Assembly (NCBI RefSeq): GCF_019802125.1
Contig: NZ_JAHVHT010000001.1
Span: 744,001-808,000, forward strand
DNA: 64,000 nucleotides
DNA from: Tateyamaria omphalii
Lineage (GTDB): Bacteria; Pseudomonadota; Alphaproteobacteria; Rhodobacterales; Rhodobacteraceae
Direction: 5' to 3'
The position numbers were made by a program, and so were the translations under genes. Shown here piece after piece: positions 1 to 64,000 of this stretch; position 1 is the first letter of the stretch; the number at the start of each line of letters is the position of its first letter. The notes below the pieces were generated by a model. It did no database searches. It was not told where the DNA came from and saw only the letters and a list, made by a program, of their open reading frames with translations.

Positions 1-417
1 AAAGACTTCAAAGGGAAAGCCCGCTACCTGCCCAAAGCTGGTATTGGCCGACAACAGCCCCACCAGCTTGTCCCTGCTGGAAAAGGCGAAGTACCAGTTC
101 AGGATGTAACCCGCATGGGTCAGCGCGACAAAGGCGGTCATTACCCCGAAGTGACGGCGGTTGTAGAGGAGCGGGAGGAACCGCTTGTCCAGCCGCGCCG
201 CCGGACCGATGCACAGGATCACCGTCAGCATGACAAAGGCACAGGCGCCAAAGGCCCGCGCATTGTGGATCTGCGGGTTGATGGCGCGCTCGTGGCTCAG
301 GACCTCGGGCGTGACATATAGAAACACCCAAAGGAACAGAGCGACACCGGCCAGCATCACTGCATCATAGATCCACTTGTTCGGGTTCCACTGAACGGGG
401 ATGTATTTGACACTCAT
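1..417 (-). CDS. ferric reductase-like transmembrane protein, partial (C-terminus beyond window)
   Basis: This minus-strand frame stays open from an ATG at 417 to the window edge, so only the first ~139 residues are visible. It starts MSVKYIPVQWNPNKWIYD. Hydrophobic segments lie around residues 18-35 and 45-65, and there are histidines in H-x-x-x-(R/F) and TALTHAG-like contexts. This arrangement fits the heme-binding ferric-reductase transmembrane domain. Alphaproteobacterial relatives often carry a C-terminal Rieske domain, but that part would lie outside the window, so the extension is inference. Its ATG overlaps the stop of the upstream gene by 4 bp (ATGA), so the two genes are translationally coupled. 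The substrate is unknown. Confidence 0.6.
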   Translation of the reverse strand, partial: MSVKYIPVQWNPNKWIYDAVMLAGVALFLWVFLYVTPEVLSHERAINPQIHNARAFGACAFVMLTVILCIGPAARLDKRFLPLLYNRRHFGVMTAFVALTHAGYILNWYFAFSSRDKLVGLLSANTSFGQVAGFPFEVF

Positions 418-785
418 TGACCCGCTCCCTCGCTCAACTGCACGGGGGCTATGTCAGCGGGCCAGCTTTGGCGCACGCTCAGACCCGCTATGACAACGGC
501 GATGATCCCGAGGCTCATCAGTACAACGGCCAGCCCGTAGGACGCCCGCACCGGGCGGTAGCGGTCGGCCCAGGCGGCGCGCTCCGTCTCGATCTGCCAC
601 CAGCGCCACAGGACAAGCGGCCAGATCAGCAGCACACCGGGGATCAGCAGTGGCCGAAAGATGTAGGCGCCCCGCACATCCTCATCTATCCGGTCGATCC
701 CGATGGTCAAGAAGACGGCGGCGACCAGTGCGCCAACAATCCCCCATGTCTGCATCGCCATCACGAGGGCTGTCGCCACATCCAT
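414..785 (-). CDS. small multi-pass membrane protein upstream of ferric reductase-like gene
   Basis: The protein has 123 residues and begins MDVATALVMAMQTWG. Three hydrophobic stretches lie near residues 8-30, 44-63 and 84-102, with a charged loop (about 64-82) between the second and third. I chose the ATG at 785 because AAGG lies 9 bases upstream; a second ATG at 794 has AAGG directly against it. The frame stays open further upstream but has no better start. It is coupled to the following ferric-reductase-like gene by a 4-bp overlap, so it probably works with it in a membrane redox complex. I do not recognise a named family. Confidence 0.6.
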   Translation of the reverse strand: MDVATALVMAMQTWGIVGALVAAVFLTIGIDRIDEDVRGAYIFRPLLIPGVLLIWPLVLWRWWQIETERAAWADRYRPVRASYGLAVVLMSLGIIAVVIAGLSVRQSWPADIAPVQLSEGAGQ

Positions 786-864
786 AGGTGTCATCCTTGC
801 GCAGTTCCGTCTTTCCGGCCCAACCGTAGCAACAGCGCCGCGCTTGTCCCAAGCCCAAACTGTG

Positions 865-896
865 AATTTGCCCTGACAGGGCCAAATTGTGATCAC
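865..896. promoter_or_regulatory. two inverted repeats upstream of the betaine transporter operon
   Basis: AATTTGCCCTG (865-875) and CAGGGCCAAATT (877-888) form a near-perfect inverted repeat with one unpaired base. It is followed directly by the palindrome GTGATCAC (889-896). Both sit about 125-155 bp before the binding-protein start, where an operator could lie. No regulator can be assigned from the sequence. Confidence 0.3.
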
Positions 897-1020
897 CAAT
901 GGCCCGGCGGCGCGCTTCAATCGCGCAGCTGCGCAGGTTTGGACTATTCGTTCCTGCCCGTTTGGGTCTATCACTTGCCCCGTATTCTGCGAAAATGCCG
1001 CCAGAACAGGGAGCAAACAC

Positions 1021-1986
1021 ATGAAAAAACTCGCATTTGCCGCAACACTGATGATGGGCACCTCAGCCGCGTCCATCGCCGCCGCTGAGTGCGGCGACGT
1101 GTCCATCACAGAAATGGACTGGGCCTCTGCCGCCGTCGTGACCAACGTCGCCAAGTTCCTGCTGGAACAGGGCTATGGCTGCTCGGTCACCGTCGTGCCC
1201 ACCACCACCGTGCCTGCCATGGCATCCGTGGCCGAGACGGGCGAGCCCGACATCCTGACCGAACTCTGGACCAGCTACACCGAGGTCTACGAAGAGCTGC
1301 GCAGTGAGGGCAAGCTGGTCGAGATGTCCAAGGTCCTGTCCGATGGCGGGGTCGAAGCCTGGTGGATCCCCGACTACCTGGCCGAAGCGCACCCCGAGCT
1401 GAAAACGCTCGACGGGATCAAGGCGAACCCGCAACTGGTCGGTGGCCGCTTCCACGACTGCCCATCGGGCTGGGGCTGTGACATCACCAACCACAACAAC
1501 TTCAAGGCCGCAGGGCTGGCTGATGCGGGCGTCGAACGCTTCCAGCACGGCTCGGGCGAAACACTCGCAACCGCCATTGCCGCCGCATACGAGGCGAAAG
1601 AGCCGTGGTTTGGCTACTACTGGGCACCCACATCCGTGCTGGGCAAATACCCGATGGTGCAGGTCGAAATGCCCGCCTATGACGCCGACACCCACACCTG
1701 CAACGGTCTGGAAGACTGCGCGACACCCGGCCTGTCCGCATACCCGGTGTCGAACGTGGTGACAGCGGCGACCCAAACCTTTGTCGACCGTGAGCCCGAA
1801 GCCGCGGCGCTGATGCAGAACCTGACCTTCACCAACGCCCAGATGGGCGAGGTACTGGCCTGGCAGGAAGCCAACGAAGCCTCGAACGAAGAGGCCGCAG
1901 TGTACTTCCTGACCACGTACAAGGACGTGTGGGGCAGCTGGCTGAACGACGACGCGAAGGGCAAGCTGTCGGCGCTGCTGCAATAA
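1021..1986 (+). CDS. proX: glycine betaine/proline-type ABC transporter substrate-binding protein
   Basis: The mature protein should bind a quaternary-amine osmolyte or nutrient in the periplasm and hand it to the permease encoded next. The 321-residue product opens with a Sec signal peptide (MKKLAFAATLMMGTSAASIAAA, cleavage near residue 22). The body shows the ProX/OpuAC pattern: an early ITEMDWASA segment, EPDILTELWTSY, and several conserved Trp/Tyr residues (PWFGYYWAP) that can form an aromatic cage. I chose the ATG at 1021, preceded by GGGAG, over upstream in-frame starts because it places the signal peptide correctly. It is first in a three-gene operon. The ligand is inferred from the family; choline, glycine betaine and related compounds cannot be told apart here. 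Confidence 0.9.
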   Translation: MKKLAFAATLMMGTSAASIAAAECGDVSITEMDWASAAVVTNVAKFLLEQGYGCSVTVVPTTTVPAMASVAETGEPDILTELWTSYTEVYEELRSEGKLVEMSKVLSDGGVEAWWIPDYLAEAHPELKTLDGIKANPQLVGGRFHDCPSGWGCDITNHNNFKAAGLADAGVERFQHGSGETLATAIAAAYEAKEPWFGYYWAPTSVLGKYPMVQVEMPAYDADTHTCNGLEDCATPGLSAYPVSNVVTAATQTFVDREPEAAALMQNLTFTNAQMGEVLAWQEANEASNEEAAVYFLTTYKDVWGSWLNDDAKGKLSALLQ

Positions 1987-1992
1987 GCCTCA

Positions 1993-2017
1993 TGCGCCGG
2001 GGTCCGACCCCGGCGCA
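1993..2017 (+). terminator. strong intercistronic hairpin after the binding-protein gene
   Basis: TGCGCCGGGGTC (1993-2004) pairs perfectly with GACCCCGGCGCA (2006-2017). There is no following U-run, so this is more likely an mRNA-stabilising or partial-stop hairpin than a full terminator. Hairpins in this position are common in ABC operons, where the binding protein is needed in excess over the permease. Confidence 0.6.
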
Positions 2018-2061
2018 ACCCTCGCCCCTCGGGGCGCAAGATCAAGAAACTGGGGAACGAC

Positions 2062-3093
2062 ATGGCAGCCTATGATGGCGTGATCGACGGCCTTGGCCTG
2101 CGCGACTGGTGTGACGCGGGCAAGGAAGACGCGCCTATGTCCATGGCGCAGCTACTGGCCCAAAGCGGTGGCGGTGAGACATCTAACGGACCGGCGCTGC
2201 CCTTTCCCTCGCTTGACGTTCTGCACGAGGCATGTGGCCGCATCGGCCAGACCCGTGACCTGACCGCCGGGATCGAACAGGGTTTCCTTGCCGTGCGACC
2301 AGAACTCAAGCTGGTTCTCGACCCGCTGACGCAACCGCTGAGCTGGATGCTCGATGGCACTTTGTGGCTGTTTCAGGCAACGCCGTGGTGGATCATGATC
2401 CCGGTCCTGCTTCTGATCAGCTGGTGGGTCAGCCGCTCTGCCAGCGTAACGGCTTTTGTGGCGTCAGTGCTCTTGTTCTTCGGCTTTATCGATCACTATG
2501 AAGTGGCGATGCAGACCCTGTCGATTGTCTTTGTCTGCACGGGCATTTCCATTCTCTTGGGCGTTCCCATCGGCATCGGCATGTCGAAGTCCGACCGCGC
2601 GCAGCGCATGATCGTTCCGATCCTCGACCTGATGCAGACCATGCCCACCTTCGTGTATCTCATCCCGCTGATCTTTCTGTTTTCGATCACGGAATCAAAG
2701 ATTTACGGCATCGCGGTCATTGTCTACGCAATCGTACCGGTGATCCGGCTGACCGATCTGGGCATCCGGCTTGTCGATCGCGATGTGATGGAGGCGGCGG
2801 ATGCGTTCGGGCTGACCGCGTGGCAAAAGCTCACCCGCGTGCAGCTGCCGCTCGCGCTGCCCAACATCATGGCGGGCGTGAACCAGACCATCATGATGAG
2901 CCTGGCGATGGTCGTCATTGCATCAATGATCGCGGCCCCAGGCCTTGGCTCGCTTGTGTTGCAGGGAATCCGGACCATCGATCTTGGGGTCGGCATCATC
3001 GCGGGCCTCGGCATCGTGCTGCTTGCCGTGATCCTCGACCGCGTGTCCAAAGCGGCCCTCGCGCGCGTCGATAATACCCGCAAGGAGCACTGA
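2062..3093 (+). CDS. proW: glycine betaine/proline-type ABC transporter permease
   Basis: This is the inner-membrane permease of the transporter, 343 residues long. Residues 1-95 are a soluble N-terminal segment, followed by hydrophobic segments from about residue 98 to the end. The ABC permease coupling (EAA) loop is visible at about residues 243-270 (EAADAFGLTAWQK then LPLALPNIMAGVNQ). The start at 2062 has GGGGA upstream. It follows the binding-protein gene after a hairpin, and its stop is one base from the ATPase start. The fold and gene order match ProW/OpuAB-type permeases. The substrate is inferred from the operon. Confidence 0.9.
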   Translation: MAAYDGVIDGLGLRDWCDAGKEDAPMSMAQLLAQSGGGETSNGPALPFPSLDVLHEACGRIGQTRDLTAGIEQGFLAVRPELKLVLDPLTQPLSWMLDGTLWLFQATPWWIMIPVLLLISWWVSRSASVTAFVASVLLFFGFIDHYEVAMQTLSIVFVCTGISILLGVPIGIGMSKSDRAQRMIVPILDLMQTMPTFVYLIPLIFLFSITESKIYGIAVIVYAIVPVIRLTDLGIRLVDRDVMEAADAFGLTAWQKLTRVQLPLALPNIMAGVNQTIMMSLAMVVIASMIAAPGLGSLVLQGIRTIDLGVGIIAGLGIVLLAVILDRVSKAALARVDNTRKEH

Positions 3094-3094
3094 G

Positions 3095-4132
3095 ATGACC
3101 GCCAAAGTGTCCCTGCGCGGGCTCTACAAGATCTTTGGCCCCAACGACGCGGCCATGGTGGACCACGTCAAGACGGGCATGGGCAAGGCCACGTTACTGG
3201 AGAAACACCGCCACGTGCTGGGCCTGCGTGACATCAACGTGGATATGCAACCGGGCGAGATCACGGTGATCATGGGGCTGTCCGGTTCTGGCAAATCCAC
3301 CCTGATCCGGCACCTCAACAGGCTCATCGACCCCTCGGCGGGCGAAATCCTCGTCGACGGGCAAGACGTGATGAAGCTGGGGCAGAGCGCCCTTCGCGAC
3401 CTGCGCCAGAAACAGATGTCGATGGTGTTCCAGAAGTTCGCGCTGCTGCCGCACAAGACGGTGCTGGAAAACGCGCAACTGCCGCTCAGCGTGCAAGGTG
3501 CGGACAAGGCGACCTGTGACCGAGAGGGTCGCAAATGGCTCGCGCGCGTAGGGCTTGAGGGGTTCGAGGACCGCTATCCGGCGCAGCTGTCCGGGGGCAT
3601 GCAGCAGCGCGTGGGCATCGCCCGCGCGCTCACCGCCAACACCGACATCATGCTGATGGACGAGGCGTTCTCGGCCCTCGACCCGCTGATCCGCACCGAC
3701 ATGCAGAACCTGCTGCTCGAATTGCAAAAGGAACTGCACAAGACCATCGTGTTCATCACCCACGATCTGGATGAGGCGCTGAAGCTGGCCGACCACCTCG
3801 TGATCCTCAAGGACGGCGCGGTAGTGCAGCAGGGCGAACCACAGAGTATTTTGCTCGCTCCGTCAGACCCTTACATCGAAGACTTCGTCAGCGACATCAA
3901 CCGCGCCCGCGTGTTGCGTGTGCGGTCGGTCATGGGGCCCATCAACGGCGACCACTTCGACGGAGAGGTTGATGCGTCGCGAAACCTGGAAGACATGATC
4001 GCGCTGACAGGGGGCGATACGAACCTGTGCTACAGGGTGACGGATGGCGGAGAGGTCGTGGGCCAACTCGACATGAAGGATCTGGTCAAAGCGCTGGTGC
4101 CGCGGGTGTCAGCGGACGTGCCTCCGGCTTGA
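3095..4132 (+). CDS. proV: glycine betaine/proline-type ABC transporter ATP-binding protein
   Basis: This is the ATPase that powers the transporter (345 residues). Walker A is GLSGSGKST at residues 61-69, the Q-loop VFQKF is near 112, the signature LSGGMQQR is at 165-172, and Walker B with the catalytic Glu is MLMDEAFSAL at 186-195. The long N-terminal part before Walker A (VSLRGLYKIFGPND...) is typical of ProV/OpuAA rather than of generic ABC ATPases. After residue 270 there is a C-terminal extension in the place of the CBS domains of OpuAA; it is short and may be a single degenerate module. A 275-bp gap follows before the RTX gene. Confidence 0.9.
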   Translation: MTAKVSLRGLYKIFGPNDAAMVDHVKTGMGKATLLEKHRHVLGLRDINVDMQPGEITVIMGLSGSGKSTLIRHLNRLIDPSAGEILVDGQDVMKLGQSALRDLRQKQMSMVFQKFALLPHKTVLENAQLPLSVQGADKATCDREGRKWLARVGLEGFEDRYPAQLSGGMQQRVGIARALTANTDIMLMDEAFSALDPLIRTDMQNLLLELQKELHKTIVFITHDLDEALKLADHLVILKDGAVVQQGEPQSILLAPSDPYIEDFVSDINRARVLRVRSVMGPINGDHFDGEVDASRNLEDMIALTGGDTNLCYRVTDGGEVVGQLDMKDLVKALVPRVSADVPPA

Positions 4133-4407
4133 GATCTCAAGACGCCGCAAGCATCGGCGACCCGTTTCTGCCGGGCAGAGCTGCTTGGCGGCGGGTCTCA
4201 TGTACCATCCACCGCTCGATTGAAAACGGCGCAGCCAGGTTGAATACGCTTTTCACAAGCGCCGTTGACCAGCATTGAAGCGGGGCGAACCGGCCCATTT
4301 CAGATCAGGCTCGCTTTTGGGTTGAATGTGCTGCGTATGCGGCACATCTTTGGTGTGTTCTCTACGCACAATTTACCGATCCTCCAGTTTTCATTGGGAG
4401 TTTACCT
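4133..4407. other. intergenic leader of the RTX gene
   Basis: This 275-bp gap holds no convincing gene. A hairpin TGTGCTGC/GCGGCACA (one G-U pair) lies near 4326-4345, and GGGAG sits seven bases before the RTX ATG. I could not identify a clear -35/-10 pair or a terminator for the transporter operon. Confidence 0.4.
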
Positions 4408-7014
4408 ATGGCGGCAAAAGTCGATTCCGAAGTTCTGTTCAACACCACAATGTCATCAACCCCTGGCCTGAACCTCGAAGGGGGGCCGGGAAATGACGAG
4501 TTGCTGGGCGGCGACGGTAACGACACGCTGTCGGGGCTTGGCGGAGACGATACGTTGCGCGGTTTTGCGGGTGACGACTCACTGTTGGGCGGCGATGGCA
4601 GCGATAGCATCGACGGTGGTGACGGTGACGACACACTTATCGGTGGTGATGGCAACGACACTCTCAACGGTGGGAACGGTTCAGATCTGATCAGAGGGTT
4701 GGGCGGAATCAATGAAGTGGATGGTGGTGCCGGGGACGATACCATCGACGGTGGGTTCAGTGTCTTTGACACGGTACGCGGCGGTGATGGTGATGACAGA
4801 ATATCTGGCGGTGGCACACTCTACGGTGATGCGGGCAATGACACACTTCGGACCAGCAGCAACGCCACCCTCTATGGTGGTGCGGGAGATGATTCTCTGA
4901 TCGGCGGTCGGGGGGTTGAAATCATGTTCGGCGGCGAGGGCAACGACACATTATCGTCGGGTATCAATCGCAGTACCCTGAATGGCGGTGCAGGTGACGA
5001 CCTGCTCATTTCGGACGCGGGTAACACGCGTCCCCTCGATCTTCGTACACAAATGCTGGGCGGCGAGGGCAACGACACGCTGACCGGCGCGGGCAGCAAC
5101 GAGTTTATGGATGGTGGTGCTGACGACGACATCCTGAATGGCAACGCCGGCGACGACTCGCTGCTAGGTGGTGCCGGCAACGACGAACTGAACGGTGGGC
5201 AAGGCGGTGACACACTCGAAGGCGGTGAGGGAGACGATCTTCTCATCGGCGGTACAGGCAATGATCTGCTCGACGGTGGTGCGGGAAACGACACGCTGGA
5301 CGCCGACAGACCCGGAGACACTTTGCGGGGCGGCGACGGCGACGACGTGCTTCGTGGTGGGGGTGAACAGTTCGGTGACCTTGGTGACGACACCCTGATA
5401 GGCTCATTCTTCAATGAGATCCTTTCCGGCGGCGATGGCAATGATGAGATTTATGGCGATAGCGGCGACGACTCCATCGAAGGCGGCGATGGCAATGATG
5501 AGATTTATGGCGATAGCGGCGACGACTCCATCGAAGGCGGCGATGGCAATGATGTGATTTATGGCGGTACCGGTGACGACACTATCGATGGTGGCGATGG
5601 CAATGATGAGATTTTCGGTGAAGCGGGCCGGGACCTTATCCTAGGCGGTGCAGGCGACGACTTTTTGGACGGCGGCAACAATGCTGACTTCCTGCACGGC
5701 GGTGACGGCAACGATACGCTTTTGGTGAACTTTGACGATGATATGGGTGTACCAAATTCTGGTAGGGATACCGTGGATGGCGGCGCGGGTGATGATGAGT
5801 TTCGTATTGGTAGAGGGTCACACACGATCAGGGGTGGCGAAGGCGAAGACACGATCATTCTGTCCTTCGCCAGTTCCGATGTTATTGATGTGTTCCTCGG
5901 CTCAGATGGCCGCTTCGAAATACAAACTACGAATGGGCTCCTGAGGGTATCAGGCGTCGAGTTGTTCGTATTCACGGATCGGACCCTGGCCGCTGAAGAC
6001 GTGCCGCTGCTGGACGATATCCTGGGCACGGACGGCAATGACACCCTGAATGGGACCAATGACGCCGATGTCATCGTGGGGTTCGGGGGCGATGACCGAC
6101 TGGCAGGTGGCCGCGGCAACGACAGCCTGTATGGCGGTGACGGGGACGATACCATACTGGGTGAGGACGGTTCTGACGAGATTTCCGGGGGCAACGGAAA
6201 TGATTCTATACTGGGGGGTAGTCGCAACGACTTGATCGCTGGTGATGCTGGCAACGATATCTTGCTGGGAGAATCTGGTTCTGACACGATCACCGGAGGT
6301 GCGGGCAACGACACGATCGTCGGCGGTGAGGACTTTGATATCGCAAACGGGGGTGACGGGAATGATCTCATCAACGGGAATCTTGGAAATGACACATTGG
6401 CCGGTGGGCAAGGTGATGACACAGTTCTGGGTGGCCGCGGATTTGACAGTCTTGTCGGCGGCAACGGCGCGGACGAGATGTCCGGCTCGGAAGGCAAGGA
6501 CACGCTGTTGGGCGGCGCTGGAAACGACACGCTTAATGGCAATGCGGGCGCCGACAGCCTTGAAGGTGGAAGCGGAAACGACGTTCTGAATGGCGGCATC
6601 AACTTCGACATTCTGAACGGCGGTGCAGGCAACGACACGCTCAACGGCAACAATGGCAGCGACACGCTGTCTGGCGGCGACGGAGACGACATCGTAAACG
6701 CCAACGCGGGCTTTGACTTTCTGAACGGTGGCGCCGGTAATGACATCCTGCGCGGCGGGATCGGGGCCGACACGTTCATCTTCAATGCCGGCGACGATGC
6801 TGACCTGATCATCGACTTCCGGGACAATGTCGACATCTTGCAACTCGACGCTGACCTGTTCGAAACGGCGATGCCGGATGTGTCGGATCTGGAGGCCATC
6901 GCATCCTACGATCCGAACGGTCACCTGGTTCTCAGCTTTGCCACCGGGGACAGTCTGACGTTCCGGGGCATCACGGACGGCGCTGCAATTTTTGACGATG
7001 TGGTCTTTGTGTGA
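4408..7014 (+). CDS. large RTX (hemolysin-type calcium-binding repeat) protein, predicted type I secreted
   Basis: The 868-residue, very acidic protein is almost entirely GGxGxDxxx nonapeptide repeats. Each pair of repeats binds Ca2+ and folds into a parallel beta-roll outside the cell. Repeats fill about residues 22-445 and 545-775. They are interrupted near 450-540 by a non-repeat segment (DTIILSFASSDVIDVFLG...). The last ~90 residues (GADTFIFNAGDDADLIIDF... to ...DDVVFV) look like the uncleaved C-terminal signal of type I secretion. There is no N-terminal signal peptide and no recognisable enzyme domain. No ABC exporter or membrane-fusion gene is within the window, so it must use an exporter encoded elsewhere. 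It could be an adhesin or surface-layer protein rather than a toxin. The start has GGGAG upstream. Confidence 0.85.
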   Translation: MAAKVDSEVLFNTTMSSTPGLNLEGGPGNDELLGGDGNDTLSGLGGDDTLRGFAGDDSLLGGDGSDSIDGGDGDDTLIGGDGNDTLNGGNGSDLIRGLGGINEVDGGAGDDTIDGGFSVFDTVRGGDGDDRISGGGTLYGDAGNDTLRTSSNATLYGGAGDDSLIGGRGVEIMFGGEGNDTLSSGINRSTLNGGAGDDLLISDAGNTRPLDLRTQMLGGEGNDTLTGAGSNEFMDGGADDDILNGNAGDDSLLGGAGNDELNGGQGGDTLEGGEGDDLLIGGTGNDLLDGGAGNDTLDADRPGDTLRGGDGDDVLRGGGEQFGDLGDDTLIGSFFNEILSGGDGNDEIYGDSGDDSIEGGDGNDEIYGDSGDDSIEGGDGNDVIYGGTGDDTIDGGDGNDEIFGEAGRDLILGGAGDDFLDGGNNADFLHGGDGNDTLLVNFDDDMGVPNSGRDTVDGGAGDDEFRIGRGSHTIRGGEGEDTIILSFASSDVIDVFLGSDGRFEIQTTNGLLRVSGVELFVFTDRTLAAEDVPLLDDILGTDGNDTLNGTNDADVIVGFGGDDRLAGGRGNDSLYGGDGDDTILGEDGSDEISGGNGNDSILGGSRNDLIAGDAGNDILLGESGSDTITGGAGNDTIVGGEDFDIANGGDGNDLINGNLGNDTLAGGQGDDTVLGGRGFDSLVGGNGADEMSGSEGKDTLLGGAGNDTLNGNAGADSLEGGSGNDVLNGGINFDILNGGAGNDTLNGNNGSDTLSGGDGDDIVNANAGFDFLNGGAGNDILRGGIGADTFIFNAGDDADLIIDFRDNVDILQLDADLFETAMPDVSDLEAIASYDPNGHLVLSFATGDSLTFRGITDGAAIFDDVVFV
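5428..5535 (+). repeat. exact 54-bp tandem duplication inside the RTX gene
   Basis: The 54-bp unit at 5428-5481 is repeated without a mismatch at 5482-5535, and a third, diverged copy begins at 5536. Each unit encodes two nonapeptides (EIYGDSGDDSIEGGDGND). Perfect DNA identity, against the diverged repeats elsewhere in the gene, points to a recent slippage or recombination event. Confidence 0.95.
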
Positions 7015-7046
7015 GGTTGAAAACCGCAGCTTTTGTTAGGACCTAA

Positions 7047-7088
7047 GACTGCAGGATGCGCCAGCCTTTGCTCGGCGATCCTGCAGTC
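7047..7088. terminator. long stem-loop downstream of the RTX gene
   Basis: GACTGCAGGAT-G-CGCC (7047-7062) pairs with GGCG-ATCCTGCAGTC (7074-7088), a 15-bp stem with one bulged G. No good U-run follows on the plus strand. It lies between the convergent ends of the RTX gene and the MerR regulator gene and may act as a transcript end or barrier. A small palindrome, TTAGGACCTAA, precedes it at 7036-7046. Confidence 0.4.
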
Positions 7089-7204
7089 ACATTGTCCACC
7101 ACAGAAGAAACACAGGATGTTCAAATCATGCGCGTGTTTCACAGGTTGGCCCTTAACGGCGCGTTGAGGGCCCGTACCGAAGCAGTCCGCATGTGTATCG
7201 ACGA

Positions 7205-7588
7205 CTATCCGAGATAATCGATGATCGGACAGTCCGGACGATCGTCTCCACGGCACGTCTTGACGAGATGCGCCAACTCATCATGCAGTGATTGCAGCTC
7301 TCTCTGCTTTTGCTCGATTTCTTCCAGCCTTCTGGACGCGATCCGCTTCACCTCGGCGCTGTTGCGGTCCTGATCCTGGTAAAGGCTCAGGAGCTCACGG
7401 CATTCGTCGATGCTGAATCCGAACTCACGTGACCGCCGGATGAAGACCAGTTTTCTGACCGACGCATCGTCGTAAGTGCGGTAGCCTGCGTCTGATCTCG
7501 ATGGTGCTTGAACCAGCCCGATATCTGCATAGTACCGAACGGTTTTTACCGGCAAACCAGCGGCCTGTGATGCGGCTGAGATATTCAT
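7205..7588 (-). CDS. cueR: copper-responsive MerR-family regulator (CueR/HmrR type)
   Basis: This 127-residue protein has the MerR winged-helix DNA-binding domain (residues 1-70, VKTVRYYADIGLV ... RTYDDASV), a dimerisation helix (about 75-110) and the metal loop C112-x7-C120. That spacing is the one seen in CueR, which senses Cu(I), Ag(I) and Au(I). The regulator untwists promoters with an over-long 19-bp spacer. It is divergent from the glutaredoxin-MauE gene, whose promoter contains exactly such a spacer. The two sequence-matched boxes nearby suggest it controls both copper transcription units. The symbol follows function; orthology to E. coli CueR is not shown. Confidence 0.88.
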   Translation of the reverse strand: MNISAASQAAGLPVKTVRYYADIGLVQAPSRSDAGYRTYDDASVRKLVFIRRSREFGFSIDECRELLSLYQDQDRNSAEVKRIASRRLEEIEQKQRELQSLHDELAHLVKTCRGDDRPDCPIIDYLG

Positions 7589-7600
7589 GGATGACCCCTC

Positions 7601-7631
7601 TTGACCTTCCAGTTACTGGAAAGACTAGGTG
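7601..7631 (+). promoter_or_regulatory. CueR-type promoter/operator 1
   Basis: -35 TTGACC (7601-7606), a 19-bp spacer containing the dyad TTCCAGTTACTGGAA, and -10 TAGGTG (7626-7631). The 19-bp spacing and the CCTTCC-type dyad are hallmarks of MerR/CueR-activated promoters. It lies between cueR and the glutaredoxin-MauE gene and would drive the latter. Confidence 0.85.
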
Positions 7632-7684
7632 TGGCTCATCGACGTTTCAAGTGTCCCCCAACACCACATGTAAGGATCAGACCG

Positions 7685-8434
7685 ATGCCGAAAGATACGG
7701 AGACGAGAACTGCCACATTGTACCGCATGGTGATGTCAGACCACTTGTGTCCCTATGGCCTGAAATCGAAGGATCTGTTGGAGCGGCAGGGCTACCAGGT
7801 GGACGACCGTCATCTGACAAGTCGGGATGAGGTTGACGCGTTCAAGGCCGAGCAGGGCGTTGCGACGACACCGCAGACGTTCATGGACGGAACACGGATC
7901 GGCGGGTTCGACGATCTCAACAGGTATTTTGGAAAAGCGGCCAAGTCCAAGGACGGTCTGACGTATCAGCCCGTTATCGCATTGTTCGGGATCGCGGCGT
8001 TGATGGCGATTGCCGTGACATGGGTTTCGCTTGGTACCGTCTTTGCAGGACGCACCATTGAGTGGTTCATCTCGATATCCATGGTCTTGCTTGGCTTGCA
8101 GAAGCTTCAGGATGTCGAACGGTTTGCCACCATGTTCCTGAACTATGATTTGCTGGCTCAAAGGTGGGTGCGATACGGGTACATCTACCCCTTCGTCGAG
8201 ACTGGCGCAGGGCTGCTGATGATGGCGGGTGTCCTGACCTGGATATCAGCGCCCGCCGCACTGATCGTTGCAAGCATTGGAGCCACCAGCGTCTTCAAGG
8301 CCGTCTACATCGACAAACGTGAACTCAAATGTGCCTGCGTCGGTGGTGACAGCAAGGTACCCCTTGGTTTCGTGTCATTGACGGAAAACCTGATGATGGT
8401 CGGCATGGCAGTCTGGATGCTCTCAAAGCTGTGA
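7685..8434 (+). CDS. glutaredoxin-like domain fused to MauE/DoxX-type membrane domain
   Basis: This 249-residue fusion has an N-terminal glutaredoxin-like domain (residues ~9-84) with the motif C22-PYG, a single active-site Cys, followed by a cis-Pro segment (TTPQTF) and GGFDDL. Four hydrophobic segments follow (about 95-120, 125-145, 165-190 and 225-247). The C-terminal loop has C216-A-C218-VGG, a conserved pair in MauE-like proteins. I place the start at 7685 (AAGGA 10 bases upstream) because the longer frame from 7601 would overlap the CueR -35 box. The role is probably thiol redox or disulfide handling at the membrane under copper stress. The exact partner is unknown. Confidence 0.75.
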   Translation: MPKDTETRTATLYRMVMSDHLCPYGLKSKDLLERQGYQVDDRHLTSRDEVDAFKAEQGVATTPQTFMDGTRIGGFDDLNRYFGKAAKSKDGLTYQPVIALFGIAALMAIAVTWVSLGTVFAGRTIEWFISISMVLLGLQKLQDVERFATMFLNYDLLAQRWVRYGYIYPFVETGAGLLMMAGVLTWISAPAALIVASIGATSVFKAVYIDKRELKCACVGGDSKVPLGFVSLTENLMMVGMAVWMLSKL

Positions 8435-8445
8435 CCAGGTTTCGT

Positions 8446-8476
8446 TTGACCCTCCACTTGCTGGAAGGTGTAGGCG
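8446..8476 (+). promoter_or_regulatory. CueR-type promoter/operator 2
   Basis: -35 TTGACC (8446-8451), a 19-bp spacer with CTCCACTTGCTGGAAGG, and -10 TAGGCG (8471-8476). It has the same architecture as box 1 and sits 29 bp before the cytochrome c gene. It should drive the cytochrome-copC-copD-oxidase-cytochrome operon. Confidence 0.85.
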
Positions 8477-8504
8477 TGGCACACACAACAAGAACCAAAA
8501 CACG

Positions 8505-8942
8505 ATGAAGAACACCATCTCAGTTGCCATCCTCATTGCAGAAGGCTTTGTCGGCTACGCTCTGTGGCCCAAAACCGACCAGACCACGGCCTCGGCGCCA
8601 GACGGCGCCGTTTTGGCGGACAGCGCGCTGGTTGATATTGTGATCCCGGACACACTCTCGGCGAATGCGCAGATAGGCAAACGCGGCTTCGAGGCGAATT
8701 GTGTCGCCTGTCACGGTACCAATGCTGTGGGTCAGGATGGGGTCGCGCCTCCCTTGGTTCACATCATCTACGAACCCGGCCACCATGCCGACGAGAGCTT
8801 TCAGAGGGCTGTCGCCATGGGGGTCAGGGGGCACCATTGGCCTTTCGGCAACATGCCTCCCATAGAGGGTCTCACGCGCGGAGATGTGACCATGATCACC
8901 GCCTATATTCGGGAACTGCAACAGGCCAACGGGATCAACTGA
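8505..8942 (+). CDS. periplasmic c-type cytochrome of the copper operon
   Basis: The 145-residue protein has one N-terminal membrane anchor or signal (residues 4-21) and a single heme c site C66-VAC-H70. A likely axial methionine lies at 117 (GNMPPI). A histidine-rich stretch (GHHADE, GHHWPF) between them could also bind metal. It is the first gene after the second CueR box and overlaps the copC reading region. It probably passes electrons from the multicopper oxidase encoded downstream to the respiratory chain, or protects it. That role is inference from context. Confidence 0.8.
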   Translation: MKNTISVAILIAEGFVGYALWPKTDQTTASAPDGAVLADSALVDIVIPDTLSANAQIGKRGFEANCVACHGTNAVGQDGVAPPLVHIIYEPGHHADESFQRAVAMGVRGHHWPFGNMPPIEGLTRGDVTMITAYIRELQQANGIN

Positions 8943-8962
8943 TGGCGATGAGGGGACAAACC

Positions 8963-9304
8963 ATGAAAAGACTGCTGATGACGGCGATGATTGGACTTTG
9001 GGCAACGGACGCTGTCGCGCACTCGCCACTTGAGACGACACTCCCGGCGGATGACGCCATCGTGTCCGAGGTGCCCACGGACGTCACAATGAACTTCCAG
9101 GGCAATATCCGCCTGACCCGTGTGACCATGACCCATGCAGACCAGCATACCGAAGACCTCGATCTGGAAGGTTTCGAAGGGTTCATTTCGGACTACGCCA
9201 TTCCGCTGCACTCCATGGGATCGGGTGTCTATGTCATCGAATGGCGGGGGCTTGGTACCGATGGCCATGTCTTGACCGGATCGTTCAGCTTTACGGTCGA
9301 GTGA
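8963..9304 (+). CDS. copC: CopC-type periplasmic copper-binding protein
   Basis: The 113-residue protein has a signal peptide ending at VAHSPLE, so the mature protein would begin with or near His, the classic CopC Cu(II) ligand. The beta-sandwich landmarks are a PTDVTMNF strand, then SGVYVIEWRGLGTDGH and TGSFSFTV at the C-terminus; the D-x-H there supplies further ligands. I chose the ATG at 8963, with GAGGGGAC upstream, over an in-frame ATG at 8942. CopC binds copper in the periplasm and works with CopD, which is encoded three bases downstream. Confidence 0.88.
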   Translation: MKRLLMTAMIGLWATDAVAHSPLETTLPADDAIVSEVPTDVTMNFQGNIRLTRVTMTHADQHTEDLDLEGFEGFISDYAIPLHSMGSGVYVIEWRGLGTDGHVLTGSFSFTVE

Positions 9305-9306
9305 CA

Positions 9307-10155
9307 ATGCCTGACCTGTTCGGATTGGCATCCATTGCAACCAAGTTTGCGTTGTATCTGGGCGTGCTGGCGTCGGTTGGTACGGGCCTTGCTGCCGTCC
9401 TGTTCCGCTTGAACCGATACCGTGGCTTTGCCGTCGGTTTTGCTGTCCTCGGGATGGCGGCGACGCTTCTTGGCTTCCTGCTGGCAGGGGCCGCACTGAC
9501 AGGTGATGCCAGCGGCATGACCGATCCCGAAATGCTTGGTTTGTTGTGGTCTACACCGGTCGGCACAGCGGTTGCATTGAGGATCACAGGATTGGGGCTG
9601 TTCGTCCTTGGGCTGTTTGTGGGGCGGATCGGGCTGGGCCTGTCATTGATCGGCGGCTTGCTTGCCCTTTGGTCCTTCGTCCATATCGGCCACATCCATG
9701 ACCGTGGCAGCCTGCAGCTCAACCTCGTACTGCTTTTCCATCTGACGGCAGCGTCCATCTGGATCGGCATCCTTCACCCTCTTCGGGCGTTGTCCTTGGA
9801 CACTGCAAAACTCCCGGAGGCATCGGAAGTCGGTCATCGCTTCGGCAGGATGGCGGCTGTCTTCGTCCCGTTGTTGGTCCTCGCTGGCGGATACATGAGC
9901 TATGAATTGGTCGGATCGATCTCAGCCTTGCTGAGCGGAGGCTACGGTCAAACACTTCTACTCAAAGTCCTGTTCGTCGCGGGATTGCTGGGCATTGCAG
10001 CAGCCAACAAACTGCGGTTCGTTCCCCAGATGGCTGCCGGTGATCAGGCCGCGGCACGCCATTTGGCGAAGTCTATTTCATTCGAATGGATGGTGATTTC
10101 GGTGATCCTGTTCGCCACCGCCGCGCTGACATCCGTTCTGACGTTGCCATCATGA
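9307..10155 (+). CDS. copD: CopD-type copper-transport membrane protein
   Basis: The 282-residue polytopic membrane protein has about eight hydrophobic helices. It carries CopD-family landmarks: VHIGHIHDRG in a mid-protein helix and LLFHLTAASIWIG further on, with histidines inside the membrane. It lies directly after copC and its stop overlaps the start region of the multicopper oxidase gene. CopD is thought to move copper across the inner membrane with CopC. The copC-copD adjacency makes the call firm although direction of transport cannot be judged. Confidence 0.85.
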   Translation: MPDLFGLASIATKFALYLGVLASVGTGLAAVLFRLNRYRGFAVGFAVLGMAATLLGFLLAGAALTGDASGMTDPEMLGLLWSTPVGTAVALRITGLGLFVLGLFVGRIGLGLSLIGGLLALWSFVHIGHIHDRGSLQLNLVLLFHLTAASIWIGILHPLRALSLDTAKLPEASEVGHRFGRMAAVFVPLLVLAGGYMSYELVGSISALLSGGYGQTLLLKVLFVAGLLGIAAANKLRFVPQMAAGDQAAARHLAKSISFEWMVISVILFATAALTSVLTLPS

Positions 10156-10163
10156 GGTTTGCA

Positions 10164-11462
10164 ATGAACAGAAGACAGTTCTTGGCATCGGCTTCCGCGC
10201 TGACCGTATTGCCGCATTACGTCTCGGCCGAAGGGGATTCCGTGACCCTGAGGGCGGAGCCCGTGACTGCACAAGTCCTACCGGAGGGTGAGGGTTTGAC
10301 CGAGATGCTTGGGTTCAATGGATCAATGCCGGGACCCGAGATTCGAGCGGTACAGGGTCAACCCATCTCAATAAACGTGGAGAACGGACTGGACGAAGGC
10401 ACATCGGTGCATTGGCACGGGATCAGGCTGGACAACCATATGGACGGTGTACCAATCCTGACCCAGGACCTGATTGATCCGGGAGACACCAAGACATACA
10501 GTTTCGTGCCCCCGGATGGAGGCACCTACTGGTACCACTCTCACTACATCTCTCACGAGCAAGTGGCGCGGGGCATGGCCGGCCCACTGATCGTAGCAGA
10601 AGACACGCCGCCCGATGTGGACGACGACATCACGGCGATCCTGGCAGATTGGCGGCTCGACCAAGATGGTCGTCTGACCGATGAGTTCACGGATATGCAC
10701 TCTGTGGCCCATGCGGGTTACATGGGGAATTTCGCCCGTGCATTTCTATCGCAAGCGACGGTCCGCATTGGGGACCGGATCAGATTGCGCCTGATCAATG
10801 CGGCAACAAACAGGATATTTCCATTGGAACTCAGCGGTGCGACAGGCGTGGTGGTCGCATTGGACGGAATGCCGTTGGCCGAACCGCGCCCTTTTGCGGG
10901 GGTTGTATTGGCGCCTGCTCAACGTGCCGATCTGATCCTGGATGTGTCTGGTCAAATCCACTTGGAGATGCCGACCCGACAAGGACCTTACAATCTTGCA
11001 AAGATCACAGTTGACGGAACGAATAACGCCAGGCGGGCAGGGGCGATCGTGCCGCTCAGCCCTCACAACCTGCCAAAACCGTCCGAACCCACCCAGCACC
11101 TGGTACTGACAATGATGGGCGGAGCCATGGGAGGGCGACATGGTGGCGACAACATCTGGGCATTCAACAACGTCTCGGACCTGCAGCCCGAACCATTCGG
11201 ATCGTTTGAACGCGGAGAGACGGCACAAGTAACCTTGGTCAACGACACGTCATTCCCGCATGGCATTCATCTGCATGGCCATCACTTCTACGAAGTCGCC
11301 CAGGATGGAAGCCTTGGTGATCTGCGGGACACCACGCTCGTTGAGGCAGGCGAAAGCCGGGACATCATCTGCGTCTTCGACAATCCCGGCCGCTGGATGC
11401 TGCATTGTCACATGCTCAGCCACACTGTCGGCGGTATGCGGACATGGGTGAACGTGGCATGA
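10164..11462 (+). CDS. multicopper oxidase, Tat-exported (CueO/CopA-like)
   Basis: The 432-residue enzyme begins with a twin-arginine signal (NRRQFLASASALTVL, cleavage near residue 22). Three cupredoxin domains follow. All four copper-ligand motifs are present: HWHG (83-86), HSH (125-127), HGIHLHGHH (366-374) and H414-CH-x3-H419 with an axial M424. These ligands form the type 1 site and the trinuclear O2-reducing cluster. The methionine-rich segment of E. coli CueO is missing, so its cuprous-oxidase specificity may differ. I prefer the ATG at 10164 over 10152 because GAGG precedes it and the Tat motif is then properly placed. It probably oxidises Cu(I) in the periplasm. Confidence 0.88.
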   Translation: MNRRQFLASASALTVLPHYVSAEGDSVTLRAEPVTAQVLPEGEGLTEMLGFNGSMPGPEIRAVQGQPISINVENGLDEGTSVHWHGIRLDNHMDGVPILTQDLIDPGDTKTYSFVPPDGGTYWYHSHYISHEQVARGMAGPLIVAEDTPPDVDDDITAILADWRLDQDGRLTDEFTDMHSVAHAGYMGNFARAFLSQATVRIGDRIRLRLINAATNRIFPLELSGATGVVVALDGMPLAEPRPFAGVVLAPAQRADLILDVSGQIHLEMPTRQGPYNLAKITVDGTNNARRAGAIVPLSPHNLPKPSEPTQHLVLTMMGGAMGGRHGGDNIWAFNNVSDLQPEPFGSFERGETAQVTLVNDTSFPHGIHLHGHHFYEVAQDGSLGDLRDTTLVEAGESRDIICVFDNPGRWMLHCHMLSHTVGGMRTWVNVA

Positions 11463-11887
11463 GAGGTTTGGTGTTGGTCACCGTGTGTCTGTCTTCGCCT
11501 GCCCTGGCGGATCACGAGTTGTTGCATCGTGACCTCATCGCCGGAGAGCGACTTTATCAGCAGCAATGCTCATCCTGCCACGGCGCCAACCTCGAAGGTC
11601 AAGCGAACTGGCAATCTCCGAATGCCGATGGTGTCTTGCCCGCACCCCCTCACGATGCGACGGGTCACACGTGGCATCACGACAATCAACTTTTGTTCGA
11701 GTACACGAAACTGGGTGGACAAGGTGCGCTGGCAGCACGCGGTATAGACGATTTCAACAGCGGTATGCCTGCGTTTGATGGCGTGATAACCGACGATGAA
11801 ATCTGGAACATCCTGGCCTACATCAGATCGACCTGGCCTCAGCCAGTGCAGGACGCACAAGCCAGCCGCAACCCGCCACATGAGTGA
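11459..11887 (+). CDS. secreted c-type cytochrome, last gene of the copper operon
   Basis: The 142-residue protein has a signal peptide (residues 1-17), one heme c motif C37-SSC-H41 and a probable axial Met103 (NSGMPAF). The spacing is that of class I cytochromes. The ATG at 11459 overlaps the stop of the oxidase gene (ATGA). With the first cytochrome of the operon it could form an electron path from the multicopper oxidase. A perfect palindrome, AGATACGCGTATCT, lies just downstream at 11891-11904. Confidence 0.8.
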   Translation: MRGLVLVTVCLSSPALADHELLHRDLIAGERLYQQQCSSCHGANLEGQANWQSPNADGVLPAPPHDATGHTWHHDNQLLFEYTKLGGQGALAARGIDDFNSGMPAFDGVITDDEIWNILAYIRSTWPQPVQDAQASRNPPHE

Positions 11888-12048
11888 CGCAGATACGCGT
11901 ATCTTGAGATACTCTTGCGCCTCCTGCTGACCCTGCAACTGGTCATATACCCAGATAGACAAGCGTCATGGCCTCTGTCGGCCATTGGCCGCGGCGGACC
12001 TGGCGTTCGTCCAGATCGGCAACCACATCACAGATGTTTCATGTAGAG

Positions 12049-12132
12049 TGGTGGGCGACCCTGGAATCGAACCAGGCGTGCGTCTCCGCGAGGGAGTTAC
12101 AGTCCCCTGCCACACCTTGCGGCCTGTCGCCC
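12049..12132 (-). tRNA. tRNA-Tyr (anticodon GTA)
   Basis: The acceptor arm GGGCGAC/GTCGCCC, D-stem GCC/GGC, anticodon loop CTGTAAC, long class II variable arm (CGCGGAGACGC), T-arm CCTGG-TTCGATT-CCAGG and an encoded CCA at 12049-12051 are all present. The long variable arm and the GTA anticodon identify tRNA-Tyr. Its 3' end faces the copper gene cluster. Confidence 0.93.
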
Positions 12133-12238
12133 ACTGCGCCATTAGGGCATCTGCCCCGGTCAGCGTGAGCGCGTGATTACCGGGACGCATATCGGGGGTC
12201 AAGGCAGAAAATCCCTGCAGAACGCCAAAGGTGACGCA

Positions 12239-13015
12239 ATGAAAAAACCCAAATGGGTGGTCGAGAAAGAGCAGGCGAAAAAGGCCGACGCGGCAGCGAC
12301 GGTCTGGCTCTTTGGTCTGCATGCCGTGCGCGACGCACTGCTGAACCCGAAACGTGAAAAACTGCGCCTGATGGTGACGCTGAATGCCCAGAACAAGCTG
12401 GCCGACGCGATCACGTCCTCCGGTATGGACGCAGAGGTCATCGACCCTCGCAAGTTCAAACCGCCCATCGACCCGGGCTCGGTCCACCAAGGGGCGGCAC
12501 TCGAGGTCAAGCCGCTGGATTGGGGCAGCTTGGCGGACGTCGCCATCGGGGCCGAAGCGCCGCGGCTGATCCTGCTCGACCGTGTGACCGACCCGCACAA
12601 TGTGGGTGCCATCCTGCGCTCGGCCGAGGTGCTGGGCGCGTCCGCCGTCATCGGAACGCGCCACCACGCAGCCCCCGAAACCGGCGCGCTGGCCAAGACT
12701 GCCTCGGGCGCGCTGGAACGGCAGCCCTACGTGCGCGTCCGCAACCTTGCCGACGCCATCGTTGAATTGCAGGGCATGGGCTACATCGTCCTCGGCCTCG
12801 ACGGAGAGGCGGAGCAGACGATCGAAACCACGCTCAAAGGGCAAAAGGACCGACCCGTCGCGCTTGTTCTCGGCGCCGAAGGCCCCGGCCTGCGCCAGAA
12901 AACGCGCGAGACCTGCGACGCGCTGGTCAAAATCGACGCGGCGGGCGGATTTGGGTCACTCAATGTCTCAAATGCTGCCGCAATTGCCTTATATGCCTCC
13001 AAGGACCACGGATAG
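12239..13015 (+). CDS. rlmB: 23S rRNA (guanosine-2'-O-)-methyltransferase, RlmB type
   Basis: The 258-residue SpoU/TrmH-family enzyme has a substrate-binding N-terminal domain (LFGLHAVRDALLNP, residues ~28-95). The C-terminal knotted SAM-binding domain shows the three family motifs: LDRVTDPHNVGAILRSAE, LVLGAEGPGLR and SLNVSNAAAIALY. RlmB methylates the 2'-O of G2251 in the ribosomal P-loop. I chose the ATG at 12239 over an upstream in-frame start because it begins the basic KKPKWV tail. The Gm2251 target is by homology; related SpoU enzymes act on tRNA. Confidence 0.85.
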   Translation: MKKPKWVVEKEQAKKADAAATVWLFGLHAVRDALLNPKREKLRLMVTLNAQNKLADAITSSGMDAEVIDPRKFKPPIDPGSVHQGAALEVKPLDWGSLADVAIGAEAPRLILLDRVTDPHNVGAILRSAEVLGASAVIGTRHHAAPETGALAKTASGALERQPYVRVRNLADAIVELQGMGYIVLGLDGEAEQTIETTLKGQKDRPVALVLGAEGPGLRQKTRETCDALVKIDAAGGFGSLNVSNAAAIALYASKDHG

Positions 13016-13024
13016 GAGGCGACC

Positions 13025-13315
13025 ATCGCGCATCCCACGAAAATCGCGACCTGCTGCTATTGCGGGACACGGGCCGCGCTCGTGCTGACGGGCCGCAACA
13101 GGCACGAGCTGGCATGTTCCAGCTGCGGCGCGCCGCTGCACGATCTCAAGATGCTGCCCAAGAAGAAGTCGGGCGACCGCGAACTGGTTCGCCCTTCGGC
13201 TATCCGCCAGTCAGCCCGACCAAAGCCGACCAAAAAGAAATACAAGAAGCGCAAGTCGCGCTGGAAGGACATCTTCGAAGACGCCTTTGATATCATTGAG
13301 GATATCTTCGATTGA
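13025..13315 (+). CDS. zinc-ribbon protein with basic tail; apparent AUC start codon
   Basis: From 13025 the frame encodes 96 residues. A zinc ribbon has Cys pairs at 10/13 (CCYCG) and 31/34 (CSSCG), followed by a lysine/arginine-rich middle and an acidic helix (FEDAFDIIEDIFD). The in-frame stop at 13013-13015 rules out an earlier start. AGGAGG at 13014-13019 lies five bases before ATC at 13025. The first usual start codon is GTG at 13082, which would remove the first Cys pair. I therefore annotate ATC as the start; a sequence error for ATG is the alternative. Similar unannotated zinc-ribbon proteins occur in Rhodobacteraceae. The function is unknown; nucleic-acid binding is plausible. Confidence 0.65.
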   Translation: MAHPTKIATCCYCGTRAALVLTGRNRHELACSSCGAPLHDLKMLPKKKSGDRELVRPSAIRQSARPKPTKKKYKKRKSRWKDIFEDAFDIIEDIFD

Positions 13316-13389
13316 CGCGCGGTGCGCGGAGATTTCGCGAAATGTTCGTTTAAGGTTTCGTTCACAGATTTGAGAGAGGGTCTTTCACA

Positions 13390-13508
13390 TCCTTCAGAAG
13401 ATCATATCTGAAGTTGTGAACCGCAGGTTTGGAACTCCTGCAGGTTAATCACTGTCCCTCGTTCCGCACCTTCGCGCCCCTTTCGCTTTGCGATCGGGGC
13501 GTTTTTTT
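13390..13508 (+). ncRNA. candidate small RNA with three hairpins and an intrinsic terminator
   Basis: Three stems follow one another. CTTCAGA/TCTGAAG is at 13392-13413, AACC-GCAGG/CCTGC-A-GGTT at 13419-13446, and the terminator stem CGCCCC/GGGGCG at 13475-13501 is followed by T7 (13502-13508). The zinc-ribbon gene upstream ends at 13315, so this could be its 3' UTR or an independent RNA. I found no convincing promoter and do not recognise the family. Confidence 0.4.
13475..13508 (+). terminator. intrinsic terminator
   Basis: CGCCCC (13475-13480) pairs with GGGGCG (13496-13501), with a further CGC/GCG pair inside, and is followed by seven Ts. It ends transcription before the CoA-binding protein gene. 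Confidence 0.8.
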
Positions 13509-13536
13509 GGGAACGTGCCGGTGTGGGGGGACGGCA

Positions 13537-14010
13537 ATGGATGAAACCTATACCGATGCGCATCTGAAAGAGGTGCTGACACGGACCAAGGTCGTGGCGG
13601 TCGTGGGCGTGTCCACGAACCCCGTGCGGCCCAGCTATTACGTGGCGCGCTACCTGTCGCTGAAGGGATACACCGTGATCCCCGTGAACCCGGTTTATGC
13701 GGGCGAAACGCTATTCGGACGGACGGTGGTGGGTGATTTCGCCGACATCGACGCGCGCGTGGACATGGTCGACATCTTCCGCCGCTCCGATGCCGTGCCG
13801 CCCATCGTGGATGCGGCGATGCGCCAGTTGCCCCAGATCAAGACGATCTGGATGCAGATCGGTGTCTCACATGCCGAGGCCACCGCCAAAGCCCGCGACG
13901 CCGGGCTCACGGTCATCCAGAACCGCTGCCCCAAGATCGAATATCAGCGCCTTTTCGGCGAGTTGCGCATGGGCGGTTTCAACACCGGTATCATTTCCTC
14001 CCGGCTGTAG
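13537..14010 (+). CDS. CoA-binding domain protein (YccU-like)
   Basis: The 157-residue protein is a single Rossmann-type CoA-binding domain. The glycine-rich start VVAVVGVSTNPVRPSY (residues ~15-30) precedes GYTVIPVNPVY and a C-terminal CPKIEYQRLFGE motif with a conserved Cys typical of the YccU family. The ATG at 13537 has a strong G-rich ribosome site. Stand-alone members bind CoA or nucleotides, but their role is not settled. A long upstream frame extension is disregarded because it runs through the terminator. Confidence 0.8.
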   Translation: MDETYTDAHLKEVLTRTKVVAVVGVSTNPVRPSYYVARYLSLKGYTVIPVNPVYAGETLFGRTVVGDFADIDARVDMVDIFRRSDAVPPIVDAAMRQLPQIKTIWMQIGVSHAEATAKARDAGLTVIQNRCPKIEYQRLFGELRMGGFNTGIISSRL

Positions 14011-14103
14011 CGCCGCCGACCTGCCGAAAGATGCCGATGGCGTGGGCCGCGGTTGAACTCGCGCGCTCCCTTGCGCAGTCTGACCTCTCTTGTTGCCAGA
14101 CAC

Positions 14104-14616
14104 ATGCCGATGCCGTTCACCATTGTTCCGATCCAAATGACCCACGTGCCGGCCTTCCACAGCGCCGTGGACACCGTTGCGAAGGAGAAAAAGTATCTGC
14201 AATCGTTCGAGGCGCCACCGCTGGGCAGCACCCGCGACTTCGTACGCAGAAACATCGAAAGGGGCCTTACCCACCTTGTCGCAACCGACGCAGACTCCGT
14301 TGTCGGCTGGTGCGATATCCTGCCCAACGCCGCACCGGTCCGGTCTCATGTCGGCGTTGTGGGAATGGGGGTGTTGCGACCGTACCGGGGCCGGGGTCTG
14401 GGCCGCGCGCTGCTTCGGCGGGCCTTGACGGACGCACGGCGGCACGGCTTTGACAAGATCGAGCTCAGGGTGCGCGCATCGAACCGTGCGGCGTGTCATC
14501 TCTACCAAGCCATGGGCTTCGAGATCGAAGGCACGCTCAAGGACGACATCCGCGTGAACGGCGTGCCCGACAGCACCCATTGCATGGCGCTCTTTCCGGC
14601 GTATCGCGAAGCGTGA
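14104..14616 (+). CDS. GNAT-family N-acetyltransferase
   Basis: The 170-residue protein shows the acetyl-CoA-binding core of GNAT enzymes: VVGMGVLRPYRGRGLGRALL (the Q/R-x-x-G-x-G/A loop) at about 77-96, followed by a helix. The motif ELRVRASNRAACHLYQAMGF follows in the last third, which is typical of RimJ/RimL-like and small-molecule acetyltransferases. The substrate is unknown. Two in-frame ATGs (14104 and 14110) are possible, and neither has a clear ribosome site. It is convergent with the next gene. Confidence 0.75.
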   Translation: MPMPFTIVPIQMTHVPAFHSAVDTVAKEKKYLQSFEAPPLGSTRDFVRRNIERGLTHLVATDADSVVGWCDILPNAAPVRSHVGVVGMGVLRPYRGRGLGRALLRRALTDARRHGFDKIELRVRASNRAACHLYQAMGFEIEGTLKDDIRVNGVPDSTHCMALFPAYREA

Positions 14617-14645
14617 CAACCGGTTTCGGGCTGCAGACATGAAAA

Positions 14646-14674
14646 ATGCCCCGCACCGGATGGGCGCAGGGCAT
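14646..14674 (-). terminator. terminator of the DUF2147 gene
   Basis: ATGCCC-CGC (14646-14654) pairs with GCG-CA-GGGCAT (14664-14674). On the minus strand it is followed by TTTTTC (14641-14645), so it fits an intrinsic terminator for the gene ending at 14695. It may also slow plus-strand transcription from the acetyltransferase gene. Confidence 0.65.
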
Positions 14675-14694
14675 TAATTGGTCTCGTCTTGGGA

Positions 14695-15072
14695 TCAGTT
14701 CAACCGGGTCCAGGTCTGTCCGCGGCAGATCGGACCGACACAGCCCGACACTTTCAGCGCATTGCCATTCAGCGACATTTTGGAGCGATAGGTCTTGTCC
14801 ACATCCGGCGCCCAGATGCGTCCGCCGGCATAGCTGCCATTGCCCTTGGACTTCATGTCCCAGATCATGCGCTTGCCCTTGATCGACGTGTTATCGCTGT
14901 CCACGACCTTGGCAATGGTGCCGCAAATGCTGTCGCCGCAGGCAGAGATGGTCACATGCAGGTAGCCGCCCGTTTCGCCGGTTTCGGTTTTCCAGGTGCC
15001 GTGCACAGGATCGGCCAGCGCCATCCCCGCGCCCGCAACGGCCACGCATGCGGCTGCAATCAGGTGTTTCAT
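14695..15072 (-). CDS. DUF2147-family exported protein
   Basis: The 125-residue protein has a clear signal peptide (MKHLIAAACVAVAGAGMALA). A small beta-barrel follows, with the DUF2147 pattern: HGTWKTE at the start, DSICGTIAKV with a conserved Cys, MIWDMK, and GGRIWAPDVDKTYRSKMSLNG. A Cys-x4-Cys region near the C-terminus (SGCVGPICRGQTWTR) could form a disulfide. DUF2147 proteins are periplasmic and of unknown function. The frame extends upstream over hisA, but the signal peptide fixes the start at 15072. Confidence 0.8.
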   Translation of the reverse strand: MKHLIAAACVAVAGAGMALADPVHGTWKTETGETGGYLHVTISACGDSICGTIAKVVDSDNTSIKGKRMIWDMKSKGNGSYAGGRIWAPDVDKTYRSKMSLNGNALKVSGCVGPICRGQTWTRLN

Positions 15073-15204
15073 TGAGTGTCTCCTCCGTAATGCCCGGAAC
15101 TGTGAGACATCAGCGCCCACGCTGGCAAGAATGACCTTGGGTCGCGTTGCAAATCTACACGAGAGGTGCGAGGAGGCGCCCAAACGCATGAAAGGCCTGA
15201 CACC

Positions 15205-15924
15205 ATGATCCTCTACCCCGCCATCGACCTCAAAGACGGCAATGCCGTGCGGCTGGTACACGGGGACATGGACCGCGCCACGGTCTTCAATGACGACCCG
15301 GCGGCGCAAGCCCGCGCCTTTGTCGAGGCAGGCTGCGAATGGCTGCACCTCGTGGACCTCAATGGCGCCTTCGCAGGCGAACCGGTCAACGCGGCCCCGG
15401 TCGAGGCGATCCTGAAAGACTGCAACGTCCCCGCCCAGCTTGGCGGCGGCATTCGGGACATGGCGACAATCGAAATGTGGCTGTCCAAGGGGCTCCAGCG
15501 CGTCATCCTCGGCACGGTGGCGGTCGAAAACCCTGACCTCGTGCGCGACGCGGCCAAAGCGTTCCCCGGCCATGTGGCGGTCGGCATCGACGCTCGGAAT
15601 GGCAAGGTGGCGACAAAGGGCTGGGCCACGGAAACCGATGTTGACGCCACCGACCTCGCCAAAAGCTTCGAAGATGCAGGTGTGGCCGCGATTATCTACA
15701 CCGACATCAACCGGGACGGGGCCATGGGCGGTCCGAACATCCCGGCCACGCAAGCCCTGGCCGAAGCCGTGGACATCCCTGTGATCGCATCCGGAGGTGT
15801 GTCGTCCCTTGACGATCTGACGGCGCTCAAGGCCACGGGCGTGATCTCGGGCGCCATCTCGGGCCGCGCGCTCTATGACGGGGCCATCGACCTCGCCACG
15901 GCGCTTGCGGCCCTCAAGGGCTAG
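15205..15924 (+). CDS. hisA: HisA, ProFAR isomerase
   Basis: The 239-residue TIM barrel converts ProFAR to PRFAR, the fourth step of histidine synthesis. Asp8 ([14 protein letters not shown]) and the second-half Asp (GIDARNG, near 128-130) are the catalytic pair. Phosphate-binding glycines are seen at QLGGGIRD and ASGGVSS. Length and motifs are normal. The start has no strong upstream competitor. A DUF302 gene on the opposite strand separates it from hisF, which breaks the usual his gene run. Confidence 0.95.
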
Positions 15925-15927
15925 GCG

Positions 15928-16380
15928 TTACTGCGCAGCCCCGTCGGTGAACTTGCCAAGCGCACCGGTCATGGTCTGGATATAAGGGGCATCCTCCGCC
16001 ACACCGCCCAACTTGCCCAGCATGGCGGCGGGGTCCTCATAGGCGATCATGGTCTTGCCGGTCTCGTCCTCGAACACCAGCACCTTCATCGGCAAAAACA
16101 GGCCGGCACTGCGGTCATCCAGCATCGCCTGCGTGCCCAGCTTCGGATTGCCAAAGATCAAAAGCTGCGAGGCACCAATGTCCTCTCCAATACCCTGCGC
16201 GCCCGCACCGTGATCCACACGGCCAAAGATGGTCAGCCCTGCGCCCTCAAGGGCGGTCTGCAGCGCATCCATGGTTTCATCGACGCCCTGCGCCGATTCC
16301 TTCCGAATGATCCCGTTGTCCCCAGCCATCGCCGTCCCCGCCAGAAATATGCCCATCACCAGGGCCATCAAAATCCGCAT
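15928..16380 (-). CDS. DUF302-domain exported protein
   Basis: The 150-residue protein has a signal peptide (MRILMALVMGIFLAGTAMA) followed by a DUF302 domain: RKESAQGVDETMDALQTALEGAGLTIFGRVDH, then LLIFGNPKLGTQAM and a downstream LPMKVLVFEDETGKTMIAYEDP. Family members are periplasmic and of unknown biochemical role. It sits on the minus strand between hisA and hisF, ending three bases from hisA. Confidence 0.8.
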   Translation of the reverse strand: MRILMALVMGIFLAGTAMAGDNGIIRKESAQGVDETMDALQTALEGAGLTIFGRVDHGAGAQGIGEDIGASQLLIFGNPKLGTQAMLDDRSAGLFLPMKVLVFEDETGKTMIAYEDPAAMLGKLGGVAEDAPYIQTMTGALGKFTDGAAQ

Positions 16381-16523
16381 GTCGCGTCTCCTTCATTGCA
16401 ATGCCGCATACCTGACATAGCCACCAGCAGACGCCACGCACCTTTGCGTGAGTGTTCCGTGATGCGCGGGCGTCCGCTCCTTCCCTGTTTCAAAAAAATC
16501 CCGGGGTGAGGCGCGCAGCGGCG

Positions 16524-16538
16524 AGGGGCAGAGCCCCT
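16524..16538. repeat. GGGGCAGAGCCCC palindrome (copy of dispersed motif)
   Basis: AGGGGCAGAGCCCCT upstream of hisF shares its core with the two longer dispersed elements at 17691 and 44233, but lacks their flanking conserved part. It may be a remnant. Confidence 0.45.
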
Positions 16539-16572
16539 TTCCCCGACCAGAAATCCACGCTACGAGACGGCC

Positions 16573-17334
16573 ATGTTGAAAACCCGCATCATTCCCTGTC
16601 TCGATGTCGCCGATGGCCGCGTGGTCAAGGGCGTGAATTTTGTCGACCTGATCGACGCCGGCGACCCGGTCGAGGCTGCACGCGCCTACGACGCCGCTGG
16701 CGCGGATGAGCTGTGCTTTCTCGACATCCATGCCACCCACGAAAACCGTGGTACCATGTTCGATCTGGTGCGGCGCACGGCGGAACAATGCTTCATCCCC
16801 CTGACCGTGGGCGGCGGTGTCCGGACGGTCGCGGATGTGCGCGCGCTGCTCCTGGCAGGCGCCGACAAAGTGTCGTTCAACTCGGCGGCGGTGGCCGACC
16901 CGGACGTGCTCGCGCGTGCAGCGGACCAGTTCGGCAGCCAGTGCATCGTTTGCGCCATCGACGCCAAAACGGTCGAACCGGGCCGCTGGGAAATCTTCAC
17001 GCACGGTGGGCGCAAACCCACCGGCATCGACGCGGTCGAATTCGCCCGTACGGCAGCGGCAAAGGGGGCAGGAGAGATCCTGCTTACCTCCATGGACCGC
17101 GACGGCACGCGCGCCGGTTTCAACCTGCCGCTCACGCGCGCCATCTCTGACGCCGTGCCCATCCCCGTGATCGCCTCGGGCGGCGTTGGCACGCTGGATC
17201 ACCTCGTCGATGGCGTGACCGAGGGCGGGGCATCAGCAGTGCTCGCGGCCTCCATCTTCCACTTCGGCGACTTCACCATCGCCCAGGCCAAGGCGCATAT
17301 GGCCGCCGCAGGCATCCCGATGAGGCTGACATGA
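16573..17334 (+). CDS. hisF: HisF, imidazole glycerol phosphate synthase cyclase subunit
   Basis: The 253-residue TIM barrel takes ammonia from HisH and converts PRFAR to IGP and AICAR. The catalytic Asp11 ([14 protein letters not shown]) and Asp130 (CAIDAKTV) are present. Phosphate loops TVGGGVRT and ASGGVGT are intact. It is followed 24 bases later by hisE. The HisH partner is encoded in the window, but on the opposite strand. Confidence 0.96.
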
Positions 17335-17358
17335 CACACACGATTTCAGGCAAGCGCT

Positions 17359-17676
17359 ATGACGCTTGACGACCTCTTCGCCACCATCGAGGCGCGCAAG
17401 GGCGCGGACCCCGACAGCTCCTGGACCGCCAAACTGCTCGCCAAGGGTCCCGAAAAATGCGCCGAGAAATTCGGCGAAGAAGCGGTCGAAGCCATCATCG
17501 AGGCGGTGAAGAACGACAAGGCCGCACTGACCTCAGAGGCGGCGGATGTCCTCTACCACCTCTTCGTAATGCTCGCTGCACGTGACGTGGCCTTCTCCGA
17601 TGTGATGGCCGAACTCGCACGCCGCCAAGGCACCTCCGGCCTCGACGAAAAGGCCTCCCGAAACACCGGCAGCTGA
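17359..17676 (+). CDS. hisE: HisE, phosphoribosyl-ATP pyrophosphatase
   Basis: The 105-residue all-alpha enzyme hydrolyses PR-ATP to PR-AMP. The MazG-like Mg2+-binding motif is seen as EKFGEEAVEAIIEA (residues ~36-50) and SEAADVLYHLFVML (~63-76). It is a stand-alone HisE, not fused to HisI, as is usual in alphaproteobacteria. It closes the plus-strand his group. Confidence 0.93.
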   Translation: MTLDDLFATIEARKGADPDSSWTAKLLAKGPEKCAEKFGEEAVEAIIEAVKNDKAALTSEAADVLYHLFVMLAARDVAFSDVMAELARRQGTSGLDEKASRNTGS

Positions 17677-17935
17677 CGCCCGCCCAGTATCCTTCTTCTG
17701 GCTGAAAATACTTCGGGGTTTGGGGCAGAGCCCCAATCAGAAAAATGAATCGCGTCGCCGTCAGGCGTCCTTTGGGTCACCGCACGTTGCGTTAACCCAC
17801 ACCCCACCGCCCGATGGGGGTGCACAGGGGGTGTACGGATGCTGCACGGGGGGTGACACCCTCATTTCGGCGTCAATCTCCATGAAAACAAGGTAAACGC
17901 AGGGGCCGACTCATCCCGCACCGCAAGCCCGTATG
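17677..17935. other. convergent intergenic region between hisE and hisH
   Basis: Apart from the dispersed repeat there is a low-complexity stretch rich in CCCC and GGGG runs at about 17790-17860 (CACACCCC, GATGGGGG). No gene or RNA is supported. Confidence 0.5.
17691..17737. repeat. dispersed intergenic repeat, copy 1
   Basis: The conserved TTCTTCTGGCTGAAAATA then CTTCGGGG leads into the palindrome TTGGGGCAGAGCCCCAA. It matches the copy at 44233-44283 almost base for base. It lies at the convergent junction of hisE and hisH. The palindrome could act as a transcript end. Confidence 0.85.
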
Positions 17936-18574
17936 TCAGGGCGCCCAGGTCAGAAAGTTGCGGATCATGCGCAGCCCCACGTCCTGGCTCTTCTCCGGAT
18001 GGAACTGCATCCCCAGCATCGTGTCACGGCCCACAACGGCCGTCACATCACGGCCGTAGTCCACATGCGCGAGCCGCAGGGACGGGTCCGCCACCTGGAA
18101 GTGATAGGAGTGCACAAAGTAGGTGTGATCGCCCGTCTGAACGCCATCAAAGACCGGGTGGGCCGCATCCAGAACCAGATCGTTCCAGCCCATATGCGGC
18201 ACCTTCAGCGACGGGTCGGACGGCGCGATGTGCACCACCTCACCATCCACCCAGCCCAGACCGGGCGTATCGGTATATTCCCGCCCCCAGGACGCCATAA
18301 GCTGCATGCCGACACAGATGCCAAGAAAGGGTTTTCCTTTCTTTTCAATGGCTTCAATCAGTGCTTCTTGCATGCCTGACGCCGCCAGTGCCGCCGCACA
18401 AGCAGGGAAAGCTCCATCACCGGGAAGCACGATCCGGTCCGCCTTGGACACCACATCAGCGTCCGAGGTCACGACAATGGTGCCCGCATCCGCCTCGCGT
18501 GCCATGCGCTCGAATGCCTTTTCCGCCGAGTGCAGATTGCCGCTCTCGTAGTCGATCAGAACCGTCAGGCTCAT
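17936..18574 (-). CDS. hisH: HisH, imidazole glycerol phosphate synthase glutaminase subunit
   Basis: The 212-residue class I glutamine amidotransferase feeds ammonia to HisF. Cys87 ([11 protein letters not shown]) is the nucleophile, and the His/Glu of the triad are in MQFHPEKS near the C-terminus. The oxyanion strand has PGDGAF. Its start overlaps the hisB stop by 4 bp, so the pair is coupled. Confidence 0.95.
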
Positions 18575-19158
18575 AGGCTGCCCTTGGTCGAGGGGATGGC
18601 ATCCGCTGTCCGCGGATCAACCTCCAGCGCCACCCGCAACGCCCGTGCCACGGCCTTGAACGCCGCCTCAGCGATGTGGTGACTGTTCAAACCATGCAGC
18701 ATGTCCACGTGCAGCGTGATTCCACCATGCGTGCTCAACGCCTGAAAAAACTCGCGCACCAGCTCGGTGTCAAAGGTCCCGATCTTCGGCGTCGGCAGGT
18801 CCACGTTCCACACCAAAAACGGCCGCCCCGACAGGTCCAGAGCCGCCCGCACCAGCGCGTCGTCCATGGGCAACAGGCAGGACCCATAGCGTTGGATTCC
18901 TTTCTTGTTTCCAACGGCTTGGCTTAGCGCCTGCCCGATGGCGATGCCCACATCCTCGACCGTGTGGTGGTCGTCGATATGCAGATCCCCCTTGCACCGC
19001 ACCGTCATGTCGATCAGCGCATGCCGGGCCAACTGGTCCAGCATATGGTCAAAGAACCCCACGCCGGTTTCATTGTCATAGGTGCCCGTGCCGTCGAGGT
19101 TCAGGGAGACCGAAATGTCGGTCTCCGCCGTGGTGCGGGTGAGGGTGCTCGTGCGCAT
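18571..19158 (-). CDS. hisB: HisB, imidazoleglycerol-phosphate dehydratase
   Basis: The 195-residue dehydratase converts IGP to imidazole acetol phosphate. The Mn-binding His/Glu motifs are present: [40 protein letters not shown]. It is monofunctional, without the HisN-like phosphatase domain of enteric bacteria. I use the ATG at 19158; the longer frame starting at 19317 lacks family similarity in its extension. It heads a minus-strand hisB-hisH pair. Confidence 0.94.
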
Positions 19159-19297
19159 GTCGCGCCTCCTGCAAATGTGGTCGCGGCTCTCTATAGGCGG
19201 GCAGGGCAGTGCCGCCAAGAGGCGGGTCGCAGCGCTTGCGGGCACCTGTGCAGACGTGCCACTACATCCCCATGCCACCTGATCAAAGGCCAAGCCC

Positions 19298-19537
19298 ATG
19301 ACCACCTGTGTCTTCATCCAGATCCGCTGCCGGCCCGGCTCGACCTACAAGGTCGCCGAAGAGATCGCGCTGCGCGAAATCCATTCCGAACTTTACTCGA
19401 CATCCGGTGACTACGACCTGCTGACGAAGGTCTACATCCCCGAAGGACAGGATGTGGGCAAATACATCAATGACGAGTTGCTGGATATCGAGGGGATTGA
19501 AAGGTCGCTGACGACCATGACATTCAAAGTGTTTTAG
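19298..19537 (+). CDS. stand-alone Lrp/AsnC ligand-binding (RAM) domain protein
   Basis: The 79-residue protein is an AsnC/Lrp ligand-binding domain alone, without the helix-turn-helix. The pattern is [22 protein letters not shown], then [13 protein letters not shown] and [13 protein letters not shown]. Such proteins form oligomers through the RAM fold and may bind amino acids or modulate full-length Lrp proteins. It is divergent from hisB. No direct target can be inferred. Confidence 0.8.
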
Positions 19538-19647
19538 AAATTAAGTCAATGAGTTACGTCGCACGTGTCCCAGCCATTTGCGACGCCCGATCCACGCCGC
19601 TCCTGTGAACTCTTTGCCGTGCCGTTCCCTTGAACCCAAGCACACAA

Positions 19648-19680
19648 AGAAAAAGGCCACCCGAAGGTGGCCTGTTCTTC
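19648..19680 (-). terminator. terminator of tRNA-Gly
   Basis: AGGCCACC (19654-19661), loop CGAA, GGTGGCCT (19666-19673). Read on the minus strand it is followed by TTTTC and a T-rich run, a good intrinsic terminator for the tRNA transcribed toward it. Confidence 0.8.
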
Positions 19681-19700
19681 ACTCCAGTGAAGGAGGATGT

Positions 19701-19775
19701 TGGAGCGGGCGAGGCGATTCGAACGCCCGACCCTAACCTTGGCAAGGTTATGCTCTACCCCTGAGCTACGCCCGC
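19701..19775 (-). tRNA. tRNA-Gly (anticodon GCC)
   Basis: Acceptor GCGGGCG/CGCCCGC, D-arm AGCTCAGGGGTAGAGC, anticodon loop TTGCCAA, T-arm with GTTCGAATC and an encoded CCA at 19701-19703. All standard cloverleaf positions pair. Confidence 0.94.
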
Positions 19776-19895
19776 TTCCTTGGGTGAGCCGTGGAATACT
19801 TTCAGCAGACGTGGCCTGCAAGTGGAAAATGGGGCGTTGTCGCAAAAAATTTCCACTGCCGCGACGGAAAGCCGGTGCGGCGCCGTTGAACTGCC

Positions 19896-20279
19896 ATGAC
19901 CCACCACTTGCGGCATGTCCTGGCGGTCCTGGTTCTGACATGGACCTGTGTTTCGGCTCTCCCAATCGTGGCACATGAAGGATCGCACACACCCAGCATG
20001 GTGGCCCGCATCGATGCGGCCACCATGCTGGGCCATGAGTTCGATCTTCGCCTGACGCTGACCGGTCTCGGTGCGCCGCTGATGCTCAAGGAGATGGCCA
20101 CGCCCGGTGCGCTGATCCGCTTTCAGGGTCCTCTCACGGTAGGTTTTGCCCAGGATACGGTGCTGATCGCTTCAGTCGCCTTTGACGGTGTCCCACCAGA
20201 CATATTCACGCTGCTGCTGGATTTCGGAGCGTCGGGCCAAGGCGCCGTTACCGTCATTCCGCAGGAAGCCATGCATTGA
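19896..20279 (+). CDS. small exported protein of unknown function upstream of YHYH gene
   Basis: The 127-residue product has a signal peptide ending near IVAHEGSH, leaving a mature N-terminus with two histidines. The body is beta-strand-rich (FDLRLTLTGLGAPLMLKEM, VLIASVAFDGV, FTLLLDFGAS) and fits a small beta-sandwich. The HE-x-x-H-like start and two Met residues make metal binding possible, but no family was recognised. It is followed by the YHYH gene with 29 bases between. The coding sequence contains a 41-bp near-perfect inverted repeat (listed separately). Confidence 0.65.
   Translation: MTHHLRHVLAVLVLTWTCVSALPIVAHEGSHTPSMVARIDAATMLGHEFDLRLTLTGLGAPLMLKEMATPGALIRFQGPLTVGFAQDTVLIASVAFDGVPPDIFTLLLDFGASGQGAVTVIPQEAMH
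19992..20032. repeat. 41-bp near-perfect inverted repeat inside a coding sequence
   Basis: The arms at 19992-20011 and 20013-20032 pair over 20 bp with one bulged C; the outer 15 bp (CCCAGCATGGTGGCC / GGCCACCATGCTGGG) are perfect and the centre is GCATCGATGC. It encodes residues ~33-46 of the small exported protein. Confidence 0.9.
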
Positions 20280-20308
20280 AATCACGAAGAAACAGGAAGG
20301 TTCATATC

Positions 20309-21202
20309 ATGCCACTCACCTTTTCGTCGGCAAAGTCGCTGCTCTTGGCCTGCGCCATCGTGCTGGGTTGTGTGGCATCGGCTGACGCGCAACCGCGCCT
20401 GCGGGTGCACACCGCGACCGAAGCCGAGCCATTGTCGCTTATGGCGCTGCGCGACACGCCGGGCGGGGCAGAGGTCGCGATGCAGATCGCGGGCAGGACG
20501 CGCATCATCACATCGAACGGGATGCCAAGCCATGAGGTCGGTACTTTCCCCAACAGTGGCAATCCAAACCGCATCTCTGCCCAATCCTACCGGTTCGAAA
20601 TGCCGATCAGCCCGCAGGTTCGGCAAGCGCAGCCGCTGCCAAGGGCGGCATCGTTCGGTGTAGCTGTCAACGGCGTGCCGTTCGACCCCAACGCTGCCGA
20701 GTTCTGGCAAGGCGATCCGCGTTCAGGCTGGAGCTACAACGCACTGGGCGGAGCCGTGGCGCTGGGGCTGGATGCAAACTATGCCCATGTGCAGCCGACC
20801 GGAGCCTATCACTACCATGGCCTGCCCGTGGGTCTGATGCAGCAGCTTGGCTGGTCCGCGTCCGACCCTTCCCCGCTGATCGGTTTTGCCGCAGACGGAT
20901 TCCCGATTTATGCGCTGACGGCAGAGGTGAATGGCGCGGTTGTGCGCATGACCTCCTCCTACCAATTGAAAACGGGCCAACGCCCAGGCGGATCAGAGCC
21001 TGGCGGTATGTATGATGGCGCATTCATGCAGGACTATGCCTATGTCGCGGGCTCCGGCACCTTGGACGAATGCAATGGGGCGCAAGTGACAACGGCGGAG
21101 TTTCCGCAGGGCACCTATGCCTATTTCCTGACCGATGCCTATCCGACCGTGCCGCGCTGCCTGAAGGGCGAAATGGGCAGCGGTTTCACCAAGCGTCCCT
21201 AG
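20309..21202 (+). CDS. exported YHYH-domain protein
   Basis: The 297-residue protein has a signal peptide (cleavage near VASADAQ) and the family hallmark PTGAYHYHGLP near its middle, followed by IGFAADGFPIYAL. A Cys in ECNGA and another in VPRCLKGE could form a disulfide. YHYH proteins are predicted periplasmic or extracellular and are of unknown function. The ATG at 20309 is set by AGGAAGG upstream. Its stop overlaps the convergent VOC gene stop through CTAG at 21199-21202. It forms a two-gene unit with the upstream small exported protein. Confidence 0.8.
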   Translation: MPLTFSSAKSLLLACAIVLGCVASADAQPRLRVHTATEAEPLSLMALRDTPGGAEVAMQIAGRTRIITSNGMPSHEVGTFPNSGNPNRISAQSYRFEMPISPQVRQAQPLPRAASFGVAVNGVPFDPNAAEFWQGDPRSGWSYNALGGAVALGLDANYAHVQPTGAYHYHGLPVGLMQQLGWSASDPSPLIGFAADGFPIYALTAEVNGAVVRMTSSYQLKTGQRPGGSEPGGMYDGAFMQDYAYVAGSGTLDECNGAQVTTAEFPQGTYAYFLTDAYPTVPRCLKGEMGSGFTKRP

Positions 21203-21585
21203 GCTTTCTGGATCAAGTCCCACCGGTTGCCGAAAAGATCGCGGAAGACAGCGACGGTGCCATAGGGTTCATGGCGCGGCTCTTCCTCGAAGGTGATGTC
21301 CGGTTGCGCGCTGAGCCGGGCATGGTCACGGGCGAAGTCATCGGTGTGCAGAAACAGCCAGACGCGGCCCGCGCCCTGATTGCCGATCGCGGCCTCTTGC
21401 GCGGGACTGTCGGCACGGGCGAGGACGAAGGTGGGGCCTCCGGCAGGCGGGCGCACTTCGACCCAGCGTTTGCGGCCCTGGTCGATGTCAGCCACCAGCT
21501 CGAAGCCCATCTGGTCGCAATAGAAGGCGATGGCGCTGTCGTAGTCGGGCACGATCAGCGAGAGAGATCCAAGATGCATGGTCAT
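21199..21585 (-). CDS. VOC/glyoxalase superfamily protein
   Basis: The 128-residue single-domain protein has the beta-alpha-beta-beta-beta pattern of vicinal oxygen chelate proteins: LGSLSLIVPDYDSAIAFYCDQMGFELV at the start, then GRVWLFLHTDDF and YGTVAVFRDLFGNRWDLIQ at the end. Only some metal-ligand positions (His/Glu) are obvious, so activity (lyase, dioxygenase or antibiotic-binding) cannot be assigned. It is probably dimeric. Confidence 0.75.
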   Translation of the reverse strand: MTMHLGSLSLIVPDYDSAIAFYCDQMGFELVADIDQGRKRWVEVRPPAGGPTFVLARADSPAQEAAIGNQGAGRVWLFLHTDDFARDHARLSAQPDITFEEEPRHEPYGTVAVFRDLFGNRWDLIQKA

Positions 21586-21886
21586 GTGGAACCGGTCCTT
21601 ATTGACAGTGAGCAGGTGACAGCGGCCGTCACAAGAGCGCTAGCGAGGCGGTAGCCACGCATGTCGGTTTCGTCGCTCCGGACCAAGACCGGGACAGGCA
21701 CCGGAACGCCAAAGATATGAAGTGTTTGCCGCAGAAGGTTCCAGCAAGCATGAGGCTTTCCTTGTGCAGTAAATCCGCGCTCAACATCAGCGGCGTGCAG
21801 CCTTTGTGATCCGCATGTGTTTTGCAAGGAACGGTTTGACAAGGGCGCGGGCGTGCCCGTCAGCCCCCAAGCGCCCAGCGGCGGTA
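21586..21886. other. intergenic region with no supported gene
   Basis: About 300 bp lie between the VOC gene start and the pyruvate carboxylase stop. A 102-codon minus-strand frame fills it and overlaps the VOC start by ATGA, but its sequence has no recognisable features and it overlaps the carboxylase end. I see no clear promoter, terminator or RNA. Confidence 0.4.
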
Positions 21887-24800
21887 TCACTCCAGCTCGA
21901 CCAGCAGGTCCTTGGCGTCAATCTGGCCACCCGCCGCAACGTGCACCGCCTTCACCACTGCATCGCGTTCGGCGTGGATGCCGGTTTCCATCTTCATTGC
22001 TTCGATGGTGAGCAAGAGGTCGCCTTCGCAGACTTCCTGACCTGCAGTGACGCCAACGCTGGCGACGACGCCGGGCATAGGTGCACCGACATGGCCTGCA
22101 TTCCCATCCTCGGCCTTGGGCCGGGACACGGTTTGCGATTTCACCAGACGGTTGGGTACGCGGATGGTCCGGGGCTGACCGTTGAGTTCAAAGAAGACGC
22201 GCACTTCGCCGTCTTCGTTGGTCTCGCCCACCGCTTGGAGGCGGATTTCGAGGGTCTTGCCCGGGTCGATCTCGGCAGCGATTTCTTCGCCCGGTTTCAT
22301 GCCATAGAAGAACGTGTGCGTGGGCAGGGCCCGCACCGGCCCATAGGTGCGGTGACGGCCCATGTAGTCGAGGAAGACCTTTGGATACATCAGGTAGCCC
22401 GACAGATCCTCGTCATCGACAGCCTTGCCTTCGAGCTGGTTCGACAGGTCGGTCCGGGTTTCCTCCAGATCCACGGGCGGCACGTCGGCGCCGGGCCGCT
22501 TGGTGTTGGGTTCTTCGCCCTTAAGGATCTTTTGCTGGATCGCCGTGGGGAAGCCGCCGGGAGGCTGGCCCAAATTGCCGCGCATCATGTCGACGACACT
22601 GTCGGGGAAGGCGACCTCTTTGCTGGGGTCTTCGACCTCGTCGCGCGTCAGCCCTTGGGACACCATCATCAGGGCCATGTCGCCCACGACTTTCGAGGAC
22701 GGCGTGACCTTCACGATGTCGCCAAACATCTGGTTCACATCCGCATAAGTGCGCGCGACCTCGGGCCAACGCTCTTCCAGACCCAGCGAGCGTGCCTGCG
22801 CCTTGAGGTTGGTGAACTGGCCGCCGGGCATTTCGTGCAGGTACACCTCGGAAGAGGGCGCCTGCATCCCGCTTTCAAAAGCGGTGTAATGCGCGCGGAC
22901 CGCATCCCAGTAGTCCGAGATGTCGCGCACGGCGTCGATGTCGATGCCGGTGTCGCGATCTGTGTGTTGCAGCGCTTCGACCACGGTGCCAAGGGTCGCT
23001 TGCGACGTGTTGCCCGACAGTGCGTCCATGGCGCAGTCAACCGCGTCCACACCTGCTTCAGCGGCGGCGAGGATCGTGGCAACGGCCACACCTGCGGTAT
23101 CGTGGGTGTGGAAGTGGATCGGCAGGCCCACCTCTTGTTTGAGCGCGCGGATCAGTTGAGTGGCCGCGGCGGGCTTCAGAAGGCCCGCCATATCCTTGAG
23201 CCCCAGCACGTGGGCGCCCGCGTCTTTCAGCTGGTTGCCCATGTCGACGTAGTATTTCAGGTCATACTTGGCCCTGTCCGGGTCCATGATGTCGCCGGTG
23301 TAACAGATCGTGCCTTCGCAGATCTTGTTCTGCTCTTGCACCGCATCCATGGCGACGCGCATGTTTTCGACCCAGTTGAGGCTGTCGAAGACACGGAAGA
23401 CGTCGATGCCTGTGGTGGCGGCGACGCGCACGAATTCCTGCACCACGTTGTCGGGGTAGTTGGTGTAGCCGACACCGTTAGCGCCACGCAGCAGCATCTG
23501 CGTCATCAGATTGGGCATCCGCTCGCGCAGGTCGCGCAGGCGTTGCCAGGGGCACTCCTGCAAGAAGCGGTAGGCCACGTCGAAGGTCGCACCCCCCCAG
23601 CATTCCATGGAGAAGAGCTGCGGCAGGTTGGCGGCATAGGCAGGGGCCACCTTGATCATGTCGTAGCTGCGCATCCTGGTGGCGAGCAGGGACTGGTGCC
23701 CGTCGCGCATGGTGGTGTCGGTAATCAGCAGTTGTTGCTGGGATTTCATCCAGTCTGCGACAGCTTGCGGGCCCTTTTGCTCCAGCAGATTACGGGTGCC
23801 CATCTGGTGGGACGGGTCGGCCTGCAGCGATGGCGGCTTGGGGTCCTTGATGTCGGCGCGGGGGCGGGGGCGATCCTTGACCTCCGGGTGCCCGTTCACG
23901 GTGATGTCCGCGATATAGGTCAGCACCTTGGTGCCGCGGTCGCGGCGTTTGGGGAATTGGAACAGCTCCGGCGTCTCGTCGATGAATTTGGTGGTGTATT
24001 CATTCGACAGGAAGGTCGGGTGCTTGAGCAGGTTTTCAACAAAGGCGATGTTGGTCGATACGCCACGGATCCGGAATTCGCGCAGGGCGCGGTCCATTCG
24101 GGCGATGGCGATCTCGGGCGTCGGGCCTTTGGACGTCACCTTGGTGAGCAGAGAGTCGTAGTAGCGGGTGATGACCCCGCCCGCATAAGCTGTGCCGCCG
24201 TCGAGACGAATGCCCAAGCCAGTGGCCGAACGATAGGCAGTGATCCGGCCGTAATCCGGGATAAAGTTGTTTTGCGGGTCCTCGGTGGTCACGCGGGTTT
24301 GCAGCGCGTGGCCCATCAGTTTGATGTCTTTCTGCGAGGCCATGCCGGTGGCTTCGTCAATCGGCTTGCCCTCGGCAATCAGGATCTGGGCACGGACGAT
24401 GTCGATGCCGGTCACTTCTTCTGTCACGGTGTGTTCGACCTGCACGCGGGGGTTCACCTCAATGAAGTAGAACTTGCCGGTCTCCATATCCATCAGGAAC
24501 TCGACCGTGCCTGCGCATTCGTAGTTCACGTGCTTGCAGATCTTGTAGCCCAGGTCGCAGATCTCTTCGCGTTGCTCATCGCTCAGATACGGCGCAGGGG
24601 CGCGCTCCACGACCTTCTGGTTGCGACGCTGGACCGAGCAGTCGCGCTCGAACAGGTGGTACATCCCGCCATGCTTGTCGCCGAGGATCTGCACCTCGAC
24701 GTGCCGGGCGCGGGTGATCATCTTTTCCAGATACCCTTCGCCGTTGCCGAAGGCCGCTTCAGCCTCACGGCGGCCCTCCAGCACCTTCTCTTCGACCTCA

Positions 24801-25333
24801 TCCTCGCCAAAGATCGGGCGCATGCCGCGACCGCCGCCGCCCCAGGAGGCTTTGAGCATCAGGGGATACCCGATCTCCTTGGCTTCCTTGCGGATGGCGT
24901 CCATGTCGTTGCCCAGCACTTCGGTGGCGGGGATGACAGGCACGCCAGCAGCGATAGCGACTTTACGCGCCGACGCCTTGTCACCAAGGGCGCGCATGGT
25001 TTCGGATTTCGGACCGATGAAGGTGATGCCGTTCTTTTCGCAGGCGTCCACAAATTCCGGGTTTTCGGACAGCAGGCCATAGCCCGGGTGGATTGCGTCG
25101 GCTCCGCTTTCGCGGGCGACGCGGATCATCTCGTCGATGCTCAGATAGGCCGCAACAGGCCCCAGACCCTCGCCGATGCGGTAGGCTTCGTCTGCCTTGA
25201 ACCGGTGCAGGCCCAGCTTGTCTTCCTCGGCAAAGACGGCGACCGTCTTCTTCCCCATTTCGTTGGCCGCACGCATGATGCGGATGGCGATCTCACCGCG
25301 GTTGGCGATGAGAATCTTCTGGAAATCGGGCAT
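21887..25333 (-). CDS. pyc: pyruvate carboxylase
   Basis: The full-length 1148-residue enzyme carboxylates pyruvate to oxaloacetate to refill the TCA cycle. Domains in order: biotin carboxylase (1-460; ILIANRGEIAIRI, GGGGRGM ATP grasp near 167-173, KFYFIEVNPRVQVEHTVTEE), carboxyltransferase (~530-800; TTMRDGHQSLLATR, FHTHDTAGV) and biotin carrier at the end with AMKM, the biotinylated Lys near residue 1114. The ATG at 25333 has GGGGGG-AACC upstream. It is a single-chain alpha4-type enzyme. It is an isolated gene here. Confidence 0.97.
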   Translation of the reverse strand: MPDFQKILIANRGEIAIRIMRAANEMGKKTVAVFAEEDKLGLHRFKADEAYRIGEGLGPVAAYLSIDEMIRVARESGADAIHPGYGLLSENPEFVDACEKNGITFIGPKSETMRALGDKASARKVAIAAGVPVIPATEVLGNDMDAIRKEAKEIGYPLMLKASWGGGGRGMRPIFGEDEVEEKVLEGRREAEAAFGNGEGYLEKMITRARHVEVQILGDKHGGMYHLFERDCSVQRRNQKVVERAPAPYLSDEQREEICDLGYKICKHVNYECAGTVEFLMDMETGKFYFIEVNPRVQVEHTVTEEVTGIDIVRAQILIAEGKPIDEATGMASQKDIKLMGHALQTRVTTEDPQNNFIPDYGRITAYRSATGLGIRLDGGTAYAGGVITRYYDSLLTKVTSKGPTPEIAIARMDRALREFRIRGVSTNIAFVENLLKHPTFLSNEYTTKFIDETPELFQFPKRRDRGTKVLTYIADITVNGHPEVKDRPRPRADIKDPKPPSLQADPSHQMGTRNLLEQKGPQAVADWMKSQQQLLITDTTMRDGHQSLLATRMRSYDMIKVAPAYAANLPQLFSMECWGGATFDVAYRFLQECPWQRLRDLRERMPNLMTQMLLRGANGVGYTNYPDNVVQEFVRVAATTGIDVFRVFDSLNWVENMRVAMDAVQEQNKICEGTICYTGDIMDPDRAKYDLKYYVDMGNQLKDAGAHVLGLKDMAGLLKPAAATQLIRALKQEVGLPIHFHTHDTAGVAVATILAAAEAGVDAVDCAMDALSGNTSQATLGTVVEALQHTDRDTGIDIDAVRDISDYWDAVRAHYTAFESGMQAPSSEVYLHEMPGGQFTNLKAQARSLGLEERWPEVARTYADVNQMFGDIVKVTPSSKVVGDMALMMVSQGLTRDEVEDPSKEVAFPDSVVDMMRGNLGQPPGGFPTAIQQKILKGEEPNTKRPGADVPPVDLEETRTDLSNQLEGKAVDDEDLSGYLMYPKVFLDYMGRHRTYGPVRALPTHTFFYGMKPGEEIAAEIDPGKTLEIRLQAVGETNEDGEVRVFFELNGQPRTIRVPNRLVKSQTVSRPKAEDGNAGHVGAPMPGVVASVGVTAGQEVCEGDLLLTIEAMKMETGIHAERDAVVKAVHVAAGGQIDAKDLLVELE

Positions 25334-25484
25334 GGTGGTTCCCCCCGGGGCCGTATTTTGCAGTCGCGGCATTCTCTATGACGTTTACGTGACGCAAACA
25401 ATACGTGGTTGTGGGTAGGCAATGTGACGCAAGAAAGGTGCCCACGCGGGGCGGGCACCTTGGCAGAAAAGTGCAGGTCTTGCG

Positions 25485-26018
25485 TTAGCCCGCTTCCAGC
25501 ACACCGCAAACAATGCGTGGACCGGCGCCGCCGATGGGCTGGGTGATCTGATCGTCCGCATTGGCGTGAATGACGATGGCAGTGCCGTCCTCATCCAGCA
25601 GTGGCAGGTCGCCCCCGTCGATCGACGCGCCATCCTTGAAGAATTGCATCTCACCCACACCATCGGTGCCCACGAAGATATTGCCCAGATCGCCCTTGCC
25701 CGGACCAGCCGGGTTCAGCAGACCATGCTCGCCTTCACCCTCACCATGGTGACCGTGCGAGGATTTGAAGCCGGTATCGGCAGCACAATGCGCCTTGGCG
25801 TGAAAGTGCACGCCCTTCTTGCCCGGCGGCAGGTCGCTGACCTTGATATGGACCAGCACACCATGAGGGCTTTGCTGCAGGTTGGCCATGCCGATGACCG
25901 CGCCCTCTAGGTTCTTCAGTTCAGCCGTCGCGGTTGTGCTGTGCCCACCGGCAAGCGCCGCTGTGCAGCCGAGCGCCAGAATGGTTGAGGTGAAAACGGT
26001 TCGCATAGTCTTGGTCAT
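25485..26018 (-). CDS. sodC: periplasmic Cu-Zn superoxide dismutase, altered zinc loop
   Basis: The 177-residue protein has a signal peptide (cleavage near ALAGGHS) and a Cu-Zn SOD beta-barrel that would dismutate superoxide in the periplasm. Copper ligands are present: HFH in GVHFHAKAHC, a further His in the loop, and H in VIHANADD. The disulfide Cys pair (AHC, IVCGVL) and active-site Arg (GPRIVCG) are also present. The loop that holds the zinc ligands is unusual: a His-rich insert (HGHHGEGEGEHG) is followed by GPGKGDLGN, where relatives have GPHAGDLPN. One zinc His is thus apparently lost while Asp stays. The start at 26018 has GGAG upstream. Confidence 0.85.
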   Translation of the reverse strand: MTKTMRTVFTSTILALGCTAALAGGHSTTATAELKNLEGAVIGMANLQQSPHGVLVHIKVSDLPPGKKGVHFHAKAHCAADTGFKSSHGHHGEGEGEHGLLNPAGPGKGDLGNIFVGTDGVGEMQFFKDGASIDGGDLPLLDEDGTAIVIHANADDQITQPIGGAGPRIVCGVLEAG

Positions 26019-26127
26019 TGTCAGAATGCTCCATCAGTGTTGTTTGCGAGTGCAGAAACAACCCGTGATGTTCGGGAGCTATTCGGTGCCAAGTTGTCGC
26101 ATCATGTGCGTGGCGGCAGCTTGCCGC

Positions 26128-27267
26128 TCAGTCGCGGGCAAAGGGCTTGGGCAGGTCGCGCAACGTGCGGGCGCCAAGCTGGCCCATGTTGGCCTTCAGA
26201 TCCTCGCGCAGGATATGGACCAGATGGTCAATCCCCTCGGGCCCAAGGGCGGCAAGGGCATAGTGCCAGGCCCGGCCCAGCATCACGAAATCAGCGCCGG
26301 ATGCCATGGCCCGCAGGATATCGAGGCCACCCTCGACCCCGCTGTCGAAGATGAGCGGCAGTTTCGTCGCGCGGCGGATCGCGGGCAACACTTCAATCGT
26401 GCCCGGCGCGGCGTCGAACTGCCGCCCGGCGTGGTTGGAGACCCAGATGGCGTCCGCGCCCAGCTTCTCCAATCGCTCGGCATCGGTGCCGCGCATAACG
26501 CCCTTGACTACGAAGGGCCCGTCCCACGCATCGCGCAGCCAAGACACATAGTCCCAGTCAGGTGAGGTGCGCAGCAAATAGCCCACATGGGCCGTCACCG
26601 GCAGGTTTTCCGTGGCTGTCGTCGTGTAGGCATCAAGCATCCGCATATGCGGCATGCCTTTGTGCGCCATCGCCATGGCCCAGGCCGGTCGCATCGCCAC
26701 CTGGGCCACAAGCCGCGGCGTCAGCCGGGGCGGGTTCGTGAGGCCGGATCGCGTCTGCCGTTCGCGCCGCGAGGCGACGGGGACATCGACCGTCAAGACC
26801 AGCGTCTTGAACCCGGATGTCTTGGCGCGGTGCAGCATGTCGCGGCGGATGCCTTCATCGCGAGGCGGGTACATCTGGAACCAGGCGTCGTCGCCCAGAA
26901 CGGGTGATACGTCTTCGGGGGAGGCAGCGGCCACGGTGGAGAGTGTGTAGGGCATGTTCAACCGCGCCGCGCCCTTGGCAAGATGCCGTTCCGCATCCGG
27001 CCACATCAGGCCCGACATGCCGACCGGGGCAATGCCAAAGGGCAGGGGGCGGTCGCGCCCCAGAAGCGTCGTGGACAGGTCTGGCTCAAACTCGCCATGC
27101 AGGATCGAGGGCATCAGGCCCACCCGGTCCAGTGCCGAGCGATTGCGGCGGCGGGTCGCTTCATCACCTGTACCGCTGTCCAGATACTCCCAGACGAATT
27201 TCGGGATGCGGGTGCGCGCACGGGCGCGCAGGTCGCTGAGAGCGGGATAGCGGCTATTGAGGTCCAT
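26128..27267 (-). CDS. lldD: FMN-dependent alpha-hydroxy-acid oxidase/dehydrogenase (L-lactate dehydrogenase type)
   Basis: The 379-residue TIM barrel belongs to the FMN alpha-hydroxy-acid dehydrogenase family, which oxidises L-lactate, glycolate or related acids. FMN and active-site motifs are visible: PFGIAPVGMSGLMWPDAE, FQMYPPRD, LVLTVDVPVASRRERQ, and the catalytic SNHAGRQFD with His as base and Arg for carboxylate binding. DSGVEGGLDILRA and GRAWHYAL bind the phosphate. I chose the ATG at 27267; an in-frame ATG at 27291 is possible. The substrate cannot be decided from sequence, so the symbol is by family only. Confidence 0.85.
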   Translation of the reverse strand: MDLNSRYPALSDLRARARTRIPKFVWEYLDSGTGDEATRRRNRSALDRVGLMPSILHGEFEPDLSTTLLGRDRPLPFGIAPVGMSGLMWPDAERHLAKGAARLNMPYTLSTVAAASPEDVSPVLGDDAWFQMYPPRDEGIRRDMLHRAKTSGFKTLVLTVDVPVASRRERQTRSGLTNPPRLTPRLVAQVAMRPAWAMAMAHKGMPHMRMLDAYTTTATENLPVTAHVGYLLRTSPDWDYVSWLRDAWDGPFVVKGVMRGTDAERLEKLGADAIWVSNHAGRQFDAAPGTIEVLPAIRRATKLPLIFDSGVEGGLDILRAMASGADFVMLGRAWHYALAALGPEGIDHLVHILREDLKANMGQLGARTLRDLPKPFARD

Positions 27268-27406
27268 GCGCGCGTTTATGACGAGCACCATGCGGACATG
27301 TCCAGAGAACCACGCAAATCAGCCCCTGAGTTAAATCATTTTTTAAGGACATTTTCGCAAAAGTGGATTCGTCGCTCATTACACACCACTGGGAAGGAAC
27401 TTGACC

Positions 27407-27889
27407 ATGCAAGCACTGATCATCGACCGGCAAGCGGATCGCCTCGACCACTGCCAGATCGCCCTCATGAACGCGGGCGTTCAAGTCACCGGCACGGGCA
27501 GTCTGCTGGTGGCCGAGACGTGTATTCAGCGGCTTGGAGTGGACCTTCTCGTGATCGAGAAGTCGACCATCGGGGATGCGCTGGGCGATACGATTGGCAT
27601 GGCGGAAGAGCGCAACAGCCATCTCGTATCCATCCTGCGGACACCCGATGTGGGCGAGGATCAGGATGCGCTATCACCCCATTTCCCATCCCTGCATTGC
27701 ATTGTCGGCCAAGACGTGTCGAACGAGGTGGCGATCAAGCTTGGTCTGGCGTCGCTGCGCGCGCAGGCGACCCGCTCGGTGATGCCGGCGCGTGCGCTGC
27801 GGGTCAAAAAGCCGAACCTTGAAGCTGCGCGCGCGGCCTATGCCGCCCGTGCCCCACAGGCTGACAATATCTTTGCCGAGGCGGTCTGA
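27407..27889 (+). CDS. degenerate receiver-like (REC) domain protein
   Basis: The 160-residue protein starts like a response-regulator receiver (MQALIIDRQADRLDHC; LGVDLLVIEKSTIGD). At the position of the phospho-acceptor Asp there is Glu51 (VIEKS), and the paired acidic residues near the N-terminus are reduced to one Asp. It therefore probably cannot be phosphorylated in the normal way. The C-terminal 45 residues are basic and alanine-rich (MPARALRVKKPNLEAARAAY). No DNA-binding domain is present. The ATG at 27407 has GGAAGG upstream. The function is unknown. Confidence 0.6.
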   Translation: MQALIIDRQADRLDHCQIALMNAGVQVTGTGSLLVAETCIQRLGVDLLVIEKSTIGDALGDTIGMAEERNSHLVSILRTPDVGEDQDALSPHFPSLHCIVGQDVSNEVAIKLGLASLRAQATRSVMPARALRVKKPNLEAARAAYAARAPQADNIFAEAV

Positions 27890-27911
27890 TCCCTCCGCCA
27901 AGATAGCCTAA

Positions 27912-27926
27912 GAACAGATCAAGAAC
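27912..27926 (+). promoter_or_regulatory. LexA (SOS) box upstream of uvrD/pcrA
   Basis: GAAC-AGATCAA-GAAC matches the alphaproteobacterial LexA operator GTTC-N7-GTTC read on the other strand. It lies 38 bp before the helicase ATG, a good place for repression. Confidence 0.75.
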
Positions 27927-27964
27927 AGCTTTCGCTTTGCCATGGGCCACGCTATGCTTGGCCC

Positions 27965-30394
27965 ATGAGCAGTTTTGACGAATTCGATGCCTTTGAAGGG
28001 GCCTCACTGTCTGCACGGGCCATGCAAGCGCGCCCGCAGCCGTATCTTGATGGGCTGAACCCGGCGCAGCGGGAAGCGGTCGAGAAGCTGGACGGCCCGG
28101 TTCTGATGCTGGCGGGTGCGGGCACGGGTAAGACGCGGGCGCTGACCGCGCGCATCGTGCATCTGCTGAACACGGGGCGGGCGCGTCCGAACGAGATCCT
28201 CGCCGTGACCTTCACCAACAAGGCTGCGCGCGAGATGAAGAACCGCGTGGGCCAGATGCTGGGCCAGCAGATCGAGGGGATGCCCTGGCTGGGCACGTTC
28301 CACGCGATCTGTGTGAAGCTGTTGCGGCGTCATGCGGAGCTTGTGGGGCTGAAGACCAACTTCACCATTCTGGATACGGACGATCAGATCCGGCTGCTCA
28401 AGCAACTCATTTCCGCAGCAAATATCGACGACAAGCGATGGCCGGCACGACAGTTGTCGAGCATCATCGACGGATGGAAGAACCGGGCGCTGACGCCGGA
28501 CAATGTGCCTGCTGTGGATGCGGGGGCCTACAACCACAAGGGTGTGGATCTGTATGCGCAGTATCAGGCGCGGTTGAAGGAGCTGAACGCCTGCGACTTT
28601 GGCGACCTGCTTTTGCACATGGTCACCATCTTTCAGACCAATCCGGACGTGCTGGCGCAATATCAGCGATGGTTCGCCTTCATCCTGGTGGACGAATATC
28701 AGGACACGAATGTCGCGCAATATCTGTGGCTTAGACTGCTGGCTCAGGGGCACAAGAACATCTGCTGTGTGGGTGATGACGACCAGTCGATCTATGGCTG
28801 GCGCGGGGCGGAGGTGGGCAACATACTGCGGTTTGAAAAGGATTTTCCCGGCGCGCATGTGGTGCGGCTGGAGCAGAATTATCGGTCAACTCCACATATT
28901 CTGGCTGCCGCATCCGGCGTGATTGACGGGAACGAGAACCGGCTGGGCAAGACGCTGTGGACGGATAAGAACGAGGGCGAGAAGGTGCGCCTGATCGGCC
29001 ATTGGGACGGCGAGGAAGAGGCGCGCTGGATCGGGGAAGAGATCGAGGCGTCCCAGAAAGGCACACGAGGTGTGCGGGCCATGTCCTTGGAAGATATGGC
29101 TATTCTGGTGCGGGCGTCGCATCAGATGCGCGCGTTCGAGGATCGGTTTCTGACAATTGGGTTGCCGTACCGCGTGATTGGCGGGCCGCGCTTTTATGAG
29201 CGGATGGAGATCCGGGATGCGATGGCTTATTTCCGCGTTGTCGTTAGTCCGGATGATGATCTGGCGTTTGAGCGGATCGTGAACACGCCCAAGCGTGGGC
29301 TGGGCGACAAGGCGCAGCAGACCATTCAGATCACCGCGCGCGCCAATGGTGTGCCGCTGGTGGAAGGCGCGCGGCTGGCGGTTGAGCGGGGGTTGATAAA
29401 AGGCAAGGGTGGCAATGAGTTACGCGCCCTAGTTGACGGGATTGCGCGGTGGCATTCAAAGCTGCGCGGGCCGCGGATCGTGGTGGCCGAGGACGACTCT
29501 GTTCTGGATGATGGCGAGAGGCCGCTGCGGGTCGAGTATGGTCCGCCGCCCATCAGTCATATCGAGTTGGCGGAGATCATTCTGGACGAGTCCGGGTACA
29601 CGGCGCATTGGCAGAGCGACAAGACTCCGGAAGCGCCAGGGCGGCTGGAGAACTTGAAGGAACTCGTGAAAGCTCTTGAATCATTTGAGAATTTACAAGG
29701 ATTTCTGGAGCATGTTTCGCTGGTTATGGACAACGCGAGCGAGGATGATGAGGCGAAGGTTTCGATCATGACGCTGCACGCGGCGAAGGGCCTGGAGTTT
29801 CCTCAGGTCTTTCTGCCGGGGTGGGAAGATGGGCTGTTTCCCTCGCAGCGGTCCATGGACGAGAACGGGGTCAAGGGGCTCGAGGAGGAGCGGCGCTTGG
29901 CCTATGTGGGCATCACGCGGGCGGAGGAGGTGTGCACGATTTCCTTTGCGTCGAACCGGCGGGTGTTCGGGCAATGGCAGTCGTCGATGCCGTCCCGCTT
30001 TGTCGATGAGCTGCCGGAGGATCATGTGGATGTGCTGACGCCGCCGGGCCTATATGGGGGTGGATTTGGGGCCGCGGCACCAAATATGGGGGGCGAGTCC
30101 CGTCTGCACCAGGCGGCGGCGGAAGCAAATGTTTACAACTCGCCCGGTTGGAAACGGTTGCAGGCGCGGGCCGGGGAGCGGCCGTTGAGCCAGCCGCAGG
30201 AGAGCCGGAATACTGTTATTGATCTGAATGCCGTGTCGGCCTTTACCGTGGGCGAGCGGGTGTTTCACCAGAAGTTTGGCTATGGCGCGATTGTGGGGAT
30301 CGAGGGCGACAAGCTGGAGGTCGACTTTGAGAAGGCGGGGCTGAAGAAGGTAGTCTCGCGGTTCGTGTCGGGGACGGATGATATTCCGTTTTGA
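27965..30394 (+). CDS. uvrD: UvrD/PcrA-type ATP-dependent DNA helicase
   Basis: The 809-residue SF1A 3'-5' helicase acts in nucleotide excision and mismatch repair and removes RecA. Motifs: Q-motif LNPAQREAV, Walker A GAGTGKT (51-57), motif Ia VTFTNKAAREM, motif II VDEYQD, motif III GDDDQSIYGWRGA, motif IV LEQNYRS, motif V VSIMTLHAAKGLEF, motif VI AYVGITRAEE. The C-terminal Tudor-like segment (VGERVFHQKFGYGAIVGIEGDKLEVDFE) that binds RNA polymerase in PcrA/UvrD is intact. An SOS box precedes it and an intrinsic terminator follows. Confidence 0.95.
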   Translation: MSSFDEFDAFEGASLSARAMQARPQPYLDGLNPAQREAVEKLDGPVLMLAGAGTGKTRALTARIVHLLNTGRARPNEILAVTFTNKAAREMKNRVGQMLGQQIEGMPWLGTFHAICVKLLRRHAELVGLKTNFTILDTDDQIRLLKQLISAANIDDKRWPARQLSSIIDGWKNRALTPDNVPAVDAGAYNHKGVDLYAQYQARLKELNACDFGDLLLHMVTIFQTNPDVLAQYQRWFAFILVDEYQDTNVAQYLWLRLLAQGHKNICCVGDDDQSIYGWRGAEVGNILRFEKDFPGAHVVRLEQNYRSTPHILAAASGVIDGNENRLGKTLWTDKNEGEKVRLIGHWDGEEEARWIGEEIEASQKGTRGVRAMSLEDMAILVRASHQMRAFEDRFLTIGLPYRVIGGPRFYERMEIRDAMAYFRVVVSPDDDLAFERIVNTPKRGLGDKAQQTIQITARANGVPLVEGARLAVERGLIKGKGGNELRALVDGIARWHSKLRGPRIVVAEDDSVLDDGERPLRVEYGPPPISHIELAEIILDESGYTAHWQSDKTPEAPGRLENLKELVKALESFENLQGFLEHVSLVMDNASEDDEAKVSIMTLHAAKGLEFPQVFLPGWEDGLFPSQRSMDENGVKGLEEERRLAYVGITRAEEVCTISFASNRRVFGQWQSSMPSRFVDELPEDHVDVLTPPGLYGGGFGAAAPNMGGESRLHQAAAEANVYNSPGWKRLQARAGERPLSQPQESRNTVIDLNAVSAFTVGERVFHQKFGYGAIVGIEGDKLEVDFEKAGLKKVVSRFVSGTDDIPF

Positions 30395-30442
30395 GGTCAG
30401 CGGGCTGAATGGTTAACGGGGCGTGCGGTGCCCGGGTCTGGC

Positions 30443-30555
30443 GAAACTGCACATTTTCATCTGAAAACTGCGCATTTTGACCCCGGTGAAACGGGGCGTT
30501 TTTTGGGTGTTTTGGCGGAACTGCACATTTTGGGGCTGAAACTGCGTGTTTTGCA
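30443..30555. repeat. four phased AACTGC repeats in the uvrD 3' region
   Basis: AACTGC followed by RYRTTTT-like bases occurs at 30445, 30466, 30519 and 30540. Spacings are 21, 53 and 21 bp, close to whole helical turns. Consensus is about RRAACTGCRCATTTT. A terminator lies between the second and third copies. Both flanking genes end here, so this is not a normal promoter region. Confidence 0.75.
30480..30505 (+). terminator. intrinsic terminator of uvrD
   Basis: CCCCG (30481-30485), loop GTGAAA, CGGGG (30492-30496), then CGTTTTTT. It fits a Rho-independent terminator 90 bp after the helicase stop. Confidence 0.8.
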
Positions 30556-30627
30556 GGGCGCAGCCACCCGCTTTGGCGTTAACGGACCGGTCACTTTTGG
30601 CCTGCCGTTAAGGTTTGCGCGGAAGGC

Positions 30628-31578
30628 TTAACTGTTTTGAAGGGTTTGGCCGCCGGGCGGCTCTGTTTGCTGACGCAAAGACGCCCGCCCGCCGACCCTG
30701 TTCGCGAGCGCGGGCCAGAGCTTGTCGGGGTTGCGCATGGTGTACATCCAGCAGATTTGGCCGTGTCGGTTCAACGCCACAGTGAAGAGCGTATGTGCCA
30801 CGCCGTTGTCGGTCATCAAAAGGGCGGGGTAGCCATTCGCTGTGACGGGTACGGGGATCCGGGTGCTTGCGTGTTTCAGTGAGACCGCGTGCGAGACCAG
30901 GAGGATGTCGTCAGGACCGACGAGCGGGCGGCGGGCGGCGCGGGCCTTGGCCCCGCCATCGGAGATCGCGATGGCGTCGTCCGAGAGGTACGCCTTGGCC
31001 GCGTCAAGGTCGCCCGTGGCGATGGCGGCGAGAAAGCCGCTGATCTGGGCGGCGCGTTTGCCTGCCGGTTGGGTGAGGTCCGGGGCGGATTGCGCGATGC
31101 GCCGGTGGGCGCGGCTGACGAGCTGGCGGCAGGCGGCTTCGGATTTTCCCAGCGTGTCCGCGATGTCGGCATAGGACGCATCGAAGGCTTCGCGCAGGAC
31201 AAAGGCTGCACGTTCACTGCTGGGCAGCGTGTCCATCATCCAAAGGAGCGCGAGTTCGCAGTCCTGGGCTTGGGCAAAGCTGTCCTCGGCTGTGTGGGTG
31301 TCGACGATCAGCGGTTCGGGCAGCCAAGGGCCCACATAGGTTTCGCGCCGCGCCTTGGCCCGGCGCAGGCTGTCGATGGCCACGCGCGTGGCGGCGGTGC
31401 GTAGCCATGCGGCGGGGGTGCGGATGGCGGCGTGATCGGCGGTGGACCATTTGAGCCATGTGTCCTGTACCGCATCCTCGGCCAGTCCCCGTTCGCCCAG
31501 CATCCGGTAGCACAGGGCCGTAAGCATCGGCCGCTGTGCTTCGAACTGTTCGGTCCACTGTGTCTGTGGCCACGTCAT
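30628..31578 (-). CDS. ECF41-type (SigJ-like) sigma factor with C-terminal SnoaL-like domain
   Basis: The 316-residue protein has a sigma-2 region (residues ~10-75; TALCYRMLGERGLAEDAVQDTWLKW) and sigma-4 (~115-165; LPSSERAAFVLREAFDASYADIADTLGKSEAACRQLVSRAHRRI). A ~110-residue SnoaL/NTF2-like extension then runs to the end. This architecture defines the ECF41 group, whose extension controls activity in place of an anti-sigma factor. ECF41 genes commonly lie next to a carboxymuconolactone decarboxylase-like gene, as here; the two overlap by 4 bp. I set the start at 31578. The inducing signal is unknown. Confidence 0.88.
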   Translation of the reverse strand: MTWPQTQWTEQFEAQRPMLTALCYRMLGERGLAEDAVQDTWLKWSTADHAAIRTPAAWLRTAATRVAIDSLRRAKARRETYVGPWLPEPLIVDTHTAEDSFAQAQDCELALLWMMDTLPSSERAAFVLREAFDASYADIADTLGKSEAACRQLVSRAHRRIAQSAPDLTQPAGKRAAQISGFLAAIATGDLDAAKAYLSDDAIAISDGGAKARAARRPLVGPDDILLVSHAVSLKHASTRIPVPVTANGYPALLMTDNGVAHTLFTVALNRHGQICWMYTMRNPDKLWPALANRVGGRASLRQQTEPPGGQTLQNS

Positions 31579-32123
31579 GCAGGGGCCGGGTCCATGAGGG
31601 TGACAGAGGTGCCGCCAACCTCGAGCCGTTGGCAAAGCTTGCCGTGGCCCATGCCGCGTTTCAGGACGGGGTAGGCCCGGGTGAACGCGGAGGCGAAGGA
31701 GGCGGCGATGACGGCGCGGGGGCCGTGCGCTTCCTCGATCCGCGCGCGCAGGGCGTCGAGCGTGTCGTCGCCGCGGATGGCGGCCCAGGCGAACTGGTAA
31801 CCGAGGCCGAAATCGCCTGCGGCATCCGCGTTGCCGTTGAGGCAGGCCTGTATGTCGGCTGCCCGCGCGCCGAAGGCCAGTGCCATGTCGACGGTGAGCT
31901 GGGCGCAGGGGCCGCAATCACCCTCGACCGCGGAGCCGACCATGGCGCCCATGCGGATGTGATGTGCGCTGGCAGGTCCAGCGTAGTTGCTGACCTTCTG
32001 GAACAGGGCCAGACGCAGCCCGGCCCGTGCGTCGGTGTCGATGATGTCGTGCTGGTACTGGGCGTTGTAGTTGAATGCTTGGGCAAAGCGGCGGGTGCCG
32101 GCGTGGAGGATTGCGCGGATCAT
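31575..32123 (-). CDS. carboxymuconolactone decarboxylase/AhpD-like protein, ECF41-linked
   Basis: The 182-residue helical protein carries an AhpD-like redox motif EGDCGPCAQL (Cys70, Cys73) and an upstream HHIRMG segment. CMD-family proteins with C-x-x-C are often thiol peroxidase-like. Its stop overlaps the sigma factor start by 4 bp and its start overlaps the stop of the membrane protein gene. It is thus the probable target or partner gene of the ECF41 sigma factor. The substrate is unknown. Confidence 0.75.
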   Translation of the reverse strand: MIRAILHAGTRRFAQAFNYNAQYQHDIIDTDARAGLRLALFQKVSNYAGPASAHHIRMGAMVGSAVEGDCGPCAQLTVDMALAFGARAADIQACLNGNADAAGDFGLGYQFAWAAIRGDDTLDALRARIEEAHGPRAVIAASFASAFTRAYPVLKRGMGHGKLCQRLEVGGTSVTLMDPAPA

Positions 32124-32503
32124 GGGTGAGACTCCTTGGGTTCTATTGAGGAAGCGATGGCGAGGCTTGTCCAGACCGGAAGCTGGAGACCTGCGAGGTT
32201 GACGAGGGCGATGGTGTCGAGCGGCACGCCGCGCTCGATCCACAGCAGGATGTGGAAGAGCGCGTGGAGCGCGGGCCATGCGAGCCCGACAAGCAGCACG
32301 GCACGTTGGCCCGTGCGGCAGCCATGCAGAACAGCGAGCCCGCTGACCGCGAAGATCAGGACGATGTCGCGGATGAAATGCAGGTTGAACGGCCCCATGG
32401 CCGCGACGCCCGGTGTCAGCCTGTACCAGCTGAGCGGGGCCGCCCACATGAGGGCCGAGGTGATCAGGAAGTAGGCTCCGACGAGCCAGAGAATGCGCAC
32501 CAT
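32120..32503 (-). CDS. small four-helix membrane protein in the ECF41 unit
   Basis: The 127-residue protein has four hydrophobic segments (about 4-24, 40-60, 70-92, 103-123) with polar turns WYRLTPG and RTGQRA. It is translationally coupled to the CMD gene by a 4-bp overlap. AGGAACC lies upstream of the ATG at 32503; a longer frame from 32563 is possible. I do not recognise a family. The arrangement membrane protein-CMD-sigma suggests a role in the stress response controlled by the sigma factor, but this is inference. Confidence 0.6.
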   Translation of the reverse strand: MVRILWLVGAYFLITSALMWAAPLSWYRLTPGVAAMGPFNLHFIRDIVLIFAVSGLAVLHGCRTGQRAVLLVGLAWPALHALFHILLWIERGVPLDTIALVNLAGLQLPVWTSLAIASSIEPKESHP

Positions 32504-32587
32504 GTCTTTGGGTTCCTGTTGTTGTCGGAACTTGTGACGGCTGGGCGCTGCGGGATGTGACATGCCCGCGCGATTTTTTGGGTGCTG

Positions 32588-32880
32588 AAAAAGAAAAAGC
32601 GGCGATCCCAGGGAGGAGGAGGGGATCGCCGCCGTCTTGATGCCCGCCGGTCAGGGAGGAGGAGGACCGGATCGGACACATCTGGTGCACCGTTTGGTGC
32701 GGTATTCGCGCGACGACATCCGGGAGGAGGTGAATGCCGCCGCTCTTGCAACATCGCGTCGGTCAGGGAGGAGGAGGACCGGGGTGCGATGTATCGCTTT
32801 GTTCAAAGTGCGGCGGCGCCAGGGAGGAGGAGGGCGCCGCCGCCAATTTCAGATGCCCTCAGGGAGGAGGAGAGGGCGAT
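32588..32880 (-). ncRNA. CcsR-like small RNA array (six stem-loops with C-rich loops)
   Basis: Read on the minus strand, the region is a run of hairpins whose loops read CTCCTCCTCCCT. Stems (plus coordinates): 32855-32860/32872-32877; 32810-32820/32833-32843 (11 bp); 32760-32764/32777-32781; 32699-32707/32732-32740 (larger loop with CCTCCTCCC); 32647-32652/32665-32670; 32599-32609/32622-32632 (11 bp). This order starts next to the DUF1127 gene stop. The layout matches the R. sphaeroides CcaF1-CcsR1-4 locus, where stress-induced RNAs with a CCUCCUCCC loop follow a DUF1127 gene. Here there are five clear units and one diverged unit. The C-rich loops are complementary to ribosome-binding sites. 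Confidence 0.85.
32591..32632 (-). terminator. terminator of the CcsR-like transcript
   Basis: The last hairpin GCGGCGATCCC/GGGATCGCCGC (11 bp) is followed on the minus strand by TTTTTCTTTTT (32588-32598). It is both an array unit and an intrinsic terminator. Confidence 0.8.
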
Positions 32881-32897
32881 CTGATCTCGTGTGTTCC

Positions 32898-33128
32898 TTA
32901 GGCCGCCACGTCCTGTGCCGATTCCCATGCCACGCGCTTGAGTTCCGACCGGTGCAGGCCCAGATCGGCCAGTTCGCGGTTGGACAGGGCGTTCAGCTCG
33001 GTCAGCGTGGTGCGGTAGACGCGCGCCTTGGCGCGGCGCTCTGCGGCGGCTTCGAATACGCGTGCAGCGGTGCCCAGGATGCGTTCAACCAGGTCGCTGC
33101 GCTGTGCTACATCGTTGTAATAGGCCAT
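32898..33128 (-). CDS. ccaF1: DUF1127 protein, CcaF1-like RNA-binding protein
   Basis: The 76-residue basic protein ends with the DUF1127 core: TLTELNALSNRELADLGLHRSELKRVA. That motif, rich in Arg and preceded by a helical segment (VERILGTAARVFEAAAERRAKARVY), binds RNA in characterised members. In R. sphaeroides the CcsR RNAs are processed from the 3' UTR of this gene, and the CcaF1 protein influences sRNA levels. Here the CcsR-like array begins 20 bases after the stop. I set the start at 33128; the frame further upstream crosses the promoter. The name is by locus similarity. Confidence 0.85.
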   Translation of the reverse strand: MAYYNDVAQRSDLVERILGTAARVFEAAAERRAKARVYRTTLTELNALSNRELADLGLHRSELKRVAWESAQDVAA

Positions 33129-33160
33129 GTTTTTTGCCTCATGCTCATTTCGTTGATGGT

Positions 33161-33188
33161 TATATAGGCCTATGCTGCACCTGCACAA
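33161..33188 (-). promoter_or_regulatory. candidate heat-shock-type (RpoH) promoter of the DUF1127-CcsR unit
   Basis: On the minus strand TTGTGC (33183-33188), a 14-bp spacer and CCTATATA (33161-33168) resemble an RpoH -35/-10 pair. An inverted repeat (CAATGCTGC/GCAGC-A-ATTG) lies just upstream at 33201-33222. The homologous locus in Rhodobacter is under RpoHI/RpoHII control, which supports but does not prove this reading. Confidence 0.45.
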
Positions 33189-33345
33189 TGGATACCAAAT
33201 CAATGCTGCCATGCAGCAATTGCATAGACCCTGAGTTGAATTCGGCGGCAGTGTGCACACGAATGCGGCGTTTGCGTCCAGTTGGTCGGCGGGGCCTTGC
33301 CACTGGTGAAAATACTGCCATCTCTCGCATCACAAAGCGGAGAGA

Positions 33346-34422
33346 ATGAGCATGTCGATATCCAAGGATCACATCATGGAAGCGCTGGCCCGGATCGGCA
33401 TGCCGGACGGCGGAGACCTTGTCAGCCGCGATTTGATTCGTGCCGTGCAGGTGCAGGGCGACGCCGTGCAGTTCGTGGTCGAGGCGCCGACGCCGGAGCT
33501 TGCCGCCCGGATGGAGCCGGTGCGTGCCGCCGCCGAGGCGGCCGTGAGGGGTATAGCCGGTGTGGGTGAGGTGCGCGTCGCCCTGACCGCCCATGGGCCC
33601 GCCAGTAAACCGCCGCCGCCCAGCCTGAAGATCGGAGGCCATCCGAAGCCGCAGGAAGGGCCTGCAAAGCCGGTCGGCGTGCAAAGGATTGTGGCCATCG
33701 GGTCCGGCAAAGGTGGTGTGGGCAAATCCACGGTGTCGTCGAACCTTGCCGTGGCGCTGGCCAAGCAGGGCCGGAAGGTCGGGTTGCTGGATGCAGATAT
33801 ATACGGTCCCAGCCAGCCCCGCATGATGGGCGTGAACAAGCGCCCCGCGTCGCCGGATGGCAAGACCATCATTCCGCTCCACGCTCATGGTGTGACGCTG
33901 ATGTCCATCGGGTTCATGCTGGAGGAGGGCAAGGCCGTTGTTTGGCGTGGCCCGATGCTGATGGGCGCGTTGCAGCAGATGCTGGGGCAGGTGGAGTGGG
34001 GCGAGCTGGATGTGCTGCTGGTCGATCTGCCGCCGGGGACGGGGGATGTGCAGTTGACCCTGTGTACCAAGTCCGAACTGTCGGGGGCCATTGTCGTGTC
34101 GACGCCGCAGGACGTGGCACTTATTGACGCCCGCAAGGCGCTGGACATGTTTGCGACGTTGAAGACGCCTGTGCTGGGGCTGATCGAGAACATGTCGATG
34201 TTTGTGTGCCCCGACTGTGGGTCGGAACATCAGATCTTTGGTCAGGGTGGCGTTGCCGCGGAGGCCGGCAAGCTGGGTGTGCCGCTGCTCGGTGCGCTGC
34301 CGATTGATCTTGAGACCCGGCTGGCCGGGGATGGGGGGACGCCCATTGCCGCCGGGGACGGGCCGATGGCGCAGGCCTATGCCCGGATTGCGGAGGGGCT
34401 TATCAAGGGCGGGATGGCCTAG
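33346..34422 (+). CDS. apbC: Mrp/NBP35-family Fe-S cluster carrier ATPase (ApbC)
   Basis: The 358-residue protein has an N-terminal MIP18-like (DUF59) domain (1-82) and a P-loop ATPase domain. The deviant Walker A GKGGVGKST lies at 121-129. It has the C-x-x-C pair Cys288/Cys291 (CPDC), which bridges a [4Fe-4S] cluster between two subunits. It delivers Fe-S clusters to apoproteins. RBS GGAGAGA precedes the ATG at 33346. Its stop overlaps the convergent membrane protein gene stop in CTAG (34419-34422). Confidence 0.92.
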   Translation: MSMSISKDHIMEALARIGMPDGGDLVSRDLIRAVQVQGDAVQFVVEAPTPELAARMEPVRAAAEAAVRGIAGVGEVRVALTAHGPASKPPPPSLKIGGHPKPQEGPAKPVGVQRIVAIGSGKGGVGKSTVSSNLAVALAKQGRKVGLLDADIYGPSQPRMMGVNKRPASPDGKTIIPLHAHGVTLMSIGFMLEEGKAVVWRGPMLMGALQQMLGQVEWGELDVLLVDLPPGTGDVQLTLCTKSELSGAIVVSTPQDVALIDARKALDMFATLKTPVLGLIENMSMFVCPDCGSEHQIFGQGGVAAEAGKLGVPLLGALPIDLETRLAGDGGTPIAAGDGPMAQAYARIAEGLIKGGMA

Positions 34423-35192
34423 ACGTCGCGCCCCTCGACCGCGATGCCATAGAGTGTCGTGAGGATGCTGGCGCTGACGAGGGCGTAGAGCAGGGAGCCG
34501 ATGACGGCGATGAGCGCGCTGACGATGTTGTCTGTCAGGATGGCATCGGCGGCGAGGTTCAGGATGAAATCGACCACTGCCAATATGATCATGAGCCCGA
34601 AGATGGTGGCGGCAAGTGGCTTGGTGGCGTCCCAGCTTTCGCGGAAGGTCATCTTGTGACCGATGGTGCAGGCGGGGAGGATCAGGCTCCACCGGAAGAA
34701 CAGCCAGCCCAGCACTGCAACAAAAGGTATGGCGGCGAAGCCGGCGACAACGTCGCCTGCGCCGGCCGCGACAAGGCCGACCGGGATGAACAGTGGGATG
34801 GCGAGCAGCACGATGACAATTCCCAGCAAGATGCTGCGGCCGAGATAGCCCAGCACGATGCCTGCACTTGGCGTGAACCCTTCGTGCCGCCGATCGTGTG
34901 GCAGCAATACGAAGCGGTGCCAGGCTGCAATCATCATTATATAGCCGACGATCAGCATGAGGACGGCCGGGAAGATGAGCCCGAAGTTCATATCCCTGAC
35001 CTCGACGCTCGAGTCCGTAAAGGGATCTTCCAGAGTTGTCATGCCAGTGGCGAGGCCAGGTTCAACCACGAACAGGATCGCCGATCCGATGGCGAGTACC
35101 GCGAGGCCAACCCATGTGGCACGTATGGTGGCTGAGAAATCGCGGAACACCATGGAGACGGCATGGCTGAAGATACGGACGGATAGGGACAT
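34419..35192 (-). CDS. multi-pass membrane protein of unknown function
   Basis: The 257-residue protein has about six hydrophobic segments (near 26-46, 70-92, 115-137, 145-165, 195-215, 225-245) separated by short loops. One loop carries an HDRRHEGFTPS motif and another GHKMTFRESWDATKPL, a pattern seen in several uncharacterised alphaproteobacterial membrane proteins. There is no signal peptide or enzyme motif. The start at 35192 follows a reasonable GGAG. I cannot give a function. It is convergent with apbC. Confidence 0.65.
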   Translation of the reverse strand: MSLSVRIFSHAVSMVFRDFSATIRATWVGLAVLAIGSAILFVVEPGLATGMTTLEDPFTDSSVEVRDMNFGLIFPAVLMLIVGYIMMIAAWHRFVLLPHDRRHEGFTPSAGIVLGYLGRSILLGIVIVLLAIPLFIPVGLVAAGAGDVVAGFAAIPFVAVLGWLFFRWSLILPACTIGHKMTFRESWDATKPLAATIFGLMIILAVVDFILNLAADAILTDNIVSALIAVIGSLLYALVSASILTTLYGIAVEGRDV

Positions 35193-35412
35193 GTCGGCTC
35201 CTGTCTGGCTGTATCGTGCTGTTGCCGCGTCTTTTGGGTCTGCGCAAGGGATTTCATGGGACAGCTGGGACGAAGCGGGATGCGCCATGGGAAACCATGG
35301 GCAAAAGCGGTGAAAACCAGCGTGATTCGAATCAATTTCTTGCATTCTGTCATAAAGAGCGCGGAACATAGAAAGAACATCTTTGGCGGTGCGCGATTAT
35401 TCGCACTTTTCT

Positions 35413-35427
35413 TGGGAAATTGTGGGA
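35413..35427 (+). promoter_or_regulatory. candidate MraZ-type TGGGN repeat pair
   Basis: Two TGGGA units are separated by exactly five bases, the pattern bound by MraZ in E. coli (TGGGN repeats with 5-nt spacers). Only two units are present, and they lie 490 bp upstream of mraZ, so this is a weak candidate. Confidence 0.25.
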
Positions 35428-35629
35428 AGTGAGGCGAGGGAGTGCCGTTGCACAATATATTGTGTCTATTGATGTGTGGGTAACATCATAATCCACCAAA
35501 GTGGTCAAATTCGCTACAATATGTTGTTTTTCAAGCATCGCAAAAACAAGCTGTAGTATGTAGTGCCCTCAAAAAACCATTGCGTCCCATGTTTTCCCAC
35601 GTCATACCTAATGACATCAGATGAGAACG

Positions 35630-35830
35630 AGCACGGGGCACAAAACGACCCCAAGCAAAAACAAAACTCTAGCAGGTTTCATACAGGCACCTCGCTTTCA
35701 TCAGACCAGAGATCCGGCGCGCGAGCGAGCAGACATCCCCCCAGGTGGCGCGCGCAGCTGGACATCCCGCGAGGCGGGACGAGGGCGGCGGGTTGATCAG
35801 TGGCAGCAGATCAACCCGCCGTTTCATTTC
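35630..35830 (+). ncRNA. UpsM-like small RNA in the mraZ 5' leader (5' end not defined)
   Basis: The mraZ leader contains hairpin TCCCGC-GAG-GCGGGA (about 35765-35779) and a terminator-like hairpin at 35786-35821 about 90 bp before the mraZ start. In Rhodobacter the dcw cluster has an uncommonly long leader from which the sRNA UpsM (about 200 nt) is made by premature termination. Position and structure match. The 5' boundary given here is an estimate. Confidence 0.5.
35786..35830 (+). terminator. premature terminator in the mraZ leader
   Basis: GGCGGGTTGATC (35787-35798) pairs perfectly with GATCAACCCGCC (35809-35820), extended by C35786-G35821, followed by the T-rich TTTCATTT. The 13-bp stem ahead of the dcw genes would allow attenuation of the cluster. 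Confidence 0.75.
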
Positions 35831-35916
35831 AGGGTCCCGACAAGAGGGCTGCGGTGACTGGGGAACGAATTTGAAGCGCGGGGGCGCGACGGAAAGATAA
35901 GGGACGGGCCAAACAA

Positions 35917-36408
35917 GTGGCACGCAGGTTCAGAGGCGAAAGCGACCACAAGGTGGACGCAAAGGGGCGGGTGTCTATCCCGGCCTCGTTTCGTCGTGTG
36001 ATCGAAGCCTGCGACCCCGACTGGACCGAGGGTCTGCCGCCCCGCATCATCATCGTCTATGGCGGGGCCACCCGCGACTACCTTGAGGGCTTCACGGTCG
36101 AGGCCATGGACGAGGTGGACGAGAAGATTTCGAAATTCCCGCGTGGTTCGGCCAAGCGGAAGGCGATGGAGCGCCTTTATAGCGCGCAGTCCATCGAGAC
36201 GGTTGTGGACGATACGGGCCGTATCGTCTTGCCCGCGAAGCTGCGCGAGAAGATCGGCCTGGATGGCATGGCGCGGTTCGTGTCCTCCGGTGACACGTTC
36301 GAGATTTGGCAGCCTGACGCCTATGACGAGAGTATCGCGGCGCTGGATGATGATGGGTTCGATCCCGATCTGGACCCGTCAGCCTACCTTGACGGGGACT
36401 TGGAGTAA
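35917..36408 (+). CDS. mraZ: MraZ, transcriptional regulator of the dcw cluster
   Basis: The 163-residue protein has two AbrB-like swapped-hairpin domains, each with the family motif: DHKVDAKGRVSIPASFR (~10-27) and DDTGRIVLPAKLRE (~98-111). MraZ forms rings that bind TGGGN repeats and represses the dcw cluster in E. coli. The start is GTG at 35917, 13 bases after AAGGGA. Few bases separate it from rsmH, as usual. Confidence 0.93.
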   Translation: MARRFRGESDHKVDAKGRVSIPASFRRVIEACDPDWTEGLPPRIIIVYGGATRDYLEGFTVEAMDEVDEKISKFPRGSAKRKAMERLYSAQSIETVVDDTGRIVLPAKLREKIGLDGMARFVSSGDTFEIWQPDAYDESIAALDDDGFDPDLDPSAYLDGDLE

Positions 36409-36411
36409 GGA

Positions 36412-37374
36412 ATGGCTGGGGGGCCACATATTCCGGTTCTGATCGACGCGATCCTGCGGGAATGCGCGCCAATTCACGGCACATGGTTGGACGGTACGTT
36501 TGGGGCGGGCGGCTATACGCGGGCGCTGCTTGATGCCGGGGCAGAGACCGTGATTGCGGTGGACCGTGATCCCTTGGCCTTTGAACTGGCTGGCGAGTGG
36601 GCTGGTGCCTACGGCGACCGGATCGTGATGCAACCGGGCGTGTTTTCGAAGCTGGATGAGTATGGGCAGGGTCTGGACGGTGTGGTGCTGGATCTGGGCG
36701 TGTCGTCGATGCAGTTGGACCGCGCCGAGCGCGGGTTTTCCTTCATGCAGGACGGGCCGCTGGATATGCGCATGTCGCAGGACGGGCCGTCGGCTGCAGA
36801 CATCGTGAACGAGGCCGATGAGGGCGTATTGGCTGACATTCTGTTTCAGTACGGGGAAGAGCGTGCATCCCGTCGGATTGCGCGTGCCATCATCACGGCA
36901 CGGCCTATCACGACGACACTGGAGCTGGTGGGGGTCATCGAGAAGTGTCTGCCCCGCCCGAAGCCCGGTCAGTCGCACCCCGCGACCCGCAGTTTTCAGG
37001 CGCTACGCATCGCGGTGAACAATGAATATGATGAATTGTATCAAGGGCTTATGGCGGCCGAGCGGGCCTTGAAGCCCGGTGGGCCGTTGGCTGTTGTGAC
37101 CTTTCACTCGGTCGAGGACCGGATGGTGAAACGCTTCATGACCGCGCGCGGTGGGCGGCAGTCGAACCCGAACCGTTACGCGCCCGAGGTGGAGGCGGCT
37201 CCGGCTCAGTTCGAATTGCGAACCCGGAAGGCGATTGGCCCGGACAAGGACGAGTTGGAGATGAACCCGCGCAGCCGGTCGGCCAAGCTGCGGGTGGCGG
37301 TGCGCACGGACGCGCCTGCCGGAGAGATTGACGCAAAGAGTATTGGGATGCCGCAGGTCAGGGGGGCCATCTGA
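36412..37374 (+). CDS. rsmH: RsmH, 16S rRNA N4-methylcytidine-1402 methyltransferase
   Basis: The 320-residue SAM-dependent enzyme methylates C1402 in the ribosomal P site. The SAM-binding motif [16 protein letters not shown] lies at residues ~24-39, with VDRDPLAF after it, and the family motifs [10 protein letters not shown] and [15 protein letters not shown] are present. [11 protein letters not shown] is near 237. It begins three bases after mraZ, and its stop overlaps the ftsL start (TGATG). Confidence 0.96.
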
Positions 37375-37721
37375 TGCGCACGGTTTTGTATATTTTGACG
37401 ACGTTGGCTGTGATTGGCCTCGCCTTTTGGGCCTATCGCGAGAATTACGCGACGCAGGATGCGCTGGCCAAGACGGAACGGCTGCACCGCGACATTCGCG
37501 AGGCGCATTCGCGGTTGGCGGTGTTGAGGGCCGAATGGGCGTATCTGAACCGTCCGGACCGGTTGCGCGATCTGGCGGACATTAATTTTGACAGCCTGGG
37601 CCTGTTGCCGTTCCGGCCCGACCAGTTCGGCCATGTGGACGAGGTGGCGTACCCGGCGCAAAAGACGCTCGTGATCGACAATGCGGTCGAAGTATCCGGC
37701 GAGTTGGAGCAGCAGCCATGA
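37374..37721 (+). CDS. ftsL: FtsL, divisome bitopic membrane protein
   Basis: The 115-residue protein has one N-terminal transmembrane helix (residues 3-20) and a periplasmic coiled-coil/leucine-rich stretch (DALAKTERLHRDIREAHSRLAVLRAEWAYL). LNRPDRLRDLAD, the conserved FtsL end motif, follows. FtsL bridges FtsB/FtsQ and FtsWI. Its position between rsmH and ftsI is diagnostic. The start and stop overlap both neighbours, so expression is coupled. Confidence 0.9.
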   Translation: MRTVLYILTTLAVIGLAFWAYRENYATQDALAKTERLHRDIREAHSRLAVLRAEWAYLNRPDRLRDLADINFDSLGLLPFRPDQFGHVDEVAYPAQKTLVIDNAVEVSGELEQQP

Positions 37722-39505
37722 CCCGTACCCCCCTGCGCCCCCTCGCTCGTATCCTGCCCGCCCGTGCGGCCGGTGAAAGCACCGAGGCCATTGAGCGCGA
37801 GAACCTGCGCAATCGCCATGAAGAGATGCGCGACCGGGCCCGGCAGCGCGCCGAGGGGCGCTTGCTGGTGTTGGGTCTGTTCTTTTTCTGTGCCTTTGCG
37901 ACCGTGGGTGTGCGCATGGGGATGCTCGCCACGTCCGAGCCGGTGGAGCCGCGCGCCAGTGCGCAGGGTGCTGTAATTTCAGCCGCCCGCGCGGATATTG
38001 TGGATCGTGATGGACGTTTGCTGGCGACGAATTTCGAAACCCATGCGCTGTATGCCCAGCCGCCGCAGATGATCGACCCCGAGGCGTCGGCCAGGAAGCT
38101 GGCGGAGATTTTCCCGGATCTGGATGAGAAGAAGCTGCTGGAGGACTTTACCGGCAAGCGCAAGTTTCTGTGGATCCGGCGCAAGATCAGCCCGGAGCAG
38201 ATGCAGGCGGTGCATGAGATCGGCGATCCCGGTCTGCTCTTTGGGCCGCGTGACATGCGCCTTTATCCCAATGGCACCCTTGCCGCCCACGTGTTGGGTG
38301 GGGCGAGCTTTGGCAAGGAGGGCGTGAGTGCGGCCGAGGTGATCGGTGTTGCGGGCGTCGAGAAGCAGTTTGATGACTATCTGCGCGATCCGGCGAACGG
38401 GCAGAAGCCGCTGGAGTTGTCGCTGGACCTGACCGTGCAGGCCGCTGCCGAGCGGGTGCTGTATGGCGGGATGCGGCTGATGAACGCCAAGGGGGCGTCG
38501 TCGGTGCTGATGGATGTGCAGACGGGCGAGGTGATCTCGGTCGTGAGCCTGCCGCATTTCGACCCGAACAACCGTCCGCGTCCTGCGACCACGGGTGATC
38601 AGAGCGATAGCCCGCTCTTCAACCGGTCGGTGCAGGGGGTGTACGAGCTGGGCTCGGCCTTCAAGATCTTTACCGCAGCGCAGGCTGTTGATCTGGGGCT
38701 TGTGTCGCCCTCGACCATCATCAACACGGCCGGTCCCATGCGTGTGGGCGGGTTCAGTATCGGAGAGTTCCGCAACAAGAATTACGGCAAGCTGAGTGTC
38801 GCCGACATCGTCGTGAAGTCCTCGAACCGGGGGACAGGGCGCCTTGTGCTGAAGATCGGCAAGGAGCGGCAGCAGGAGTTTTTGAAGAAGATGGGGTTCT
38901 TTGAGCCCACCGAGTTCGAGATTGTGGAGGCGCGTACGGGCAAACCGCTGTTGCCCCGACGCTGGACGGATTTGAGTGCGGTGACGGTGAGCTACGGGCA
39001 CGGGCTGTCGTCGTCGCCCATGCATCTTGCGGCGGGCTATGCGGCCATTGCCAATGGCGGGCGGATGGTGAAACCCACGATCCTCAAGCAGGATGGTCCC
39101 CGTCTGGGTGAGCGCGTGATGAGCGAAGGCACGGCGCGTGCCGCACGCGCGATGCTGCGCAAGGTGGTGACGGACGGGACGGCCAGCATGGCCGAGGTGC
39201 CTGGCTATGCCGTGGGCGGCAAGACGGGTACTGCCGACAAGCCCAAGCCGCGCGGGGGCTATTATGACGACAAGGTCATCGCGACCTTTGCCACGATGTT
39301 CCCGGCCCATGATCCCAAATACGTGCTGGTGGTCACTCTGGACGAACCTGTTGAGACATCCGGCGACAAACCGCGCCGCAGCGCGGGGTGGACCGCCGTG
39401 CCGGTGGCCGCCGAGATGATCGGGCGGGTTGCCCCGCTGCTGGGTCTGCGGCCAAGCGTTGAACCTGTCTCTCTCGCTGATATAACGCTGACCAGCAGCA
39501 ACTGA
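37718..39505 (+). CDS. ftsI: FtsI, septal peptidoglycan transpeptidase (PBP3)
   Basis: The 595-residue class B penicillin-binding protein cross-links septal peptidoglycan. A cytoplasmic Arg-rich tail precedes the membrane helix (~49-66). The transpeptidase motifs are S313-x-x-K (GSAFKI), S-x-N (SSN, near 368-370) and KTG (KTGTAD, near 502-504). The non-catalytic pedestal domain occupies ~80-260. It directly follows ftsL with a 4-bp overlap. Confidence 0.96.
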   Translation: MTRTPLRPLARILPARAAGESTEAIERENLRNRHEEMRDRARQRAEGRLLVLGLFFFCAFATVGVRMGMLATSEPVEPRASAQGAVISAARADIVDRDGRLLATNFETHALYAQPPQMIDPEASARKLAEIFPDLDEKKLLEDFTGKRKFLWIRRKISPEQMQAVHEIGDPGLLFGPRDMRLYPNGTLAAHVLGGASFGKEGVSAAEVIGVAGVEKQFDDYLRDPANGQKPLELSLDLTVQAAAERVLYGGMRLMNAKGASSVLMDVQTGEVISVVSLPHFDPNNRPRPATTGDQSDSPLFNRSVQGVYELGSAFKIFTAAQAVDLGLVSPSTIINTAGPMRVGGFSIGEFRNKNYGKLSVADIVVKSSNRGTGRLVLKIGKERQQEFLKKMGFFEPTEFEIVEARTGKPLLPRRWTDLSAVTVSYGHGLSSSPMHLAAGYAAIANGGRMVKPTILKQDGPRLGERVMSEGTARAARAMLRKVVTDGTASMAEVPGYAVGGKTGTADKPKPRGGYYDDKVIATFATMFPAHDPKYVLVVTLDEPVETSGDKPRRSAGWTAVPVAAEMIGRVAPLLGLRPSVEPVSLADITLTSSN

Positions 39506-39539
39506 GGTGCGCATCGCACCCGTACCATAGGGCCGAGAC

Positions 39540-41033
39540 ATGGGCGCGCAGGCACGATCACTTTCATCGCTGGGCCTGACGGCCCGGGGTGGGGCCAATC
39601 CCGAGATCACAGGCATCGCCGTGGACAGCCGCGAGGTGAAGGACGGGTTCCTGTTCGCCGCCATGCCCGGCAGCCGGGTGCATGGGGCGGAGTTCATTCA
39701 ATATGCCGTCCGCATGGGCGCCTCGGCCATCCTGACGGATGTTCTGGGTGCGGAGATCGCGGCGGAGTGGTTGGACGATGTAGCTGTCGTCATAACGGAC
39801 GCGCCGCGTGAGGCGTTGAGCAGGACCGCCGCGCTGTGGTTTGGCGGGCAGCCCGAGGTGCTTGTTGCGGTCACCGGGACCAATGGCAAGACGTCAGTCA
39901 GCACCTTTGTCCGGCAAATCTGGATCGAGATGGGAGTGCCTGCGGTCAATCTTGGGACGACGGGCGTTGAGGGCGCGTGGACAGCACCCTTGGCCCACAC
40001 CACGCCCGAGCCGATCACGCTGCACCGTACGCTGGCGGAGGCGAAGGCCAACGGCATTACCCATGCGGCGATGGAGGCGTCCTCGCACGGTTTGGATCAG
40101 CGTCGGTTGGACGGCGTGACGCTGACCGCTGCCGGGTTCACGAATTTCAGCCAGGATCACCTGGATTATCACAAGACCTTTGAGGCCTATTTCGACGCCA
40201 AGGCGGCGCTGTTTGCCCGTGTGCTGCCCGAGGACGGGATTGCCGTCATCAACCTGGATGACGCGCGCGGCGTCGACATGGCGGCGATTGCGCGTGCGCG
40301 GGGACAGACCGTGCTGAGCGTGGGGCGCGATGGCGGCGATCTGCACCTGACCGCTCAGCGCTTTGATGCGACGGGGCAGGATGTGCGCTTTGAATATGAA
40401 GGCAAAGCCTATACCGCGCGGCTGCCGCTGATTGGTGGATTTCAGGCCGACAATGTCCTGCTGGCCTGTGGGCTTGTGATTGCCTGCGGGGCGGAGCCTG
40501 CGCGCGTGTTCGAGACCTTGCCGCATATGGGCACTGTGCGGGGCCGTATGCAGTTGGCCGCGACGCGCGAGAATGGGGCGGCGGTGTTTGTCGATTATTC
40601 CCATACGCCGGATGCCGTTGCCACGGCGCTCAAGGCGATGCGACCGCATGTGATGGGGCGGCTGATTGTCGTCGTGGGCGCGGGCGGTGACCGGGATGTG
40701 GGTAAGCGGCCCATGATGGGTCAGGCGGCAGCGGAGAATGCCGACATTGTCTTTATCACCGATGACAATCCGCGCAGTGAGGACCCGGCCTTGATCCGCG
40801 CGGCGGTGATGGAGGGTGCGCTGGGCGTCGGTGGCTCGGCCAGCGTGACCGAAGTGGGCGACCGGGCCGAGGCGATCCTGCGTGGTGTTGACGCCCTTGG
40901 CCCTGGCGATGCGCTTTTGATTGCGGGCAAGGGGCACGAGACGGGGCAGGTCGTGGGTGACGATGTGCTGCCCTTTGATGATGCCGAGCAGGCCAGCGTG
41001 GCCGTGGCCGCACTGGAAGGACGGTTGACATGA
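39540..41033 (+). CDS. murE: MurE, UDP-MurNAc-L-Ala-D-Glu:meso-DAP ligase
   Basis: The 497-residue Mur ligase adds meso-diaminopimelate to the precursor. ATP-binding GTNGKTS lies at ~112-118, and a carbamylated-Lys region follows the SSHGLDQRRLDG segment. The motif DDNPRSEDP, which picks meso-DAP over L-Lys, is present, so this organism makes DAP-type peptidoglycan. It lies 34 bases after ftsI and overlaps murF by 4 bp. Confidence 0.96.
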   Translation: MGAQARSLSSLGLTARGGANPEITGIAVDSREVKDGFLFAAMPGSRVHGAEFIQYAVRMGASAILTDVLGAEIAAEWLDDVAVVITDAPREALSRTAALWFGGQPEVLVAVTGTNGKTSVSTFVRQIWIEMGVPAVNLGTTGVEGAWTAPLAHTTPEPITLHRTLAEAKANGITHAAMEASSHGLDQRRLDGVTLTAAGFTNFSQDHLDYHKTFEAYFDAKAALFARVLPEDGIAVINLDDARGVDMAAIARARGQTVLSVGRDGGDLHLTAQRFDATGQDVRFEYEGKAYTARLPLIGGFQADNVLLACGLVIACGAEPARVFETLPHMGTVRGRMQLAATRENGAAVFVDYSHTPDAVATALKAMRPHVMGRLIVVVGAGGDRDVGKRPMMGQAAAENADIVFITDDNPRSEDPALIRAAVMEGALGVGGSASVTEVGDRAEAILRGVDALGPGDALLIAGKGHETGQVVGDDVLPFDDAEQASVAVAALEGRLT

Positions 41034-42478
41034 CGCTGTGGACAAGTGCCGAGGCTGCGGCGGCAACGGGTGGCCGCGCGACCAGCGAGTGGACAGCAAC
41101 AGGCGTTTCCATCGACACGCGGACCTTGCAGCCGGGCGACCTGTTTGTTGCCTTGAAGGATGTACGAGACGGTCACGACTTTGTCGCACAGGCGCTGGAG
41201 CAGGGGGCTGCGGCGGCGCTGGTGTCTGATGTGCCCGATGGGGTTGCAGAGGATGCGCCCCTGCTGATCGTGCCGGATGTGTTGGAGGGGTTGGAGGCGC
41301 TTGGCATTGCTGCCCGCGCCCGGACCGAGGCGCGCGTTGTTGCCATCACCGGGTCGGTCGGCAAGACCTCGACCAAGGAGATGCTGCGCGCGGTGCTGTC
41401 CGATCAGGGCCGGACCCACGCCAGTGTTGCCAGCTACAACAACCACTGGGGCGTGCCGCTGACTTTGGCGCGGATGCCCGCAGACACCGAATATGCCGTG
41501 ATCGAGATCGGGATGAGCAACCCCGGTGAGATTGCGCCGCTGGCCAAGATGGCGCGCCCGCATGTGGCGATGATCACCACCGTGGCCCCGGCGCATCTGG
41601 AGGCGTTTGGTCGGATCGAGGGGATTGCGGTTGAAAAGGCGTCGATCTTGGAAGGGCTGGAATATGGTGGGACCGCCGTTCTGAACAACGACTGTTCGAC
41701 CGCGGCCATCCTGCAGGCCAAGGCCCATGACATGAAGCGCCGCGACATTGGCTTTGGCGAGCACGGCTTTGATTTCAAACTGAAATCGGTTGATCTGCAG
41801 CGCGAGACGACCGTTGTGCAGGCCGAGGCGCATGAGGCGCCTTTGCTGTTCAAGATCGGGGCCGTGGGGCAGCATTATGCCATGAACGGTTTGGGTGCGC
41901 TGGCCTCGGCCGAGGCGTTGGGCGCGGATCTGGCCTTGGCCGCGCAATCGCTGGGCCGCTGGTCGCCCTATCAGGGGCGTGGGGCGCGTGAGGTTATTTC
42001 GCTGGATCCGATCGAGGCGGATATGACGCTGGAGCTGATCGACGACAGCTACAATGCCAACCCGACGTCGATGGGGGCGGCGCTGGCTGTTCTGGCTGCC
42101 GCCGAGGTGACCCACGACATCGGGCGCGTCAGCAAGGGGCGGCGGATTGCGTTTCTGGGTGATATGAAAGAGCTCGGTCCGGACGGTCCGGCGATGCATG
42201 CGGACCTTGCCGCGTTGGATGCGATGGAGCGTATCGACCGGGTGCATTGCATCGGGCCGCTGATGAAGCACTTGCACGACGCACTGCCGGCAGAGAAGCA
42301 GGGGATTTGGGCCGAGACGTCGGAGGAGATGGCCACGCAGGTGGCCCGGCGGCTCGACAGTGGTGACGTTGTTCTGGCCAAGGGATCGCTGAGCATGAAA
42401 CTGGCCCTCGTCGTTGACGCGATCCGCAAAATGGGCCATCCGGTAGATAAGGGCGAAGACCCACAAGATAAGAATTAG
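41030..42478 (+). CDS. murF: MurF, UDP-MurNAc-tripeptide:D-Ala-D-Ala ligase
   Basis: The 482-residue Mur ligase adds D-Ala-D-Ala to the tripeptide. ITGSVGKTSTKEM (near 104-116) is the ATP loop, and NNHWGVPLTLARMP follows. EIGMSNPGEI and DDSYNANPTSM are family motifs. Its start overlaps the murE stop (ATGA), and mraY begins 13 bases later. Confidence 0.96.
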   Translation: MTLWTSAEAAAATGGRATSEWTATGVSIDTRTLQPGDLFVALKDVRDGHDFVAQALEQGAAAALVSDVPDGVAEDAPLLIVPDVLEGLEALGIAARARTEARVVAITGSVGKTSTKEMLRAVLSDQGRTHASVASYNNHWGVPLTLARMPADTEYAVIEIGMSNPGEIAPLAKMARPHVAMITTVAPAHLEAFGRIEGIAVEKASILEGLEYGGTAVLNNDCSTAAILQAKAHDMKRRDIGFGEHGFDFKLKSVDLQRETTVVQAEAHEAPLLFKIGAVGQHYAMNGLGALASAEALGADLALAAQSLGRWSPYQGRGAREVISLDPIEADMTLELIDDSYNANPTSMGAALAVLAAAEVTHDIGRVSKGRRIAFLGDMKELGPDGPAMHADLAALDAMERIDRVHCIGPLMKHLHDALPAEKQGIWAETSEEMATQVARRLDSGDVVLAKGSLSMKLALVVDAIRKMGHPVDKGEDPQDKN

Positions 42479-42490
42479 GGACAGGCAGGC

Positions 42491-43573
42491 ATGCTCTATT
42501 GGTTGACGGCACTTTCTGATGGCGGGGACGTGTTCAACCTGTTCCGCTACATTACCTTCCGGGCCGGTGGGGCGTTCATGACGGCGCTCGTGTTTGGTTT
42601 TCTGTTTGGCCGTCCGCTGATTGCGGTGCTGCGCAAGAAGCAGGGCAAGGGGCAACCGATCCGCGATGACGGGCCCGAGGGGCATTTCGCCAAGGCGGGT
42701 ACGCCGACCATGGGCGGGCTCCTGATCGTTGGGGCGCTTGCGACCTCGACCCTGCTCTGGGCGCGCTGGGACAATCCGTTCATGTGGATCGTGCTGGGCG
42801 TGACCTTGGCCTTTGCCTTGATCGGGTTTGCCGATGATTACGCCAAGGTGTCCAAGCAGACGACGGCAGGCGTGCCCGGCAAGGTGCGGCTTTTGCTGGG
42901 GTTTTTGATCGCGGGCATTGCCGCCTACTTTGCGACGGTGAACCACCCCGAAGCCTTGCAGAACCAGCTGGCAGTGCCAGTGTTCAAGGACCTGCTGATC
43001 AACCTGAGTTTTCTGTTCATCCCGTTTTCGATCATCGTGATCGTCGGCTCTGCCAATGCGGTGAACCTGACGGACGGATTGGATGGGCTGGCTATCATGC
43101 CCGTGATGATCGCGGGCGGCACGCTGGGCATCATTGCCTATGCCGTGGGGCGCGTGGACTTCACCGAGTATCTCGATGTGCACTACGTGCCCGGCACCGG
43201 CGAGTTGCTGATCTTTGCTGCCGCGCTGTTCGGCGGAGGTCTTGGCTTTCTGTGGTATAACGCGCCGCCTGCCGCCGTGTTCATGGGCGACACCGGGTCG
43301 CTGGCCCTGGGCGGCGCTTTGGGGGCCATTGCGGTGGCGACCAAGCACGAGCTGGTGCTGGCGATCGTGGGCGGCCTCTTCGTAGTCGAGGCGCTGTCGG
43401 TGATCGTGCAGGTCCTCTATTTCAAGCGGACGGGCAAGCGGGTGTTCCTGATGGCGCCCATCCACCACCATTATGAGAAAAAAGGTTGGGCCGAGCCGCA
43501 GATCGTGATCCGGTTCTGGATCATCTCGCTGATCCTCGCGATGATTGGCCTTGCCACGCTCAAGGTGCGCTAG
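42491..43573 (+). CDS. mraY: MraY, phospho-MurNAc-pentapeptide transferase
   Basis: The 360-residue integral membrane enzyme makes lipid I. About ten helices are seen. Motifs [23 protein letters not shown] (N-terminal), GFADDYAKV (Mg-binding Asp pair), [12 protein letters not shown] and [13 protein letters not shown] (histidines of the active site) are all intact. Its TAG stop overlaps the GTG start of the following SDR gene, which is unusual at this site. Confidence 0.96.
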
Positions 43574-44229
43574 TGCCGCGCGCGCTGGTCACCGGGGGCA
43601 ATCGCGGCATCGGCTATGCCATGGCCGAAGGCTTGCGCGCGCGGGGCGTGGAAGTGGTGATCGGGGTGCGGGATGCGCAGGCGGGCGCTGCGGCAGCCGC
43701 AGGTATTGCGTGCGATTGGGTGCATTTGGACCTTGAAGCGCCCGAGACTTTTGCACCGGCCATCGCGGACGCAGGCGAGATCGACATCCTGATCAACAAC
43801 GCGGGCATCCTGATCGAAGACAGCATGATTGCCCATCCCGAAGGCCTGCGCCGGTCGATGCAGGTGATGTTTCACGCGCCGTTCGAGCTGATCCTGCTGT
43901 GCCTGCCGCACATGGCGCGGGCCGGTGGCGGACGGATCATCAATGTCAGTTCCGGGTGGGGGGCCTTTGACGAGGGGCTGGAAGGCCCCGGTGGTTATGG
44001 TGTCGCCAAGGCGGCGTTGAATGCAATGTCTCATGCCCTGCCGCGCGACCTTCCAGCAGGCGTCAGTATCAACGCGATGTGCCCCGGCTGGGTGCATACG
44101 CGCATGGGCGGCCAGGCCGCACCGCGCACACCGGAAGAAGGGGCCGATACCGCGATCTGGCTAGCGCTCGACGCACCGGCACACCTGACTGGCAAATTCT
44201 TTCGCGACCGGCAGGAAAAGGCGTGGTGA
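43573..44229 (+). CDS. short-chain dehydrogenase/reductase inserted between mraY and murD
   Basis: The 218-residue SDR has the nucleotide loop TGGNRGIGYAMAEGL (7-21), NNAG motif (INNAGIL), and catalytic Ser (NVSSGWG) with Tyr-x-x-x-Lys (YGVAKAA). R31-V-R-like residues after the second strand suggest NADP(H) use but this is weak. The GTG at 43573 shares its first base with the mraY stop (TAGTG), so it is coupled to mraY. SDRs are not standard members of the dcw cluster, so its substrate and any link to wall synthesis are unknown. A dispersed repeat follows. Confidence 0.8.
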   Translation: MPRALVTGGNRGIGYAMAEGLRARGVEVVIGVRDAQAGAAAAAGIACDWVHLDLEAPETFAPAIADAGEIDILINNAGILIEDSMIAHPEGLRRSMQVMFHAPFELILLCLPHMARAGGGRIINVSSGWGAFDEGLEGPGGYGVAKAALNAMSHALPRDLPAGVSINAMCPGWVHTRMGGQAAPRTPEEGADTAIWLALDAPAHLTGKFFRDRQEKAW

Positions 44230-44232
44230 TGA

Positions 44233-44283
44233 TCTTTCTTCTGGCTGAAAATACTTCGGGGGTCTGGGGGCAGAGCCCCCAGA
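44233..44283. repeat. dispersed intergenic repeat, copy 2
   Basis: TTCTTCTGGCTGAAAATA then CTTCGGGGG leads to the palindrome TCTGGGGGCAGAGCCCCCAGA (the last at ~44263-44283). It shares sequence and order with the copy at 17691-17737. It lies 4 bp after the SDR stop and 11 bp before murD. Confidence 0.85.
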
Positions 44284-44293
44284 GCGCAGCACG

Positions 44294-45688
44294 ATGATCC
44301 CGGTGCAAGGTCTGAACGGTGCACGGGTGGCTGTCCTCGGGCTGGGCCGCTCCGGTCTGTCGGCGGCACGTGCGCTGGCTGCGGGCGGTGCGACGCCCAT
44401 TTGCTGGGATGACAACCCGGAGGCGCAGGCACGTGCCGAAGAGGAAGGGTTCACCTGCCTCAACCTCAAAAAACAGGGGGCGTTCCAGGACGTCGCGCGG
44501 CTGATTGTAAGCCCCGGCATTCCGCATCTTTACCCCACGCCGAACCCGGTGATTGCAGCCGCATGGGCCGCAGGCGTGCCGGTAGACAACGACATCGGGC
44601 TGTTTTTTCAGTCCTTTGCCACCTCCGACTGGCACCGCTTCGATACCGCGCCGCGGGTGATTGCGGTCACCGGCTCGAACGGCAAATCAACGACCTGCGC
44701 ACTGATCCACCATATCATGGAAGTGGCGGGACGACCCAGCCAGTTGGCGGGCAACATCGGGCGAGGTGTGCTGGATATCGATCCGCCCCACGATGGCGAG
44801 GTGGTGGTGCTGGAGCTGTCGAGCTACCAGACCGATCTGGCGCGCAGTCTGACGCCGGATGTGGCTGTATTTACGAACCTATCCCCCGATCATCTGGATC
44901 GTCACGCGGGTATGGGTGGCTATTTCGCCGCCAAGCGCCGGCTCTTTGCCGAGGGCGGGCCGGATCGGGCCGTGATCGGTGTGGATGAGGATGAGGGGCG
45001 GTTCTTGGCGGGGCAACTTGCCGAAGGGCCGACGGATGATCGGGTGATCCGGGTGTCCGTCGCTGAGAAGCTGACCGGGCCCGGCTGGCAGGTATTTGCC
45101 AAGAAAGGGTTTCTGTCGGAGTACCGGAAGGGGCGGCAGGTGGCGTCCGTTGACTTGCGCGGCGTGGCGGGATTGCCGGGCGCGCACAACCACCAGAACG
45201 CCTGCGCCGCCTATGCCGCGGCCCGCGCGGTTGGGGTGGCGCCCAAGGTGATCGAGCACGCGTTTCACAGTTTTGCGGGCCTGCCGCATCGCAGCCAGAC
45301 CATCGCGGAAGCCGGGGGCGTCCGCTATGTCAACGACAGCAAGGCTACCAATGTCGACAGCGCGGCAAAGGCACTCGCCGCCTTTGACAACATCCGGTGG
45401 ATTTGCGGCGGTTTGCAGAAGGAGGGTGGGCTGGAGGGCCTCGCATCTTCCGTGGGCAAGGTGAAGAAAGCCTATGTCATCGGGCGCGAGGCGGCGCAGT
45501 TTGCCATGCAGATTGACGTGGATGCGCAGGTATGCGGGACGATGGGGGCTGCCGTTGAGGCGGCGATGGCCGATGCCGACGAGGGTGACGTGGTTCTGCT
45601 TGCGCCCGCAGCGGCGAGTTTCGATCAGTATGACAGTTTCGAGCGGCGCGGTGAGGATTTCGTGGCGGAAGTGACCAAGCGGTTGTGA
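44294..45688 (+). CDS. murD: MurD, UDP-MurNAc-L-Ala:D-Glu ligase
   Basis: The 464-residue Mur ligase adds D-glutamate. The N-terminal Rossmann part has [17 protein letters not shown]. The ATP loop GSNGKSTTC lies near 126-134, and LELSSYQTD and [22 protein letters not shown] are MurD signatures. The sequence is complete and normal in length. Confidence 0.96.
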
Positions 45689-45864
45689 CCCAGCGGAGCG
45701 CGCGTGCGCGCGCACGACATTATTTGTTTTTGGCTTCGGACCCACCAAAACACGGAGATTGCGACTGCGTATGCAGACGCAATCAGTGGCAAGGACTGCT
45801 TTTGCTTGCAAAAGCTGTCGGCCACCCCGTGGAGAAACTGGGTGCAAGTAACTTAACGCAGGCT
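45689..45864. other. intergenic region between murD and the oxidoreductase gene
   Basis: A GC repeat (GCGCGCGTGCGCGCGCAC, about 45699-45716) and an A/T-richer stretch follow murD. The GC repeat may form a strong hairpin ending the murD transcript, but no U-run is present. No gene is supported. Confidence 0.35.
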
Positions 45865-47037
45865 TCAAACCTGTTCCGAAAGATGTCGCGCTGTCGCCAT
45901 GGCCGAGGACCAGGCCCATTGGAAGTTGTAGCCGCCCAGCCATCCGGTCACGTCGAGCGCTTCGCCGATGAAGTAGAGGCCCGGCGTGGTTTGCGATTCC
46001 ATGGTTTTGGAGCTGATCTGGTCGGTCGCGACGCCGCCGCGTGTGACCTCGGCCGTGCGGTAGCCTTCCGTGCCGCCGGGCGTGAGTTGCCATTGGGTCA
46101 GGTCGTGGGTCAGCGCGTCGATGCGCGCGTCGGAGAGGTCTCCTAGGCGGCCCAAGAGGTCCATCTGGGTGCTGAGGTGATCCACGAGGCGGGCGGGGAG
46201 GTGGCGCGACAGTTCGGTTGTTAGGGCTTTCTTGCCGTCGCTTGTGCGTTTGTCGCGCAAGAGGGCGGCGAGGTTGGTTTCGGGGGCGAGATGGACCGTG
46301 ATCGCATCGCCCGCGTCCCAGTAGCTGGACGCCTGCAGGATCGCGGGGCCCGACAGGCCGCGGTGCGTGAAAAGCATGCCTTCGTCGAAGCTGGTGCCGT
46401 TTGCGGTGACGCGGGCGGGGCATGAGACGCCTGAGATGTCCGCAAAACGCCGGTCGGGGAAGGTGAAGGGGACAAGTGCGGGTTCTGTCGCCGTGACCCG
46501 GTGGCCGAATTGTTTTGCGATGTCGTAGGCGAAACCTGTCGCCCCCATTTTCGGGATGGATTTGCCGCCTGTGGCGATGACTGCGTTGCGGGCCGTGTGC
46601 TTGGATTTTCCGTTCAGTGTGAAGCTGAAGCCATTGTCGCCTTTGGTGAAGTCGGAGATTTCGGTCTGCAAATGCAGCTCGGCTCCGGCGGACTGCATGA
46701 GCCCGCGCAGCATGGCGATGATGTCCTTGGCAGAGGTGTCGCAGAAGAGCTGGCCCAGTGTTTTTTCGTGCCAGGGGATACTGTGCCGGTCGACAAGGTC
46801 GATGAAATCCCATTGCGTGTAGCGCGCCAGCGCCGATTTGGCGAAATGGGGGTTTTCGCTGATGAAGGCCTGCGGATCGCAGTGGAGGTTGGTGAAATTG
46901 CAGCGCCCGCCGCCGGAGATGCGGATCTTTTCCCCCGGCGCCTTTGCGTGATCGACCAGCAGCACGCGCCCACCTGCGTGGGCCGCGCACATCATGCCTG
47001 CCGCGCCGGCGCCGATGATCAGGGTATCAAAATCCAT
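45865..47037 (-). CDS. FAD-dependent oxidoreductase, BaiN/HI0933 (TIGR00275) family
   Basis: The 390-residue flavoprotein has the FAD loop IIGAGAAGMMCAAHA (6-20) and GEKIRISGGGRCNFTN, the family signature near 38-53. ATGGKSIPKMGATG and a C-terminal FIGEALDVTGWLGGYNFQWAWSS are also typical. It is encoded on the minus strand inside the dcw cluster. Family members reduce diverse substrates and are poorly characterised. The start 47037 follows GGGGAC. Confidence 0.82.
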   Translation of the reverse strand: MDFDTLIIGAGAAGMMCAAHAGGRVLLVDHAKAPGEKIRISGGGRCNFTNLHCDPQAFISENPHFAKSALARYTQWDFIDLVDRHSIPWHEKTLGQLFCDTSAKDIIAMLRGLMQSAGAELHLQTEISDFTKGDNGFSFTLNGKSKHTARNAVIATGGKSIPKMGATGFAYDIAKQFGHRVTATEPALVPFTFPDRRFADISGVSCPARVTANGTSFDEGMLFTHRGLSGPAILQASSYWDAGDAITVHLAPETNLAALLRDKRTSDGKKALTTELSRHLPARLVDHLSTQMDLLGRLGDLSDARIDALTHDLTQWQLTPGGTEGYRTAEVTRGGVATDQISSKTMESQTTPGLYFIGEALDVTGWLGGYNFQWAWSSAMATARHLSEQV

Positions 47038-47147
47038 GACGTCCCCGTGCAGCATTGCACAGAAAGGGTCAAGCCGGTGGGGTTGTGCGCGTGAGCCATT
47101 CGCCTACGTCGGATGCAATGAAACAGCAGACCGCAGGAGAGACCCCG

Positions 47148-47675
47148 ATGACAGCACTGGCCGCAGGCAGCCCTTTCCCGAAACTTGACCTTGCAAAGCT
47201 TGGGGGCGGGACGCTGACCCTTGGCGCGCCGCAGGGCGGTCATGACTGGCAGTTGGTCGTTGTCTATCGCGGGCTCCATTGTCCCTTGTGCAAGACGTAT
47301 CTCGCGAAGTTGCAGGACCTTGAGGCCGACTTTAACGCTCAAGGTGTCGACGTTGTGGCTGTTTCGGGTGATCCCGAGGAGAAGGCGCAGGCGATGGCCG
47401 ATGAGAAGGGGCTGACCGTTGCCATGGGATATGGGCTGACGCCTGAGCAGATGGTCGCGCTGGGTGTTTATGTGTCGGACCCGCGAAGCCCGAAGGAAAC
47501 CGACCGTCCGTTCCCCGAGCCCGGTCTGTTTGTCGTGAACGGGGACGGCGCCATTCAGATGGTCGATGTGTCGAACGCGCCGTTCCTGCGGCCCGATCTG
47601 GAGGGCGTGCTGAAGGGCATCACCTTTGTCCGCGCCAATGACTACCCGATCCGGGGCACGCATAAGGCGGCGTAA
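47148..47675 (+). CDS. peroxiredoxin-like (AhpC/TSA family) protein
   Basis: The 175-residue thioredoxin-fold protein has the peroxidatic region VVYRGLHCPLCKTYLAKL, with Cys-x-x-Cys at ~43/46, then VVAVSGDPEEKA. There is no obvious separate resolving Cys near the C-terminus, so it may use the CxxC pair. It is divergent from the FAD oxidoreductase; both lie between murD and ftsW. The ATG at 47148 follows AGGAGAG, better than the one at 47118. The electron donor is unknown. Confidence 0.78.
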   Translation: MTALAAGSPFPKLDLAKLGGGTLTLGAPQGGHDWQLVVVYRGLHCPLCKTYLAKLQDLEADFNAQGVDVVAVSGDPEEKAQAMADEKGLTVAMGYGLTPEQMVALGVYVSDPRSPKETDRPFPEPGLFVVNGDGAIQMVDVSNAPFLRPDLEGVLKGITFVRANDYPIRGTHKAA

Positions 47676-47797
47676 CCTTGCCTGTGGGCCAGTAAACTAA
47701 GGCTGGCCCGCGCGTTCTTTTGCCGCTATGCTTGGCGCTAACGTACGCGGGAGCAACCCGCGGCGTGAGGCAGAGACAGGCAGCAAGGCGGCAGATC

Positions 47798-48961
47798 ATG
47801 ACTGAGATGGTCTATGGCGCGGTTCCGGTACGGGACGGCGAACCCATTCTTCCCAAGTGGTGGCGGACGGTCGACAAATGGTCGTTGAGTTGCGTGCTGT
47901 TTCTGTTTGCGATTGGCCTGCTTCTGGGGCTGGCGGCGTCGGTGCCGCTGGCTGAAAAGAACGGATTTCCGCCCTTTCACTACGTGACCCGGCAGGCATT
48001 CTTCGGCGTGCTGGCGCTGATGGTGATGATTGTCACGTCGATGATGTCGCCGGTTGTGGTGCGGCGGTTGGCGGTGCTGGGCTTTCTCGTGTCCTTTGTC
48101 GCGCTTGCCATGCTGCCCTTCTTTGGCACGGATTTCGGCAAGGGCGCGGTGCGTTGGTATTCGCTTGGCTTCGCGGCCATCCAGCCGTCTGAGTTTTTGA
48201 AACCCGGTTTTGTTGTCGCTGCCGCGTGGATGCTGGCGGCGAGCCAGGATTTGAACGGGCCGCCGGGGCGGACGTGGTCCTTTGCCCTTTGCATTTCCAT
48301 CGTTTTGATGCTGGCACTGCAGCCTGATTTTGGTCAGGCATGCCTTGTCCTGTTTGGCTGGGGCGTGATGTATTTCGTGGCTGGCGCGCCGATGATCCTG
48401 CTTGTGGGCATGGCGGGGCTGGTCGTTTTTGGCGGCACGATTGCCTATTCGAACTCGGAACACTTCGCCCGTCGGATTGACGGGTTTCTGAGCCCTGATG
48501 TCGATCCGCGTACGCAGTTGGGCTATGCCACCAACGCCATTCAAGAGGGTGGTCTGTTCGGTGTCGGTGTGGGCGAGGGGCAGGTGAAATGGTCGCTGCC
48601 CGATGCCCATACCGATTTCATTATTGCCGTGGCGGCCGAGGAATACGGTCTGATCCTCGTTTTGTGCATCATCGCGCTTTACACCGGGATTGTCGTGCGG
48701 TCGCTGCTGCGCCTGATGCGTGAGCGTGATCCGTTCATTCGGCTGGCGGGCACGGGGCTGGCCTGCATGTTCGGCGTGCAGGCCATGATCAACATGGGCG
48801 TGGCCGTGCGCTTATTGCCTGCCAAGGGGATGACATTGCCCTTTGTCAGCTATGGCGGGTCGTCCGTGATTGCGTCGGGCATTGCGGTTGGCATGCTTCT
48901 GGCCTTTACCCGGAGCCGTCCGCAGGGTGAGATTTCTGATCTTTTGGGGCGTCGCCGATGA
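47798..48961 (+). CDS. ftsW: FtsW, septal peptidoglycan glycosyltransferase (SEDS)
   Basis: The 387-residue SEDS protein polymerises lipid II with FtsI. About ten membrane helices are visible. Diagnostic segments include [21 protein letters not shown], the catalytic-Asp region [26 protein letters not shown] and the end motif PFVSYGGSS. The start at 47798 gives the usual short cytoplasmic tail; the upstream in-frame region does not match. Confidence 0.95.
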
Positions 48962-50061
48962 CGAAACAGCCGCTTCTCCTCATGGCTGCGGGTGGCTCGG
49001 GCGGGCATATGTTCCCGGCCCAGGCGCTGGCCGAGGCGATGCTGGCGCGCGGCTGGCGGGTGAAGCTGAGCACGGATGCGCGCGGTGCGCGTTACACCGG
49101 GGGCTTTCCGCATACGACGGAGATCGAGCAAGTGTCGTCCGCAACCTTTGCACGCGGCGGACCGCTGGCGAAAGCGGCTGTGCCGTTTCGCATTGCGGCG
49201 GGGATTGCCGGGGCGAAGATCAAGATGTTGCGCGATAGGCCTGCGGCGGTTGTCGGTTTTGGAGGCTATCCCACCATTCCGGCGCTCGCTGCCGCCACGA
49301 TCCTGCGTGTGCCGCGCATGATCCATGAACAGAATGGCGTGTTGGGCCGTGTGAACCAGCTTTTTGCCAAGCGCGTTGATGCTGTCGCCTGCGGCACCTG
49401 GCCGACGGAACTGCCGGAGGGCGTCGAAGGCACCTATGTCGGTAATCCGGTGCGCGGGTCCGTGCTGGAGCGGGCAGGGGCGGGCTATATCGCGCCCGGT
49501 GATTACCCGATGGAGATTTTGGTGATCGGTGGCAGTCAGGGTGCGCGCATCCTGTCCGATGTGATCCCGCCTGCCATTGCCAGCCTGTCGATGGAGCGCT
49601 TGCGGAACCTGCGTGTGAGCCATCAGGCGCGTGGCGAGGACGAGGAGCGTGTGCGCAGCTTCTATGTCGAGCATGGGATCAATGCCGATGTGCAGCCCTT
49701 CTTTCACGATGTGCCGCGCCGGATGACCGAGTCGCAGTTGATCATCTCGCGCTCGGGGGCATCGTCGGTTGCGGACATCTCGATCATCGGGCGTCCGTCG
49801 ATCCTCGTGCCGCTCGCGTCGGCCATCCGCGACGAACAGACGGCCAATGCGCGTGGGCTGGTGGATGCGGGGGCGGCTATCCTGATCCCCGAAAGCCAGT
49901 TGAGCGTCGAGAACGTCGCGGAACAGATCAATGCCGTGCTGGACAATCCAGACGGCGCGTTGCAGATGGCCAACGCCGCTTTGACCGTTGCCAAGCCCGA
50001 TGCCACCGAGCAACTTGTCTATATGGTCGAAACCCTCAGCCAGAAAGGGAAAGCCCAATGA
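48958..50061 (+). CDS. murG: MurG, lipid II-forming GlcNAc transferase
   Basis: The 367-residue GT28 enzyme adds GlcNAc to lipid I. The N-terminal loop [17 protein letters not shown] and the UDP-GlcNAc site [13 protein letters not shown] are typical, with GGSQGAR between. Its start overlaps the ftsW stop and its stop overlaps murC, so the three genes are coupled. Confidence 0.96.
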
Positions 50062-51464
50062 ATGCCGCCACCAAACTGCCCGGAGACGTGGGCCCCATTC
50101 ATTTCGTCGGGATCGGCGGGATCGGCATGTCGGGCATTGCCGAGGTGCTTTTGAACCACGGCTATGTGGTGCAAGGGTCTGACCTGAAGCGAACACCGAT
50201 CACCGAGCGGCTGGAAGAGCTGGGCGCGCGGGTATTCGTGGGGCAGAATGCGAAGAATATTGAGGAGGCGGAGGTTGTCGTGATCTCCTCCGCCATCAAA
50301 CCGGGCAATGCGGAGCTGGACGCGGCGCGGGCGCGGGGCCTGCCCATCGTGCGCCGGGCCGAGATGCTGGCGGAGTTGATGCGGTTGCGGTCTAACATTG
50401 CCGTGGCAGGAACGCATGGGAAGACGACAACGACCACTATGGTTGCGGCCCTGCTGGATGAGGGCAAGTTTGACCCCACTGTCGTGAATGGCGGGATCAT
50501 CCATGCCTATGGCTCGAACGCCCGTAAAGGGGATGGCGAGTGGATGGTGGTCGAGGCCGACGAGAGCGACGGCACCTTCAACCGTTTGCCTGCGACCATC
50601 GCCATTGTGACCAATATCGACCCCGAGCATATGGAGCATTGGGGGACCGAAGAGGCGCTGCACAAGGGGTTCTATGACTTTGTGTCGAACATTCCGTTTT
50701 ATGGGTTGGCCGTGTGCTGTACCGATGATCCGGATGTGCAAAGCCTTGTGGGCAAGATCACGGATCGCCGGGTTGTGACTTATGGCTTCAACGCGCAGGC
50801 CGATGTGCGTGCCATGAACCTGACCTATGAGAACGGCGTGGCGCATTTCGACATCGCGTTGCAGGCCGAGGATCAGGTGATTGAGGGCTGTAGTCTGCCG
50901 ATGCCCGGCGATCACAATGTCTCAAACGCGTTGAGCGCTGTGGCTGTGGCCCGTCATCTGGGCATGAAAGCGGACGAGATCCGCACTGCACTGGCCAATT
51001 TCGGCGGCGTTAACCGCCGGTTTACCCGTGTGGGCGAGGTTGAGGGCATCACGATCATCGACGACTACGGACACCATCCAACCGAGATTGCCGCCGTGCT
51101 GAAAGCTGCGCGCCAAGCCACGACGGGCCGCGTCATCGCGGTCCACCAGCCGCATCGCTACACGCGGCTGCATCACCATTTCGAGGATTTCTGTTCCTGC
51201 TTCAACGATGCGGATGTCGTGGGGATTGGCGATGTTTTTGCCGCCGGAGAAGAGCCCATTGAAGGCGCCAGCCGCGATGATCTGGTGGCCGGTCTAATCC
51301 GTCACGGTCATCGTCACGCCCGTGCTGTCGTGGACGAGAACGATTTGGAGCGGTTGGTGCGCGAACAGGCGCGGCCTGGTGACATGGTCGTGTGCCTCGG
51401 TGCGGGGTCAATCAGCGCCTGGGCCAACGGGTTGCCCGCGCGGTTGCAGAAGGGTGCTGCGTGA
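50058..51464 (+). CDS. murC: MurC, UDP-MurNAc:L-alanine ligase
   Basis: The 468-residue Mur ligase starts the peptide stem. [16 protein letters not shown] is the N-terminal nucleotide fold. The ATP loop GTHGKTTTT lies near 117-125. [12 protein letters not shown] and [14 protein letters not shown] are MurC motifs. Its TGA is shared with the GTG start of the next small gene (GTGA). Confidence 0.96.
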
Positions 51465-51691
51465 CCACTGTTGCGATCATATTCGCGCTGTTGATGCTGC
51501 CGATCGGCATCCTGCTGCGTATGCGTAATTTGGTGAAAGTGCTTGGCGTGCTTGTCATTTTGTGCGTGGTTCTGAGCCTTTATCACCTGTTTGCCGGTGG
51601 GCCGGGTTCACCCCTTTTCTTTGCTGGACCTGCGGCGCTGGCCTTGATGTTGGGCTGGACCATTGGCGGTCGGATCGGAGGGCGTGGGTGA
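51461..51691 (+). CDS. small membrane protein 1 of the murC-murB interval
   Basis: The 76-residue protein (GTG start, GTGA overlap with murC) has three hydrophobic stretches (3-20, 27-47, 50-68) and a Gly-rich tail ([11 protein letters not shown]). Basic residues lie between the first two helices (RMRNLVK), suggesting an inside loop. It is the first of four overlapping small membrane genes. No family was recognised. Confidence 0.6.
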
Positions 51692-51951
51692 CGTTGCTTT
51701 TGGTGTGTATCGGGTGGGTGCTGGCCGCGACATGCGTCGCGATGCTGCCGATGCGGCGGCAATTTGTGCCGGGTGTGGCATTGCTTGTTGCGGCACCCGT
51801 CCTGATCCTTTGGATCAGCGTGGCGGTGGCGTGGTGGGCCGGGCTGTTGGCACTCGCTGCCTTCGTGTCGATGTTCCGCAACCCGTTGCGCTATTTCTGG
51901 GGCAAGGCGCGCGGTCAGAACCCCCAACTTCCGCCGGAGCTGCGTTCATGA
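51688..51951 (+). CDS. DUF2484-like small membrane protein 2
   Basis: The 87-residue protein (GTG start overlapping the previous stop) has hydrophobic segments near 2-20, 26-45 and 46-62, and motifs WVLAATCVAMLPMR and FRNPLRYFWG. These line up with the same places in the next gene (WAVVANVMAMMPSR; LRWPVIYLSR), so the two appear to be tandem paralogues. DUF2484 is known mainly in Rhodobacteraceae and has no assigned function. The C-terminal tail is polar (GKARGQNPQLPPELRS) and likely cytoplasmic. Confidence 0.65.
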   Translation: MTLLLVCIGWVLAATCVAMLPMRRQFVPGVALLVAAPVLILWISVAVAWWAGLLALAAFVSMFRNPLRYFWGKARGQNPQLPPELRS

Positions 51952-52196
51952 GCCTGTCGCTGATCCTTGCCTGCCTTTGGGCCGTTGTCGCCAATGTGAT
52001 GGCGATGATGCCGAGCCGGGACAACCACTGGACCAACGCTTATGGCCTGATCACGGTGGGCATTCCGATCATCGGGTATGTCACGTGGCAGCATGGGCCG
52101 TGGGTGGGCTTTGCCGTGATGCTGGCGGGCATGAGCATTCTGCGCTGGCCCGTCATCTATCTGAGCCGCTGGATCAAAGGGAGGCTGATCCGATGA
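51948..52196 (+). CDS. DUF2484 family membrane protein 3
   Basis: The 82-residue protein (ATGA overlap with the preceding gene) has about three helices. Its sequence MSLSLILACLWAVVANVMAM, SRDNHWTNAYGLITVGIP and SILRWPVIYLSRW fits DUF2484. It is translationally coupled to genes on both sides inside the dcw cluster. Position suggests a link to peptidoglycan precursor synthesis or division, but no activity is known. Confidence 0.72.
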   Translation: MSLSLILACLWAVVANVMAMMPSRDNHWTNAYGLITVGIPIIGYVTWQHGPWVGFAVMLAGMSILRWPVIYLSRWIKGRLIR

Positions 52197-52462
52197 TGTA
52201 TGCCATTTCACTTGCAGCCCTGGGGCTGGGGATTGCCACGGGCTGGTCCATGGCGTCACGCTTCATGCTGCGACGCATGGTGGCCGTGTTCCTGTTGCTG
52301 GTCGCTGCCGTCCTGTGGGTCGGCGTGTCGCCCGACAGCTTGCCCGGGGACGGGTTTGCGCTGGTGGTTGCGACCTATCTCGTGGGTTTGCCGATGGCGT
52401 CCGGCATGATTGGTGGCGCCGTGCTGTCCTGGTTGTTCCGCCGCAACCGCGCGGCGTCTTGA
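52193..52462 (+). CDS. small membrane protein 4 of the murC-murB interval
   Basis: The 89-residue protein starts in an ATGATG that overlaps the previous stop. Three hydrophobic segments (2-20, 28-46, 56-80) are separated by RFMLRR and PDSLPGDG loops, and a basic tail RRNRAAS ends it. It ends 31 bp before murB. I do not recognise a family. Confidence 0.6.
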
Positions 52463-52493
52463 CCTCTGGCACCTCGGGCGGCATTGGCTGCCC

Positions 52494-53417
52494 ATGATGT
52501 ATGATCTTCCGCCCGTACGCGGCACTCTGACCCCGAACAAGGACCTGTCCGGCCTCACGTGGTTGCGCGTGGGCGGGCCGGCGGATTGGCTGTTTCAACC
52601 AGCTGACGTCGAGGACCTGAGTGCGTTTCTGGCGGCGCTTGATCCTGCCGTGCAGGTCTTTCCCATGGGTGTCGGCAGCAATCTGATTGTCCGGGACGGT
52701 GGGCTGCGGGCAGTGGTGATCCGGTTGGGCCGTGGCTTCAACGGGATCGAGGTGGGCGAAGAGACTGTCACTGCAGGCGCCGCCGCTCTCGATGCCCATG
52801 TGGCGCGCAAGGCGGCGGATGCCGGGATCGATCTGACCTTTCTGCGCACGATCCCCGGTGCCATCGGTGGCGCAGTGCGCATGAACGCGGGCTGCTACGG
52901 CAGTTACACGGCAGACGTGTTTGTCGAGGCGCAGGTGGTGTTGCGGGATGGGACCGTGACCACGTTGCGTGCCGACGATTTGAATTTCCAATACCGTCAG
53001 AGTGATCTGCCCGAAGGTGCGGTGCTGACCCATGTGACGTTGCGCGGCACGAAGGCGGAGCCCGACGCGCTGCACGCCCGCATGACCGATCAACTCGCCA
53101 AGCGCGACGCGACGCAGCCCACCAAAGACCGGAGCGCTGGGTCGACATTTCGCAATCCGGCAGGCTTTTCTTCGACGGGGCGGGACGACGATGTCCATGA
53201 TCTGAAGGCGTGGAAGGTTATCGACGACGCGGGCATGCGCGGCGCACGGCGGGGTGGGGCGCAGATGAGCGAGAAACATTCCAACTTCCTGATCAACACC
53301 GGGCAGGCAACCGCCGCTGATCTGGAAGGATTGGGCGAAGACGTGCGAAAAAAGGTTTACGATTCCAGCGGCATCACGCTAGAATGGGAAATCATGCGCA
53401 TCGGTGATCCAGCATAG
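52494..53417 (+). CDS. murB: MurB, UDP-N-acetylenolpyruvoylglucosamine reductase
   Basis: The 307-residue flavoenzyme makes UDP-MurNAc. FAD-binding [13 protein letters not shown] lies at ~60-72, with [18 protein letters not shown]. The catalytic Ser (SAGSTFRNP) and Glu (LEWEIMRIG at the end) are present. It is the short type II-like MurB arrangement. The start is one of two adjacent ATGs (52494/52497) without a strong ribosome site. Confidence 0.95.
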
Positions 53418-53494
53418 GATCGCGGGCGCAAGGCATGCCGAAAATCGGCGTATAAATCGAGGGTTCGCAAAAGGACCCCGGGACTTAGAGGCAC

Positions 53495-54415
53495 ATGGCG
53501 GGGCAGTCGAGCAGACGTTCCAAAGTGGCGGTGTTATTGGGTGGCCCCTCGGCTGAGCGCGAGGTGTCGTTGTCAACGGGACAGGCCTGCGCAGCCGCGC
53601 TGAGGGACATGGGTTATGAAGTGGTCGAGGTCGATGCTGGCCCCGACCTTGCTTCGGTTTTGCAGGACATTTCGCCGGATGCCGTGCTCAACTGCCTTCA
53701 TGGCCGTTGGGGTGAGGATGGCTGCGTTCAGGGCATCCTCGAGTGGCTGGGTATTCCCTATTCGCATTCTGGCGTGCTGGCCTCGGCCCTTGCGATGGAC
53801 AAGCAGCGCAGCAAGGACGTGTTTCGGACCGCAGGCTTGCCGGTCGTGGACAGCGTGATTTGCCCCAAGGCCGATGTGATGGCCGATCATGTGATGGCGC
53901 CGCCCTACGTGGTCAAACCCAACAATGAAGGGTCGAGCGTGGGTGTCTACCTGGTCCACGAAGGCTCAAACGGACCTCCGAAGCTGGATGACAAGATGCC
54001 CGATCATGTAATGGTCGAGGCGTTTGCCCATGGGCGCGAGTTGACGACCACTGTAATGGGTGACCGTGCGTTGGCTGTCACCGATATCATCACCGATGGC
54101 TGGTACGATTACGACGCCAAGTACAAGCCCGGAGGGTCGCGGCACGAAATCCCGGCCAATGTGCCGAAGGAGATTTCCGACCTCTGCCTTGACTACGCGC
54201 TGCGCGCCCACGAGGCGCTTGGCTGCCGTGGCGTGAGCCGCACGGATTTCCGTTGGGATGAAAGCAAAGGCGCAGCTGGCCTGATCCTGCTCGAGACCAA
54301 CACGCAGCCCGGCATGACGCCCACGTCGCTGACGCCGGAACAGGCGCAGGCGGCGGGCATGAGCTTTGGCGAGCTGTGCGCATGGATGGTGGAGGACGCC
54401 TCGTGCAACAGGTGA
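53495..54415 (+). CDS. ddl: D-alanine--D-alanine ligase
   Basis: The 306-residue ATP-grasp enzyme makes the D-Ala-D-Ala used by Mur[15 protein letters not shown] is the N-terminal loop, and [11 protein letters not shown], the ATP-grasp triphosphate region, [14 protein letters not shown] and a C-terminal Mg site are all present. The size is normal. It is separated from murB by 77 bp and overlaps the beginning of ftsQ. Confidence 0.95.
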
Positions 54416-55275
54416 AGCGCCCAGATCCCGCCCCCTCGCGCTGGTCCTGGCGCATGCAGCGCCTAATGCTGACGCCCGGCGTGCGGTTGCTGCTCAGGGC
54501 GGGCATTCCCTTTTGCGTTTGCTTCGGCGGGGCAAGCTGGTGGCTGTCCAACCCTGATACGCAGGCCGCGATCCAGGCCACCGTTGCAGAGGCGCGGGCC
54601 AGTATCGAGGAGCGCCCGGAATTCAGGGTCAACCTGATGGCCATTGACGGGGCCGATGCCGAGCTGGCTGAAGCCATTCGCGTGGCGGTGCCGCTGGATT
54701 TCCCAATGTCCTCTTTCGACCTCGACCCGGACGCGATCCGCCAGACGGTTCTGCAGATGCCACCGGTCAAGGAAGCGTCCGTACGCATCCGTCCGGGCGG
54801 CGTCTTACAGGTCGATGTCACGCCGCGTGTGCCCGTCGCGATCTGGCGGAGGCCCGAGGGGCTGACGTTGATCGATGCAAGCGGTGCGCATGTGCGGCCC
54901 ATTCCGCGCCGCAACATCCGCCCCGATCTGCCTGTGATCGCAGGGGAGGGGGCTGCTGCCCATGTGGGTGAGGCCATGCAGTTGATCGCTGCGGGTGCGC
55001 CGTTGGGCGACCGTATGCGAGGACTTGTCCGTCTGGGTGACCGCCGTTGGGATGTCGTGCTTGACCGTGACCAGCGCATCATGCTGCCCACGGATGGGGC
55101 CGTGCAGGCGCTGGAGCGTGTGATCGCCCTTGATGAAGTGGACGAGGTTTTGAAGCGCGATGTTGCGCGCATCGACCTGCGTCTGGCCGACCGCCCCACC
55201 GTGCGCATGACAGATTACTCCACCGAAGAATGGTGGCGCATACGACAATTGAATTCCGGGACCGAAAGACAGTGA
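54403..55275 (+). CDS. ftsQ: FtsQ, divisome membrane protein
   Basis: The 290-residue bitopic protein has a basic cytoplasmic tail, a membrane helix (~28-48), a POTRA domain (~65-135; [15 protein letters not shown]) and a beta domain. I start at GTG 54403 because GGAGG lies seven bases upstream; GTG 54412, overlapping the ddl stop, is an alternative. FtsQ recruits FtsL and FtsW/FtsI. Its stop overlaps the ftsA ATG. Confidence 0.88.
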
Positions 55276-56609
55276 TGACCGACCTTTATGCCAGCCAACG
55301 CAGCATGCGGAACATGCGCAAGATCGCGATGCAGCGCGGGGTGGTCGCCATTCTGGATGTGGGCAGTTCCAAGATCGCGTGCCTGGTCCTGCGTTTCGAT
55401 GGCAGCACCAAGCTGGGCGATGAGGGCGAGATCGGCTCGCTCGCCGGTCAGTCCGGGTTCCGGGTGATCGGTGCGGCCACCACGCGGTCGCGCGGCGTCC
55501 GCTTTGGCGAGATCAGCGCCATGCAGGAGACGGAACGTGCCATTCGCACGGCGCTTCAGGCTGCGCAGAAGATGGCGGGCATCCGCGTCGATCATGTGAT
55601 CGCGTGCTTTGCTGGGGCGGAGCCGCGCAGCTACGGGCTGGATGCGCGGCTTGATCTGGATGGAGAGGTCGTGACCGAACAGGACGTGGCGCGCGTTCTG
55701 TCGCGCTGTGACGTGCCCGATTACGGACACGGGCGCGAGGTGCTGCATGCGCAGCCCGTGAACTTTGCCCTCGATCATCGGTCGGGTCTGTCGGACCCGC
55801 GTGGGCAGATGGGCAATGAATTGGCGGTAGACATGCACATGCTGACCGTCGATGCGCAGGCCGTGCAGCATCTGGCCCACTGCATCAAGCGCTGTGATCT
55901 GGAACTGGCGGGCATCGCTTCGTCGGCCTATGCCTCCGGCATTTCGGCGCTGGTGGAGGATGAGCAGGAGTTGGGTGCCGCCTGTATCGATCTGGGCGGG
56001 GGATCAACGGGCGTGTCGATCTTTATCAAGAAGCACATGATCTATGGCGATGCGGTGCGCATGGGTGGCGATCATGTGACGAGCGACATATCCATGGGCC
56101 TGCAAGTGCCCATGACCAACGCCGAGCGGATCAAGACGTTCTATGGCGGGGTGCATGCCACGGGCATGGATGACCGCGAGATGATCGAGATTGGCGGCGA
56201 TACGGGTGATTATGAGCATGACCGGCGCACGGCGAGCCGGGCGGAGTTGATCGGTATCATGCGCCCGCGTGTGGAAGAGATCCTCGAAGAAGTACGCGCC
56301 CGTCTGGACGCTGCGGGTTTTGATCATCTGCCGAGCCAACAGATCGTGCTAACGGGTGGCGGGAGCCAGATCCCGGGCCTCGATGGGTTAGCGTCGAAAA
56401 TCCTTGGTCAGCAGGTGCGCCTGGGACGTCCGCTGCGCGTGCATGGTCTGCCGCAGGCCGCAACCGGCCCCGGCTTTGCATCTGCTGTCGGCCTCGCGCT
56501 GTTTGCCGCGCATCCGCAGGACGAGTGGTGGGATTTCGACATCCCCGCCGACCGCTACCCGGCGCGCAGCCTGCGTCGGGCCGTCAAATGGTTCCGGGAC
56601 AACTGGTAG
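55275..56609 (+). CDS. ftsA: FtsA, actin-like divisome anchor
   Basis: The 444-residue actin-like protein tethers FtsZ to the membrane. Phosphate 1 is ILDVGSSKIACLV (near 23-35), and phosphate 2 is IDLGGGSTGVSIF; the adenosine motif VLTGGGSQIPGL appears near 355. The C-terminal amphipathic end (RRAVKWFRDNW) is the membrane-targeting helix. It starts at ATG 55275 overlapping the ftsQ stop. Confidence 0.95.
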   Translation: MTDLYASQRSMRNMRKIAMQRGVVAILDVGSSKIACLVLRFDGSTKLGDEGEIGSLAGQSGFRVIGAATTRSRGVRFGEISAMQETERAIRTALQAAQKMAGIRVDHVIACFAGAEPRSYGLDARLDLDGEVVTEQDVARVLSRCDVPDYGHGREVLHAQPVNFALDHRSGLSDPRGQMGNELAVDMHMLTVDAQAVQHLAHCIKRCDLELAGIASSAYASGISALVEDEQELGAACIDLGGGSTGVSIFIKKHMIYGDAVRMGGDHVTSDISMGLQVPMTNAERIKTFYGGVHATGMDDREMIEIGGDTGDYEHDRRTASRAELIGIMRPRVEEILEEVRARLDAAGFDHLPSQQIVLTGGGSQIPGLDGLASKILGQQVRLGRPLRVHGLPQAATGPGFASAVGLALFAAHPQDEWWDFDIPADRYPARSLRRAVKWFRDNW

Positions 56610-56783
56610 TAGCGACATCTGGGGTCCATGCGGACATCCGGTAAAAAACAGCGAGAATTCGCCCATATTTTGCGGTGTTTTTGCGATTTATGGGTGACGT
56701 TTGACCCCTGAATCGCTACGGTTGGACAAATTTAGGCACAAAAACACCCGCGAATGCGGCAACCAGACAGGCGGACCTGACCT

Positions 56784-58424
56784 ATGACCCTGAACCTTTC
56801 CATGCCCGGACATGACGAGTTGAAACCGCGTATCACCGTCTTCGGTGTTGGTGGCGCAGGGGGCAATGCCGTCAATAACATGATTGAAAAACAACTGGAT
56901 GGCGTCGATTTCGTCGTTGCCAATACCGATGCGCAGGCGCTGCAGCAGTCCGCCGCGACGAACCGGGTCCAGTTGGGCATCAAGGTGACCGAGGGACTTG
57001 GGGCCGGGGCACGCGCCAGCGTCGGTGCCGCCGCTGCCGAAGAATCAATCGAACAGATCGTCGATCACCTTGCCGGCGCACACATGTGCTTCATCACTGC
57101 TGGCATGGGCGGAGGCACAGGGACAGGTGCTGCGCCGATCATCGCGCAAGCCGCGCGTGAACTGGGTGTTCTGACCGTTGGTGTTGTCACAAAGCCCTTC
57201 CAGTTCGAGGGCGCCAAGCGGATGCGCCAGGCCGAGGACGGTGTCGAAAGCCTGCAGAAGATGGTCGACACGCTGATCATCATCCCGAACCAGAACCTGT
57301 TCCGTCTCGCCAATGAAAAGACGACGTTCACCGAAGCGTTCAGCATGGCCGACGATGTGCTGTATCAAGGTGTGAAAGGCGTGACCGACCTGATGGTACG
57401 CCCGGGCCTGATCAACCTCGACTTTGCGGACGTGCGCGCCGTGATGGACGAGATGGGCAAGGCGATGATGGGCACGGGCGAAGCTGACGGCGAAGATCGC
57501 GCAATCCAGGCTGCTGAAAAGGCCATCGCCAACCCGCTTCTGGACGAGATTTCGCTGCGTGGTGCCAAGGGTGTGCTGATCAACATCACCGGTGCCCACG
57601 ACCTGACGCTGTTCGAACTGGACGAAGCCGCCAACCGCATCCGCGAAGAAGTGGACCCGGACGCGAATATCATCGTCGGCTCGACACTGGACACGGCCAT
57701 GGAGGGCATGATGCGTGTGAGCGTCGTCGCCACAGGCATCGACGCCACAGACGTGCAGACCGAAATTCCAGTGCCGCGCCGGTCCATGGCCGCCCCGCTG
57801 CCGCAGACAACGGCGGCTGAAGAGCCTGCACCGGCACCACAACCGATGCCTGAACCTGCGGCGGCACCGGTTGCTGCTGCAGCGGAGGAGCCTACGCTGT
57901 TCCAGGAACTGGACGTTCAGCAGGCGGCAGCACAGGACATGGCCGAAGATATCTTTGCCGATGACACCCCTGCTGCTGCAGAGGATGACCTTCCGCCCCC
58001 AGCATATCAGCCGCAAGTCGCTGCGTTCGAGCCTCGGCCCGAGCCCGAATTGCCTGCTGCTGAAGAATTCGTGGCCCCGCGCGCACCTGCGCCCGGCACC
58101 CCGTCGCCGGAAGCGCTGGCCCGCCTGCGTGCAGCAACCCAGAAGGTTGCGCCCGCTGCCGCAGCTCCTCAGCCTGCACAGGAGGCACCGGCCGCGGCGG
58201 CAGACAAGCCGCGCTTTGGCATCAACTCCCTGATCAATCGCATGACCGGGACGAATGAAGGCGCACCGGGCGGTGCCGAGCAGCGCCCCGCGCGCCAACA
58301 GCCGCCGGTCCAGGCCCGAGGTGCCGCGCCAGCGCCCGCACCTGCGCCGCGCCCCGCGGAAGCCGCTGATCCGGATCAGGAGCGGATTGAAATCCCGGCC
58401 TTCCTGCGTCGCCAGGCGAACTGA
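56784..58424 (+). CDS. ftsZ: FtsZ, tubulin-like division GTPase (long linker form)
   Basis: The 546-residue GTPase forms the Z-ring. The GTP-binding loop [10 protein letters not shown] lies at 109-118, with NTDAQAL earlier, and the T7 loop residues ([15 protein letters not shown]) are present. The GTPase core ends near 320. An Ala/Pro-rich disordered linker of about 200 residues (335-530) follows, longer than in E. coli, and the C-terminal FtsA-binding peptide is [10 protein letters not shown] at the end. Such long linkers are usual in alphaproteobacteria. The 174-bp gap before it may hold its own promoter, but I could not place one. Confidence 0.96.
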
Positions 58425-58445
58425 TTTCTGGTCACAAACCAGTCG

Positions 58446-58479
58446 AGAGGCCGCTCGCGAGCGGCCTCTTTTCGTTTTT
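58446..58479 (+). terminator. intrinsic terminator after ftsZ
   Basis: AGAGGCCGCTCG/CGAGCGGCCTCT forms a perfect 12-bp stem (58446-58469), followed by TTTCGTTTTT. It closes the dcw cluster. Confidence 0.9.
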
Positions 58480-58621
58480 GGAATCAAGCCCTTACAGGTT
58501 GTCGGGCGCGTTGCTGCGCATCTGTTACAACGATGTTTCAGACCGTTGCAAAGAGTGAGTTGTGTGTTGCCCCCCGCGCGCTTAGCTGTGAGGGCGTAGG
58601 AAATTGTTATGGGTGGGGCCC

Positions 58622-59545
58622 GTGCAGACAACTGTTAAAGGACCTGTAGTGTTCACCGGATGCGGACTGCATTCCGGTCGGCCTGCGCGTCTTACGATCC
58701 GTCCCGCCATGGCCGAGCACGGCATCTGGTTTTGCCGCACCGACATCACCGACCGCGATGCGCTGATCCCGGCCCGCTACGACGCGGTGCACCAGTCCCC
58801 GTTGTGCACGACGCTGGTGAATGACGCAGGCGTATCCGTAGGTACTGTCGAACATATCATGGCTGCCATCGCAGGCTGCGGCGTTCACAACGCCCTGATC
58901 GAGATTGATGGCCCCGAAGTGCCGATCGTTGACGGGTCAGCCCTGCCTTTCGTGCGTGGCATCATGCAGCGCGGTTTGCGCCGTTTGCCCGCCCGCGTGC
59001 GGGCGCTGGAAGTGCTAAAGACCGTGACGGTTACCCACGGCGACGCCAGTGCCAGCATCGCCCCGGCAAAAGAGATGCGCATCGACTTCCACATCGATTT
59101 TGCCGACTCGGCCATCGGCCGTCAGTCGAAGTCGCTGAACATGGCGAATGGCAGCTTTGCCCGCGAGTTGAGCGACAGCCGCACCTTCTGCCGTAAGGAT
59201 GACGTCAAGAACATGCAGGCCAATGGCCTGGCTCTGGGCGGCGCGCCTGGTGTGAATGCGGTCGTGTTTGATGGCGACCGGGTGTCGAGCCCCGGCGGTT
59301 TGCGCCACGCCGACGAGCCCGTACGCCACAAGATGCTGGATGCGCTTGGTGACCTGGCGCTCGCCGGTGCGCCGTTGATCGGCCACTATACCGGTGTCCG
59401 GGCGGGCCATACGCTGACCAACCAGTTGCTGCGCGAACTCTTCGCCACACCTGATGCCGTTCGCATGGTCACATGCGATCCCGACATGACTGCCCGGTTG
59501 CCCGGCGCGGGGCTGGTCTGGGACGAAATCCCGGAAGTCGCCTGA
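58622..59545 (+). CDS. lpxC: LpxC, UDP-3-O-acyl-GlcNAc deacetylase
   Basis: The 307-residue zinc enzyme makes the committed step of lipid A synthesis. Zinc ligands lie in GTVEHIMAA and the later HKMLDALGDLALAG (His and Asp), and the catalytic His is in HYTGVRAGHTLTN. FTGCGLHSGRPARL is the N-terminal signature. I place the start at GTG 58622 (GGTGGGG upstream) because it gives the usual QTTVKGPVVF N-terminus; TTG 58604 and GTG 58613 are possible. Confidence 0.92.
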   Translation: MQTTVKGPVVFTGCGLHSGRPARLTIRPAMAEHGIWFCRTDITDRDALIPARYDAVHQSPLCTTLVNDAGVSVGTVEHIMAAIAGCGVHNALIEIDGPEVPIVDGSALPFVRGIMQRGLRRLPARVRALEVLKTVTVTHGDASASIAPAKEMRIDFHIDFADSAIGRQSKSLNMANGSFARELSDSRTFCRKDDVKNMQANGLALGGAPGVNAVVFDGDRVSSPGGLRHADEPVRHKMLDALGDLALAGAPLIGHYTGVRAGHTLTNQLLRELFATPDAVRMVTCDPDMTARLPGAGLVWDEIPEVA

Positions 59546-59652
59546 ACGTCATTGCGCGGGTAAATCGTCATTTCACCCCACCAAAACTTTGTGCTAGAGA
59601 CAGGCAAACAGCCCCAAACGGGCGGTGTTGAGCATCTTGGGGGTGGCAAGGG

Positions 59653-60522
59653 ATGATCCGCGGAAATTCCATCGCGCGTCTTGCGGCAGTGACAACCATG
59701 GCAGCGCTTTTGGCGGCGTGCGGCGGCGACAATGGGCGTCCGACCACAGGCGGGTTCTTCAACCGTCAGGAAGTCCCGCTCGAGAGCTTCTCGGCTGAGC
59801 AGATCTTTGAACGCGGTGAGTTCGAGTTGGAGCAGGGGGACCTGACCGACGCGGCCTTCTACTTTGGTGAGATCGAGCGGCTTTATCCTTACTCTGATTG
59901 GGCGCGCCGCGCACTGATCATGCAGGCCTTTGCCTACCACCGGGACAAGGACTACCCCAACAGCCGTTCGTCCGCGCAACGCTTCATTGACTTCTATCCC
60001 GATGACGATGATGCGGCTTATGCCCAGTATCTGCTGGCGCTGAGCTACTATGATCAGATCGATGAGGTGGGGCGCGATCAGGGCCTGACCTTCCAGGCGC
60101 TGCAATCGCTGCGCGAGGTGATCGAGCGCTACCCTGACAGCGAATACGCCAAATCCTCCGTCCTGAAATTCGATCTTGCCTTTGACCACCTTGCGGGCAA
60201 GGAGATGGAGATCGGTCGGTTCTATCTGCGCCGCGACAATTTTGCCGCTGCCATCAATCGCTTCCGCGTCGTGGTTGAGGATTTCCAGACCACCACGCAT
60301 ACGCCCGAGGCGCTGCACCGTCTGGTCGAAGCCTACCTTTCGCTCGGCCTCACGGACGAGGCACAGACGGCTGGTGCGATCCTGGGCTACAACTATCAGT
60401 CCACCGAGTGGTATCAGGACAGTTTCAACCTGCTGACCGGGCAGGGGCTGGAGCCGAATGCCCGCGGCAACAATTGGCTGTCCGAGATCTATCGTCAGAT
60501 GATCAAGGGCCGGTGGCTCTGA
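59653..60522 (+). CDS. bamD: BamD, outer-membrane assembly lipoprotein
   Basis: The 289-residue lipoprotein has a lipobox LAAC at residues ~20-23 and TPR-type helices (AEQIFERGEFELEQGDLTDAAFYFGEIERLYP; NSRSSAQRFIDFYPDDDDAAYAQYLLALSYYDQ). It is part of the BAM complex that inserts beta-barrels. The start follows a GGGTGGCAAGGG stretch. recN begins 40 bases after its stop. Confidence 0.93.
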   Translation: MIRGNSIARLAAVTTMAALLAACGGDNGRPTTGGFFNRQEVPLESFSAEQIFERGEFELEQGDLTDAAFYFGEIERLYPYSDWARRALIMQAFAYHRDKDYPNSRSSAQRFIDFYPDDDDAAYAQYLLALSYYDQIDEVGRDQGLTFQALQSLREVIERYPDSEYAKSSVLKFDLAFDHLAGKEMEIGRFYLRRDNFAAAINRFRVVVEDFQTTTHTPEALHRLVEAYLSLGLTDEAQTAGAILGYNYQSTEWYQDSFNLLTGQGLEPNARGNNWLSEIYRQMIKGRWL

Positions 60523-60562
60523 TCAAGAGGCGCGGCGCGCCGCGCATCACCGGGGTCTGCTG

Positions 60563-62212
60563 ATGCTGCGCGGGTTGGACATATCCGACATGCTGATCAT
60601 TGACCGGCTGGAACTACAGTTCCAGCCGGGCCTAAACGTGCTGACAGGTGAAACGGGGGCAGGCAAGTCGATCCTTCTGGACAGTCTGGGCTTTGTGCTG
60701 GGGTGGCGCGGGCGTGCCGATCTGGTCCGGCAGGGTGCTGCGCAGGGTGAGGTGACGGCGTGGTTCGACCTGGCCGATGAGCACCCCGCTCGCGCGGTGC
60801 TGGACGAGGTGGGCTTGCCCGTGGACGACGAGTTGATCCTGCGTCGTGTAAACACCGCTGACGGTCGCAAGACGGCCTGGGTCAATGACCGTCGCTGCTC
60901 GGGCGAGGTGTTGCGGGCACTGTCCGATACTCTGATCGAATTACATGGGCAGCATGATGACCGGGGCCTTTTGAACCCGCGTGGGCATCGCATGATCCTT
61001 GACGACTTTGCGGGGTTGGAGGGCGCGCGGGACAAGACGCGCAAGGCATGGCGCGCCGTTGGACAGGCGAAAAAGGCGCTGGCCGAGGCAGAGGCGGCGA
61101 TGGCGGCCATTCGCGAGGAAGAGGATTTCCTGCGGCACGCTGTGGCCGAGTTGGACGCGCTTGACCCGCAGCCGGGTGAAGAAGCTGAACTCGACACCAA
61201 GCGCCGTCTGATGCAGGGGGCAGAACGTATTCGTGAGGATGTGCAGCGTGCCCATCAGGTCCTTGGCCACGACGGGGCCGAAGGAGCGGTGACTGACGCT
61301 GTCCGTTGGCTCGATGGTGTCGCTGACAGTGCAGAGGGGCAGCTTGATGCGCCGCTGGCTGCGCTGTCACGGGCGATGGTCGAGTTGGATGAGGCGACAG
61401 ATGGCATCGTTGCGGCGCTGGAAACCCTGACATTCAACCCGTCTGAGCTGGAAGACACCGAGGAGCGGCTGTTTGCCATTCGTGGGCTGGCCCGCAAGCA
61501 TGATGTGATCCCGGACGAGTTGGCGCGTTTTGCGGATGATCTGCGCAAAAAGCTATCCGCGCTGGATGCGGGGGATGCCGACCTTGGCCGTTTGCGGTCG
61601 GAGTTGGATACAGCGCAAACCGCATATGACGCGGCGGCAGACAAGCTCGGCGCAGCCCGCCGCAAGTCGGCCAAGGCGCTCGACAAGGCCGTGATGGCAG
61701 AGCTTGCACCGCTCAAGATGGAGCGGGCCGTTTTTGAAACCCAGATCACAGATGAAGAGCCGGGGCCGGAGGGTCGCGATGCCGTGGCCTTTACTGTAGC
61801 GACGAATCCCGGCGCACCTGCTGGGCCGTTGAACAAGATTGCATCGGGTGGCGAACTCAGCCGCTTTCTGCTGGCCCTCAAAGTGTGCCTGACGCGGGAA
61901 CAATCGGGCCTGACCATGATCTTTGATGAGATCGACCGGGGCGTGGGTGGTGCCACCGCCGACGCGGTTGGGCGGCGCCTTAGCCAGATTGCCGAAACGG
62001 GGCAGGTGCTGGTCGTGACCCACTCGCCGCAAGTGGCCGCCCTTGGTGCGCATCATTGGCGCGTGGAAAAAAAGGTGGCGAAGGGCATGACCACCTCTCA
62101 GGTCGTGCCGCTTGCCGCGCCGGAGCGGGTGGATGAGATCGCCCGGATGCTTGCGGGCGACACCATCACGGATGAGGCGCGCGGCGCGGCCCGTGCATTG
62201 TTAAGCGGCTAA
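60563..62212 (+). CDS. recN: RecN, DNA double-strand break repair ATPase
   Basis: The 549-residue SMC-like protein has Walker A GETGAGKS near residue 29-36, two coiled-coil arms (about 150-370) and the C-terminal ABC signature and Walker B (KIASGGELSRFLLALK, LTMIFDEIDRGVGG). VLVVTHSPQVAALG is the H-loop. No SOS box was found in front of it, and it is closely linked to bamD. Confidence 0.95.
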   Translation: MLRGLDISDMLIIDRLELQFQPGLNVLTGETGAGKSILLDSLGFVLGWRGRADLVRQGAAQGEVTAWFDLADEHPARAVLDEVGLPVDDELILRRVNTADGRKTAWVNDRRCSGEVLRALSDTLIELHGQHDDRGLLNPRGHRMILDDFAGLEGARDKTRKAWRAVGQAKKALAEAEAAMAAIREEEDFLRHAVAELDALDPQPGEEAELDTKRRLMQGAERIREDVQRAHQVLGHDGAEGAVTDAVRWLDGVADSAEGQLDAPLAALSRAMVELDEATDGIVAALETLTFNPSELEDTEERLFAIRGLARKHDVIPDELARFADDLRKKLSALDAGDADLGRLRSELDTAQTAYDAAADKLGAARRKSAKALDKAVMAELAPLKMERAVFETQITDEEPGPEGRDAVAFTVATNPGAPAGPLNKIASGGELSRFLLALKVCLTREQSGLTMIFDEIDRGVGGATADAVGRRLSQIAETGQVLVVTHSPQVAALGAHHWRVEKKVAKGMTTSQVVPLAAPERVDEIARMLAGDTITDEARGAARALLSG

Positions 62213-62320
62213 AGCCTTGCCATCGGGCCACAATCGCGGCTCTGTGACATCGCGGGGGCTTTCGCGACCGCAGCAATCGGCGTAACCCTTGAGTAGCCAC
62301 AGTTTTTGCAGCCCGGCCCC

Positions 62321-64000
62321 ATGTCCGCCCCCGACCGATCCATTCTGTCCCAGCAACTCGCCCTCGCGGTCACCGCGTGCAAGGACGGCTGGCATGTGCT
62401 GCGGCATCGCGGACCGAACCAGCTGCAATTCTGGTTCATCGCCCTTGCCATCGGTATCGCAGCAGGCTTTGCCGCGCTGTTCTTTCGCAAGGGGATCGAG
62501 GCGCTGCAGGCCTTTCTCTATGGCACCGAAGACGTGCAATACCTGCACACCTTCGCGTCTTCTTTGCCATGGTATTGGATACTGGTCATCCCGATCGTCG
62601 GCGGCCTTGTTACAGGCCTGATCCTGCACAACTTCACCAAGGATGGCGTCGCCCGCAGTGTGGCTGACGTGATCGAAGGTGCGGCCCTGCGCGACGGGCG
62701 CGTGGGTACGCGGGCCGGGGTCGCATCTGCATTTGCAAGCTTCATCACCCTGTCGACGGGTGGCTCCACGGGGCGGGAGGGGCCAGTTGTGCACATGGCC
62801 GCCGTCATCTCGACCAAGGTGTGCCGCTGGATCAAGGCCGATGGGGTCACAGGTCGTGACCTTCTGGGCTGCGCAGTGGCCGCTGCAGTGTCCGCCAGCT
62901 TCAACGCGCCCATTGCAGGTGCGCTCTTTGCCCTTGAAGTCGTACTGCGCCATTTCGCTGTCCATGCATTTGCCCCAATCGTCATCGCAAGTGTCGCGGG
63001 GACCGTCATCAACCGGCTCGAGTTCGGGGATGTCACCGAGTTCATGGCGCCCGATACCAACGAGCTGGTGTTCTACCAGGAACTGCCTGCCTTCCTGATC
63101 CTCGGGCTTCTCTGCGGGCTTGTGGCCGTCGTGCTGATGCGCGCGATCTTCTGGACGGACGATTTGGGCACGGCGTTTCAGACCCGCACCGGTATGCCCC
63201 GCTGGCTGCGTCCGGCCGTGGCTGGCGCGCTGCTGGGTGCCATGGCGATCTTCTATCCGCACATCATCGGCGTGGGGTATGAAACCACCTCGCTGGCGCT
63301 GACCGGGCAATTGGCGCTGAACGAGGTCGTGGTGTTCATCATCATGAAGACTGCCGCCGTGGCGATCACCATGGCGGGGCGCATGGGCGGCGGGGTGTTT
63401 TCACCGTCGCTGATGATCGGGGCGCTGACCGGGCTGGGGTTTGGCCTAGTGGCGACTGGCATCTTCCCGGATGTCTCCGGTTCCGTAACGCTCTACGCGC
63501 TCGCAGGGATGGGGGCGGTTGCTGCTGCCGTGCTCGGCGCGCCTATTTCCACAACGCTCATTGTCTTTGAACTGACCGGAGACTGGCAGACCGGTCTGGC
63601 GGTGATGGTGGCCGTGTCGATGTCCACGGCGCTGTCCTCGCGCCTTGTCGACCGCTCCTTCTTCCTCACCCAGCTTGAACGGCGCGGCGTTCACCTTGCC
63701 GCCGGGCCGCAAGCCTATCTGCTGGCCATGTTTCGCGTGGGATCGGTCATGCGCAAACCGGACGATGCCCGTGCCGCTGATGAGGCGCGCTGTTGGGAGA
63801 TGATTGGCGAAGGCATCTATGTGGACCAAAACGCCACGTTGGAGGCGGCAATGCCCATCTTTGACCGGACCATGGTGCGGTTCATTCCGGTGGTCACACT
63901 CACCGGTGAGAACGCCGCGCCCGAGCTACAGGGTGCCCTGTTTCATGTGGATGCGTTGAAAGCGTACAACCGCGCATTGGCCGCGACGGCAGCCGAAGAG
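62321..64000 (+). CDS. ClC-family chloride channel/transporter, partial (3' end beyond window)
   Basis: The frame is open from ATG 62321 to the window end (560 codons seen). ClC hallmarks: GSTGREGPVVH with the gating Glu (near 150-160), GGGVFSPSLMIG near 355-366, and a further pore helix region with FNAPIAGALFALE. Several helices are predicted throughout. After about residue 465 the sequence becomes soluble and CBS-like (DATLEAAMPIFDRTMVRFIPVV pattern). It could be a channel or an H+/Cl- exchanger; the proton Glu cannot be settled by eye. The C-terminus is missing. Confidence 0.88.
   Translation, partial: MSAPDRSILSQQLALAVTACKDGWHVLRHRGPNQLQFWFIALAIGIAAGFAALFFRKGIEALQAFLYGTEDVQYLHTFASSLPWYWILVIPIVGGLVTGLILHNFTKDGVARSVADVIEGAALRDGRVGTRAGVASAFASFITLSTGGSTGREGPVVHMAAVISTKVCRWIKADGVTGRDLLGCAVAAAVSASFNAPIAGALFALEVVLRHFAVHAFAPIVIASVAGTVINRLEFGDVTEFMAPDTNELVFYQELPAFLILGLLCGLVAVVLMRAIFWTDDLGTAFQTRTGMPRWLRPAVAGALLGAMAIFYPHIIGVGYETTSLALTGQLALNEVVVFIIMKTAAVAITMAGRMGGGVFSPSLMIGALTGLGFGLVATGIFPDVSGSVTLYALAGMGAVAAAVLGAPISTTLIVFELTGDWQTGLAVMVAVSMSTALSSRLVDRSFFLTQLERRGVHLAAGPQAYLLAMFRVGSVMRKPDDARAADEARCWEMIGEGIYVDQNATLEAAMPIFDRTMVRFIPVVTLTGENAAPELQGALFHVDALKAYNRALAATAAEE

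Follow-up and report, generated by a model that had tools for sequence, protein, structure and literature searches.

The window, i.e. the whole 64,000-nucleotide stretch of DNA that was analysed, carries on its minus strand a CcaF1-like DUF1127 gene of 76 amino acids (32898-33128; Pfam PF06568, E 9.2e-12). Thirteen nucleotides separate its stop codon from the first stem of an array of six hairpins, which lie 3' of the gene on the same strand (32884 to 32598) and all carry CCTCCTCCC in the loop (loop starts 32870, 32830, 32774, 32730, 32662 and 32619). The original prediction, made from the letters of the sequence, had described six stem-loops that come after a DUF1127 gene on one strand, and both the Pfam match and the fold (z -7.58) bear it out. 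The six array copies of the CCTCCTCCC 9-mer are the only ones in the 64-kb window. Five of the loops extend to the longer CTCCTCCTCCCT, and unit 4 carries the variant CACCTCCTCCC, as expected from the earlier description of five near-identical loops and a diverged one. The 4.49-Mb genome has nine copies of CTCCTCCTCCC, of which five belong to the array, and the reversed control also has nine, so that the clustering is unusual, not the number.

All six CCTCCTCCC motifs fall in predicted hairpin loops when the 301-nt array stretch is folded. This stretch reaches -135.4 kcal/mol, compared with -98.0 +/- 4.9 kcal/mol for 100 shuffles, none of which was as low. Motif and fold together define, on the minus strand, unit 1 (32849-32884, predicted loop TCCTCCTCCCT) and unit 2 (32810-32843, predicted loop CTCCTCCTCCCT) as the A-type and B-type hairpins of pair 1, unit 3 (32748-32797) and unit 4 (32710-32743, predicted loop ACCTCCTCCC) as those of pair 2, and unit 6 (32598-32633) as the B-type hairpin of pair 3, which is probably also the terminator stem. 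Unit 5 (32638-32680, minus strand), the A-type hairpin of pair 3, was placed by the fold and is the weakest alone. When the flanks were shuffled, the observed energy was reached in 0, 0, 1, 0, 19 and 0 of 200 cases for units 1 to 6, which makes unit 5 weak if taken singly. The fold also predicts another, small hairpin that lacks the motif (GCACC-AAAC-GGTGC; 32687-32700, minus strand) between units 4 and 5, and thus between pairs 2 and 3, which is kept in only part of the genus alignment. Unit 6 runs into a T-rich tract (32588-32598, minus strand), the probable transcript end, and the proposal that the last hairpin doubles as a terminator is thus probably right. This hairpin is absent from the output of a terminator pattern scan, whose loop range was 3-8.

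The bigger loop that had been ascribed to the diverged unit was not recovered: the predicted loop of unit 4 is smaller, with 10 nt, than the 11-12 nt of the other five. Its variant is common to nine other species of the genus and is therefore an old one. Regarding the stems, the claim that they differ while the loop is kept holds between units. Within the genus, however, the stem of each unit is kept by position (10 of the 19 arrays aligned), with paired changes in unit 2, for example from GGCGCC/GGCGCC to GGCGTC/GACGTC, so the stems are constrained too.

Loop conservation in close relatives, named as a test in the original prediction, was found in 19 of the 20 genus species, where paired loops lie behind the same gene in all 19. 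In 19/19 genus loci, the array comes after a matching open reading frame, recognized by its sequence motif. All 98 genus loops pass a simple hairpin test, with a mean energy of -21.0 against -10.9 with shuffled flanks, 28% of which reach the energy of the weakest real hairpin. Six-frame open reading frames overlap the array region on both strands, as would suit hairpins that arose by chance or belong to a coding or mobile DNA-level repeat devoid of RNA function. This reading is hardly credible in view of the fold score of -7.58, the paired stem changes, the paired loops that follow the same gene in the 19 species and the position of the terminator.

The distances from loop to loop are 40, 56, 44, 68 and 43, and this alternation of short and long spacing is also present in named relatives. 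Furthermore, a GGCGGCG-type 5' arm is common to units 2, 4 and 6, and units 1, 3 and 5 are without it. Spacing and arm together suggest that the array consists of three two-hairpin units. The locus belongs to the CcaF1-CcsR (CIN1, cuckoo RNA) kind. It resembles the CcaF1 (RSP_6037)-CcsR1-4 operon of Rhodobacter sphaeroides (RS0680a-d; CIN1 locus) in its DUF1127 gene, its same-strand two-hairpin units with CCUCCUCCC loops, its terminator and its candidate TTG/TAT-type promoter. The homology proposed at the outset thus stands, based on the DUF1127 gene and the CCUCCUCCC-loop hairpins downstream of it. As in the cuckoo RNA family or alpha-r14 (NfeR1; SmelA075, SmelA099), several hairpins share the same anti-Shine-Dalgarno loop on differing stems (PMC10746234, PMC3927594). 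The cuckoo motif is described as 2-4 hairpins (PMC4504443), with three in SmelA075 and four in SmelA099, whereas here three pairs, as judged by the spacing, follow a protein gene.

The array had also been called an expanded version of the R. sphaeroides locus with extra copies, and this did not hold. In R. sphaeroides, four CcsR RNAs follow ccaF1 (PMC10253847), and two hairpins are described for RS0680a (PMC3927594), so about eight hairpins are to be expected there from the printed descriptions. The six hairpins of the window form three units, fewer than the four CcsR RNAs. The expanded reading fails because hairpins here were set against RNAs there. Besides the unit number, the variant loop of unit 4 distinguishes the present array.

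The size of the array is typical for the order. The pair pattern CCTCCTCCC-N16-45-CCTCCTCCC, which overlooks arrays with shorter loops, was found in 262 of the 292 genomes. Three pairs, as in the window's genome, are the median, with 124 genomes having more and 126 fewer; these are whole-genome counts that include chance matches in some genera (reversed control up to 6). Within the genus, nine genomes have 6 loops, four have 5 and six have 4, all lower bounds since they were counted by the exact 9-mer. Among the matches listed, 67 of the 68 named loci with a DUF1127 protein have at least two loops. Here the median is 6, the largest count is 14, and exactly 6 loops are the commonest number (27/68); R. 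sphaeroides is not among these listed matches. Copy number therefore does vary among relatives, from 4 to 6 in the genus and up to 23 elsewhere, as had been suspected, but the window's array is of median size. The variation would suit an expanded R. sphaeroides-type array whose new copies add targets or dosage. We consider this very improbable, as two hairpins are described for RS0680a in a set of four CcsRs, six loops are more frequent than any other number in the listed named loci, and 124 of the 292 genomes have more pairs than the window's genome.

Very large arrays were seen behind one DUF1127 gene in four genomes, with 20 (L047, G015), 23 (L048, G152), 17 (L049, G222) and 15 (L050, G144) hairpins, and their repeated sub-units look recently duplicated. 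In the genus g8 (L311, L312, L313), the arrays have shorter loops, mostly TCTCCTCCC by eye. Such arrays escape the pair pattern, so that the count of array-less genomes in the order is too high. The Rfam covariance search that had been suggested gave no match to the array: at gathering score (release 15), only a tRNA in the window reached the threshold, a result whose bearing on alpha-r14 depends on the library having such a model. The plasmid collection gave no long array match and three records with partial matches, two of which (L309, L310) show a pair of loops where they match and are devoid of the operator pattern. No match was found when the phage collection was searched with the array.

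The most informative part of the locus is a promoter element that was absent from the original prediction. Box 1 (ATGCAATTGCTGCATGGCAGCATTG; 33201-33225, minus strand), containing TGCTGCATGGCAGCA (33204-33218) and CTGCATGGCAG (33206-33216), is a putative PhaR-type operator. Box 2 (TTGTGCAGGTGCAG; 33175-33188, minus strand) is a second TGC-rich site and overlaps the -35 position of a candidate RpoHI/RpoHII-type promoter (33162-33188, minus strand), made up of TTG (33186-33188) and CTATAT (33162-33167). The spacing of TTG and TAT roughly fits this type, as judged from sequence alone. The R. sphaeroides RpoHI/HII consensus has TTG at -35 and TAT at -12 (PMC10673084), and Box 2 therefore overlaps a probable heat-shock-type promoter. 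No sigma-70-like site was found in 32400-33400.

Box 1 is strongly conserved. In 19/19 genus loci, ATGCAATTGCTGCATRGCAGCATTG is kept with few changes, and 23 of its 28 columns are invariant. The mean column identity is 0.95, compared with 0.64-0.75 in the preceding 40 bp (ungapped) and 0.86 in the first 60 nt of the open reading frame. Across the genus, TTGTGCANNNGCAG of Box 2 starts 28-29 bp after Box 1, and in most loci CTAT or TTAT then follows.

PhaR is a repressor that leaves DNA for PHB granules, and its published site in R. sphaeroides is CTGCNNNGCAG (PMC12542648), which CTGCATGGCAG in Box 1 matches exactly. A phaR gene is present in the window's own genome (PF07879, E 1.3e-27), and the PhaR family was found in 23/23 other genomes checked; presence or absence of the gene is thus useless as a test. 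The genome has three TGCTGCANNGCAGCA sites, located at ccaF1, in the phasin promoter between phaC and phaP, and at one other place (gene names by eye). Six copies of TTGTGCANNNGCAG were counted, compared with two in the reversed control. Throughout the 4.49-Mb genome, the two motif types, TGCTGCANNGCAGCA and TTGTGCANNNGCAG, come together only in the promoters of ccaF1 and the phasin gene phaP. As a separate observation, the third TGCTGCANNGCAGCA site (L277, C3:246281) lies between lytic transglycosylase-like and glutamine synthetase-like genes (by eye) and is a possible further PhaR target.

The phaP promoters of the genus offered a second line of comparison. Two GCN3GC-type palindromes are located 5' of phaP in 20/20 genus genomes. 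A matrix was built from the phaP promoters of the other 19 species, with the own genome left out for the window ranking and included for the wider loci; the matrix cut excluded one phaP site, at -117 (G302). With this matrix, the ccaF1 site is the top hit among the 63,986 positions of the window, and it also ranks first in 19/19 genus loci. The likeness extends to the TGC-rich GCN3GC palindromes themselves, with TTGTGCAGACGCAG in the own-genome phaP promoter. However, phaP has two palindromes 27-29 bp apart, and ccaF1 has one palindrome plus Box 2. The score of the ccaF1 site is also slightly under that of the lowest phaP site (17.49 vs 17.98 bits), and the ccaF1 site, unlike the phaP sites, has a fixed centre (ATA/ATG) and extra conserved flanks. 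These three properties mean that another regulator could own the site.

Control of an sRNA gene by PhaR has a precedent in Sinorhizobium meliloti, where PhaR (AniA) represses mmgR (alpha-r8) and its site CAATTGTGCACCGCAGCATTA was shifted efficiently (PMC12542648). This site lies between -35 and -10 (PMC8401924). Both mmgR and the present locus are sRNA genes with a PhaR dyad, putative in the present locus, of near-identical sequence, and Box 2 of one genome (G292), CCATTGTGCACCCGCAGCATTG, is nearly the same as CAATTGTGCACCGCAGCATTA, with one more central base. In contrast to the present array, mmgR is a single 77-nt RNA of another family, and the available text on mmgR mentions no DUF1127 gene with it.

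Alternatively, the array would be of the CcaF1-CcsR type, but Box 1 and Box 2 would belong to another DNA-binding protein or make up an extended RpoH promoter that includes an activator site, and PHB would have no part. The fixed, non-palindromic centre of Box 1, the conserved bases beyond the PhaR palindrome, and the position of Box 2 across -35 would all fit such an arrangement, and R. sphaeroides ccaF1 is described as RpoHI/HII-driven (PMC10253847). The exact CTGCNNNGCAG in Box 1, the top rank with a phaP-derived matrix, the two motif types common only to ccaF1 and phaP in the own genome, and the mmgR precedent all argue against it. We give this alternative appreciable weight, yet hold it to be the less probable one. 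Binding of the ccaF1 promoter by PhaR itself is the reading we favour, with some reservation, and PhaR, and hence PHB status, probably helps to control this CcsR-type RNA operon.

A literature search for a link of PhaR to CcsR, CcaF1 or DUF1127 found no such statement among the papers listed, of which, by whole words, PMC9230146 alone has both PhaR and DUF1127; the main CcsR papers were beyond its reach. Likewise, the accessible descriptions of the R. sphaeroides CcaF1-CcsR locus mention no PhaR-type operator. What is new here is the conserved putative PhaR-type operator, while the array itself appears as one more ordinary member of a known family.

The operator can be followed well beyond the genus. 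In total, 101 wider loci were examined; 14 without a recognized DUF1127 core were left out (87), and four duplicates were dropped (83). The best matrix site of the locus falls in the promoter region, about 6% of the sequence, in 66 of these 83 loci, and outside it in the other 17. The Box 2 pattern is present in 81 and the strict Box 1 pattern in 65, and wherever both match the box-to-box offset is 26-27 (63/63). The joint element CTGCATNGCNGC-N10-18-TTGTGC-N4-5-GCAG was detected in 83 of the 121 order genomes, representing 42 of the 59 genera, with 0 in the reversed control. It occurs once in 81 genomes and twice in two, and in its exact form it is absent from 38. In 14 genomes both positions were listed, and in 13 of them the element is directly before the array; in the remaining one (G057) it is before another DUF1127 gene.

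Ten stretches were read that had no array by the first pattern, an element apart from the array, or two elements in the genome. All 11 element instances in them lie at most 340 nt upstream of a DUF1127 gene, and Pfam confirms 10/10 proteins. By eye, three of these instances first drive a free-standing two-hairpin RNA, three (g8) precede arrays with mostly TCTCCTCCC loops, three precede arrays with the usual loops, and two have no array. As every instance read is before a DUF1127 gene, the element marks the CcaF1-CcsR-type locus and stays with this gene even without hairpins. We consider it marginally favoured that, across Rhodobacterales, the CcaF1-CcsR operon is part of the core PhaR regulon, in which carbon storage and heat or oxidative stress would converge on one promoter and release a general translation-damping RNA array.

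Several of these loci are noteworthy in their own right. In three genomes (L314, G036; L315, G107; L320, G070), the operator is first followed by a two-hairpin RNA that stands free, has a terminator-like end of its own and immediately precedes the DUF1127-array unit (by eye). In L320, this unit has a second copy of the joint element (by eye). Two other loci (L317, G057; L318, G050) have a DUF1127 gene with a full operator and no hairpin array. Either the RNA part was lost there, or the first role of the operator concerns the protein.

Taken as a whole, we are confident that the locus is best explained as a CcaF1-CcsR-type RNA with a stress promoter, anti-Shine-Dalgarno loops and a probable PhaR gate. 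A stress-type promoter would give one minus-strand RNA, consisting of the ccaF1-like mRNA and, on its 3' side, three two-hairpin units of the CcsR or cuckoo sRNA type, ending at the terminator. The units would be freed by RNase E with help from the DUF1127 protein, by analogy with relatives, for which processing by RNase E and CcaF1 is described, as is Hfq. Background on this family is given in PMC3927594, PMC10253847, PMC10746234 and PMC8307010. From what is printed on relatives, the CUCCUCCUCCCU loops would mimic the 16S anti-Shine-Dalgarno sequence and pair with GA-rich ribosome-binding sites, and translation would be lowered. When PHB is absent, PhaR would sit on the Box 1/Box 2 operator; accumulating PHB would draw it to the granules and thereby release the operon.

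The target search was restricted to full 9-base matches before ATG. Outside the array, the genome has six sites with the full complement, compared with one in the reversed control, and four of the six lead into frames of at least 148 aa (L084-L087), in which no common theme was recognized by eye. Nor was a convincing CcsR loop complement seen by eye at the phaR or phaP ribosome-binding sites. With few extended matches at start codons, many near-identical loops and very large arrays in some relatives, the hairpins may mainly be a general sponge, sequestering free ribosome-binding sites or stabilizing the 3' end under stress instead of acting on specific mRNAs. Specific effects of the CcsRs are described in R. 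sphaeroides, on the flhR mRNA, the glutathione pool and the pyruvate dehydrogenase complex (PMC8307010), and these render the sponge function unlikely as the main one.

The preferred reading, a CcsR-type RNA gated by PhaR, also has a metabolic side. Since the R. sphaeroides CcsRs affect the pyruvate dehydrogenase complex, CcsR RNAs could curb the acetyl-CoA supply, and once released they would hold it back. A loop of this kind, with CcsR released by accumulating PHB and the acetyl-CoA supply lowered as a result, is a tentative idea, and we rather doubt it. The accessible literature presents the R. sphaeroides CcsRs in terms of stress (RpoH) regulation. With a PhaR operator, these RNAs would be linked to PHB storage. 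If true, such an operator predicts when CcsR RNAs are made without stress and suggests why CcsR touches the pyruvate dehydrogenase complex, a source of the PHB precursor acetyl-CoA.

Similar hairpins were also encountered in viruses. Six IMG/VR viral contigs (L178, L189, L190, L192, L204 and L214) contain elements of two hairpins, both with CCTCCTCCC in the loop, that look much like a single CcsR unit; often the first hairpin is weaker and the second strong. Among the matches listed, 37 of 80 viral stretches passed the hairpin test, a figure that stands without a shuffled control. The elements in L178 and L190 had no match among named phages, and the proteins tried beside a further element (L182) gave no match. 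Genes of phage type near the viral elements include an antirepressor (L189), an S24-type repressor (L190), CII/CP76 (L204), a YqaJ exonuclease (L214), Pam3 gp34 (L178) and a sliding clamp (L192). Phages may make anti-Shine-Dalgarno RNAs of their own.

Two further features of the window lie outside the array. A protein with sigma-70 regions 2 and 4, an ECF-type sigma factor by eye, is encoded near the array on the minus strand (30628-31527). On the plus strand, the intergenic region 35456-35916 (z -2.93), before MraZ-like and RsmH-like genes (by eye), contains a strong terminator-like hairpin.
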